Both the position numbers and the translations under genes were made by a program. Source: Solirubrobacterales bacterium (GTDB lineage Bacteria; Actinomycetota; Thermoleophilia; Solirubrobacterales; Solirubrobacteraceae). Taken from it: a stretch of 33,346 bases of DNA. How positions within the stretch are numbered: position 1 is the first letter of the stretch; each line of letters opens with the position of its first letter. The stretch covers positions 1-33,346 of the forward strand of contig PLES01000064.1 in assembly GCA_003137075.1 (NCBI GenBank), written 5' to 3'. Below are positions 1 to 33,346 of this stretch, piece after piece. The notes beneath the pieces are model-generated. The model saw only the letters and a list, made by a program, of their open reading frames with translations, was not told the DNA's origin and searched no databases.

Positions 1-85
1 CACCTTCCGACTGACGATCACATCCGTCCGTCGCATGAGGTAGCCGGCCACTACTGGTTTGGCGACCAGGCGTGTTCGACGAGGG

Positions 86-910
86 CTACCGCGGCTCTGC
101 GAGGATTCTTGTGGCCGGCGCACGTTGGGTGGGGCGTGCGGGCGCGATGATCGTCGCGCTTGGGCCCTGCCGGTTGGGCTCGTCGCAGTCTCCCAGGACC
201 TGGCAGCGCCTGAGGCCGTGCCGGACCCACAACGCGCCTGTCCAGGCAGCGAGAGCCGCATCGATCAAATCCTCGCGATGCTTGTAGTCGCGGTCGACGC
301 ACGGGGAACGCTCGTTGAGCAGCGTCGCGGCCACCGGGTGCGAGGACAGATCCAACGGCGGGTCGGATGAGCGGAGCTGCTCGAGCCGACCAATCAGGCC
401 ATCGCAGTTCGCGGCTCGCAGCGGGCGCCACTCGGCGGCTCGCACTTTGCGCGGCTTGCGCTTGTACAAGGGTCGCTCGTCTTCGTAGCCAAGCTCGACC
501 GCGCCAACCAGCGCCGTGTAGGGATAGCACTCGCTGAACATACGACCGGCAGTCGGTGGGCCAGCGCATCCATCGTGGTATCGCCACCCGGCCGCGGTCA
601 GCGCCGCTGCCAGCTGAACCCCCGCCAAGCGCGGACTCGCAAGGTTCGTTGAGTTCGCCGACACCTTCCATCGCCCGTAGCACTGACCGACTTGGCGCTC
701 ACACGGGCGCTGCCCGCAGTCGTTAAGCACTACCAGCGGTGCATCAATGAATGCCAGGGCGTCCGCCTTAGCCCACCTCACCATCCACGCGGCAGTGTCC
801 TCGACGCCTACTGTCCAGCCAGCGTCCGCGATCGTGCCGTCAGGATCGAGCGCCACAACGCCCGTCTCGTTGACCGTGCCCCAGGCGAGATCTATGCCGA
901 GAACGCGCAC
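86..910 (-). CDS. DUF429 family protein (predicted RNase H-like fold)
   Basis: The 274-residue protein opens with MRVLGIDLAWG, the first strand of the DUF429 family, whose fold resembles RNase H and whose activity is not established. An acidic motif FIDAPL around residue 54 and the segment HREDLIDAALAAW near residue 211 are further family landmarks: these acidic residues occupy the positions expected for a metal-binding site. The start is GTG at 910, chosen because the family motif begins at residue 4; no strong ribosome binding site is visible. The last 40 residues are low in order and rich in Arg/Pro. It stands alone, with the lipoprotein gene divergent from it. The family call is firm; the function is unknown. 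Confidence 0.8.
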   Translation of the reverse strand: MRVLGIDLAWGTVNETGVVALDPDGTIADAGWTVGVEDTAAWMVRWAKADALAFIDAPLVVLNDCGQRPCERQVGQCYGRWKVSANSTNLASPRLAGVQLAAALTAAGWRYHDGCAGPPTAGRMFSECYPYTALVGAVELGYEDERPLYKRKPRKVRAAEWRPLRAANCDGLIGRLEQLRSSDPPLDLSSHPVAATLLNERSPCVDRDYKHREDLIDAALAAWTGALWVRHGLRRCQVLGDCDEPNRQGPSATIIAPARPTQRAPATRILAEPR

Positions 911-1088
911 GATGAGCAGTGTTACTGATCGGAGCCGGCCACGATCCCTTTTGTCGTTAGCGGCCGTCTCGGCACGCGATCACCTTGGCGACGAGAAGGC
1001 GCCGCGCGGGTAGGATCGGAGGTGGTTGGTCGCTGTCTCTTTATTGGCGTTTCTAAAGATCCGGGCGCAGGGAGACGATGTAGAGCGC

Positions 1089-2321
1089 GTGAGCCGGTTC
1101 GAGAACAACCGCCGTCGCGGAATTCCGTCGCTGACAGTCCTGACATCGCGGCGCCTATCGCTCGGTGTAATGGGTTCCGTGGCCCTGAGCGCAGTATTGA
1201 GTGCGTGCGGCGCTTCAGGTTCATCCACGGGCGCATCATCAGCCACCGGATCGTCGCCAAGCGCCTCGTCACCCACTCGACTGCTGCAGAGCGCGATACG
1301 TGACGCGCGTGTTCGCGGGTCCGTGCGTGAGGTCGAGCGTGCGGAGGGCTCGGGCGTGGCCAGCTCTCTTACCGATAACGTCGAGGGGCAGGGCGGCACG
1401 CAGAAGATAGTCCTCAGGCACGGTGCGATCGCTCGTGTGCTTGTGGCCGGCAACAATGCGTACATCTCGGGCAACGCGACCGTACTGAATCAATACTTCG
1501 GCTTCCAGACACCGATCGCCGAAACGGTCGGGGCTCGCTGGATCAGGATTCCACGCTCGAGCACGGACTTCGCCGAGGTGAGTTACGACGTGACGCTCGC
1601 CACCGTGCTCAAAGACTTCACGCTGAGCGGTCACCTGACAGAGCTCGCGCCAAGCACGATGGACGGTCAGTCTGTCATCGGCATCCTGGGCACCGCTTCA
1701 ATACCCGGACAGCGGGCCGGAACAGTCGGCGGCACGGTATACGTATCCAACTCGAGCAAGCCACTGCTCGTGGGGGCGACCTACACCTTTAGCAAGGGCA
1801 CTGCGACGACCACGCTCACGCATTGGGGCGAGCATCTATCTCTCCAACCCCCCGGTGACGTCGTCGCGCTGAGTGTGCTCGAACCGGCATCCACGGCGAC
1901 GGAGCCGACATCAGCGCTACGAAACGCCGAAAGGTCACCCGCGGGCAAGGCAGTCGAGAGCATCGTCACAGCATTGTTCACCGCACTCAAGGCGAAGAAC
2001 TACACCGCCGCCTGTAACGATTACACCCCAGATGTCCAGAAGCTGACAATCGTCGCGGCTAAGCAACTAGCTGGCCAGACCTTTACGACGTGCGCGCGAG
2101 CGCTTGCAGCGACCATGAACGCGGCGCCAAACGCGAATGAACGGATTCAGCAGTTGGGCGCCCCTCAATTCACTGATCTTTCGATCAACGGCAAAACGGC
2201 CACCATCACCTACTCGTCCGTGGTCGGCAACGAAGTCGCCCACAGCACCATCGTTGCCGAATCCGAGTCAAACCGCTGGCTGATCGACCGCGCTACGTCC
2301 TTGACGTTCACCAAGCGCTGA
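1089..2321 (+). CDS. Secreted lipoprotein, LprG/LppX-like N-terminal part plus NTF2-like C-terminal part
   Basis: A lipoprotein signal is clear: a basic stretch (LTSRRLSLG), a short hydrophobic run and the lipobox LSAC, followed by a Ser/Gly/Thr linker typical of anchored actinobacterial lipoproteins. The middle (about 90-270 of the product) has alternating beta-strand character with repeated phrases such as VEGQGG, YISGNA and WIRIP, resembling LprG/LppX-type lipid-binding lipoproteins. The C-terminal 110 residues (ALFTALKAKNYTAACNDYTP...) look like a DUF4878/NTF2-like domain, with two Cys that could form a disulfide. I use GTG 1089 because GGGAGA lies upstream and it gives a normal signal peptide; the reading frame stays open to TTG 1026, so a longer form is possible. 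Ligand unknown; domain assignments are by eye. Confidence 0.7.
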   Translation: MSRFENNRRRGIPSLTVLTSRRLSLGVMGSVALSAVLSACGASGSSTGASSATGSSPSASSPTRLLQSAIRDARVRGSVREVERAEGSGVASSLTDNVEGQGGTQKIVLRHGAIARVLVAGNNAYISGNATVLNQYFGFQTPIAETVGARWIRIPRSSTDFAEVSYDVTLATVLKDFTLSGHLTELAPSTMDGQSVIGILGTASIPGQRAGTVGGTVYVSNSSKPLLVGATYTFSKGTATTTLTHWGEHLSLQPPGDVVALSVLEPASTATEPTSALRNAERSPAGKAVESIVTALFTALKAKNYTAACNDYTPDVQKLTIVAAKQLAGQTFTTCARALAATMNAAPNANERIQQLGAPQFTDLSINGKTATITYSSVVGNEVAHSTIVAESESNRWLIDRATSLTFTKR

Positions 2322-2614
2322 CGCGACTGGCCAGGTCGTCCACCGCACGACTGCTTTCGCTCGATCAGCTACCAGGCCCTTGCGATTCCCTTGGCGACAT
2401 CTGATGACCCGAGCGGGATGTGGCGGGCCACGCTTCCGTCCCCCGTATTGGCGAGAAGGAGGGAAGTCGCGTCGACGGGGTTGCGTCCTGCTTTCGTCTC
2501 GTCGGGACATTGTCGAGGTGACGTCAGTTGCTTCTGGATGCGGGGCAAGCGGCAACCATGGCGAAACTTGCCCTCGGCGACAGGCGGTCTCGAGCGCCGT
2601 TACGGGACGATCGT

Positions 2615-3505
2615 CTAGCTTTCCTCGGCGGCCAGGGCGGTGATCGCGTCGACCTCTCGCTGTGTGAGGCTGAGGGTGGCGGCGGCGAGGTTTTCGTTGA
2701 GGTGCTCGACGCTGGTGGTGCCTGGGATCGGCAGGGCTTTGGCGGTTCGGTGCAGTTGCCATGCGAGCGCGACCTGCTGCGGTGTTGCGTGGTGGTGCTG
2801 GGCGATGGGGTCGATGACTGCGTGCAACGGCTCGCCTTTTTCGCCGCCCGGGATGGCTGCCGGATGCCACGGCGAGAACACGATGCCGTTCTCCTCGGCG
2901 ACTTGGCGCACGGCCGCACCGAGGCGGACCGCGACGTTGTAATGAACTGTGACAGCGGCGATGTCGGTGATCGTCAGGGCGCCACGCAGCTGCTCGGCGC
3001 TGATGTTGGATAGGCCGATGTTGCGGATGAGCCCGTCCTGGCGCATGCCGGCGAGCGTTTCGATGGTCTGCTCGAATGGGACGTCGCTCATGGTTGGGGT
3101 GTGCAGGTAGTAGAGATCGATGTGGTCCAGTCCGAGACGGCGCATACTCATGTAGGCGGCTTGGCGCAGGTAGTACTTGTTGCCGACGGCGCTCATGTCG
3201 CTGTATTCAGGACCGCCGCGGACGAAGCCGCCCTTGGTGGCGATGACGAGGTTGCCGGGGTATGGGTGCAGCGCTTCGCGGATGAGTTCTTCGTTGGAAT
3301 GGGGGCCGTAGACATCGGCGGTGTCGATGAACGTCACGCCGCTGGCGACGACTTCGCGCAGCAACGCGGTGGCCTTGACGCGGTCGGGGTACTCGCCCCA
3401 CACCTTGGGCCCGGTGAGTTGCATCGCGCCGTAGCCGATGCGTCCGACGGTGAGGTCGTCGCCGATCGTGATGGTTGCGGGAATCTGGTTCGGTTGTCGT
3501 GTCAC
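2615..3505 (-). CDS. Aldo/keto reductase
   Basis: NADPH-dependent oxidoreductase of the AKR superfamily (296 aa), cytoplasmic. The catalytic tetrad is complete: Asp61 and Tyr66 in IDTADVYG, Lys91 in ATKGG and His135 in YYLHTP. The cofactor-binding end is visible in PIPGTTSVEHLNEN. Start is GTG 3505, preceded by AAGGAG at good spacing. It lies 63 bp downstream of the SDR gene on the same strand, so the two are probably one operon, controlled by the divergent TetR gene. It resembles the AKR at 28708-29577 (shared GYGAMQL, YGP, EAL.PYP..LVI.TK), so the two are paralogues. The substrate, probably a carbonyl compound, cannot be told. Confidence 0.9.
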   Translation of the reverse strand: MTRQPNQIPATITIGDDLTVGRIGYGAMQLTGPKVWGEYPDRVKATALLREVVASGVTFIDTADVYGPHSNEELIREALHPYPGNLVIATKGGFVRGGPEYSDMSAVGNKYYLRQAAYMSMRRLGLDHIDLYYLHTPTMSDVPFEQTIETLAGMRQDGLIRNIGLSNISAEQLRGALTITDIAAVTVHYNVAVRLGAAVRQVAEENGIVFSPWHPAAIPGGEKGEPLHAVIDPIAQHHHATPQQVALAWQLHRTAKALPIPGTTSVEHLNENLAAATLSLTQREVDAITALAAEES

Positions 3506-3568
3506 TTGAATGTCTCCTTCGGTGAGGCAGATAGGGCTCTCGGTCCCGCTGTGAGACCACGGAGTTGC

Positions 3569-4330
3569 TCAGCGGGCGATGACTGCGACTCCGGTGCGCC
3601 CGCCGTCGACATCGATCACGGCGCCGTTGACGAATCGAGCCTCATCAGAGGCCAGGTACACCGCCGCGTGCGCGACCGCCTCAGGTTCGCCAAACGCGCC
3701 GTATGGGGTGCCGCGCATCATCGCTGCTGCGGGATCGTTCTCGATCGCTTCGCGCACGACACCGGGCGAGATCGCGTTGACGCGAACGCCGGGCGAGCCG
3801 AACTCCGCGGCCCAGGCTCGTGTCAGCGTCTCGATCGCCCCCTTGGTTGACGCGTATAGAGCGCCGACGGGGATGCCCAGCCGCGCGACCCAGGAGCCGA
3901 GGTTGATGATCGATCCCGACCCGCGGGCGGTCATCTGGGGTGCGATCGCGGCGGTCAGAAAGAACGGTGCCTTGACATTGACCGCGTAGACCTCATCAAA
4001 CATCGCTTCATCGACGGTCAGCGTGCTGGCCCCCGGGAAGATGCCGGCATTGTTGACGAGAATGTCGATCGGTCTCCCGAGAATGTCACGCGCTCGAGCC
4101 GCGAGCTGTTGAGACGCACGGGCCGACCCATCGAGATTGGCGGCCACGAAGTGCGCTTCGCCGCTGGTGTGCTCGTTGATCTTCTGAACCACGTCGGCCC
4201 CGCGCGCTGCGCTTCGCCCGCTGACCACCACATCGGCCCCCTCCGCGCTTAACGCGATGGCAATGGCCCGCCCGATATTGCTCGTGGCTCCAGTGACCAG
4301 TGCCGTCTTTCCCTGCAGTCGCTCGCTCAT
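3569..4330 (-). CDS. Short-chain dehydrogenase/reductase (classical SDR)
   Basis: A 253-residue NAD(P)-dependent oxidoreductase. Seen in the sequence: nucleotide-binding TGATSNIG at 13-20, NNAG at 93-96, Asn118, Ser146, and the catalytic Tyr159-x3-Lys163 in YASTK. The C-terminal VNGAVIDVDGG is the usual SDR ending. I prefer ATG 4330 because GGAG sits 9 nt upstream and the protein then begins like other SDRs. ATGs at 4336 and 4357 are also in frame, but the latter lies next to the operator. It is the first gene of an SDR-AKR operon divergent from a TetR regulator, a typical arrangement for a locus induced by a toxic carbonyl or aromatic compound. Substrate unknown. Confidence 0.9.
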   Translation of the reverse strand: MSERLQGKTALVTGATSNIGRAIAIALSAEGADVVVSGRSAARGADVVQKINEHTSGEAHFVAANLDGSARASQQLAARARDILGRPIDILVNNAGIFPGASTLTVDEAMFDEVYAVNVKAPFFLTAAIAPQMTARGSGSIINLGSWVARLGIPVGALYASTKGAIETLTRAWAAEFGSPGVRVNAISPGVVREAIENDPAAAMMRGTPYGAFGEPEAVAHAAVYLASDEARFVNGAVIDVDGGRTGVAVIAR

Positions 4331-4358
4331 CTCCATGAACTCCGATCTAACCTGCATT

Positions 4359-4376
4359 GTGGACCGGCTAGTCCAC
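4359..4376. promoter_or_regulatory. Operator 1 of the TetR/SDR divergent promoter
   Basis: Perfect inverted repeat GTGGAC-N6-GTCCAC immediately upstream of the SDR gene. It shares the core TGGAC-N6-GTCCA with a second site 32 bp away. Assignment to the divergent TetR protein is inference from position and symmetry. Confidence 0.65.
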
Positions 4377-4391
4377 TATTGTCACATAGAG

Positions 4392-4407
4392 TGGACCATA
4401 CAGTCCA
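4392..4407. promoter_or_regulatory. Operator 2 of the TetR/SDR divergent promoter
   Basis: TGGACCATACAGTCCA, the same TGGAC-N6-GTCCA core as operator 1, ending 20 bp before the TetR start codon. The centre-to-centre distance of 32 bp is about three helical turns, so two dimers could sit on the same DNA face and repress both promoters. Confidence 0.65.
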
Positions 4408-4427
4408 GCCGGACTAAGCTTTCGCTC

Positions 4428-5048
4428 ATGACCGCCGCCCGCTCTGCGCTGACGCCCAAAGGCGCCGCGATGCACGACCGCATCGTCGAGGCCGCCGCAG
4501 ACCTGGTGCTTCAACGCGGAGCCCAAGGCACGAGCCTTGACGACATCTGTACAGCGACAGCCACCAGCAAGAGCCAGCTGTTTCACTACTTCCCGGGCGG
4601 GAAAGGCGACCTGGTCTCAGCGATCGCTGCCCTGCAGGCCGAACGCGTGCTTGACGCGCAACGCCCGTACCTCGACACGCTCGACACCTGGGCCGCCTGG
4701 GACCGCTGGCGCGACGCCGTTCTCACCCACTACAGCGCCCAGCCGCATTGGGGGTGCCCCATCGGAGCCCTCACCGCTGAGCTGGTCCGCTCGGAACCTG
4801 ACCGTGCACCCGAGGCGGTCGCTCACATGGAACGCTGGCGCAGCTACCTCCAAGCGGGACTGACCCGCATGATCCAGACCGGACGCCTGCGCGCCACCAC
4901 CAACCCGAACACCCTCTCCCTCGCGATCCTCGCGGCGGTGCAGGGTGGGCTGACGCTCACCGCCATGGCCGAGTCCATCCAACCGCTCCAAGCCGCCCTC
5001 GACGGCGCACTCGTGACGCTACGCGCCAGCGCCGCAACCCATCACTGA
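4428..5048 (+). CDS. TetR/AcrR family transcriptional regulator
   Basis: A 206-residue one-component repressor. The N-terminal DNA-binding domain is clear: helix 1 around IVEAAADLVLQRG (19-31) and the helix-turn-helix at about 35-55 (TSLDDICTATATSKSQLFHYF, with the family's HYF signature). The rest is the ligand-binding and dimer domain. ATG 4428 is used; upstream in-frame codons would run through both operators. It is divergent from the SDR-AKR operon and probably represses both that operon and itself through the paired sites at 4359-4407. Inducer unknown, perhaps a substrate of the SDR or AKR. Confidence 0.88.
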   Translation: MTAARSALTPKGAAMHDRIVEAAADLVLQRGAQGTSLDDICTATATSKSQLFHYFPGGKGDLVSAIAALQAERVLDAQRPYLDTLDTWAAWDRWRDAVLTHYSAQPHWGCPIGALTAELVRSEPDRAPEAVAHMERWRSYLQAGLTRMIQTGRLRATTNPNTLSLAILAAVQGGLTLTAMAESIQPLQAALDGALVTLRASAATHH

Positions 5049-5574
5049 CCCACACCCCAACCAGTCCCAGACCCCCGTATCCACGCACATCTAGCCCTCT
5101 CCGCCGCGCCGCAAAAATGGTCCAGCAAGGCCGCTTCTGACCGGATCCAGCAACCGACGCGGAACTGCTCTCGCTCGCCGGCGAGCATCTGCAGGTCGAT
5201 TCCGACGGCCCTCCTTCGCGCGGTACCCAAGCCTCTTGCGCACGACCGCCCTCGCGAACCGCGAGTCCAAAACCCGACGAGCAGTATGGCGACACGACAG
5301 TCGCCGAGCGACCAATCCGTAACTCTCGGTCGGCCTAGCTTGGGAGTGCCGATCTGGTCGCGGTGAGTCGTGGGGTCTTTGCTATGCGCGCCCAGGTCGT
5401 CAGTCAATCTGAGCATCTTGCCGAAGTGGGGTTTCGGCGTCTCCGGGGCTCGGCCCAGACGCAGCTGAGGTGGGGTCGTCAGTCAAATACGTAGTCGTGT
5501 ACTGATGTTCGGGGGTCTGTCGTGAGCGACCGTGTTCTTGTCAAACACGAACTTGGTTGAAGGAGCGATTAACG
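5049..5574. other. Non-coding gap with a 13-bp direct repeat
   Basis: No convincing gene: the minus-strand open frames here lack family features or ribosome sites and are Arg/Gly-rich, as expected by chance in high-GC DNA. The 13-bp sequence GGTCGTCAGTCAA occurs at 5395-5407 and 5474-5486, 79 bp apart. The last 50 bp hold the promoter region of the efflux gene. Confidence 0.5.
5531..5549 (+). promoter_or_regulatory. Inverted repeat upstream of the efflux gene, possible operator
   Basis: CGTGTT-N7-AACACG, perfect 6-bp arms, 26 bp before the start codon and overlapping where the promoter should lie. No regulator gene adjoins the pump directly, so the binding protein is unknown. Confidence 0.35.
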
Positions 5575-7035
5575 ATGACAACCCTGGAGCTGCCGAGCAG
5601 TAACCGCGCCCTTGCAGGAGCCGCGGCAAAGACAGGCGCTGCCCGCTGGTGGATCCTCGCGACGGTCACGGGGGCGCTGTCGATGGTGATGGTCGATCAG
5701 ACGGTTGTGAGCGTCGCGCTGCCGACGATGGAGCACAGCCTCGGCCTTTCGAGCAACGGTGGGCAGTGGGTAGTGAACGCCTACTTGCTGTTGCTTGCAG
5801 TGCTGGTGGCGCTGGGTGGCCGGATCGCTGACCTGCTCGGTGCAGAGCGTACCTTCAAGGTTGGCGGTGGCCTGTTCGTGCTCGCGTCAGCGCTCTGCGG
5901 TCTCGCTCAAAACGAGGCGATGATCATCGCCTCGCGTGGTCTTCAAGGCGTTGGTGCGGCGATGATGGTGCCGTCGACCGGGGCCATGATCGTCAACACG
6001 TTCGGCGAGCGTGAGCGCGGCAAGGCGATGGGCATTTACACCGGCGTTTCGATGGTGTTCCTCGCCCTCGGCCCGCTCGTTGGCGGTCTTCTGATCCAGT
6101 CGGTCAGCTGGCGTGCGGTGTTCTACATCAATCTGCCGATCGGCCTAGCGATGCTCGTCGCCGCTCACTACACGATGCCGAGTCGGCGGCTGCGCCGGAT
6201 CGGTCGCGGCGATATTGACTGGGGCGGCCTGCCGCTGCTGATCGGGGGGCTTGGCGCGCTCGTGCTCGGCCTGATGCAGGGGCAGAGTTGGGGCTGGGGC
6301 TCGCCGGTGATCCTGGCGCTTCTGGCAATCGCAGCAACGCTGCTCCCTGCCTTCCTTTGGTGGGAGACTCGCGCGTCGAAGCCGCTGATCAAGCTGAGCC
6401 TGTTTAGGATCCAGAACTTTTCCGCGGATTCGACGGTGCTCGCGGGCATCCAGTTCGCACTCGTCGGTGCATCTGTGTTCGGCGCGACGTGGTCACAGGA
6501 GGTACTTGGTTTCAGCGCGATCCATGCCGGTGTGGCGATGCTGCCGCTGACGTTGCCGCTGCTTTTCGTCGCTCCGATCGCCGGCCGTCTGTATGACCGG
6601 GTCGGTCCGCGGCCGCTGCTGGCACTCGGTGGCTTGTTGATCGCGGCCGGCCTCGCATGGTTGGGTTGGCACCTGCCGCAGCGCGAATATGACCTGCTGA
6701 TCCCGGGCTACACGCTGATGGGCATCGGCATCGCGCTGATCGTTTCGCCGGGAACGACCGATGCGCTCGGCGCCGCTGCGCCGAGCGAGCGCAGCCAGGC
6801 CAGCGGGATCGTGCAGACGGTCCGGCAGATCGGTGGGGTGATTGGGATTGCGGTCCTCGGTGCGATCGTTGCGGCAGTTTCGACCGTGTCGCAGACGGCT
6901 TCGCCCGCCGCGCACATCACAGCAGCAACGAACGGTGTCGCGGCCGCGTACTGGACAGGGTCTGGCGTGATGGCAGTGATGGCGCTGCTCGCGCTGGTTG
7001 TTGTCCGTCGGCGCCCGATGGCGACGGCACGTTAG
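5575..7035 (+). CDS. MFS efflux transporter, DHA2 (14-TM, EmrB/QacA) type
   Basis: Inner-membrane proton-drug antiporter, 486 aa. Family signs seen: first helix with MVMVDQTVVSVALPTM, motif A-like GGRIADLLGAER after TM2, RGLQGVGAAMMVPS in TM4, and antiporter motif C (FLALGPLVGGLL) in TM5. The hydrophobic pattern gives about 14 segments. ATG 5575 is chosen because AAGGAG lies 9 nt upstream; the frame extends to TTG 5557. It ends only 7 bp before the stop of the convergent LuxR/LAL gene. Substrate cannot be read from the sequence; the inverted repeat at 5531 may control it. Confidence 0.9.
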   Translation: MTTLELPSSNRALAGAAAKTGAARWWILATVTGALSMVMVDQTVVSVALPTMEHSLGLSSNGGQWVVNAYLLLLAVLVALGGRIADLLGAERTFKVGGGLFVLASALCGLAQNEAMIIASRGLQGVGAAMMVPSTGAMIVNTFGERERGKAMGIYTGVSMVFLALGPLVGGLLIQSVSWRAVFYINLPIGLAMLVAAHYTMPSRRLRRIGRGDIDWGGLPLLIGGLGALVLGLMQGQSWGWGSPVILALLAIAATLLPAFLWWETRASKPLIKLSLFRIQNFSADSTVLAGIQFALVGASVFGATWSQEVLGFSAIHAGVAMLPLTLPLLFVAPIAGRLYDRVGPRPLLALGGLLIAAGLAWLGWHLPQREYDLLIPGYTLMGIGIALIVSPGTTDALGAAAPSERSQASGIVQTVRQIGGVIGIAVLGAIVAAVSTVSQTASPAAHITAATNGVAAAYWTGSGVMAVMALLALVVVRRRPMATAR

Positions 7036-7042
7036 GGCAGCG

Positions 7043-7086
7043 TCAGTGACCGCCGGTCCCTTGGACGAGGTCCCGGCGGTCACTGA
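7043..7086. terminator. Hairpin at convergent gene junction
   Basis: Perfect 14-bp inverted repeat (arm TCAGTGACCGCCGG at 7043-7056, partner 7073-7086, 16-nt loop) beginning at the stop codon of the LuxR/LAL gene and 8 bp past the stop of the pump gene. There is no T-run, so it may be an mRNA 3'-end hairpin or a weak bidirectional terminator. The left arm and right arm are both inside the LuxR/LAL coding sequence. Confidence 0.5.
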
Positions 7087-9661
7087 TCCCGAGCTTCTGC
7101 ATGCCGCGGTAGAGATGCGTCTCCACCGTCCTGACCGAGATCACGAGCCGATCGGCGATCTCAGCGTTGCTCAGGCCCTGGGACGCAAGGCTGACAAGCT
7201 GGGCCTCGCGTGGCGTGAGCGCGATCGCCGTGGCATCGAGGCCATCAATCACCGGCAGAACTCCGTCCTGATTTTCGGGGTGTAGCTGCCGACTCCGTGC
7301 GGCAGCACGCCGCGCCGAGTCCTGACGACCTTGTGCGAGGAAAGCAGTTGCGGCGTCGGTGAAGGCCTCAACCGCGTAGCGGTCTGCGCCGATTGCTGCC
7401 ATCTCCTCGCCGGCGCTCATCAGCGCCATGCCATCACGGCCCTCACGCGCCGCGGCGTGCGCCGCGTAGGCACCAACAAGGCGGGAGTCGCAGCGCGCCT
7501 GAAACCGCCGGAGCGTCCCGGCTGCCGGCGCGCCGGCAAGCAAAGCGTCGTAGGCGAGCTGTGCCGCCAACGGTGGCTGATCGGATAGCTCCTCGGCGTC
7601 GCGCAGCAGCTGTTTGCCCGCATCGGCCGGGCTGCGCAGTCGTAGCGCCCAGCCCTCCGCGCGACGCACCGGAACGCGCTGGGGTGGTTGCGGTGGATGC
7701 GCTGACACCCAAGCGCGAAGCTGTCCAAGAGCAGCCATCGTGGCGTCGAAATCACCGCCCGCTGCGGCGATACCGACTCGCAGCGAGCGCAGACCGATCG
7801 TCGCGTTGAACGGGTCGTGGCGTTGCAGATGGACCTCCGCCTCAGCGGCCCATCGCATCGCATCGCGGTTGGCTCCGGACAGAAAGCGAAGTCGCGCGAG
7901 CCCGAGCGCTGCCAGGCCCGCCGCCGCATGGTCATGCGAGCGCACCCCGGCTCGCAGCGCCTCGCTCATATAGGCCGTTACCTCGGGAAGGCGATATCCC
8001 GAGTCGATCGTCACGATGACCAGCGTCGCGAGCATCGCCGCGTCGGTCGCGTCGTGGAGCGGGACGGTAGGGCGCAGCGCAAAAGCCGCGTCGGCCGCCT
8101 GATCACATTCGCCGCTCATGAAGCGCGCCATCGTGTGAACCACAACGCGGCTTCTGCGTCCCGCGTCGCTGACCCGCGGATCCTCGCTCGGTCGATACTG
8201 CTCCGGGTCGCCGTAGCCGTCAGAGAAGGCCGCAAAGGTGACGCGTATACGCGCAATGGTCTGCGCCCAGAATTCGTCGTCGGACCACTCGCTGGCGCGA
8301 TCCAGTAGCTCGGTGGTCTGGGCGCTGGAGCGCCGCAGCCCCCAGTGAAGGACCCACAACCGCTGGCGCAGATACTCAACTCTGTCGGCGTCGGCTGGGG
8401 CCAACGACTCGACCGACGCGAGCGCGGCGTCGGCCTCCTCATAACGATTCCTGAGAACGTGCGCCCGCGCAAGCAGCAACGTTGCCCGGACACTGCGCGA
8501 GGCGCCAGCCGCGATCGCCAGCTCCGCGCCGAGATCAGGATCACCCGAACGGTTTGCAGCACCGGCCGCAATCAGGGCGAGGTCGGGCGGCACCTGCTCG
8601 CCGGCATCGAACAACAGCCGCGCGGCGCGCAGCGCGTCATCCTCCGTCAGCGGCTCGCGCGCCCTAACCACGTCTGCGAGCGCCAGGCGCATCCGACGCG
8701 CCCGCAGCGGCAACAACGAACTCAGCGCCGTCTCGCCGTGAAGCGGATGGGCAAGCCCGATTGAGTGTCCCGTTGCTCGCAGGAGCCCGTGCTCTTCGAG
8801 CTCGAGCACCGCGTCCTCGGACGTCAGCCCGATGATCTCCCCGACGTGGAGCGGCTCGCCGAGCGCGAGCAGCTGAAGCGCCTCGCGTTGACCATCGCCA
8901 AGCGCGGCGAGTCGCATACCAACAAGCTCGACGAGCGATCCGCTTGCTGCCGGCGTGCCCTCCAAACGCCAGAACCCGTCGATCAGCGCGAGCGTTCCGG
9001 CCTCGACCGCGCCACGAATCAGCTCGCGAACGTACAGGGCGTTGCCCTCGCCGACTGAACGTAACCACTCGAGCGCCTGCGCCTGCACCGGCGCACCGAG
9101 CGCGTTCTCCACAAGCTGCTCGATCTGGGCCTCATCAAAATCAGCGAGCTCAATCCGGCGTGCGCCCTCGTCCTTCCACAGTGCCGTCACCGCATCGGGG
9201 CACGGCTGCCCGGTCCGTACGGTGGCCAGCACGAATGCAGCGCCGGAGGTTGCGAGGTGGAGCACGAGCGTGGCCGAGACCTGGTCCAGCAGCTGTGCGT
9301 CATCGACGGCCAGCACGATCGGCCGTCCGCCTCCTGCCGCGCGCAATCCCTCACTGCAACGACGCATGAGTGCGACGATGTCGTCGCTGCCGATGTCGTC
9401 AGGTACGAGCTCCGCGACCGCCGCCAAAGGCACCGTGGCAGCGCTGCGCGTCGCCGTTACCCAGCGCGTATGCACGCGGGACCGCGCCGCGGCAGCGACC
9501 GCCTCACGCGCTAAACGCGACTTGCCAACACCGGCGCCAGCAGCGATCACGACACCGCGACAACTCGGGTCCGTGCGCGCGTTAGCGATCTCCTCAAGCT
9601 CCCGCTCACGACCCGTGAACGGCCACTGATCCGAACCACTCGATGCTGTGCTCCCCGGCAT
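7043..9661 (-). CDS. LuxR-family LAL-type regulator with AAA ATPase domain
   Basis: An 872-residue one-component regulator of the large ATP-binding LuxR (LAL/MalT-like) class. Domains in order: a FTGRERELEEI lead-in; Walker A AGAGVGKS at 41-48; Walker B VLAVDDAQ at about 116-123; a long alpha-helical TPR-like middle (about 350-800) rich in Ala/Arg/Leu; and a GerE/LuxR helix-turn-helix over the last 58 residues (LTPREAQLVSLASQGLSNAE...VRTVETHL). Length matches the class. GGAG directly abuts the ATG, a poor spacing, so the start could be elsewhere. Two unknown genes lie 43 bp upstream on the same strand and may be co-transcribed. The convergent efflux pump is a plausible but unproven target. 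Confidence 0.9.
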   Translation of the reverse strand: MPGSTASSGSDQWPFTGRERELEEIANARTDPSCRGVVIAAGAGVGKSRLAREAVAAAARSRVHTRWVTATRSAATVPLAAVAELVPDDIGSDDIVALMRRCSEGLRAAGGGRPIVLAVDDAQLLDQVSATLVLHLATSGAAFVLATVRTGQPCPDAVTALWKDEGARRIELADFDEAQIEQLVENALGAPVQAQALEWLRSVGEGNALYVRELIRGAVEAGTLALIDGFWRLEGTPAASGSLVELVGMRLAALGDGQREALQLLALGEPLHVGEIIGLTSEDAVLELEEHGLLRATGHSIGLAHPLHGETALSSLLPLRARRMRLALADVVRAREPLTEDDALRAARLLFDAGEQVPPDLALIAAGAANRSGDPDLGAELAIAAGASRSVRATLLLARAHVLRNRYEEADAALASVESLAPADADRVEYLRQRLWVLHWGLRRSSAQTTELLDRASEWSDDEFWAQTIARIRVTFAAFSDGYGDPEQYRPSEDPRVSDAGRRSRVVVHTMARFMSGECDQAADAAFALRPTVPLHDATDAAMLATLVIVTIDSGYRLPEVTAYMSEALRAGVRSHDHAAAGLAALGLARLRFLSGANRDAMRWAAEAEVHLQRHDPFNATIGLRSLRVGIAAAGGDFDATMAALGQLRAWVSAHPPQPPQRVPVRRAEGWALRLRSPADAGKQLLRDAEELSDQPPLAAQLAYDALLAGAPAAGTLRRFQARCDSRLVGAYAAHAAAREGRDGMALMSAGEEMAAIGADRYAVEAFTDAATAFLAQGRQDSARRAAARSRQLHPENQDGVLPVIDGLDATAIALTPREAQLVSLASQGLSNAEIADRLVISVRTVETHLYRGMQKLGISDRRDLVQGTGGH

Positions 9662-9704
9662 CTCCGGCCCGACACTTTACGCCGCCCCAAGTTCTCCGAG
9701 CGGA

Positions 9705-10166
9705 TCAGAGTTGCGAAGACGCGAGCCGCTCGACGATCTCTGTGGCGGACTCGCCCGGGCCGGCATAACGCCGCATCACGGCTAGTAAACGATCGAAGGT
9801 GCCTGGCGAGAACAGGTCAGCGAGGCGCAACTCGCGCTCAAACCCCTCCTGGTCCCCCTGATGCCACTCCTCGCGCGCCGGCTCCGGCAGGACCGCCAGC
9901 CACGGGTTGAGTATCAGGACGTGCGTGTCGCCGCCTGAACCGGACGCTGCCTGCGCCCAACATTCTCGCTCCCGCTCACGCAACCGAGGCTCATCGACCC
10001 AGTCGGCGATGTCCGGCAATGCCAGGGCCGTCCCATACCAGACAGCCGCGGAGAGATAGTCGAAAGAACGGCCAGAGCAGCGGGCGTGTACCCACGCCTC
10101 GCCGCCCGCAGCCATCAAATCGACCGCCGCCCGCTCGTCACCCGACGGGACCCTGCTGCTGCTCAT
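9705..10166 (-). CDS. Hypothetical soluble protein
   Basis: A 153-residue protein without a family I recognise. It has no signal or membrane segment, is rich in Glu/Arg/Ala/Trp and is mostly helical in character. ATG 10166 is chosen because it overlaps the stop of the preceding membrane-protein gene as ATGA, the mark of translational coupling; the longer open frame would lie entirely over that gene. The coupling suggests that the product works with the membrane protein. It precedes the LAL regulator by 43 bp. Confidence 0.6.
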   Translation of the reverse strand: MSSSRVPSGDERAAVDLMAAGGEAWVHARCSGRSFDYLSAAVWYGTALALPDIADWVDEPRLRERERECWAQAASGSGGDTHVLILNPWLAVLPEPAREEWHQGDQEGFERELRLADLFSPGTFDRLLAVMRRYAGPGESATEIVERLASSQL

Positions 10167-10756
10167 GCCCCAGCACGCTGCGTGACCGTGGCGCTGCTGC
10201 CGTCGACCTCGCCAGTCGAGTGCTTGGCACCCCACAACACCATCAGGCACGGCACCACAAAGTTCAGGATGATGTTCGCGCGTTGAGTGTTGACCGCGCC
10301 CGCGACAATGTGAAACGGAACCATGCCGGCGAAGATCAAGGCCCACATCACCGTGAGCTTGCGGTTGATCGCCTTGAACCGCGCCGACCCCCACGCCTCC
10401 TGAGGCACCGATTCACGCGCGTACTGCTCGGTGAATGGGACGAAGAGCAGCGAAGCGAACGCGAGCAAGGAGAGAGCGGCCGCGGCGATCCCGCGTGCGT
10501 AGCGGGTGACGTCATGGGCGACTGTGGCGTCCGCGGTAAGCGCGACCACGAGAAAGCCGACAAAGGTAACGACGCCGCCGAGGTCCAACATCTTTGGCTT
10601 CCCTGCCCGCAGGCCTGGCAGCGCAATCAGAGCTGCCAGGGCCAGCGACACGATCGACGCCAGCTTCAGATTCGCATGGTTAGCGAGCACTGTAAATACC
10701 ACCCACGGAACCAGTGCTACGAACATCCCGCCCTTACTGCTCTTCTTGTTTGACAT
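10163..10756 (-). CDS. Hypothetical membrane protein, six predicted TM segments
   Basis: A 197-residue integral membrane protein. Hydrophobic segments at about 10-27, 30-49, 56-75, 87-108, 138-158 and 163-180; the basic N-terminus (MSNKKSSKGG) should be cytoplasmic. A 30-residue loop between TM4 and TM5 (EQYARESVPQEAWGSARFKAINRK) carries most charges. Start ATG 10756 has a strong AGGAGG site 6-7 nt upstream. It is the first gene of a probable three-gene unit: membrane protein, coupled soluble protein, LAL regulator. I do not recognise the family; a membrane sensor or a small transporter are both open. Confidence 0.65.
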   Translation of the reverse strand: MSNKKSSKGGMFVALVPWVVFTVLANHANLKLASIVSLALAALIALPGLRAGKPKMLDLGGVVTFVGFLVVALTADATVAHDVTRYARGIAAAALSLLAFASLLFVPFTEQYARESVPQEAWGSARFKAINRKLTVMWALIFAGMVPFHIVAGAVNTQRANIILNFVVPCLMVLWGAKHSTGEVDGSSATVTQRAGA

Positions 10757-10954
10757 CTCTTGCCTCCTAAGCGATTGTGGTTATGCCCTGCCCGACACGC
10801 ATAAGGTCGCAATCGGAGGCACGCATGTCCTGCGTAGCTGACTACGTAACTGCAACCTAGGTAATACGAGCGTGACTCGTGCCCGCCCATAGCTCGGAAC
10901 CAGTTGCGGCGCGGCCGCGGCACAGCAAGCGAGGCAAGCCCTGGTTCACCAGAC

Positions 10955-10980
10955 GGCCTTCGTCCTCTCGGGCGAAGGCC
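10955..10980. repeat. Perfect hairpin, 8-bp stem
   Basis: GGCCTTCG and CGAAGGCC separated by 10 nt. No T-run follows on either strand, so it is not an obvious terminator. Confidence 0.55.
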
Positions 10981-11014
10981 CGATCAGTGAGACCACCGGG
11001 TTGCACGTCGAGAC

Positions 11015-11043
11015 CTCCGTGGGCTGGCGAGCTCGCCACGGAG
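11015..11043. repeat. Perfect hairpin, 8-bp stem
   Basis: CTCCGTGG and CCACGGAG separated by 13 nt that contain a further palindromic core (GGCGAGCTCGCC overlaps the right arm). Second of three inverted repeats in tandem before the insertion sequence. Confidence 0.55.
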
Positions 11044-11067
11044 CAGTCCGAACCGAACTTCGATGGG

Positions 11068-11086
11068 CGAAACTACGCTGAGGCGG
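11068..11086. repeat. Left arm of the hairpin split by the IS110 element
   Basis: CGAAACTACGCT, then GAG and GCGG. With the right arm at 12642-12665 (CCGC, CTC, AGCATAGTTTCG) it rebuilds one imperfect hairpin once the element is taken out: 11 of 12 pairs in the lower stem, then 3 and 4 pairs separated by small bulges, with an 8-nt loop ACGATCGG. The insertion lies in this loop. Confidence 0.65.
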
Positions 11087-11100
11087 ACGATCGCTCATAG

Positions 11101-11300
11101 GACAACCTTGTGGTGCCTCGACCGCCGTCGGGAGAGGGCCACGATCGCTTGCCCTTGTGCAGAGGGCCAACGAAAGACCAGCCCCTCCCAACGGTGGTGA
11201 GGTGCCGCCAGCGGCGACAGGACGTAGCCCCAACTGTGAGGGCCTTGTCTATGAGCACCCGCAACGGTACCTCCGGTCCGAGGCCCTTGTCCAGAGTGGA
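11101..11300 (+). ncRNA. Predicted IS110 bridge RNA (target- and donor-binding loops)
   Basis: IS110 transposases use an RNA from their own non-coding end to pair with target and donor DNA. Here, loop 1 has an outer stem 11130-11138/11182-11189 (GGGAG, bulged A, GGG with CCC, CTCCC), a 5' internal-loop side at 11139-11148 containing ACGATCG, and an inner hairpin 11149-11170. Loop 2 has an outer stem 11238-11247/11279-11288 (10 pairs, two of them G-U type), a 5' side with CTATGAGC (11249-11256) and a 3' side with CCTCCGG (11270-11276). A small GCCG-CCAG-CGGC hairpin (11204-11215) separates them. Loop 1 matches the left flank plus core; loop 2 matches both element ends. Exact RNA ends are not known. 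Confidence 0.7.
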
Positions 11301-11312
11301 ACGGAGGGAGCG

Positions 11313-12614
11313 ATGGGTAACTACGCGGGTGTTGATTGGGCTTCGGAGAAGCACGATGTGCTGATCGCTGACGGTGCTGGCGAGGAGTTGTTCGCCGGGA
11401 CGTTTTGTCACGATGAGGCCGGTATAACGAGTCTCTGCCGGGCGCTGGTCAAGCGTGATGTTGAGGTCGTCGCGATCGAGCGTCCGGACGGTTTGTTGGT
11501 AGAGCGGCTGCTCGATGCCGGGGTGCAAGTGCTTGCTCTGCATCCCAATCAGGTGAAGGCCGCTAGGGATCGGTTCCGGGCGTCGGGCGGCAAGTCAGAC
11601 CGGTTCGACAGCTTCGTTCTCTGCGAGCTCGCGCGCACCGACAGCCACCGTTTCCGGATTCTGGAACCTGACTCAGAAGAGACCAAGGCGATGCGGGCGC
11701 TGACTCGTGCTCGGGAAGACTTGGTCGGCGCGCGGGTCTCACTGGGGCAGCAGTTACGCGCTGAGCTCGACAGGTTCTGGCCTGGGGCGGTCGGACTGTT
11801 CAGCAGCATCGATAGTCAGATCTCGTTGGCGTTCCTGGCGCGCTACCCCAGCCCGGCAGATGCCAAGGGACTCGGGGAGAAACGCCTCGCCGCGTTCCTC
11901 AAGAACCAGGGTTACTCGGCACGCAAAACCCCGTCGCAACTGCTGGAGCATCTGCGTGCAGCGCCAGCCGGACGCGCCGGCCAGGTCGAAACCCGGACGC
12001 GTCGGTCGATCGTGCTGTCGCTCACCAGAACCTTGCAGGTGATGGTCGAGCAGATCCGCGAGCTCGAGTCAGAGATCGCCCAGGCGCTCAGAACCCATCC
12101 GGACGGGAAGCTCTTCCACAGCTTCTTCATCAGCCCTCAGTCGGTGATCTGCGCAGCCACCCTCCTTTCAGAGATTGGTGACTGCCGCGGGCGCTACCCA
12201 CACCGTGACGCGATCGCCGCCCAGGGCGGTCACGCACCCGTGGCCGTTGAGTCCGGCAAGCGCAAGAACGCGAAGTTCCGCTGGGCCTGCAACAAACGCC
12301 TACGTCGCGCTCTTGAGACCGTCGCGATGAGCACCATGAAATGGAACCCTTGGGCCGCTGACCTCTACGCCCAAGCGCGAGCCCGCGGCCACAATCACCG
12401 CCGCGCACTGCGGACTCTCGGACGCGCTTGGAGCCGGATCATCTGGCGCTGCTGGCGGACACGAACGCCCTATGACCCCGCCCAGCACACCGCCCTGAAA
12501 CAGCACATCACCGTCACCATTCCCAGCCCGTCGCGCCCACGCCCCGACTCCAAAACCACCGCACGCATAGCTTCAACTCTGACCTCATCGAAGCTTCAAA
12601 CGGCGGGAGGTTGA
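11313..12614 (+). CDS. IS110-family transposase (RNA-guided DEDD recombinase)
   Basis: 433 aa. The N-terminal RuvC-like DEDD domain (DEDD_Tnp_IS110) shows Asp8 in GVDWA, Glu56 in AIERPDG, and Asp96 and Asp99 in KSDRFDS, the same spacing as the IS621 tetrad. A helical/coiled middle (about 125-260) is followed by the Transposase_20 domain, with SVICAATLLSEIGD and HAPVAVESGKRK; Ser314 is the likely nucleophile. All catalytic positions look intact and the frame is unbroken, so the element may be active. ATG 11313 has GGAGGGAG directly upstream; the frame upstream of it is the bridge-RNA region and not coding. Confidence 0.92.
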   Translation: MGNYAGVDWASEKHDVLIADGAGEELFAGTFCHDEAGITSLCRALVKRDVEVVAIERPDGLLVERLLDAGVQVLALHPNQVKAARDRFRASGGKSDRFDSFVLCELARTDSHRFRILEPDSEETKAMRALTRAREDLVGARVSLGQQLRAELDRFWPGAVGLFSSIDSQISLAFLARYPSPADAKGLGEKRLAAFLKNQGYSARKTPSQLLEHLRAAPAGRAGQVETRTRRSIVLSLTRTLQVMVEQIRELESEIAQALRTHPDGKLFHSFFISPQSVICAATLLSEIGDCRGRYPHRDAIAAQGGHAPVAVESGKRKNAKFRWACNKRLRRALETVAMSTMKWNPWAADLYAQARARGHNHRRALRTLGRAWSRIIWRCWRTRTPYDPAQHTALKQHITVTIPSPSRPRPDSKTTARIASTLTSSKLQTAGG

Positions 12615-12641
12615 CACAGGACGTCTCTCGTCCTCCGGCGG

Positions 12642-12665
12642 CCGCCAACTCGGAGCATAGTTTCG
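12642..12665. repeat. Right arm of the hairpin split by the IS110 element
   Basis: CCGC, CTC and AGCATAGTTTCG, complementary to the left arm at 11068-11086. See that entry for the rebuilt hairpin. Confidence 0.65.
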
Positions 12666-12754
12666 GCGAATCAGGAGTCGTCGGGCCTGACGGAGCGGGG
12701 CGCTGCTTGCCGCCCAGGCAAGGAGCGCTGGGCAGGGCCATTTCGGGAGCGGTT

Positions 12755-12778
12755 TGTTACTCCCTGGTGTTACTCCCT
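12755..12778. repeat. Tandem 11-bp direct repeat TGTTACTCCCT
   Basis: Two exact copies at 12755-12765 and 12768-12778, 2 bp apart, between the IS110 element and the 3' end of tRNA-Arg. Possibly a recombinase arm site left by an integrated element; no integrase gene is in the window. Confidence 0.4.
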
Positions 12779-12813
12779 CGCCAAAACGTCACAACCCCAG
12801 TGGTGCATAAACG

Positions 12814-12841
12814 AAAAAACCCCAGCAATTGCTGAGGTTTT
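12814..12841 (-). terminator. Terminator of tRNA-Arg
   Basis: On the minus strand: AACCTCAGC-AATT-GCTGGGGTT followed by a run of T, 5 nt past the tRNA 3' end. Nine pairs with one G-T. The plus strand reads a weaker T-run (four T), so it could also stop rightward transcription. Confidence 0.85.
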
Positions 12842-12845
12842 CCAG

Positions 12846-12919
<74 letters not shown>

Positions 12920-12959
12920 AAGACGTACGGCGTCGCTGATGGTAGCGCCACAACGATGG

Positions 12960-15350
12960 TCAGACCGGTGCGGTCATGCCGAGCTGGCCGGTTACGCTGA
13001 AATCGAGATCGCCCGCGGGCATAGGCTTGCTGATCAGATAGCCCTGGGCGAGGTCACAGCCGAAGCTGGTGAGCAGCTCAAGCGTGGCGGCGTCCTCGAC
13101 ACCCTCTGCGACGACGCGTAGGCCGAGCGAATGCGCAAGCTCGATGGTCGACTGAACAATCGCCACATCGCGCCCGGCGGAAGCTGTCGCGAGCTCGGTG
13201 ATGAAGCTGCGATCGAGTTTCAGCTCGCCGACGGCGAGGCTGCCCAGGTAGGCAAGCGACGTGAAGCCGGCACCGAAGTCATCGACCGAGACGATCACGC
13301 CGAGATCTCGCATCTCCTCTATCGCTGCCTTCGACCGATCGAGGTCAGAGATCGCAGAGGTCTCGGTGACCTCCAGGACCAGCGCCTCCGGTGGAAGCTG
13401 ATTGTGCTCAAGCGAGCGCTTGACCATCGACGAGAAGTCCGGACCCACGAGGTTCGTCGGGGAGACGTTGACTGAGACGGTCAAGGACTGGCCGTCCGCA
13501 CGCCACGCCGCGCATTGCGCCATTGCATCCTCGAGCACCATCTCCGTCAGCTGATCCATCAAGCCTGATTCCTCGGCCAGCGGAATGAACGCGGGAGGCG
13601 GCACGAAGCCGAGCCGGGGGTGGAGCCAGCGAAGCAGCGCTTCGACCGAGACGATTTCACCGGTCCGCAGATCGGCTTGGGGCTGGTAGTAGAGCTCCAG
13701 CTGGTGCTGCTCGATGGCGACACGCAACTCTTCAGCTAGCACGAGCTTGTCGCCCTCGCCGTCCAGGTCGTCCTGGAAGATCGCGAGGTCGTGCCCGGCG
13801 CTCTTGGCGCGGTACATCGCTAGGTCCGCGCAGCGCACCAGATCGGCCGCATTGGTGGCATCCTGCGGCGCCACGGCGATGCCGATGCTCGCGCCTACGT
13901 GTGCGCGGACGCCATCAATCAAGAAACTCTGCTCAAGCCGCGCGGTCAGCCGCTGGGCGACCATGGCGGCGTAGTCAGCATCGGCGTCGGGCAGCACGAC
14001 CGCAAACTCGTCGCCGCCCAGCCGTACGAACAGGTCGGTGCTTCGCAGCGACCCCTCGAGCCGTGAACCAAGCTGGCGCAGCAGCTCATCGCCGGCTGCG
14101 TGTCCAAACGAGTCGTTAACTTCCTTGAAGTGATTGAGGTCGATGAAGAGGAAGGACAGCTGATCTGGAAGCATGTCGGAGTCGGCCTGCTCGGGCAGCA
14201 ATGCGTCGAGCGTGTGAAACAACGCGCGGCGGTTGAGCAGGCCAGTCAGCTGGTCGGTGACGGCCTGGCGGTGACGCTCTTCCGTGAGCCGACGCAGAGC
14301 TCCGACTGTCAGGCCGGATCGCACGCCGGCGGCGACCAGCGTCGCGACGGCAAGTCCGACGCCGACGACCACCACGTGCTGCAGGGCCCCGACGCAGAGG
14401 ATCGCGAGCGCGGCGAACGCGGCCATGTAGGGCAAGGTGAACCCGGGCGGCCGCTGATCGCTCAGGCTCTTGGTGCCGCGCTTTGGCAGCCAGGTGGCCA
14501 GCGAAACGAGCAGCGTGTAGCTCGGCCATGCGATCGCGTTCGCGAAGCTCCCGATATGGCTTGAGCCGATTGATGACGAGAACAGGTTGAACGTGTCGCC
14601 GACGACGATCATCGCGAAGCCTGCAGCGAGCATCAGCCACGGTGCCGTGGCGCGACCAGGAAGGATCGCGGTGCCGCCTACGACCATCACCAGCAGCAGC
14701 AGGTCGCCGATCGGGTAGGCGAGGTTGGTCGCCACCGAGATGCTGCTGCCGCCGGCATCGTGCAGGACCCCGTGGAATGCGAACGCTGCGCAGACCGCGG
14801 CCGCCCCGAGTCCCGCGATCGCACCGTCGAGCCACGTGCTGACGCTGAAGCTGATCGCCTCACGCCGGAACAGCAACACCAGCGCTCCATAGGTAACCGG
14901 GTAGAAGGCTAGGTAGAAGACGTCGGCGAGTCCAGGAGATGGGGGTGTGCCACCGCCCAGCGACTGAATCGTGAGCACGATGTCGCCGGCCGCCCAAGTC
15001 AGAATGCCGATCCCGAGCAGCAAGGTAACGGAGCGCCGGGTGCGGCTGAAATACGCCCGCGCCAGGCAGAGCACGCCTGCGATCAACTCGCCGGCATCAA
15101 CTCCCCAGCCATCGATCGCCGTGGAATACTGACCGGCGGGGCGTACGAGCACGAAAAGCGCGTAGGCGACCAGCCCGAGCCCGAGCAACCCGTACGCAGC
15201 CCAAAGCGCCGGGGGGACGCGCTCGGTTCCGCCAGTCGGTCGCCGGCGCTCATGAATCAAGCTAGATCCGGATGCATCTCCCGCGTCCGTGCCCTCGTTT
15301 AGCCGCGTCGACTGCATTCCCGACTTATCGGACTGCGTGCGCCTAAGCAT
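12960..15350 (-). CDS. Membrane-bound GGDEF-EAL c-di-GMP enzyme
   Basis: 796 aa. About nine to ten TM helices in residues 48-345, with no recognised periplasmic domain. GGDEF domain at about 358-525: GGDEF at 445-449 and the inhibitory I-site RSTD at 436-439, correctly five residues earlier. EAL domain at about 540-790: EALLRW at 570-575, NVS at 628-630, TET at 662-664, DDFGAG at 690-695, KLD at 711-713, Glu749 in VVAEGVED. Both active sites therefore look intact, so it could make (from two GTP) and break (to pGpG) cyclic di-GMP. Flanked by two tRNA genes with no partner gene. ATG 15350 lacks a clear ribosome site; Met12 is an alternative start. Confidence 0.93.
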   Translation of the reverse strand: MLRRTQSDKSGMQSTRLNEGTDAGDASGSSLIHERRRPTGGTERVPPALWAAYGLLGLGLVAYALFVLVRPAGQYSTAIDGWGVDAGELIAGVLCLARAYFSRTRRSVTLLLGIGILTWAAGDIVLTIQSLGGGTPPSPGLADVFYLAFYPVTYGALVLLFRREAISFSVSTWLDGAIAGLGAAAVCAAFAFHGVLHDAGGSSISVATNLAYPIGDLLLLVMVVGGTAILPGRATAPWLMLAAGFAMIVVGDTFNLFSSSIGSSHIGSFANAIAWPSYTLLVSLATWLPKRGTKSLSDQRPPGFTLPYMAAFAALAILCVGALQHVVVVGVGLAVATLVAAGVRSGLTVGALRRLTEERHRQAVTDQLTGLLNRRALFHTLDALLPEQADSDMLPDQLSFLFIDLNHFKEVNDSFGHAAGDELLRQLGSRLEGSLRSTDLFVRLGGDEFAVVLPDADADYAAMVAQRLTARLEQSFLIDGVRAHVGASIGIAVAPQDATNAADLVRCADLAMYRAKSAGHDLAIFQDDLDGEGDKLVLAEELRVAIEQHQLELYYQPQADLRTGEIVSVEALLRWLHPRLGFVPPPAFIPLAEESGLMDQLTEMVLEDAMAQCAAWRADGQSLTVSVNVSPTNLVGPDFSSMVKRSLEHNQLPPEALVLEVTETSAISDLDRSKAAIEEMRDLGVIVSVDDFGAGFTSLAYLGSLAVGELKLDRSFITELATASAGRDVAIVQSTIELAHSLGLRVVAEGVEDAATLELLTSFGCDLAQGYLISKPMPAGDLDFSVTGQLGMTAPV

Positions 15351-15431
15351 GAGTTATGCGGCGCGCTCTGGCCCTCGCGTCCAGCACCGTCTGAGCCCCG
15401 TCACCGCGGGCGGCCCAGCCGCTGGAAAACA

Positions 15432-15518
15432 CGGAGGGGGCGGGATTCGAACCCGCGGTCGGCTTGCACCGACGCTGGTTTTCAAGACCAGTGCATTCAA
15501 CCGCTCTGCCACCCCTCC
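15432..15518 (-). tRNA. tRNA-Ser (anticodon TGA)
   Basis: 87 nt, no CCA. Acceptor GGAGGGG/CCCCTCC, discriminator G as required for tRNA-Ser. Anticodon stem CTGGT/ACCAG with loop CTTGAAA gives TGA. The long variable arm GCGTCGGTGCAAGCCGACC marks it as a class II tRNA. Confidence 0.95.
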
Positions 15519-15610
15519 AAGGGTCGGCGTCGCGGATCGTAGCGCCCGCGGGCGCGCGGGACGAACCCGCGTAGCTCGCGGCGGTGCTCGCCAAGTGCTA
15601 CTCATACCTT

Positions 15611-16144
15611 ATGAGCAAGCTCAACACAGTCAGGATGTACCTGCACCACGCGCCCAAGCTCTCAGAGGCGACCGACCTCTACCAGCACAAGGTGACCCTG
15701 CTGGATGGCGGCGAGTTTGACCTTTCGAATCTGCGGGGCCACCCGACCTTGATCGTGAACACGGCCAGCAAGTGCGGATTCACGCCGCAGTATGAGGGGC
15801 TCCAGTCCATCTACGAGCGCTATCACGAGCGTGGCCTTGAGATCATCGGGACGCCCTCCGGGGACTTCGCCGACCAGGAGTTCGAGCAGGCGCAGGAGAT
15901 CGGAGCCTTCTGCCAGAAGAACTACGGCGTCGCGTTTCCGTTGACCGAGCGCATGTCCGTGCGGGAGGACCCGGCGCCGCTCTGGCACGACCTCACCCTG
16001 CAGCCGAACTCGGCGCCGCCCAAGTGGAACTTCACCAAGTACCTGATTGGGGCAGACGGCCGCCTGATCAAGCACTGGGGCTCGATGACCAAGCCTGACG
16101 GGCCCGCGATCACCGCGGCGATCGAGTCGGCGCTCGGCGACTGA
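15611..16144 (+). CDS. Glutathione peroxidase family protein, probably thioredoxin-dependent 2-Cys type
   Basis: 177 aa, cytoplasmic thiol peroxidase reducing hydroperoxides. Peroxidatic Cys55 in NTASKCGFTPQYEGL, resolving Cys101 in AFCQKNYGVAFP as in yeast Gpx3, Trp139-Asn140 in PKWNFTKYLI. The family usually has CNQF in its second motif; here it is SGDF, so the catalytic Gln is replaced by Asp85. A resolving Cys and no dimer loop suggest thioredoxin as the electron donor. ATG 15611 gives a 20-residue extension; Met9 is an alternative start, and neither has a strong ribosome site. It stands alone between two opposite tRNA-Ser genes. Confidence 0.9.
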   Translation: MSKLNTVRMYLHHAPKLSEATDLYQHKVTLLDGGEFDLSNLRGHPTLIVNTASKCGFTPQYEGLQSIYERYHERGLEIIGTPSGDFADQEFEQAQEIGAFCQKNYGVAFPLTERMSVREDPAPLWHDLTLQPNSAPPKWNFTKYLIGADGRLIKHWGSMTKPDGPAITAAIESALGD

Positions 16145-16173
16145 TTTACGCTTCGCCAGGATCCAAGGAATAG

Positions 16174-16201
16174 AAAAGGCCCGCATATATGCGGGCCTTT
16201 T
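16174..16201. terminator. Bidirectional rho-independent terminator
   Basis: A perfect 28-bp palindrome (half AAAAGGCCCGCATA), with a four-T run on each strand. It ends the peroxidase transcript on the plus strand and the tRNA-Ser(GCT) transcript on the minus strand. Confidence 0.93.
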
Positions 16202-16208
16202 GCTTTAG

Positions 16209-16298
16209 CGGAGAGGAAGAGATTCGAACTCTCGATGGAGCTTTAAACCCCATACTCGCTTAGCAGGCGAGCGCCTTCAGCCACTCGGCCACCTCTCC
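16209..16298 (-). tRNA. tRNA-Ser (anticodon GCT)
   Basis: 90 nt, no CCA. Acceptor GGAGAGG/CCTCTCC, discriminator G. Anticodon stem CTCGC/GCGAG with loop CTGCTAA gives GCT (AGC/AGT codons). It has the long class II variable arm. Followed directly by the bidirectional terminator. Confidence 0.95.
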
Positions 16299-16397
16299 GT
16301 ATCGGCCCGGCTGTAAGGCCCGAGCGCTCGCGAGAGTGTAGAGGTCGGGCCGTTCTTTCGGCGCCCGGAAACTTATCGGGTCGAAGGAGTCCAGTTA

Positions 16398-16427
16398 TTG
16401 TGCTAGGCTGCCGATTACAGGTATAGA
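16398..16427 (+). promoter_or_regulatory. Probable sigma70-type promoter of the efflux-TetR operon
   Basis: TTGTGC, 18-bp spacer, TATAGA. It ends 57 bp before the TTG start of the pump gene and shows a better match to both boxes than its surroundings. Any operator for the downstream TetR gene is not evident. Confidence 0.5.
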
Positions 16428-16484
16428 CCGTCCCGTAATTCGCGCGCTCGGCTCGCACTTCCCTCAGAGCTCCCAGGAGAACCC

Positions 16485-18101
16485 TTGTCACCCGAACTCA
16501 TCCAGAAACGCCGCTGGCAGATCCTCGGCGTGCTGGTTCTCAGCCTGCTGGTAGTCGTACTCGACACCAGCATCCTCAACGTCGCCCTCAAGACGCTCGC
16601 CGAGCCGAAGCCGAAGGGCCTTGGCGCAAGCCAGGAGCAGCTGGAGTGGGCGACCAACGCTTACACGCTCGCCTTCGCCGGCCTGCTCTTCACCTGGAGC
16701 ATCCTCGGCGACCGGGTTGGGCGAAAGTCGATTCTGCTCGGCGGCATGGTCGCCTTCGGTATCTCCTCCGCACTCTGCGCCTACGCCACCTCGCCCGGCG
16801 AGCTGATCTTCTTCCGCGCGCTGATGGGCATCAGCGGAGCGGCGGTGATGCCGACGACGGTCTCGATCATCTCGAACGTCTTCGAGCCCAAGGAACGGGC
16901 CAAGGCGATCGGTATCTGGGCCGGTGCCGTGGGCATCGCGCTCGCGATCGGCCCGATCACAGGCGGCCTACTGCTCGCGCACTTCTGGTGGGGTTCGGTC
17001 TTCCTGGTCAACGTGCCGATCGTCGTGGTTGCGGTGGCGCTGATGATTCGCCTGGTCCCGAACTCGCGTAACCCCACGCCGGGTCGGCTTGACCCGGTCG
17101 GCGTGATCCTCTCGGTGATCGGGATCACCGTCTTCGTCTTCGGCATCGTGCGTGGCGGCGACCTGGGCTGGGGGAGCGCTCAGGCGCTGGTACCGCTCGC
17201 GATCGGCGTGGGCGTGCTCATTGCCTTTGTCGCCTGGGAGCGCCAGTACGAGGCGCCGATCCTCGACACCAGGCTGTTCGCCAGCGCCCGCTTCTCCGCC
17301 TGTGCGGCGATTGTGATGCTGCTGTTCTGCGCCTACATGGGCCTGGTCTTCGTGATCTCGTTCTACTTCCAGTCGGCGCGCGGCTACTCCCCGCTTCACT
17401 CCGGCGCACAGCTGCTGCCGCTCGCTGTCGGGCAGATCATCTTCTCCTCACGCAGCTCCGACTTCGTCAAGCGCTTCGGCGCGCGCCCGGTGATCACCGG
17501 CGGCCTGCTGCTGCTGGCGGTGAGCTTCATCTACTACACGCAGGCCGGCGCCCACTCTCCCGTGGTGCCGCTCTTGATCATCCTCTTCCTGCAGGGCGTC
17601 GGCGTCGGGCTTGTGATGCCGCCTGTCACAAGCTCAATCCAGGCCTCGGTGCCGCGCCACCGCGCCGGTGAGGCCTCGGCGATCAGCAACACCTCGCGTC
17701 AGATCGGTGGCGCGCTGGGCGTTGCGATCATCGGCGCGGTCCTGGCGTCCGCTTACCGCTCGGGCATCAACCCGCATCTGGCGACGATCCCGGCGCTCGC
17801 GCACGACCCGTCGGCCGCGAAGGCGGTAGGCGCCTCGATCACTGCCACGCTGGCGTTCGCGCAGCACGTCGGACCCGCCGCCCATTCGCTGATCGCGCCG
17901 GCCGTGAGCTCGTTCATCCACGGCATGCACGAGGCGGCGATCTGCTCCGCCGTGGTCTGTGGGGTCGCGGCGATCGCGGCAGCGGCCTGGATGCCGACAC
18001 GTGCCGCGGCCGCCGCTATTGAGGCAGCCGCAACTGGTGTGGGCGCGCCCGCTGGCGCGCCCGCCATCGAAGCCGCTACCCGAGTCACGGTCGAGGCTTG
18101 A
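16485..18101 (+). CDS. MFS efflux transporter, DHA2 (14-TM) type
   Basis: 538 aa inner-membrane antiporter. TM1 contains VVVLDTSILNVALKTL, motif A GDRVGRKSILLGG follows TM2, RALMGISGAAVMPTTVS is TM4, and motif C AVGIALAIGPITGGLLL is in TM5. The C-terminal 40 residues are Ala/Gly-rich and hydrophilic-poor, an unusual tail. Start TTG 16485 is preceded by AGGAG at normal spacing. Its stop TGA shares a base with the ATG of the TetR gene (translational coupling), so pump and regulator form an operon in which the regulator probably senses a pump substrate. Confidence 0.92.
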   Translation: MSPELIQKRRWQILGVLVLSLLVVVLDTSILNVALKTLAEPKPKGLGASQEQLEWATNAYTLAFAGLLFTWSILGDRVGRKSILLGGMVAFGISSALCAYATSPGELIFFRALMGISGAAVMPTTVSIISNVFEPKERAKAIGIWAGAVGIALAIGPITGGLLLAHFWWGSVFLVNVPIVVVAVALMIRLVPNSRNPTPGRLDPVGVILSVIGITVFVFGIVRGGDLGWGSAQALVPLAIGVGVLIAFVAWERQYEAPILDTRLFASARFSACAAIVMLLFCAYMGLVFVISFYFQSARGYSPLHSGAQLLPLAVGQIIFSSRSSDFVKRFGARPVITGGLLLLAVSFIYYTQAGAHSPVVPLLIILFLQGVGVGLVMPPVTSSIQASVPRHRAGEASAISNTSRQIGGALGVAIIGAVLASAYRSGINPHLATIPALAHDPSAAKAVGASITATLAFAQHVGPAAHSLIAPAVSSFIHGMHEAAICSAVVCGVAAIAAAAWMPTRAAAAAIEAAATGVGAPAGAPAIEAATRVTVEA

Positions 18102-18712
18102 TGATGGCCATCGAGGCCTCGCCCAGCGCCAAGCGGGGGCGACCCCGCAGCGCCGCCTCCGAGCAGGCGATCCTCACCGCAGCGCTGGATCTGCTGGCCG
18201 AGGGCCAGGGTCCGGCGACGCTCTCAATCGCCGCGATCGCGCGGCGCGCCGGGGCCGGTAAGGACACGATCTACCGGCGCTGGCAGAGCAAGGAGGACCT
18301 GCTGGTCGATGCGCTCGCGGCGCAGGTCGGCGAGCTGGACCTCCCGATCGAGATGCCGCTCGAAGAGGCGCTGGTGATGGTGATCAGCGCGATGATCGCG
18401 CGACTACAGGATGAGCGCGCGCGCAAGATCATGCGCAGCATGCAGGGCGCCGGCGACGACTTCCCGAGGCTGCGTGAGCGCTATTACGAGCAGGTCGTCC
18501 GGCGCCGGCATGAGGCGGTCGCCGAGCGCGTGGAGGCCGCAGTCGCTCGCGGGGAGATCGCTGACAGCCCGGCGCTGCGTCACGCGATCGAGATGCCCTT
18601 CCATCACGCCTTGATGCGGGCGCTCGAGGATGACCCGATCACAGGTGATCCGGTGCAGGCCGCGACCGAGCTCGTCGAGATCGTAATGCGCGGGCTGCCG
18701 CGGGCGGCTTAG
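18101..18712 (+). CDS. TetR family regulator coupled to the upstream pump
   Basis: 203 aa. The basic N-terminal tail (KRGRPRS) precedes the TetR DNA-binding domain: EQAILTAALDLLAEG and the helix-turn-helix LSIAAIARRAGAGKDTIYRRWQSKEDLL (about 46-75). The C-terminal part is a ligand/dimer domain with no further motif. ATG 18101 overlaps the pump's stop by one base; ATG 18104 is equally usable. Its role as repressor of its own operon is inference. Convergent with the third pump, 12 bp apart. Confidence 0.9.
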   Translation: MMAIEASPSAKRGRPRSAASEQAILTAALDLLAEGQGPATLSIAAIARRAGAGKDTIYRRWQSKEDLLVDALAAQVGELDLPIEMPLEEALVMVISAMIARLQDERARKIMRSMQGAGDDFPRLRERYYEQVVRRRHEAVAERVEAAVARGEIADSPALRHAIEMPFHHALMRALEDDPITGDPVQAATELVEIVMRGLPRAA

Positions 18713-18724
18713 CGGGGCACCCGT

Positions 18725-20287
18725 TCAGAAGTCGACGACGACCTGCGGCTTGAGTTCGTCAAGCCGCGCCGGCCCGGCAGAGCGGGGCACAGGTCGGCAG
18801 AGCCAGGCGAACAACAGCACGGCGACGAGACTGATCAGTGCTTCGATGCGGAAGCTTGAGTGAAAAGCGGCGATCGTGTGCGCCATCGGGTGTTGTCCGG
18901 CGCCTGCGCCCAGCTCGCCCTGCAGGATGATCGCGGCGATCACGGTGCCGAACGCTGCCCCGAGGCGCATCGTCACGGCCACCAGCGGGGAGGCGTGGGA
19001 GAGCTGCTCCGGGGCGAGCCGTTCGTAACAGATGGCCGTGGCGGGAACCCAGCTCAGCCCCGCCGCGAAACCGGCCACCAGCAGCGTCACGCAGACGACA
19101 GCCTCTGGCGTGGTTGGGTCGAACAGCGCCAGCGACGCGGTCGTCACGACGAAGGTGCACCCGCCGAAGCTGCCGAGCAGCAGTCCGCGGCGTCCGTCAC
19201 TGCGCCGGCCGGCCGCCCACATGCCGAGCACCGTGCCGAACCCCTGCGGCGCCAGCAACAGGCCGGCCGTGACGGGAGTCGCATGCCGCAGTTGCTGAAA
19301 GCAGAGTGGCAGCAGGACCAAAGTCCCGAACCAGGCGAGGTCAAACACGAAGACCGAGATCGCGCCCGCGGCGAAGCTGCGCCGCGCGAACAGCCGTAGG
19401 TCGAGCAGCGGGTGGTTCGAGCGCAATGCGTGCCGGACGAAATCGAGAATCAGAATCACGCCGGCACCCAGCGGCAACAGCGCTGAGAGCGCTAACAGGT
19501 TGCCTGTCGCCTGTGCCTGGGCGAGCCCGAATACGGTGGCAGGCACACCGACGCTCAGCCGCAGCAGGCCGGAGAGGTCGAGCCGCCCGGCCGGACGTGC
19601 CGGCAGCGCCGGCAACAGGTAGAACGCGGCAACCGTCGCGAGCAGGCTCACGGGCACGTTGACCAGGAAGATCCAGCGCCAGCCGAGGCCGCCGATGATC
19701 ACGCCGCCGAGCGTCGGGCCGATCATCGAGCCGAGCGAGCTGACCATCCAGACACGGCTGATCATCCGTCCCATGCGGCTCGGACCGCCCAACTCCGCGG
19801 CGATCAGCTGGCCGATCGGCACGAGCATACCGCCGGCGACACCCTGCAGAAGCCGGCAGCCGACCAGCATCGTCAGCGAGCCTGCGAGTGCGCAGAACCC
19901 TGAGCTGAGGCCGAACAGGGCGAGCGCGAGGACGTAGACGCGTCGCGCGCCGAAGCGCCGTGACGCCCAGCCGCTCACGGGGATCACGGCGGCGACGCTC
20001 AGCAGGTAAGCGGTCATCACCCACTGCACGTCGGCGACCGAAGTGCGCAGATCGCGTTCGAGCGTGTTGAGCGCGACGTTGGTCACGGTCGCGTCGATCG
20101 CTGACATCAGCGCGCCGAGACAGACGATCGTGAGGGCGAGTTGCAGGGTGCGAGAGTCAGGCTGCGCTGGGCGGGACTGTGAGCCTGCGGCGGCCACGTC
20201 GCTGCGATGCCCTCGGCCGGCGACGTGGGCGGCCCGCGAGCCGTCACCGCGCCGCAGACGACGGCTCGTTTTGGCAGTTGTGGCCAT
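18725..20287 (-). CDS. MFS efflux transporter, DHA2 (EmrB-like) type
   Basis: 520 aa. It has a long (about 45-residue) basic, low-complexity cytoplasmic N-terminus before TM1, which carries GALMSAIDATVTNVALNTL. Motif A is the variant SGWASRRFGARRV; TM4 is CRLLQGVAGGMLVPIGQ; motif C is VSSLGSMIGPTLGGVII in TM5. About 14 TM segments. ATG 20287 is chosen, but TTG 20296 is in frame and neither has a strong ribosome site. It is divergent from a LysR gene with a 68-bp shared spacer, the classical arrangement for LysR control of an efflux or export gene. Confidence 0.9.
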   Translation of the reverse strand: MATTAKTSRRLRRGDGSRAAHVAGRGHRSDVAAAGSQSRPAQPDSRTLQLALTIVCLGALMSAIDATVTNVALNTLERDLRTSVADVQWVMTAYLLSVAAVIPVSGWASRRFGARRVYVLALALFGLSSGFCALAGSLTMLVGCRLLQGVAGGMLVPIGQLIAAELGGPSRMGRMISRVWMVSSLGSMIGPTLGGVIIGGLGWRWIFLVNVPVSLLATVAAFYLLPALPARPAGRLDLSGLLRLSVGVPATVFGLAQAQATGNLLALSALLPLGAGVILILDFVRHALRSNHPLLDLRLFARRSFAAGAISVFVFDLAWFGTLVLLPLCFQQLRHATPVTAGLLLAPQGFGTVLGMWAAGRRSDGRRGLLLGSFGGCTFVVTTASLALFDPTTPEAVVCVTLLVAGFAAGLSWVPATAICYERLAPEQLSHASPLVAVTMRLGAAFGTVIAAIILQGELGAGAGQHPMAHTIAAFHSSFRIEALISLVAVLLFAWLCRPVPRSAGPARLDELKPQVVVDF

Positions 20288-20312
20288 GGCTTTCAATCTA
20301 GGCGGCGTTTAT

Positions 20313-20330
20313 GATTTACTCAAATGAATC
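20313..20330. promoter_or_regulatory. Candidate LysR-type binding site in the divergent spacer
   Basis: AT-rich island with ATTT-ACTC-AAAT inside GATT-N10-AATC, which contains a T-N11-A spacing typical of LysR boxes. It lies between the pump and regulator starts. The motif is short and degenerate, so this is only a candidate. Confidence 0.4.
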
Positions 20331-20355
20331 CTTTTTGCGGTTTTGATCGATATTT

Positions 20356-21279
20356 ATGAACGAAGAACTGATCGAGGCGCGCTCGCTGACGACCCTGGTC
20401 ACGGTCGCCGACCTGGGTTCGTTCCGCGGCGCGGCTCGCACGCTTGGCTACACGCAGTCGGCGATCTCACACCAGGTCGCGACGATTGAGCGCAAGCTCG
20501 GCGTGACGCTCTTCGTACGGCCCGGCGGCCGTGGCAAGATCACGCTCACCCCGCTCGGCGAGCGCGTCTACCAGCACGCCCAGCGTGTGCTCGCGGCGAG
20601 CCAGGCGCTCGAAGCAGACATCCGAGCGGCGGTGGCCGGCGAGCGAGGAACCCTGAGGATCGGCGTATCGCAGAGCACCTGCGCGATGCTCGCGAAGCCG
20701 CTCGCGCAGCTGCGCCGGCAGAACCCGGGGATCGAGGTCTCGCTGATCAATGCGGTGACCGCGGAAGCGCTGGTTCAACAGCTCGACCAGGGTCAGATCG
20801 ACCTCGGCCTCTACATCAACGTCGATCCCGACGACCGCGTGGTCACGATGCCGCTGTTCGACGACACCTGGATGATCGTCGCGCACCGTGACCATCCGCT
20901 CGCCGCGTCCACCTCGGTCACGCTCGACGCGCTCGACGGCACCAACATGATCGCCTGGCACCAGCGCTGGCGCGCCCAAGCGAACCTCGAACGGGTCTGG
21001 CGGCAGCGCGGGATCCGTCCCCGCATCGTCTACCGGACGGATGACAACCTGATGATCCAGCGCCTGGTCGCTGCCGGGCTCGGCTGCGCCTGTATCGGCA
21101 TCCTCTCGGCGAGTGAGCTGCTCGAGCCGCGCCTGCGCCGCATCACCCTCCGGGATGAGCTGCCGCCACGCACGCTGGCGCTCTGCCATGCCCGCAACCG
21201 TGAGCTACCGGCGGCTGTCCTATTCCTGATCGACGCGGTCAAGCGCCTGACGCCACCTGATCCCGGCCGGCTGGTCTAA
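20356..21279 (+). CDS. LysR-type transcriptional regulator
   Basis: 307 aa. The winged helix-turn-helix is at about 8-67 (LTTLVTVADLGSFRGAARTLGYTQSAISHQVATIERKLG); the linker helix follows, then the periplasmic-binding-protein-like effector domain from about 95 (GTLRIGVSQSTCAML). Length is normal for the family. ATG 20356 has no ribosome site, so the mRNA may be leaderless. It should activate or repress the divergent efflux gene in response to a small molecule; the effector is unknown. Confidence 0.93.
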   Translation: MNEELIEARSLTTLVTVADLGSFRGAARTLGYTQSAISHQVATIERKLGVTLFVRPGGRGKITLTPLGERVYQHAQRVLAASQALEADIRAAVAGERGTLRIGVSQSTCAMLAKPLAQLRRQNPGIEVSLINAVTAEALVQQLDQGQIDLGLYINVDPDDRVVTMPLFDDTWMIVAHRDHPLAASTSVTLDALDGTNMIAWHQRWRAQANLERVWRQRGIRPRIVYRTDDNLMIQRLVAAGLGCACIGILSASELLEPRLRRITLRDELPPRTLALCHARNRELPAAVLFLIDAVKRLTPPDPGRLV

Positions 21280-21305
21280 GAGCCTGTCTCTAAACGCCGG
21301 GCAGG

Positions 21306-21959
21306 CTACTCGCCCGACGGCTTCGTCGGAGCGGTACCGAAGACGTGATCCCAGAACGGTGCGCTGACGCCGTAGCCGCGGTCATGGTCCTGGAAGTGAT
21401 GACGCATGTGCAGCTCGCGCAGGCGCTTACCGAGCGCCGTGGTCGGGCGGTGATGGTGCACGTGGTAGTGGAGCATGTCGTAGTACAGGTAGCCCGCCAG
21501 GAAAGCGGCGCCGAACGGATAGAAGGCCGGTGCGCCCAGCACCAAATAGAAGACGAGGATGAACAACGAGGAAAGCGGCACGCTCACCGACGGAGGCATC
21601 ACCAAGCGCATGGGGTCGTTCGGATGGTCATGGTGCACGCCGTGCATGATCCAGTGCAGTCGCGCGCCGATCCCGTGATCAGGCTCGAAGTGGAAGACCA
21701 GACGGTGCAGCCAGTACTCGGTGAGCGTCCAGACCAGATAGCCGCCGAGGATCCAGACCGCGGCCATCGCCCCGACCCCGTTGACAAACCCGAGCACCAG
21801 CATCGCTACGATCACCGGCACGAACAGGAACAGCGGTACCAGCGGGTGTACGCGGGAGACTTTGTCGAGCCACTTGCTCTCAAACATGGCCGGTGAGGCG
21901 CGGAGCAGCTCGCTGCGGCTGAGTCCCTCAAGTTCTTCAGGGTGTACGGCGGCAGACAT
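21306..21959 (-). CDS. Fatty acid hydroxylase / sterol desaturase superfamily membrane enzyme (FA2H-like)
   Basis: 217 aa, integral membrane di-iron oxygenase. The His clusters that bind the two irons are all present: EYWLHRLVFH, HWIMHGVHHDHP, HYHVHHHRP and HMRHHF. Four hydrophobic segments flank them (about 40-80 and 125-160). The PNDPMRLVMPP segment after the second cluster is typical of the FA2H/Scs7 branch, which hydroxylates fatty acyl chains of ceramides and related lipids; the bacterial substrate is unknown. ATG 21959 is preferred; the in-frame TTG 21995 would overlap the divergent gene start. Only 22 bp separate the two divergent start codons. Confidence 0.85.
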   Translation of the reverse strand: MSAAVHPEELEGLSRSELLRASPAMFESKWLDKVSRVHPLVPLFLFVPVIVAMLVLGFVNGVGAMAAVWILGGYLVWTLTEYWLHRLVFHFEPDHGIGARLHWIMHGVHHDHPNDPMRLVMPPSVSVPLSSLFILVFYLVLGAPAFYPFGAAFLAGYLYYDMLHYHVHHHRPTTALGKRLRELHMRHHFQDHDRGYGVSAPFWDHVFGTAPTKPSGE

Positions 21960-21981
21960 CTTCGTAAACGATAGCTGAGCG

Positions 21982-22314
21982 ATGACCTGGACCAACCAAG
22001 CTCACTGGTACGACTGGCGACAGGCGCAGAATCGCAAGCCTGCGCACTACCGCTGCCCGCTCTGCGGGCTTCAGCTCCCGTCGATGAGCGACCACATGCT
22101 GCTGTTTCCGGAGGGCGACCACAACCGTCGCCGCCACGCCCACACCAACTGCGTGCTCAAGGCACGCAGTGAAGGGCGTCTGCCCTCACGCTCGGAGTGG
22201 CGCAAGACCCAGCGCCCGTCCGCTCAGGAGCGGCCGGCGCGGCGGCTGTCCGCCAAGAGGATCCTGTACGCCTTGAGACCGAGGCTGAGGCGTTCGCGTC
22301 CCTCGGACTCGTAG
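21982..22314 (+). CDS. Small zinc-ribbon-like protein
   Basis: 110 aa. A probable metal site is formed by CPLCG at about 25-29 and a later HNRRRHAHTNC (Cys57); the remainder is very basic (Arg-rich), as in a nucleic-acid-binding protein. No exact family recognised. The first 80 residues look well formed; the last 30, KRILYALRPRLRRSRPSDS and before, lie over the 3' end of the convergent PucR-type gene (91-bp overlap), so the tail may be a run-on to the first stop. ATG 21982 is 22 bp from the start of the divergent hydroxylase gene. Confidence 0.65.
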   Translation: MTWTNQAHWYDWRQAQNRKPAHYRCPLCGLQLPSMSDHMLLFPEGDHNRRRHAHTNCVLKARSEGRLPSRSEWRKTQRPSAQERPARRLSAKRILYALRPRLRRSRPSDS

Positions 22315-23021
22315 GGGGAGAGCCCCGAGACCTCCTGGACACGCGCCAGGCGATAGCCCACCGTGTGCCGGTGCAGGCCCATGATCTCGGCCGTGTCGGT
22401 GGTAGACCCGTGATGGGTCAGGAAGGTCTCGAGCGTCGACACCAGGTCCGTGTCGTGCGAGCTGTCGTAGGTCTCCAGCGGGGCGATCGTTGATTCGCGC
22501 AGCTGCGCGACCTCGTCCGGGTCGTGCAGCAGCACACCCAGCAGCAGCCTATAGGTCGGCTCGTGCGCCCTCAGGCAGGCGTACGGTTCGGCCAGGAGCT
22601 CGAGCAGCACGCCGGCTTCGTGCAGGGCGCCGTCGATGTCGTCGGCGTTGCGGCGCGGAGCCGAGGCGATCGCCTCCATGCCCGCCCCGGTCAGTCGTGC
22701 CAGCAGGTCGTCAGCGAGGGTCGCGTCGGCGTCGCTACCGAGCGGAACCAGATAGATGAGACGCTGCTCATCGCCCTCGGCCAAGAGGCCGCCGGCGGAG
22801 AAGTGGGCCAGGTTGAAGTCGTGGCCCGCGGGCAGGATCGCGCCAACCGCGATCGCACCGTGAGAGAAGTCTGTTCCTACGTTCTCACGCAGAAGCTCTG
22901 CGATTGCTGCAACAGCAGTCTCGGCGAGCAGCATGGGCGTGAGGCGGGGGGCGACTTCCGTAGTCGCCCCCCTTGCCTCGCCGTCATCTGCGCCGTTGCT
23001 AAGCGCGCGAGCGCGTGCCAT
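22224..23021 (-). CDS. PucR-type transcriptional regulator (HTH_30)
   Basis: 265 aa. The C-terminal DNA-binding domain is of the PucR/CdaR kind: LVSTLETFLTHHGSTTDTAEIMGLHRHTVGYRLARVQEVSG, followed by the normal short ending LSLGLKAYRILL. The N-terminal 190 residues are a GGDEF-like/sensory region without known ligand motifs. It starts 39 bp after the stop of the ammonium transporter gene on the same strand, so it is probably in the same transcript. PucR relatives control purine and other nitrogen-compound use, which fits a nitrogen-related role. Whether it regulates the transporter itself is inference. Confidence 0.85.
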   Translation of the reverse strand: MARARALSNGADDGEARGATTEVAPRLTPMLLAETAVAAIAELLRENVGTDFSHGAIAVGAILPAGHDFNLAHFSAGGLLAEGDEQRLIYLVPLGSDADATLADDLLARLTGAGMEAIASAPRRNADDIDGALHEAGVLLELLAEPYACLRAHEPTYRLLLGVLLHDPDEVAQLRESTIAPLETYDSSHDTDLVSTLETFLTHHGSTTDTAEIMGLHRHTVGYRLARVQEVSGLSPYESEGRERLSLGLKAYRILLADSRRAGRS

Positions 23022-23060
23022 CAGGTCGCTGCTCGTCCGCTGAAGCGACAGCGCAGTGCG

Positions 23061-24443
23061 TCATGCGCCTGCCGGCTCCGGAGTCCCGCTGAAGCCGGGG
23101 ATCCCGTTGGGGAACCCAAGCGACGGGATGTCGGACGGGTACACCTCGTGGCCGTGCTCGGCCACGTCGCCGATCTCCATGTTCTCCTGTGACATCCGGA
23201 GCGGAATGAAGATGCCGACGATCTTGAGCAGGATGAATGTGACCACTGCGGACCACACGATCACCCATGCACCGGCGAACACCTGCCACTTGAGCAGCGT
23301 CCAACCGCCGTGAACAACGCCCTTCGAGTAGTCGACAGCGTCGAACGGACCCATGTGTGGGTCTGCGAAGACGCCGGTTAACAGACCGCCGGCAAGCCCG
23401 GCGAATCCGTGGGTATATATGACCCCGAGCGTGTCGTCCACGTTGCGGAACGGCCGCATGGCACTCAGGTAGTTCATCGCGAAGTACACGATGCAGCACG
23501 CGATGATGCCAAGCGCGATAGCGCCCCAACCGTTGACGAAACCGGCGGCCGGGGTAATTGCCACCAGGCCGACGATGATGCCGTTGACTCCACCGATCAT
23601 TGACGGCTTGCGGCCGGTCAGGAAGTCCAGCCCGACCCAGACCAAGAACGCGACCGCAGTGGTCAGGTTCGTGTTCAGGATTGCGGCAGCAGCCGACTGG
23701 TTGGCTGCATACGGATCTCCACCGTTGAAGCCGTTCCAACCGAGCCACAGGAGTCCCGCACCGACGGCGACCATCGCCATGTTGTTCGGTGCGTCGATCT
23801 CTCTGTCTCGTGCGAGTCTTGGACCTATCACCGCCGCGGCAACAAAGCCGGATACACCTGCGGACAGGTGGATGACGTAACCGCCGGAGTAGTCCAGTGC
23901 GCCCATCTTGGCGAAGTAGCCGCCGCCCCAGATCAGGAAGGCGTCAACTGCGTAGACGAACGTGATCCAGAGCACAACGAACGGGATCCACGCCTTGAAG
24001 TTGATGCGGCCCAGCACCGAACCCAGGGAAAGGATCGGCGTGATGGCAGCGAACACCAGCTGGAAGTAGATCAGCGCGGCCTCGGGGAACGGCATCGTCA
24101 CCGGGGCTCCATAGCCACCGGGGATCACGCCGTCCATCGTCTCCGCCTTGGCGCTCAACACCGGGCCAGGGGTTCCGATAAAGCCATGCAGGAATCCGCT
24201 GGTCGCCGGGTGGGCCCCTGAGTTGAGCCACGGCGCGCCGAAGCCCATCTTGAAGCCCCAAAGCAGCCAGACCACGATTACGGTCGCGAACGTCGCGAAC
24301 GTCAGCATCATGCTGTTGATGGACCAGCGCTTCTGCATCACGCCGCCGTACAGGACAACGAGGCCGGGAACGCTCATCAAGCCGACGAACGTTGCCGCGG
24401 TCATCTGCCAGGCGGTACTACCCGTATCTAGCCAATGAGGCAC
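23061..24443 (-). CDS. amtB: Ammonium transporter (Amt/MEP/Rh family)
   Basis: 460 aa, 11-TM trimeric membrane protein conducting ammonium. The family signature ALDYSGGYVIHLSAGVSG (about 182-199) contains the structural Asp184 and the first pore His192; the second pore His345 is in IYTHGFAGLAGG. Start is GTG 24443, with AGGAG six bases upstream. The C-terminus (after MSQENMEIGDVAEHG) is longer than in E. coli AmtB and Pro/Gly-rich. There is no PII (glnK) gene beside it, unlike the usual amtB-glnK pair; a PucR-type regulator follows instead. A palindrome lies 50-68 bp upstream of the start. Confidence 0.95.
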   Translation of the reverse strand: MPHWLDTGSTAWQMTAATFVGLMSVPGLVVLYGGVMQKRWSINSMMLTFATFATVIVVWLLWGFKMGFGAPWLNSGAHPATSGFLHGFIGTPGPVLSAKAETMDGVIPGGYGAPVTMPFPEAALIYFQLVFAAITPILSLGSVLGRINFKAWIPFVVLWITFVYAVDAFLIWGGGYFAKMGALDYSGGYVIHLSAGVSGFVAAAVIGPRLARDREIDAPNNMAMVAVGAGLLWLGWNGFNGGDPYAANQSAAAAILNTNLTTAVAFLVWVGLDFLTGRKPSMIGGVNGIIVGLVAITPAAGFVNGWGAIALGIIACCIVYFAMNYLSAMRPFRNVDDTLGVIYTHGFAGLAGGLLTGVFADPHMGPFDAVDYSKGVVHGGWTLLKWQVFAGAWVIVWSAVVTFILLKIVGIFIPLRMSQENMEIGDVAEHGHEVYPSDIPSLGFPNGIPGFSGTPEPAGA

Positions 24444-24472
24444 ATGAAACTCCTATGTAGTCGTGGACACCT

Positions 24473-24511
24473 AGCCACCAAGCGGCGGGTGGCTTGACCA
24501 GGTGGTCAAGC
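24473..24511 (-). promoter_or_regulatory. Palindrome and overlapping hairpin upstream of amtB
   Basis: GCTTGACCA-GG-TGGTCAAGC at 24492-24511 (20 bp, perfect 9-bp arms). It shares bases with a second inverted repeat, AGCCACC (24473-24479) with GGTGGCT (24488-24494). Only one of the two could form at a time in RNA. The first has the look of an operator for a dimeric regulator. Confidence 0.5.
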
Positions 24512-24604
24512 AGACCAGCAGAGGCTGCTCAAATTTGAAGCTCGCAGCCATAGCCCGGCGTCCAGGTATCACCCGGTCCGACTAGACATTTGGATAAGGC
24601 GCCT

Positions 24605-24940
24605 CTAAGCGGCGGGCATGTAAGGCAAACCGGCCTCACGACAGGCGACCCGCAGGCCGACTCTGAGGCCGTTGCCAAGGCCACCCAGGCGCGGCGGTGA
24701 GGCGCAGTAGTGCCTGGCCTTTGCGCCGCATGCGTTGAGCTGCTCGCCGCCCATCGCGAAGGTGTAAGTGAAGTGCAGGCAACCGTGCGAGCTCTTGCCC
24801 TGCGTCGAGGTCAGGGAGAAGAGCGTGGCCGCGATCACAATCGCGATCAGTGCGCCGCCGAGCCCGAATACCCAGCGCTCACGGCGGTTACGGACCTTTG
24901 GCTCACGCGTCTCGTTGTAGTGCCCCTGGGGCAGGATCAT
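24605..24940 (-). CDS. Small membrane-anchored protein with conserved-looking Cys
   Basis: 111 aa: a 25-residue basic cytoplasmic N-terminus, one TM helix (about 27-44, GLGGALIAIVIAATLFSL), then an outer domain with four Cys (Cys53, Cys70, Cys78 and one near residue 100) that could form two disulfides. ATG 24940 is chosen so that it starts after the stop of the upstream lipoprotein; TTG 24988 would overlap it by 22 bp. No family recognised. It lies 26 bp downstream of the lipoprotein gene on the same strand, so the pair is probably co-expressed. Confidence 0.6.
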   Translation of the reverse strand: MILPQGHYNETREPKVRNRRERWVFGLGGALIAIVIAATLFSLTSTQGKSSHGCLHFTYTFAMGGEQLNACGAKARHYCASPPRLGGLGNGLRVGLRVACREAGLPYMPAA

Positions 24941-24966
24941 CAGCACGGGGCCGGAGTCTAGAACCT

Positions 24967-25662
24967 CTAGAAGCCGGTTCCGGTCCAATCGAGGCCCTGG
25001 TAGGCCGGTACCGGCTTGCCGACCGCGAGCTCGATGCTCTCGTGTTCGGTCAGCGGGATCAGGTCGGGATTGCCTCGCCAGCGCTTGCCGTTCACGATCG
25101 CTGTGACCCTGCCGGTGTTCGCGGCCACGTGATCACGATCGAGTCTCTGGTCCCAGACCTTGAATAAATCGCCGAGCGTGTAAGTCCGGTCGTTGGGTGA
25201 CTCCACTTGGACAAGACCATCGGCTGCGCGGGTGTGGAGCCAGTAGTAACAAGCGTGGGCGCTGAATACGAGTCCCTTGCGGGTCGTCCTCGCAGTCAGG
25301 TCGACCAGGCCGATGCCGCCCGGGATCGCTCGAGACTGGCCGCCGACGTAGACCTGCAGATGTGCGTAGGCCCGATAGGCGAGTTGCCGCAGTCCCTGGC
25401 ACTGAATGCCGTCGATGATCCTGCCCAGATGCGTTGTTGTTGCCCTGGCCAAGAACGGGCCGGTCTCGATCGGCACGCCGTCGGGTCCGGTGTAGGAGGT
25501 CGCGGTCGGCGCAGGGACCGTGGTGGTCGGGACCGTCACGGTCTCCGCGAACCTCAAGGGGACGGTGGTGCTCGGGTCGGTCTGTGTCGACGAACCGCCG
25601 CAGGCTGCTAGAGCCGTGCCCGCGGCGAGCGCGAGCACGGCCAGCAGGATCCGAGTGCGCAT
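24967..25662 (-). CDS. Lipoprotein of unknown function
   Basis: 231 aa. The signal peptide MRTRILLAVLALAAGTALAAC ends in the lipobox LAAC, followed by GGSS and a Thr/Pro/Val-rich linker to about residue 58. The folded part has two Cys (Cys88 in DGIQCQ and one in AHACYYW) that could pair, and ends in PAYQGLDWTGTGF. No enzymatic motif is seen. It follows the BI-1 family gene by 29 bp on the same strand, so an operon is likely. Confidence 0.75.
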   Translation of the reverse strand: MRTRILLAVLALAAGTALAACGGSSTQTDPSTTVPLRFAETVTVPTTTVPAPTATSYTGPDGVPIETGPFLARATTTHLGRIIDGIQCQGLRQLAYRAYAHLQVYVGGQSRAIPGGIGLVDLTARTTRKGLVFSAHACYYWLHTRAADGLVQVESPNDRTYTLGDLFKVWDQRLDRDHVAANTGRVTAIVNGKRWRGNPDLIPLTEHESIELAVGKPVPAYQGLDWTGTGF

Positions 25663-25691
25663 CGCGCCCCGGGCTGCCTCTCCGGTGTGAC

Positions 25692-26369
25692 TCAGCGACG
25701 GCGGGTTCCGCCGCCGCCGAACAGGCTGAGCAGCAACAGGAACACGTTGAAGATGTCCAGGAAGATCGACGCAGCGATCGGCACCGCGCTGTTGTAACTC
25801 GGGTTGTGCGACAGACGGTTGAAGTCGAACAGCGTGAAACCGCCGAAGATCGCGAGCATCAGCACGCAGTAGATGATGTTGCTACCGGGGATCGCCACGA
25901 ACAGGGCGATGATCCCGAAGATGAACACCGGGATGAAGGCGATCATCAGTACCTTCATCATCCCTGTCAGGTCGCGTCGCGTCGCGTAGCCGATGCTGCC
26001 CATCAGTCCGACAAACAGCGCGGTGGTGCCGGCCGCCTCGTAGACGACTCCGGGATTTGTCTTCGCGTAGTAGACGATGATCGGCGAGACCGCCATACCA
26101 AGCAGCAGTCCCATTCCGAACAGCAGCCCAACTGCCAGCTGTTCGTGTCCGCGGGCAGAAGCGGCATTCAGGGCGAAGATGCATCCGAACGCGGCGAGAA
26201 TAAAGATGATCCCGGCGCCGCCTTGAAAGTTACGGGCGAGGTATGCACCCAGCGCGGCAAATCCGAGTGCGCAAGCGACCAGCCCCATCACATGGCCGAA
26301 GACTGCGCGCGCGCGATCCCCGGTGAGTGCGGCACCTTGGCCGAACCCTAGCTGCTCATAAGTGGGCAT
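25692..26369 (-). CDS. Bax inhibitor-1 (BI-1/YccA/TMBIM) family membrane protein
   Basis: 225 aa with about seven TM helices. Family features: the first helix after a short polar N-terminus, GHEQLAVGLLFGMGLLLGMAVSPII in the centre, the YATRRDLTGM loop, and the C-terminal LFDFNRLSHNPSYNSAVPIAASIFLDIFNVFLLLLSLFGG with its conserved Asp residues that form the pH-sensing pair of the BsYetJ calcium leak channel. ATG 26369 is preceded by GAGGAG 10 nt upstream; an in-frame TTG lies 18 bp further out. Probably a calcium-permeable channel or membrane-stress protein. First gene of a probable operon with two small exported proteins. Confidence 0.88.
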   Translation of the reverse strand: MPTYEQLGFGQGAALTGDRARAVFGHVMGLVACALGFAALGAYLARNFQGGAGIIFILAAFGCIFALNAASARGHEQLAVGLLFGMGLLLGMAVSPIIVYYAKTNPGVVYEAAGTTALFVGLMGSIGYATRRDLTGMMKVLMIAFIPVFIFGIIALFVAIPGSNIIYCVLMLAIFGGFTLFDFNRLSHNPSYNSAVPIAASIFLDIFNVFLLLLSLFGGGGTRRR

Positions 26370-26488
26370 CTGTTTCTGACTCCTCAAACGGTCTCAAAAT
26401 GGAGGTACTTCACCCATACAAAGTAGAGCATGCCGCGGCTCAGAAACCGAAGAAGATGGTGAGGCTATAAAGGTTGATTAAGGCGTAA

Positions 26489-26683
26489 TCAGGCGGCCTG
26501 GCGAGCGGTCGCGTGGCGCTTCAGCGCCCGGTCCCGCTCAACAGCGTCCACAAGTCCCTCGGCAACTGCAGCGGCATCCAAGCCGAGAAACGAGGCGAGT
26601 TCACGCACGTTCTTGCGGCGGCCGACTTCAACGACGACTGAGCGCCGCTGCGATCCCCGCCTGACTGGGGTGTTTTGTTCCAT
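26489..26683 (-). CDS. Small hypothetical protein
   Basis: 64 aa, basic, with one well-formed helical stretch (RKNVRELASFLGLDAAAVAEGLVDAVERDRALKRH). The LASFLGLDAAAVAEGL part resembles a helix-turn-helix but is too short to be sure. ATG 26683 has a weak AAGGG close upstream; the frame extends further. Divergent from the AKR gene at 26769. No family recognised. Confidence 0.5.
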   Translation of the reverse strand: MEQNTPVRRGSQRRSVVVEVGRRKNVRELASFLGLDAAAVAEGLVDAVERDRALKRHATARQAA

Positions 26684-26768
26684 GACCCTTAAACGGATCG
26701 TCTGCGCGAAAGTTCGCGGACAATGGATCGATGGACGCATATCCGATTAAACGCGAGGACCAGCTTCG

Positions 26769-27590
26769 ATGAGCACTACGATGATGCATTTGGCTGACGG
26801 GATCGAGATTCCGCAGCTCGGATTTGGGACCTGGCAGGTGCCGCAGGCCGACGCTGCCGCCGCAGTGGAAGCGGCCTTGAAGGCCGGCTATCGCCACATC
26901 GACACGGCCCAGATGTACCAGAACGAGGCGGGCGTGGGTGAGGGCCTAAGAGCGTCCGGCGTCAGCCGCGACGAGGTTTTCCTCACCACCAAGTGCAACA
27001 ACACGACGCACGGCTTCGACGCCTCGATCGCCGCCTTGGAGCAGAGCCTGGACCTGCTTGGGCTCGACCATGTGGACCTCTACCTGATCCACTGGCCGCA
27101 GCCGTCGCGCGACGAGTATGCAGCGACCTGGAAGGGCTTCATCGAGGCCAAAAAGCGCGGATTGACGCGCTCGATCGGCGTCTCGAACTTCCACATCCCC
27201 TATCTGGAGCGGATCATCGCCGAGACCGGCGTGACGCCGAGCATCAACCAGATTGAGCTGCATCCGCTGCTGACCCAGGAACCGCTCGTCGCTGAGTGCC
27301 GACGGCTCGGCGTGGCTATCGAGTCGTGGAGCCCGCTCGCGAGTGGTGGGATCATCGGCAATCCGGTGATCGCCGAGATCGCGCAGGGCTATGGCAAGTC
27401 GGTTGCCCAGACCGTGATCCGCTGGCATCTGCAGCTTGGATACATCGTGCTGCCCAAGTCGGTCACGCCGGCGCGGATCGCCGAGAACATCGACGTCTTT
27501 GACTTTGAGCTCACGCCCACCGAGCTGCAGCGGATCAGTGCGCTCAACGAGGATTCGCGTACCGGCCCAGACCCGGCCGATCTCGGGTAA
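26769..27590 (+). CDS. Aldo/keto reductase (AKR5-like, 2,5-diketo-D-gluconate reductase type)
   Basis: 273 aa NADPH-dependent carbonyl reductase. Full tetrad: Asp45 and Tyr50 in HIDTAQMYQNE, Lys75 in TTKCNN, His108 in YLIHWP. The three family signatures are visible: GYRHIDTAQMY, the IGVSNF region and VLPKSVTPARIAENIDVF. ATG 26769 has GAGGA eight bases upstream. The racemase gene follows after 5 bp, so the two form an operon. The true substrate is unknown; this family is broad, covering small aldehydes and ketoses. Confidence 0.92.
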   Translation: MSTTMMHLADGIEIPQLGFGTWQVPQADAAAAVEAALKAGYRHIDTAQMYQNEAGVGEGLRASGVSRDEVFLTTKCNNTTHGFDASIAALEQSLDLLGLDHVDLYLIHWPQPSRDEYAATWKGFIEAKKRGLTRSIGVSNFHIPYLERIIAETGVTPSINQIELHPLLTQEPLVAECRRLGVAIESWSPLASGGIIGNPVIAEIAQGYGKSVAQTVIRWHLQLGYIVLPKSVTPARIAENIDVFDFELTPTELQRISALNEDSRTGPDPADLG

Positions 27591-27595
27591 CGAAG

Positions 27596-28696
27596 ATGGG
27601 ACCGCTGGCCGGAGTGAGGATCCTGGAGCTTGGCGGGATCGGACCGAACCCGTTCGCCGGGATGCTGCTGGCCGACATGGGCGCGGACGTACTGCGGCTG
27701 GACCGCGCGGTGGGGGCCGGGATCGGCCAGAGCGGGGCGTCGGAGCCGACCCTGCGCGGCCGTCAGACGCTCGTTGTCGACCTCAAGAGCGAGCAGGGGC
27801 GCGCTGCGGTGATGAAGCTGGCTGCGAGCGCTGACGCGCTGATCGAAGGCTTCCGGCCCGGGGTGATGGAGCGTCTCGGTCTCGGCCCAGATGAGCTCCT
27901 GGAGCTCAACCCGAAGCTGGTCTACGGACGTATGACCGGTTATGGGCAATCCGGGCCGATGGCCAAGGTCGCGGGGCACGACATCAACTACATCGCGCTC
28001 AGCGGGGCGCTCGGGGCCTCGCAGCGTGTGGGTGAGCTGCCGATGTTCGCGCTCAACCTCGTCGGTGACTACGGCGGCGGCGCGATGCTGCTGGCGTTCG
28101 GCGTCGTCTGCGGGATCCTTGAAGCCCGAACCTCAGGCAAGGGTCAGGTGTTGGACGCCGCGATGGTCGACGGCGCGGCGCTGCTGACCACGATGATCCA
28201 CTCGATGCACGCCGCCGGTGCCTGGAATGAGACCCCCGGCACCAACCTGCTCGACTCGGGCGCGCACTTCTATGAGGTCTACGCGACGGCCGACGGTGGC
28301 CACATCGCATTGGGTGCGATCGAGCCGCAGTTCTACGCGCGCCTGCTGGAACTGCTGGAGATCGAGCCAGAGCAGATGCCGCAATTCGAACAGGACCGCT
28401 GGCCCGAGTTCAAAGCGCGGCTGGCGTCCGTGTTCGCCAAGCGGAGCGCCGCGCAGTGGAGCGAGCTGCTGGAGCACGAGGAGGTCTGCGTGACCGTCGT
28501 CAGCAAACCGTTCGATGCTCACCTGCACCCACACATGGCCGCGCGTGAGAGCTTCATCGAGCTCGACGGCGTGCGTCAGCCGGCGCCGGCGCCGCGCTTC
28601 AGTCGCACCCCGGCGCGGGCGATCGCGGCGTTGCGAGACCCTGCCGCCGCGCTCAAGCCCTGGGGGCTGAGCGCGGCTGAGCTTGGGATCGAATGA
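27596..28696 (+). CDS. Alpha-methylacyl-CoA racemase
   Basis: 366 aa, family III CoA-transferase fold. The residues of the M. tuberculosis racemase MCR are all seen with a shift of two: His128 in AGHDINY, Asp158 in VGDYGGG, and Glu243 in GAIEPQFY. That set distinguishes racemases from the CoA-transferases of the same fold. It epimerises (2R)- and (2S)-methylacyl-CoA so that branched acyl chains can enter beta-oxidation. ATG 27596 sits 5 bp after the AKR stop, with GAAG next to it. Convergent with the next AKR gene (11 bp). Confidence 0.92.
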   Translation: MGPLAGVRILELGGIGPNPFAGMLLADMGADVLRLDRAVGAGIGQSGASEPTLRGRQTLVVDLKSEQGRAAVMKLAASADALIEGFRPGVMERLGLGPDELLELNPKLVYGRMTGYGQSGPMAKVAGHDINYIALSGALGASQRVGELPMFALNLVGDYGGGAMLLAFGVVCGILEARTSGKGQVLDAAMVDGAALLTTMIHSMHAAGAWNETPGTNLLDSGAHFYEVYATADGGHIALGAIEPQFYARLLELLEIEPEQMPQFEQDRWPEFKARLASVFAKRSAAQWSELLEHEEVCVTVVSKPFDAHLHPHMAARESFIELDGVRQPAPAPRFSRTPARAIAALRDPAAALKPWGLSAAELGIE

Positions 28697-28707
28697 CTGC
28701 GTCCTGG

Positions 28708-29577
28708 CTAGGCGGCGATCGCGTCGAGTTCGGCGACGTCCTCGTCGCTGAGTCTCAGTTCCGCGGCCGCGACGTTCTCAAGCAGATGCGCCCGGGTCGA
28801 GGTGCCTGGGATCAGCAAGATGTTCGGTGAGCGCTGTAGCAGCCATGCCAGCGCCACCTGCATCGGCTGCACTTCAAGCCTCCTCGCCACCGCCTCGAGC
28901 TTCTCGCTCTGCAACGGGTTGAAGCCGCCGAGCGGGAAGTACGGCACGTAGGCGATGCCCTGAGCCGCGAGCGACTCGATCAACTGATCATCCTCGCGGT
29001 GCGCGACGTTGTACATGTTCTGCACGCACACGACCGGTGCGATCGTCTGCGCTTCGGCGATCTGCTCGGCATCGACGGTGCTGATCCCGAGGTGCTTGAT
29101 CAGCCCTTGCTGCTGGAGTTCGGCAAGTGTGCCGAAGGTCTCCGCGACCGACCCCGGCTCCGGGCCGCTGAAGCCGCCGAGTCGCATGTTGACCACGTCC
29201 ATCGCCTCAAGCCCCAGACGGCTGAGGTTGTCGTGAACGGCGGAGCGCAGCTCATCCGGGGTGCGGGCATGCGGCCAGCCGCCCTGGGCGTCGCGCCTGG
29301 CGCCGACCTTGGTGACGATCACGAGGTCATCCGGGTACGGATAGAGCGCCTCCTTGATGATCTCGTTGGTCACAAACGGTCCGTAGAAGTCGCTGGTGTC
29401 GATGTGGTTGATGCCGAGGTCGACGACCTTGCGCAGCACCGCGATAGCCTCAGCGCGGTCGCGCGGCGGTCCAAACACGCCTTTGCCGGCGAGCTGCATG
29501 GCGCCGTAGCCCATGCGCGTGACCGTGAGGTCCCCCGCCATCGTGAAGCTGCCACCGAGAGATGTATCCGTAGTCAT
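28708..29577 (-). CDS. Aldo/keto reductase with Arg in place of the catalytic His
   Basis: 289 aa, same subfamily as 2615-3505 by its N-terminal DLTVTRMGYGAMQLAG and EALYPYPDDLVIVTK. Asp60, Tyr65 and Lys90 are present, but aligning on LGL...D puts Arg132 (in VVNMRLGG) where the His should be, so proton relay or substrate range must differ. ATG 29577 is used because the frame upstream loses AKR similarity. It is divergent from an XRE regulator with a 27-bp palindrome between them, which probably controls it. Substrate unknown. Confidence 0.88.
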   Translation of the reverse strand: MTTDTSLGGSFTMAGDLTVTRMGYGAMQLAGKGVFGPPRDRAEAIAVLRKVVDLGINHIDTSDFYGPFVTNEIIKEALYPYPDDLVIVTKVGARRDAQGGWPHARTPDELRSAVHDNLSRLGLEAMDVVNMRLGGFSGPEPGSVAETFGTLAELQQQGLIKHLGISTVDAEQIAEAQTIAPVVCVQNMYNVAHREDDQLIESLAAQGIAYVPYFPLGGFNPLQSEKLEAVARRLEVQPMQVALAWLLQRSPNILLIPGTSTRAHLLENVAAAELRLSDEDVAELDAIAA

Positions 29578-29660
29578 GAGGAGGCCTTTCAAATCAGTTG
29601 ATCGGTCTTGATCTGCTCCCCATCTTGAACGCCTGCGAAGCCCGCCACCAGAGGTCGGGT

Positions 29661-29687
29661 GATCCAGGGACACGCTGTCCCTGGATC
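29661..29687. promoter_or_regulatory. 27-bp perfect palindrome, operator of the XRE/AKR divergent promoter
   Basis: GATCCAGGGACA, CGC, TGTCCCTGGATC: perfect 12-bp arms around a 3-bp centre, 29 bp before the XRE start and 83 bp before the AKR start. The odd spacer and long arms suit a dimeric helix-turn-helix protein. That the adjoining XRE protein binds it is inference. Confidence 0.75.
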
Positions 29688-29716
29688 GCAAGCGTTGAGC
29701 GTTCCATACTGAACTG

Positions 29717-30550
29717 ATGGACAGAGACGGACTCGCCGACTTTCTCAAGCGTCGCCGGGCCGGGCTGAAGCCAGATGACGTTGGCTTGGGCGCCGGCACA
29801 CGGCGGCGCACCCCCGGTCTGCGCCGCGAGGAGGTGGCGCAGCTCGCGCACATGTCGACCGACTTCTATGCGCGGCTCGAGCAGGCCCGCGGCTCACGGC
29901 CGTCCGAGCAGACAACGGCCGCGCTGGCCCGCGCGCTGCGACTGACTCCGGACGAGCGTGACCATCTCTATCAGCTGGCCGGCCATACGGCTCCGCTGCG
30001 CGGGTATCGCAGTGATCATGCGAGCCCAGGGCTCTCACGCGTGCTGCAGTCGCTGCACGCTCCAGCCCAGATCGTCTCCGACCTTGGCGTTGTGCTCGGC
30101 CGCAACGCGATGGGACGTCTGCTGCTCGGCGACGACGCGCAAGATTCAGGCCTGCGCCGCAGCCTGATCTACCGATGGTTCATCGATCCACCGGAGAACC
30201 GGATCTTTGCGCCGGAAGAGCACGGGCGGCACTCGCGGGACTACGTCGCGATGCTGCGGGCTGTGCACGGGCGCGATCCGCAGGACCCCGAAGTTTTGGA
30301 ACTGCTCGGGCATCTGCTGCGAGAGAGCCCTGAGTTCGCTGAGCTCTGGGAGCTTCACGAGGCGCACGGTCGCCAGGGCTCGCTCAAGTGCATCGTGCAT
30401 CCGCTGGTCGGCAGGATCACGCTCGACTGCCAGATCCTCAGCTCCGAGAACGTGACCGAACGACTGATCGTCTTCACCGCCGCCGCCGACTCGGCCGACG
30501 CGAAGCAGCTGGAGCTGCTCTCGGTGGTCGGCGGCCAGACGTTTGCTTAG
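29717..30550 (+). CDS. XRE-family regulator with MmyB-like ligand-binding domain
   Basis: 277 aa. N-terminal helix-turn-helix at about 36-60 in the family's typical phrase TPGLRREEVAQLAHMSTDFYARLEQARGSRPS, then the MmyB-like domain (about 105-270) that in the family binds a fatty-acid-like ligand. ATG 29717 is about 30 bp from the palindrome and has no ribosome site, so it may be leaderless. Genes of this kind commonly sit divergent from one oxidoreductase, as here, and control it. Convergent with the gluQ gene (9 bp). Confidence 0.92.
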   Translation: MDRDGLADFLKRRRAGLKPDDVGLGAGTRRRTPGLRREEVAQLAHMSTDFYARLEQARGSRPSEQTTAALARALRLTPDERDHLYQLAGHTAPLRGYRSDHASPGLSRVLQSLHAPAQIVSDLGVVLGRNAMGRLLLGDDAQDSGLRRSLIYRWFIDPPENRIFAPEEHGRHSRDYVAMLRAVHGRDPQDPEVLELLGHLLRESPEFAELWELHEAHGRQGSLKCIVHPLVGRITLDCQILSSENVTERLIVFTAAADSADAKQLELLSVVGGQTFA

Positions 30551-30559
30551 CGCAGGCGG

Positions 30560-31456
30560 TTAGCCGAGCACCAGCGGTCCGCGCGGAATCCGGGCCGGGT
30601 CGAACTCGGCCAGCAGTTCGGCTGCGGCCTCGACCCGGTCTCGTCCGCTGGCGAGACCGATGCTGTGCGCCAGCAAGGCGAGCGTCGCCTGGGGCGACTC
30701 GTCACGCTCGGCCAGAGTGGCGGCGCCGTCGCGCTTGGCGAGCCGGCTGCCGTCGGCGCTGAGGACCAGTGGAACGTGGGCGTAGGTGACCGGCGGCAGT
30801 TCCAGGAGTCGCTGGAGATGGATCTGCCGTGGGGTCGATTCGGCCAGATCAGCGCCGCGCACGACCTCGCCGATCGCCTGCGCGGCGTCATCGACCACAA
30901 CCGCCAGCTGGTAGGCGTGCACGCCATCGGCGCGTACCACCACGAAGTCGTCAACGAAGCCGCTCTGCTCGCCGTGCAGCCGGTCATGCCAGTCGATCCG
31001 CGTCGATCCGGCGTTGACCCGCAACGCGAACCGCTCACCGGCTTCGATCCGCCGCCGCCGTGTGAGCGCGTCCAGGTGGCGGCATGTGCCCGGATAGGCG
31101 CCCTCCGCGAGCGTGCCATGCGGCGCGCTCGCCGCCTCCCGGATCTCCGCGCGCGTACAGAAGCACGGGTAGAGCAGACCCTGCGCGTGCAGCTTGCCGA
31201 GGGCTTCGTCGTAGAGCTCGAGGCGCTGCGATTGCCGTGCCGGCGCCGCGTCCCAGTTGATCCCGAGCGCTTCCAGGTCCGCGAGCTGCGTCGCCTCGTG
31301 CTCAGGGCGCGAGCGCTGCGGGTCGAGGTCTTCGATCCGGACCACGAAGCCCGCGCCCTGGGAGCGTGCCATCAGCCACGCGACCAGCGCCGTGCGCAGG
31401 CTGCCAAGGTGCAGCGGGCCGCTGGGCGAGGGGGCGAAGCGTCCGTCGGCGCTCAC
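30560..31456 (-). CDS. gluQ: Glutamyl-Q tRNA(Asp) synthetase
   Basis: 298 aa paralogue of the catalytic half of glutamyl-tRNA synthetase, lacking the anticodon-binding domain. It charges glutamate to queuosine 34 of tRNA(Asp). Seen: the HIGH-like PSPSGPLHLGSL (9-20), the zinc site Cys98, Cys100, Tyr121, Cys125 characteristic of GluQRS, and the KMSKS-like RLAKRDG (238-244). The start is GTG 31456 with GGAG ten bases upstream. It follows the acyl-CoA dehydrogenase gene by 32 bp on the same strand and could be co-transcribed by chance of position rather than function. Confidence 0.93.
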   Translation of the reverse strand: MSADGRFAPSPSGPLHLGSLRTALVAWLMARSQGAGFVVRIEDLDPQRSRPEHEATQLADLEALGINWDAAPARQSQRLELYDEALGKLHAQGLLYPCFCTRAEIREAASAPHGTLAEGAYPGTCRHLDALTRRRRIEAGERFALRVNAGSTRIDWHDRLHGEQSGFVDDFVVVRADGVHAYQLAVVVDDAAQAIGEVVRGADLAESTPRQIHLQRLLELPPVTYAHVPLVLSADGSRLAKRDGAATLAERDESPQATLALLAHSIGLASGRDRVEAAAELLAEFDPARIPRGPLVLG

Positions 31457-31488
31457 GTCAGGGTTACTCCGCAGCGGCCTTGCCAGCC

Positions 31489-32688
31489 TCAGCGAAACGC
31501 CTGATGGCCGGTCAGGGCCTGGCCGATCACCAGCGAATGCACGTCGGCGGTGCCTTCGTAGGTGACGACCGACTCGAGGTTGTTCATGTGCCGGATCACG
31601 GGGTACTCGAGCGTGATGCCGTTGGCGCCAAGCACCTGCCGCGCCGTGCGGGCTACGTGCAGGGCAGAGTTGACGTTGGCGAGCTTGCCCATGCTGACGT
31701 GCTCCGCAGCCAGCATGCCGCTGTCCTTGAGGCGGCCGAGGTGCAGCGCCAGCAGCGTGCCGCGGTTGACCTCCACCGCCATATCAGCGAGTTTGCTCTG
31801 CTGCAGCTGGGTGGCGGCGATCGGCTTGCCGAAGACGATCCGCTCCTGGCTGTATGAGAGCGCTGCCTGCAGACAGGCCCGCGCCGCACCGATCGCGCCC
31901 CAGACGATCCCGTAGCGGGCCTCGTTCAGGCATGAGAGCGGTCCCCGCAGCGAGGTCGCCTCCGGTAGCAGCGCCTGCGCCGGCAGGCGTACGTCGTCGA
32001 ACAGCAGCTCAGAGGTGACCGAGGCGCGTAACGACATCTTCTTGTGGATGTCCTGTGTGGTGAAGCCCTTAGTGCCTTTGGGAACCAGGAAGCCGCGGAC
32101 ACCGTCATCGGTCCTTGCCCAGACGACAGCGAGATCCGCCAGCGAGCCGTTTGTGATCCACATCTTCTGTCCGTGCAGGATCCAGTCGCTGCCGTCGCGC
32201 CGTGCACGCGTGCGCATCGAGCCCGGATCCGATCCGGCGTCCGGTTCAGTCAGGCCGAAGCAGCCGATCGCCTCGCCGCTCGCCATCGGCGGCAGCCACT
32301 GCAGCTTCTGCGCTTCCGAGCCCCAGCGGTGAATCGCGAACATCGCCAGCGAGCCCTGCACCGAGACCAGGCTGCGCACGCCGCTGTCACCTGCCTCCAG
32401 CTCCAGGCAGGCGAGCCCGTAGGCGGTCGCGCTGGCGCCGGCGCAGCCGTAACCCTCGAGGTGCATGCCCAGCACATTGAGCGCGCCGAGCTCCCGCGCC
32501 AACTCGCGCGGGATCGTTCCAGACTCAAACCAGTCGCCGACATACGGCACCACGCGGTCATTCACGAACGCGCGCACGACATCTCGGATCGCCCGCTCTT
32601 CGTCTGAGAGCAGCGAGTCGATGTTGAGGTAGTCAGCGGGGTGGACCTGCACGGCGGTGGCGTCTGTCATGCCCGGATTGTCGAGCAT
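31489..32688 (-). CDS. Acyl-CoA dehydrogenase, glutaryl-CoA dehydrogenase-like
   Basis: 399 aa FAD enzyme. Family signs: IGCFGLTEPDAGSDP for FAD/substrate binding, WITNGSLADLAVVWAR, and the catalytic base Glu378 in VVTYEGTADVHSLVIGQALTG, a C-terminal phrase characteristic of the glutaryl-CoA dehydrogenase branch. That enzyme converts glutaryl-CoA to crotonyl-CoA in lysine and aromatic breakdown. ATG 32688 has GGAGG seven bases upstream. The divergent CaiB-type CoA-transferase could supply glutaryl-CoA. Substrate is assigned by similarity only; other acyl-CoAs remain possible. Confidence 0.87.
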   Translation of the reverse strand: MLDNPGMTDATAVQVHPADYLNIDSLLSDEERAIRDVVRAFVNDRVVPYVGDWFESGTIPRELARELGALNVLGMHLEGYGCAGASATAYGLACLELEAGDSGVRSLVSVQGSLAMFAIHRWGSEAQKLQWLPPMASGEAIGCFGLTEPDAGSDPGSMRTRARRDGSDWILHGQKMWITNGSLADLAVVWARTDDGVRGFLVPKGTKGFTTQDIHKKMSLRASVTSELLFDDVRLPAQALLPEATSLRGPLSCLNEARYGIVWGAIGAARACLQAALSYSQERIVFGKPIAATQLQQSKLADMAVEVNRGTLLALHLGRLKDSGMLAAEHVSMGKLANVNSALHVARTARQVLGANGITLEYPVIRHMNNLESVVTYEGTADVHSLVIGQALTGHQAFR

Positions 32689-32722
32689 CTCGTGGCCTCC
32701 TTGCCCACTAGGATCTGCGCCC

Positions 32723-33346
32723 TTGGCCACCGCGCTGCGCAACCTTCGGATCGTTGACTTCTCGCGGGTGCTGGCGGGGCCGTTCGCGACGATGCTGCTG
32801 GCCGACCTCGGGGCGCAGGTCGTCAAGGTGGAGCGTCCGGGCATCGGTGACGAGACGCGCGGCTGGGCACCGCCTTACGACGCGCAGGGCCAGTCGACCT
32901 ACTTTGACGCTGTGAACCGCAACAAGCGAAGTGTCGTGATCGATCTGCAAGACCCGGCGGGCCTCGAGCAGGCCAAGCAGCTCGCGTCGGCGGCGGATGT
33001 GGTGGTTGAGAACTTCCGGCCGGGGCTGCTGGACGGCCTCGGGCTCGGGTATGAGGATCTGAAGCAAGCCAATCCTGGCTTGCTGTACTGCTCTATCACG
33101 GGCTTTGGCGCCGGCGAGCTGGGTGCCGCGCTACCGGGCTACGACCTGCTGGTTCAGGCGGTCGGCGGTCTGATGAGCATCACCGGCGAGCCGGATGGGG
33201 ACCCGCAGAAGGTTGGCGTCGCGCTTGTCGATGTGCTCGCCGGCTTGTTCGCGGCGATCGGGATCCTGGCGGCGCTGAACCATCGCCAGGCGACCGGGGA
33301 GGGCCAGAAGATCGAGGTCAATCTGCTCTCCTCGCTGCTTGCCGCG
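32723..33346 (+). CDS. CaiB/BaiF family III CoA-transferase (partial, runs off the window)
   Basis: The first 208 residues only. N-terminal family motifs: LRIVDFSRVLAGPFATMLLADLGAQVVKVERPGIGDETRGWAPP, NRNKRSVVIDL, and VVENFRPGLLDGLGLGYEDL. The phrases are close to those of succinyl-CoA:glutarate CoA-transferase and similar enzymes, whose catalytic Asp should lie in GVALVDVLAGLFAAIG near the right end. TTG 32723 is the start, with AGGA eight bases upstream. It is divergent from the glutaryl-CoA dehydrogenase-like gene with 34 bp between the start codons. Confidence 0.85.
   Translation, partial: MATALRNLRIVDFSRVLAGPFATMLLADLGAQVVKVERPGIGDETRGWAPPYDAQGQSTYFDAVNRNKRSVVIDLQDPAGLEQAKQLASAADVVVENFRPGLLDGLGLGYEDLKQANPGLLYCSITGFGAGELGAALPGYDLLVQAVGGLMSITGEPDGDPQKVGVALVDVLAGLFAAIGILAALNHRQATGEGQKIEVNLLSSLLAA

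What the first reader, a model, noticed from the sequence alone, without database searches (positions are those of the whole stretch)
11092..12640. IS110 bridge RNA readable from the sequence: donor loop matches both element ends
The 31-nt internal loop of stem 11238-11247/11279-11288 holds CTATGAGC on its 5' side, complementary to GCTCATAG at 11093-11100, and CCTCCGG on its 3' side, identical to 12632-12638 just past the transposase stop. Read on one strand this gives a circle junction CCTCCGG-CG-CTCATAG, exactly what a donor-binding loop must recognise, with a symmetric 7+2+7 layout. The transposase keeps all catalytic residues. Known family biology: IS110 recombinases use such RNAs. New here is a self-consistent guide and ends for this particular element.
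Basis: partly seen in the sequence, partly recalled or inferred. Interest (0 to 1): 0.9.

Follow-up and report, generated by a model that had tools for sequence, protein, structure and literature searches.

The report
IS110 element with canonical bridge RNA
The window holds a complete IS110-type jumping gene whose own guide RNA can be read letter by letter, but its right end, core and guide layout differ from those first proposed and follow the known pattern; several relatives seem to be guided to the joints between neighbouring host genes.

Summary
The element is real: an IS110-group insertion sequence with a bridge RNA (bRNA) in its left end. The rest fails. CCTCCGG (11270-11276) largely belongs to a stem strand, and its copy at 12632-12638 lies outside the element. 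The core is CT, not CG (11094-11095, 12625-12626). The left donor guide is ACAGGACGT (11217-11225), identical to the right end 12616-12624. The target loop is readable too: LTG CACGATCG(CT), RTG ACGAAAG, matching the flanks at 7 of 8 and 6 of 7 positions. Order LTG-RTG-LDG-RDG, as in IS621. All four guides agree with their own DNA better than in any of 20,000 re-pairings each; guides read blind in distant relatives found the right end in 13 of 18 loci. A new member of a known kind. More interesting in the clade: natural cores CC and GT with guides changed to match, and targets at TGA stops or stop/start overlaps of host genes, where the left end supplies a new ATG/GTG. The window copy does not target such a site.

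The parts
11094..12626 (+). whole element, core to core, 1533 bp (one core copy belongs to the target)
   Evidence: Left end: similarity of nine listed matches begins at window 11090-11094 (L016 and L002 begin earlier, at 11082 and 11084) and LE alignment; right end: TTGAC-LD-core word followed by unrelated flanks; length
11094..11095 (+). left core dinucleotide CT
11096..11100 (+). right donor (RD) CATAG; with the core, CTCATAG
   Evidence: pairs with RDG; 27 of 28 perfect
11086..11093 (+). left target (LT) GACGATCG, host flank
   Evidence: 7 of 8 identical to LTG CACGATCG
11103..11108 (+). CAACCT: -10-like hexamer 17 nt after TTGACA in the circle; also a 6-nt inverted match to AGGTTG 12608-12613
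   Evidence: junction printed; inverted match; promoter role inferred
11115..11277 (+). bridge RNA, approximate limits (5' end inferred from the junction promoter)
   Evidence: alignment A1, consensus fold, covariance model hit 11116-11277 (window is in the training set)
11125..11139 (+). target-binding loop outer stem, 5' strand (pairs with 11181-11194)
   Evidence: 13 pairs, 97.5% of cells paired, 5 pairs with double changes
11140..11149 (+). left target guide LTG CACGATCG plus core CT
11152..11166 (+). target-loop inner hairpin (11152-11154 with 11164-11166)
   Evidence: 3 pairs, 97.6% paired, 2 with double changes
11170..11176 (+). right target guide RTG ACGAAAG (against CTCTCGT at 12625-12631, one mismatch); AC at 11177-11178 is a handshake-guide candidate matching LD end GT
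   Evidence: handshake role inferred from PMC11208158
11199..11207 (+). donor-loop outer stem, 5' strand GAGGTGCCG (pairs with 11265-11273 CGGTACCTC)
   Evidence: 9 pairs, 81% paired, 4 with double changes, the weakest helix; not formed in the single-sequence MFE
11211..11214 (+). donor-loop inner stem GCGG (pairs with 11259-11262 CCGC)
   Evidence: 4 pairs, 96.4% paired, 2 with double changes; also in the MFE
11217..11225 (+). left donor guide LDG ACAGGACGT
   Evidence: identical to 12616-12624; 11 of 18 elements perfect, 7 one mismatch
11227..11243 (+). donor-loop hairpin GCCC 11227-11230 / GGGC 11240-11243
   Evidence: same place in relatives as GCCC/GGGC, GCGC/GCGC, GGCGT/ACGCC; in the window, L052 and L003 the longest-stem script picked another 5-bp stem
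11249..11255 (+). right donor guide RDG CTATGAG; CA 11256-11257 follows as handshake-guide candidate
11265..11273 (+).
11313..12614 (+). IS110 recombinase, 433 aa; D8, E56, D96, D99, S314
   Evidence: PF01548 E 4.2e-32 and PF02371 E 7.2e-13; aligned to IS621 8wt6; residues. S241 of IS621 as catalytic is; the DEDD positions of IS621 are recalled
12611..12616 (+). TTGACA, candidate -35 of the circle-junction promoter
   Evidence: present in the right-end word of 18 of 18 tabulated elements; activity not tested
12616..12624 (+). left donor (LD) ACAGGACGT, right end of the element
12625..12626 (+). right core dinucleotide CT
12627..12631 (+). right target (RT) CTCGT, host flank
   Evidence: 6 of 7 with core against RTG
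12632..12638 (+).

Best explanation
A complete IS110-group element (11094-12626). Inferred cycle, by homology to IS621: the recombinase excises the element as a circle whose RE-LE junction (ACAGGACGT-CT-CATAG) restores a promoter (TTGACA, 17 nt, CAACCT) that transcribes the left end into a bridge RNA of about 165 nt. Its first loop (LTG CACGATCG-CT, RTG ACGAAAG) pairs with both strands of a genomic target, its second loop (LDG ACAGGACGT, RDG CTATGAG) with the junction; strands are exchanged at CT. Shown here: gene, ends, RNA structure by covariation, agreement of all four guides with their DNA across relatives. Inferred: transcription, complex formation, activity.
For: Recombinase domains and the five catalytic positions. 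RNA structure: 29 pairs, 92.2% of cells paired, 13 pairs with double changes, 0 of 500 shuffles as high, slid versions 41.4-47.2%. Guides against DNA: RD/RDG 27 of 28 perfect; LD/LDG 11 of 18 perfect and 7 with one mismatch; RT/RTG 8 of 18 perfect, 7 with one, 3 with two mismatches; LT/LTG match 31 of 31 next to the core, falling to 11-12 of 31 at the far end; 0 of 20,000 re-pairings reach the observed value for LT, RD (without core), RT and LD. In the window the expected left and right junction words score 14 of 15 and 15 of 16 and are the best places of 33 kb on both strands (next best 11 and 12; shuffled guides reach at most 12 within 10500-13500). Blind reading in distant relatives: right end found in 13 of 18 loci. 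Core changes CT to CC (L056) and GT (L120) run through LE, RE, LTG, RTG and RDG together. A likely truncated left end elsewhere in the same genome (L002, 36-nt match, E 8.3e-4) has LT CACGATCG, 8 of 8 to the window's LTG.
Against: Guide strings were read by hand, and right ends were located with the LDG allowing 2 mismatches, which favours LD/LDG agreement; the TTGAC prefix and the RT match are independent of that. Far LT positions match poorly. LTG is followed by CC in L038 and CA in L140 although their core is CT. LDG does not pair with the core, unlike IS621. L043, L107 and L108 share an LDG/LD mismatch. Five of 18 blind loci failed (L130, and L129, L133, L134, L136, four copies of one element). 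The covariance model also gave an antisense hit on the window stem (21.1 bits). No empty site was found; no second full copy in the genome. Relatedness inflates shuffle tests.
Confidence: 0.94

Rival explanations
1. One reading: donor loop closed by 11238-11247/11279-11288, guides CTATGAGC and CCTCCGG, core CG, right end 12638.
For: All strings are present and the stem can pair in the window.
Against: Stem and CCTCCGG match are not kept in relatives; relatives end 12 bp earlier; the 3' side is conserved stem; the guide order would be the reverse of IS621.
Confidence: 0.02
2. A correctly read but inactive relic: the copy has the parts but no longer moves.
For: One full copy in the genome; target guides have one mismatch each to the present flanks; many relatives are interrupted or cut.
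Against: Recombinase open over 433 aa with catalytic residues, RNA scores high against the family model (153.5 bits; in the training set), all guides legible.
Confidence: 0.3
3. Guides and ends agree only because both are inherited unchanged, not because they pair.
For: LDG/LD and RDG/RD are strongly conserved; relatives are not independent.
Against: Compensated changes on both sides (GCTGATAGG/CTATCAGC, GCCTATAGG/CTATAGGC, GCTTACTGG/CAGTAAGC; ACACGACGT in L054 on both sides) and agreement of LTG and RTG with flanks that are host DNA, not inherited with the element.
Confidence: 0.02

Closest known systems
IS621 and its bridge RNA (IS110 group; PMC11208160 and PMC11208158, passages seen)
   Same: DEDD recombinase with catalytic Ser, RNA in a long left end, two internal loops, order LTG-RTG-LDG-RDG, CT core at both ends, junction promoter, handshake positions after RTG and RDG
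   Different: Diverged recombinase (phmmer E 4.9e-07); different guides; RTG of 7 nt (IS621: 4); LDG of 9 nt without core pairing; clade members with CC and GT cores. PMC11208158 calls the second core T almost invariant
seekRNA of IS1111 and IS110 types (PMC11187229, passages seen)
   Same: Same phenomenon; noncoding region upstream of tnp in the IS110 type
   Different: IS1111 members usually carry the RNA downstream and have the opposite order of target guides; this element does not
IS900 (IS110 family; PMC8141618, passages seen)
   Same: Target motif CATGNNNNNNTCTCCTT looks like a translation start, as targets of relatives here do (reading of the motif is mine; Doran 1997 seen only as a title in the reference list)
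   Different: Relatives here hit TGA stops and stop/start overlaps; the window copy targets neither

Membership tests
IS110 family, IS110 group | DEDD RuvC-like domain plus Transposase_20 domain with catalytic Ser | tested here: met
   PF01548 and PF02371 above cut-off; D8, E56, D96, D99, S314 aligned to IS621
IS110 family, IS110 group | long noncoding left end upstream of the recombinase that holds the RNA | tested here: met
   217 nt between left core and start codon; RNA 11115-11277 by covariation
IS110 family, IS110 group | bRNA with target loop and donor loop whose guides pair with target and RE-LE junction | tested here: met
   complementarity and covariation only:
IS110 family, IS110 group | left guide before right guide in each loop (IS621 order) | tested here: met
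   LTG 11140, RTG 11170, LDG 11217, RDG 11249; order of IS621
IS110 family, IS110 group | CT core at both ends | tested here: met
   11094-11095 and 12625-12626
IS110 family, IS110 group | circular intermediate with junction promoter, RNA expressed and bound by the recombinase | not testable with these tools
   only the sequence of the predicted junction
IS1111 group | sub-terminal inverted repeats of 7-17 bp (range from PMC11208160) | tested here: inconclusive
   in the outermost 66-67 nt, longest exact inverted matches: 7 nt CCGCCGT 11122/12600 (inside RNA stem and gene, 28 and 20 nt from the ends) and 6 nt CAACCT 11103/AGGTTG 12608; no terminal pair among the 25 of 33 inverted repeats listed
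IS1111 group | RNA in the right end | tested here: not met
   only 10 nt between the stop codon and the right core

The most novel reading that the evidence does not exclude
In the wider actinobacterial clade, bridge RNAs are programmed to the joint between two co-directional host genes (TGAG; often the overlapping ATGA/GTGA), and the element's left end carries an outward Shine-Dalgarno-like AGG and an ATGAG/GTGAG that replaces the start codon it splits off, while the core copy on the right keeps the upstream TGA. Insertion thus leaves both host proteins intact: a guide and an end sequence matched to minimise harm. A second part: the core dinucleotide evolves by concerted change of both ends and the core-facing guides (CT, CC, GT).
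Probability: 0.4. Interest if true: 0.7.

Novelty: new member of a known kind. Interest (0 to 1): 0.4.

Why it matters
It shows that a complete bRNA guide set and exact element ends can be read from raw sequence when relatives are used, and how a single-sequence reading can be led astray by a chance 7-mer. It gives a diverged actinobacterial set of bridge recombinases with matched guides, natural core variants that bear on the reported near-invariance of the core T, and a testable idea of why some IS110 elements target gene joints.

Tried and rejected
Single-sequence folding: stable, contains the inner donor stem, but pairs the outer donor strand upstream and LDG partly with RDG; replaced by the alignment. 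Rfam gathering scan of the window: only three tRNAs, no bridge-RNA family. Swapped-order donor loop: considered while only RDG was known, dropped once LDG was found at 11217. Predicted target CGATCGCTNTCGT elsewhere in the genome: 0 exact matches. Empty site in the genus by right-flank search: apart from the window itself the listed hits lie almost all in the tRNA part, so no empty site was seen. L046 and L044 as further CC-core elements: no usable RNA; L046's right end reads ACAGGACGT-CT. Structure prediction and fold search: not run.

Rows left out of the guide table: L002, L016, L017, L041, L044, L046, L050, L055, L078, L118 (no RNA, no clear end, or degenerate). L015, L045 and L114 are only in the LT rows, L106 only in the RT and LD rows; 11 of the 28 RNAs have no right end found. 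Loci with gene pieces only (L051, L109, L110, L112, L113) were fetched but not read for guides, nor were the distant recombinases L068-L086, apart from L068-L070 in the model search (no hit).

Full report
Check of the observation. The recombinase is a 433-aa ORF, 11313-12614, with DEDD_Tnp_IS110 (E 4.2e-32) and Transposase_20 (E 7.2e-13) domains and the IS621 catalytic set D, E, D, D, S at residues 8, 56, 96, 99, 314 (that the DEDD positions of IS621 are catalytic is recalled, S241 is). The element is present once in full in its genome; a 36-nt match at G000:C150 looks like a truncated left end.

Relatives. DNA search of 101 genomes gave matches in 23, the window's own included; nine listed matches begin at query 41-45, window 11090-11094, others inside, and L016 and L002 begin a few bases earlier. 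Protein searches covered 146 family genomes (45 with a match at 1e-3, many of them distant), 232 of the order (17 at E 1e-40), 399 of the class (15 at 1e-60) and 396 of the phylum (13 at 1e-60), overlapping sets that include the window's genome. One scan of genome contigs gave five loci, titled Solirubrobacteraceae or Solirubrobacterales MAGs.

Order problem and its solution. In IS621 the donor loop reads LDG then RDG (PMC11208158, passages). With CTATGAG as RDG, the LDG must lie upstream. ACAGGACGT at 11217-11225 is identical to 12616-12624, just past the stop codon, and is followed there by CT. Relatives whose right end is held end in TTGAC, an LDG-like word, then the core, then unrelated DNA. 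The target loop then reads: LTG CACGATCG-CT (11140-11149) against GACGATCG-CT at the left flank, RTG ACGAAAG (11170-11176) against CTCTCGT at the right.

Tests. Hand-read guide and DNA strings, checked for presence in each locus: RD/RDG 27 of 28 perfect; LD/LDG 11 of 18 perfect, 7 with one mismatch; RT/RTG 8 of 18 perfect, 7 with one, 3 with two; LT/LTG matches from the core outward 31, 25, 23, 20, 22, 17, 11, 12 of 31. The sums for LT, RD without core, RT without core and LD were reached in 0 of 20,000 re-pairings; the RD core alone in 45 of 20,000. The 18 are those with a right end found: 17 of the 28 RNAs plus L106; the other 11 RNAs (L035, L036, L037, L038, L039, L040, L042, L047, L048, L111, L141) have none, mostly for cut contigs or genes. 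Right ends were located by LDG similarity, which favours LD/LDG; the flank tests (LT, RT) do not have that bias. LTG is followed by CC in L038 and CA in L140 against a CT core. Within the window the expected junction words are the best places of both strands (14 of 15 at 11086, 15 of 16 at 12616).

Structure. Alignment A1 of 28 RNAs, RNAalifold (20 pairs, 9 with double changes) and my 29-pair structure (92.2% paired, 13 pairs with double changes, 0 of 500 shuffles as high, slid versions 41.4-47.2%) give a target loop (stem 11125-11139/11181-11194, hairpin 11152-11166) and a donor loop (stems 11199-11207/11265-11273 and 11211-11214/11259-11262, hairpin 11227-11243). The outermost donor stem is the weakest (81% paired; one pair formed in 11 of 28), was added by me and is absent from the RNAalifold consensus and from the window's MFE.

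Independent check. A covariance model from A1 found RNAs in 18 of 19 loci L118-L136 (all but L118), which were not in the training set; of the other 12 sources given, the window scored 153.5 bits, plus an antisense hit of 21.1 bits, L046 16.7 bits, and the remaining ten gave nothing. Guides read from those 18 RNAs before looking downstream predicted the right end plus flank: in 13 of 18 loci the top place has an RT match of 7 of 7 (12 loci) or 6 of 7 (L132), and 12 of the 13 carry the TTGAC prefix (L120 has TTGCA; at L119 two places tie and one has the prefix). Failures: L130 and L129, L133, L134, L136, the last four copies of one element.

Core variants. L056 has CC at both ends with LTG ...GCC, RTG ...GG, RDG ...GG; L036 shows the same on its left end and RNA; L120 has GT throughout. 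PMC11208158 describes the second core T as almost invariant and read by a main-chain contact (passage), so CC is unusual. LDG does not reach the core here, so three of the four guides carry the change.

Handshake positions. By eye: the nucleotides after RTG, AC in most of A1, fit the LD end GT; those after RDG fit the target at the position next to the core in most (C opposite G); AG opposite CT in L128; GT opposite AC in L129 and L133; L122 and L126 do not fit. This agrees with PMC11208158 and adds little.

Targets of relatives. Of 31 sites examined, 23 read TGAG at the target on the other strand. Of 21 with at least 300 nt of right flank, 15 have 100 or more open codons ending at that TGA and 6 do not. 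Control: TGAG words in the same flanks, 69 of 262 (which included the sites themselves) or 54 of 241 without them; one-sided Fisher 8e-06. Open frames are common in GC-rich DNA and some of the 15, such as L126, look non-coding. Of 18 RTGAG sites with enough left flank, 11 have 100 or more codons from the start. At five of the seven sites long on both sides, chosen by me, Pfam named the upstream gene in 4 of 5 and the downstream gene in 5 of 5; at L124 ATP-grasp_2/Ligase_CoA then CoA_binding/Ligase_CoA, presumably succinyl-CoA ligase beta and alpha. Read outward, the left end has AGG, 7-8 nt, then ATGAG or GTGAG in 15 of these 18 (not L121, L127, L131), so the downstream frame keeps a start and the upstream frame its stop. 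The AGG may instead be kept as the -10 of the junction promoter or as part of the short inverted match CAACCT/AGGTTG; function is unproven. Against generality: the window and its nearest relatives (L052, L056, L003, L040, L038, L037) have other RTGs. IS900 has a start-codon-like target motif (PMC8141618, passages). My searches of open papers (4 of 4, 15 of 50, 15 of 19 and 15 of 242 hits listed, titles and abstract starts only; with 'IS900' terms found none) showed no paper on stop/start-joint targeting by bridge RNAs; subscription papers are not covered, so this is no proof of absence.

Verdict. An ordinary, well-legible member of the IS110 group.

Noticed in passing
L124, L121, L139, L049, L140 and others (sites): Related elements sit at TGA stop or ATGA/GTGA stop-start overlaps of co-directional host genes, e.g. 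apparently between succinyl-CoA ligase subunit genes, and their left end supplies a new start codon.
   Followed up: partly
L056, L036, L120: Natural non-CT cores (CC, GT) with the ends and core-facing guides changed together.
   Followed up: partly
L002 (G000:C150:927-962): Likely truncated left end of the same lineage in the window's genome, its left flank CACGATCG identical to the window's LTG.
   Followed up: yes
window 11086-12640 with the element taken out: The insertion site reads GGACGA-TCGCTC-TCGTCC, a small inverted repeat, so the target may be a hairpin.
   Followed up: no
window 12743-12782: A 40-nt stretch just right of the element recurs at 93% in G000:C153:6601-6640, perhaps another small repeat or mobile remnant.
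   Followed up: no
L043, L107, L108: A subclade with a shared LDG/LD mismatch (ACAGGAGGT against ACAGGGGGT) and RTGs ending TTAG or CTAG.
   Followed up: no
L129, L133, L134, L136: Four copies of one element in one genome with a recognisable RNA but no right end found by the LDG/RTG rule; two (L134, L136) have GT instead of CT at the left core.
   Followed up: no
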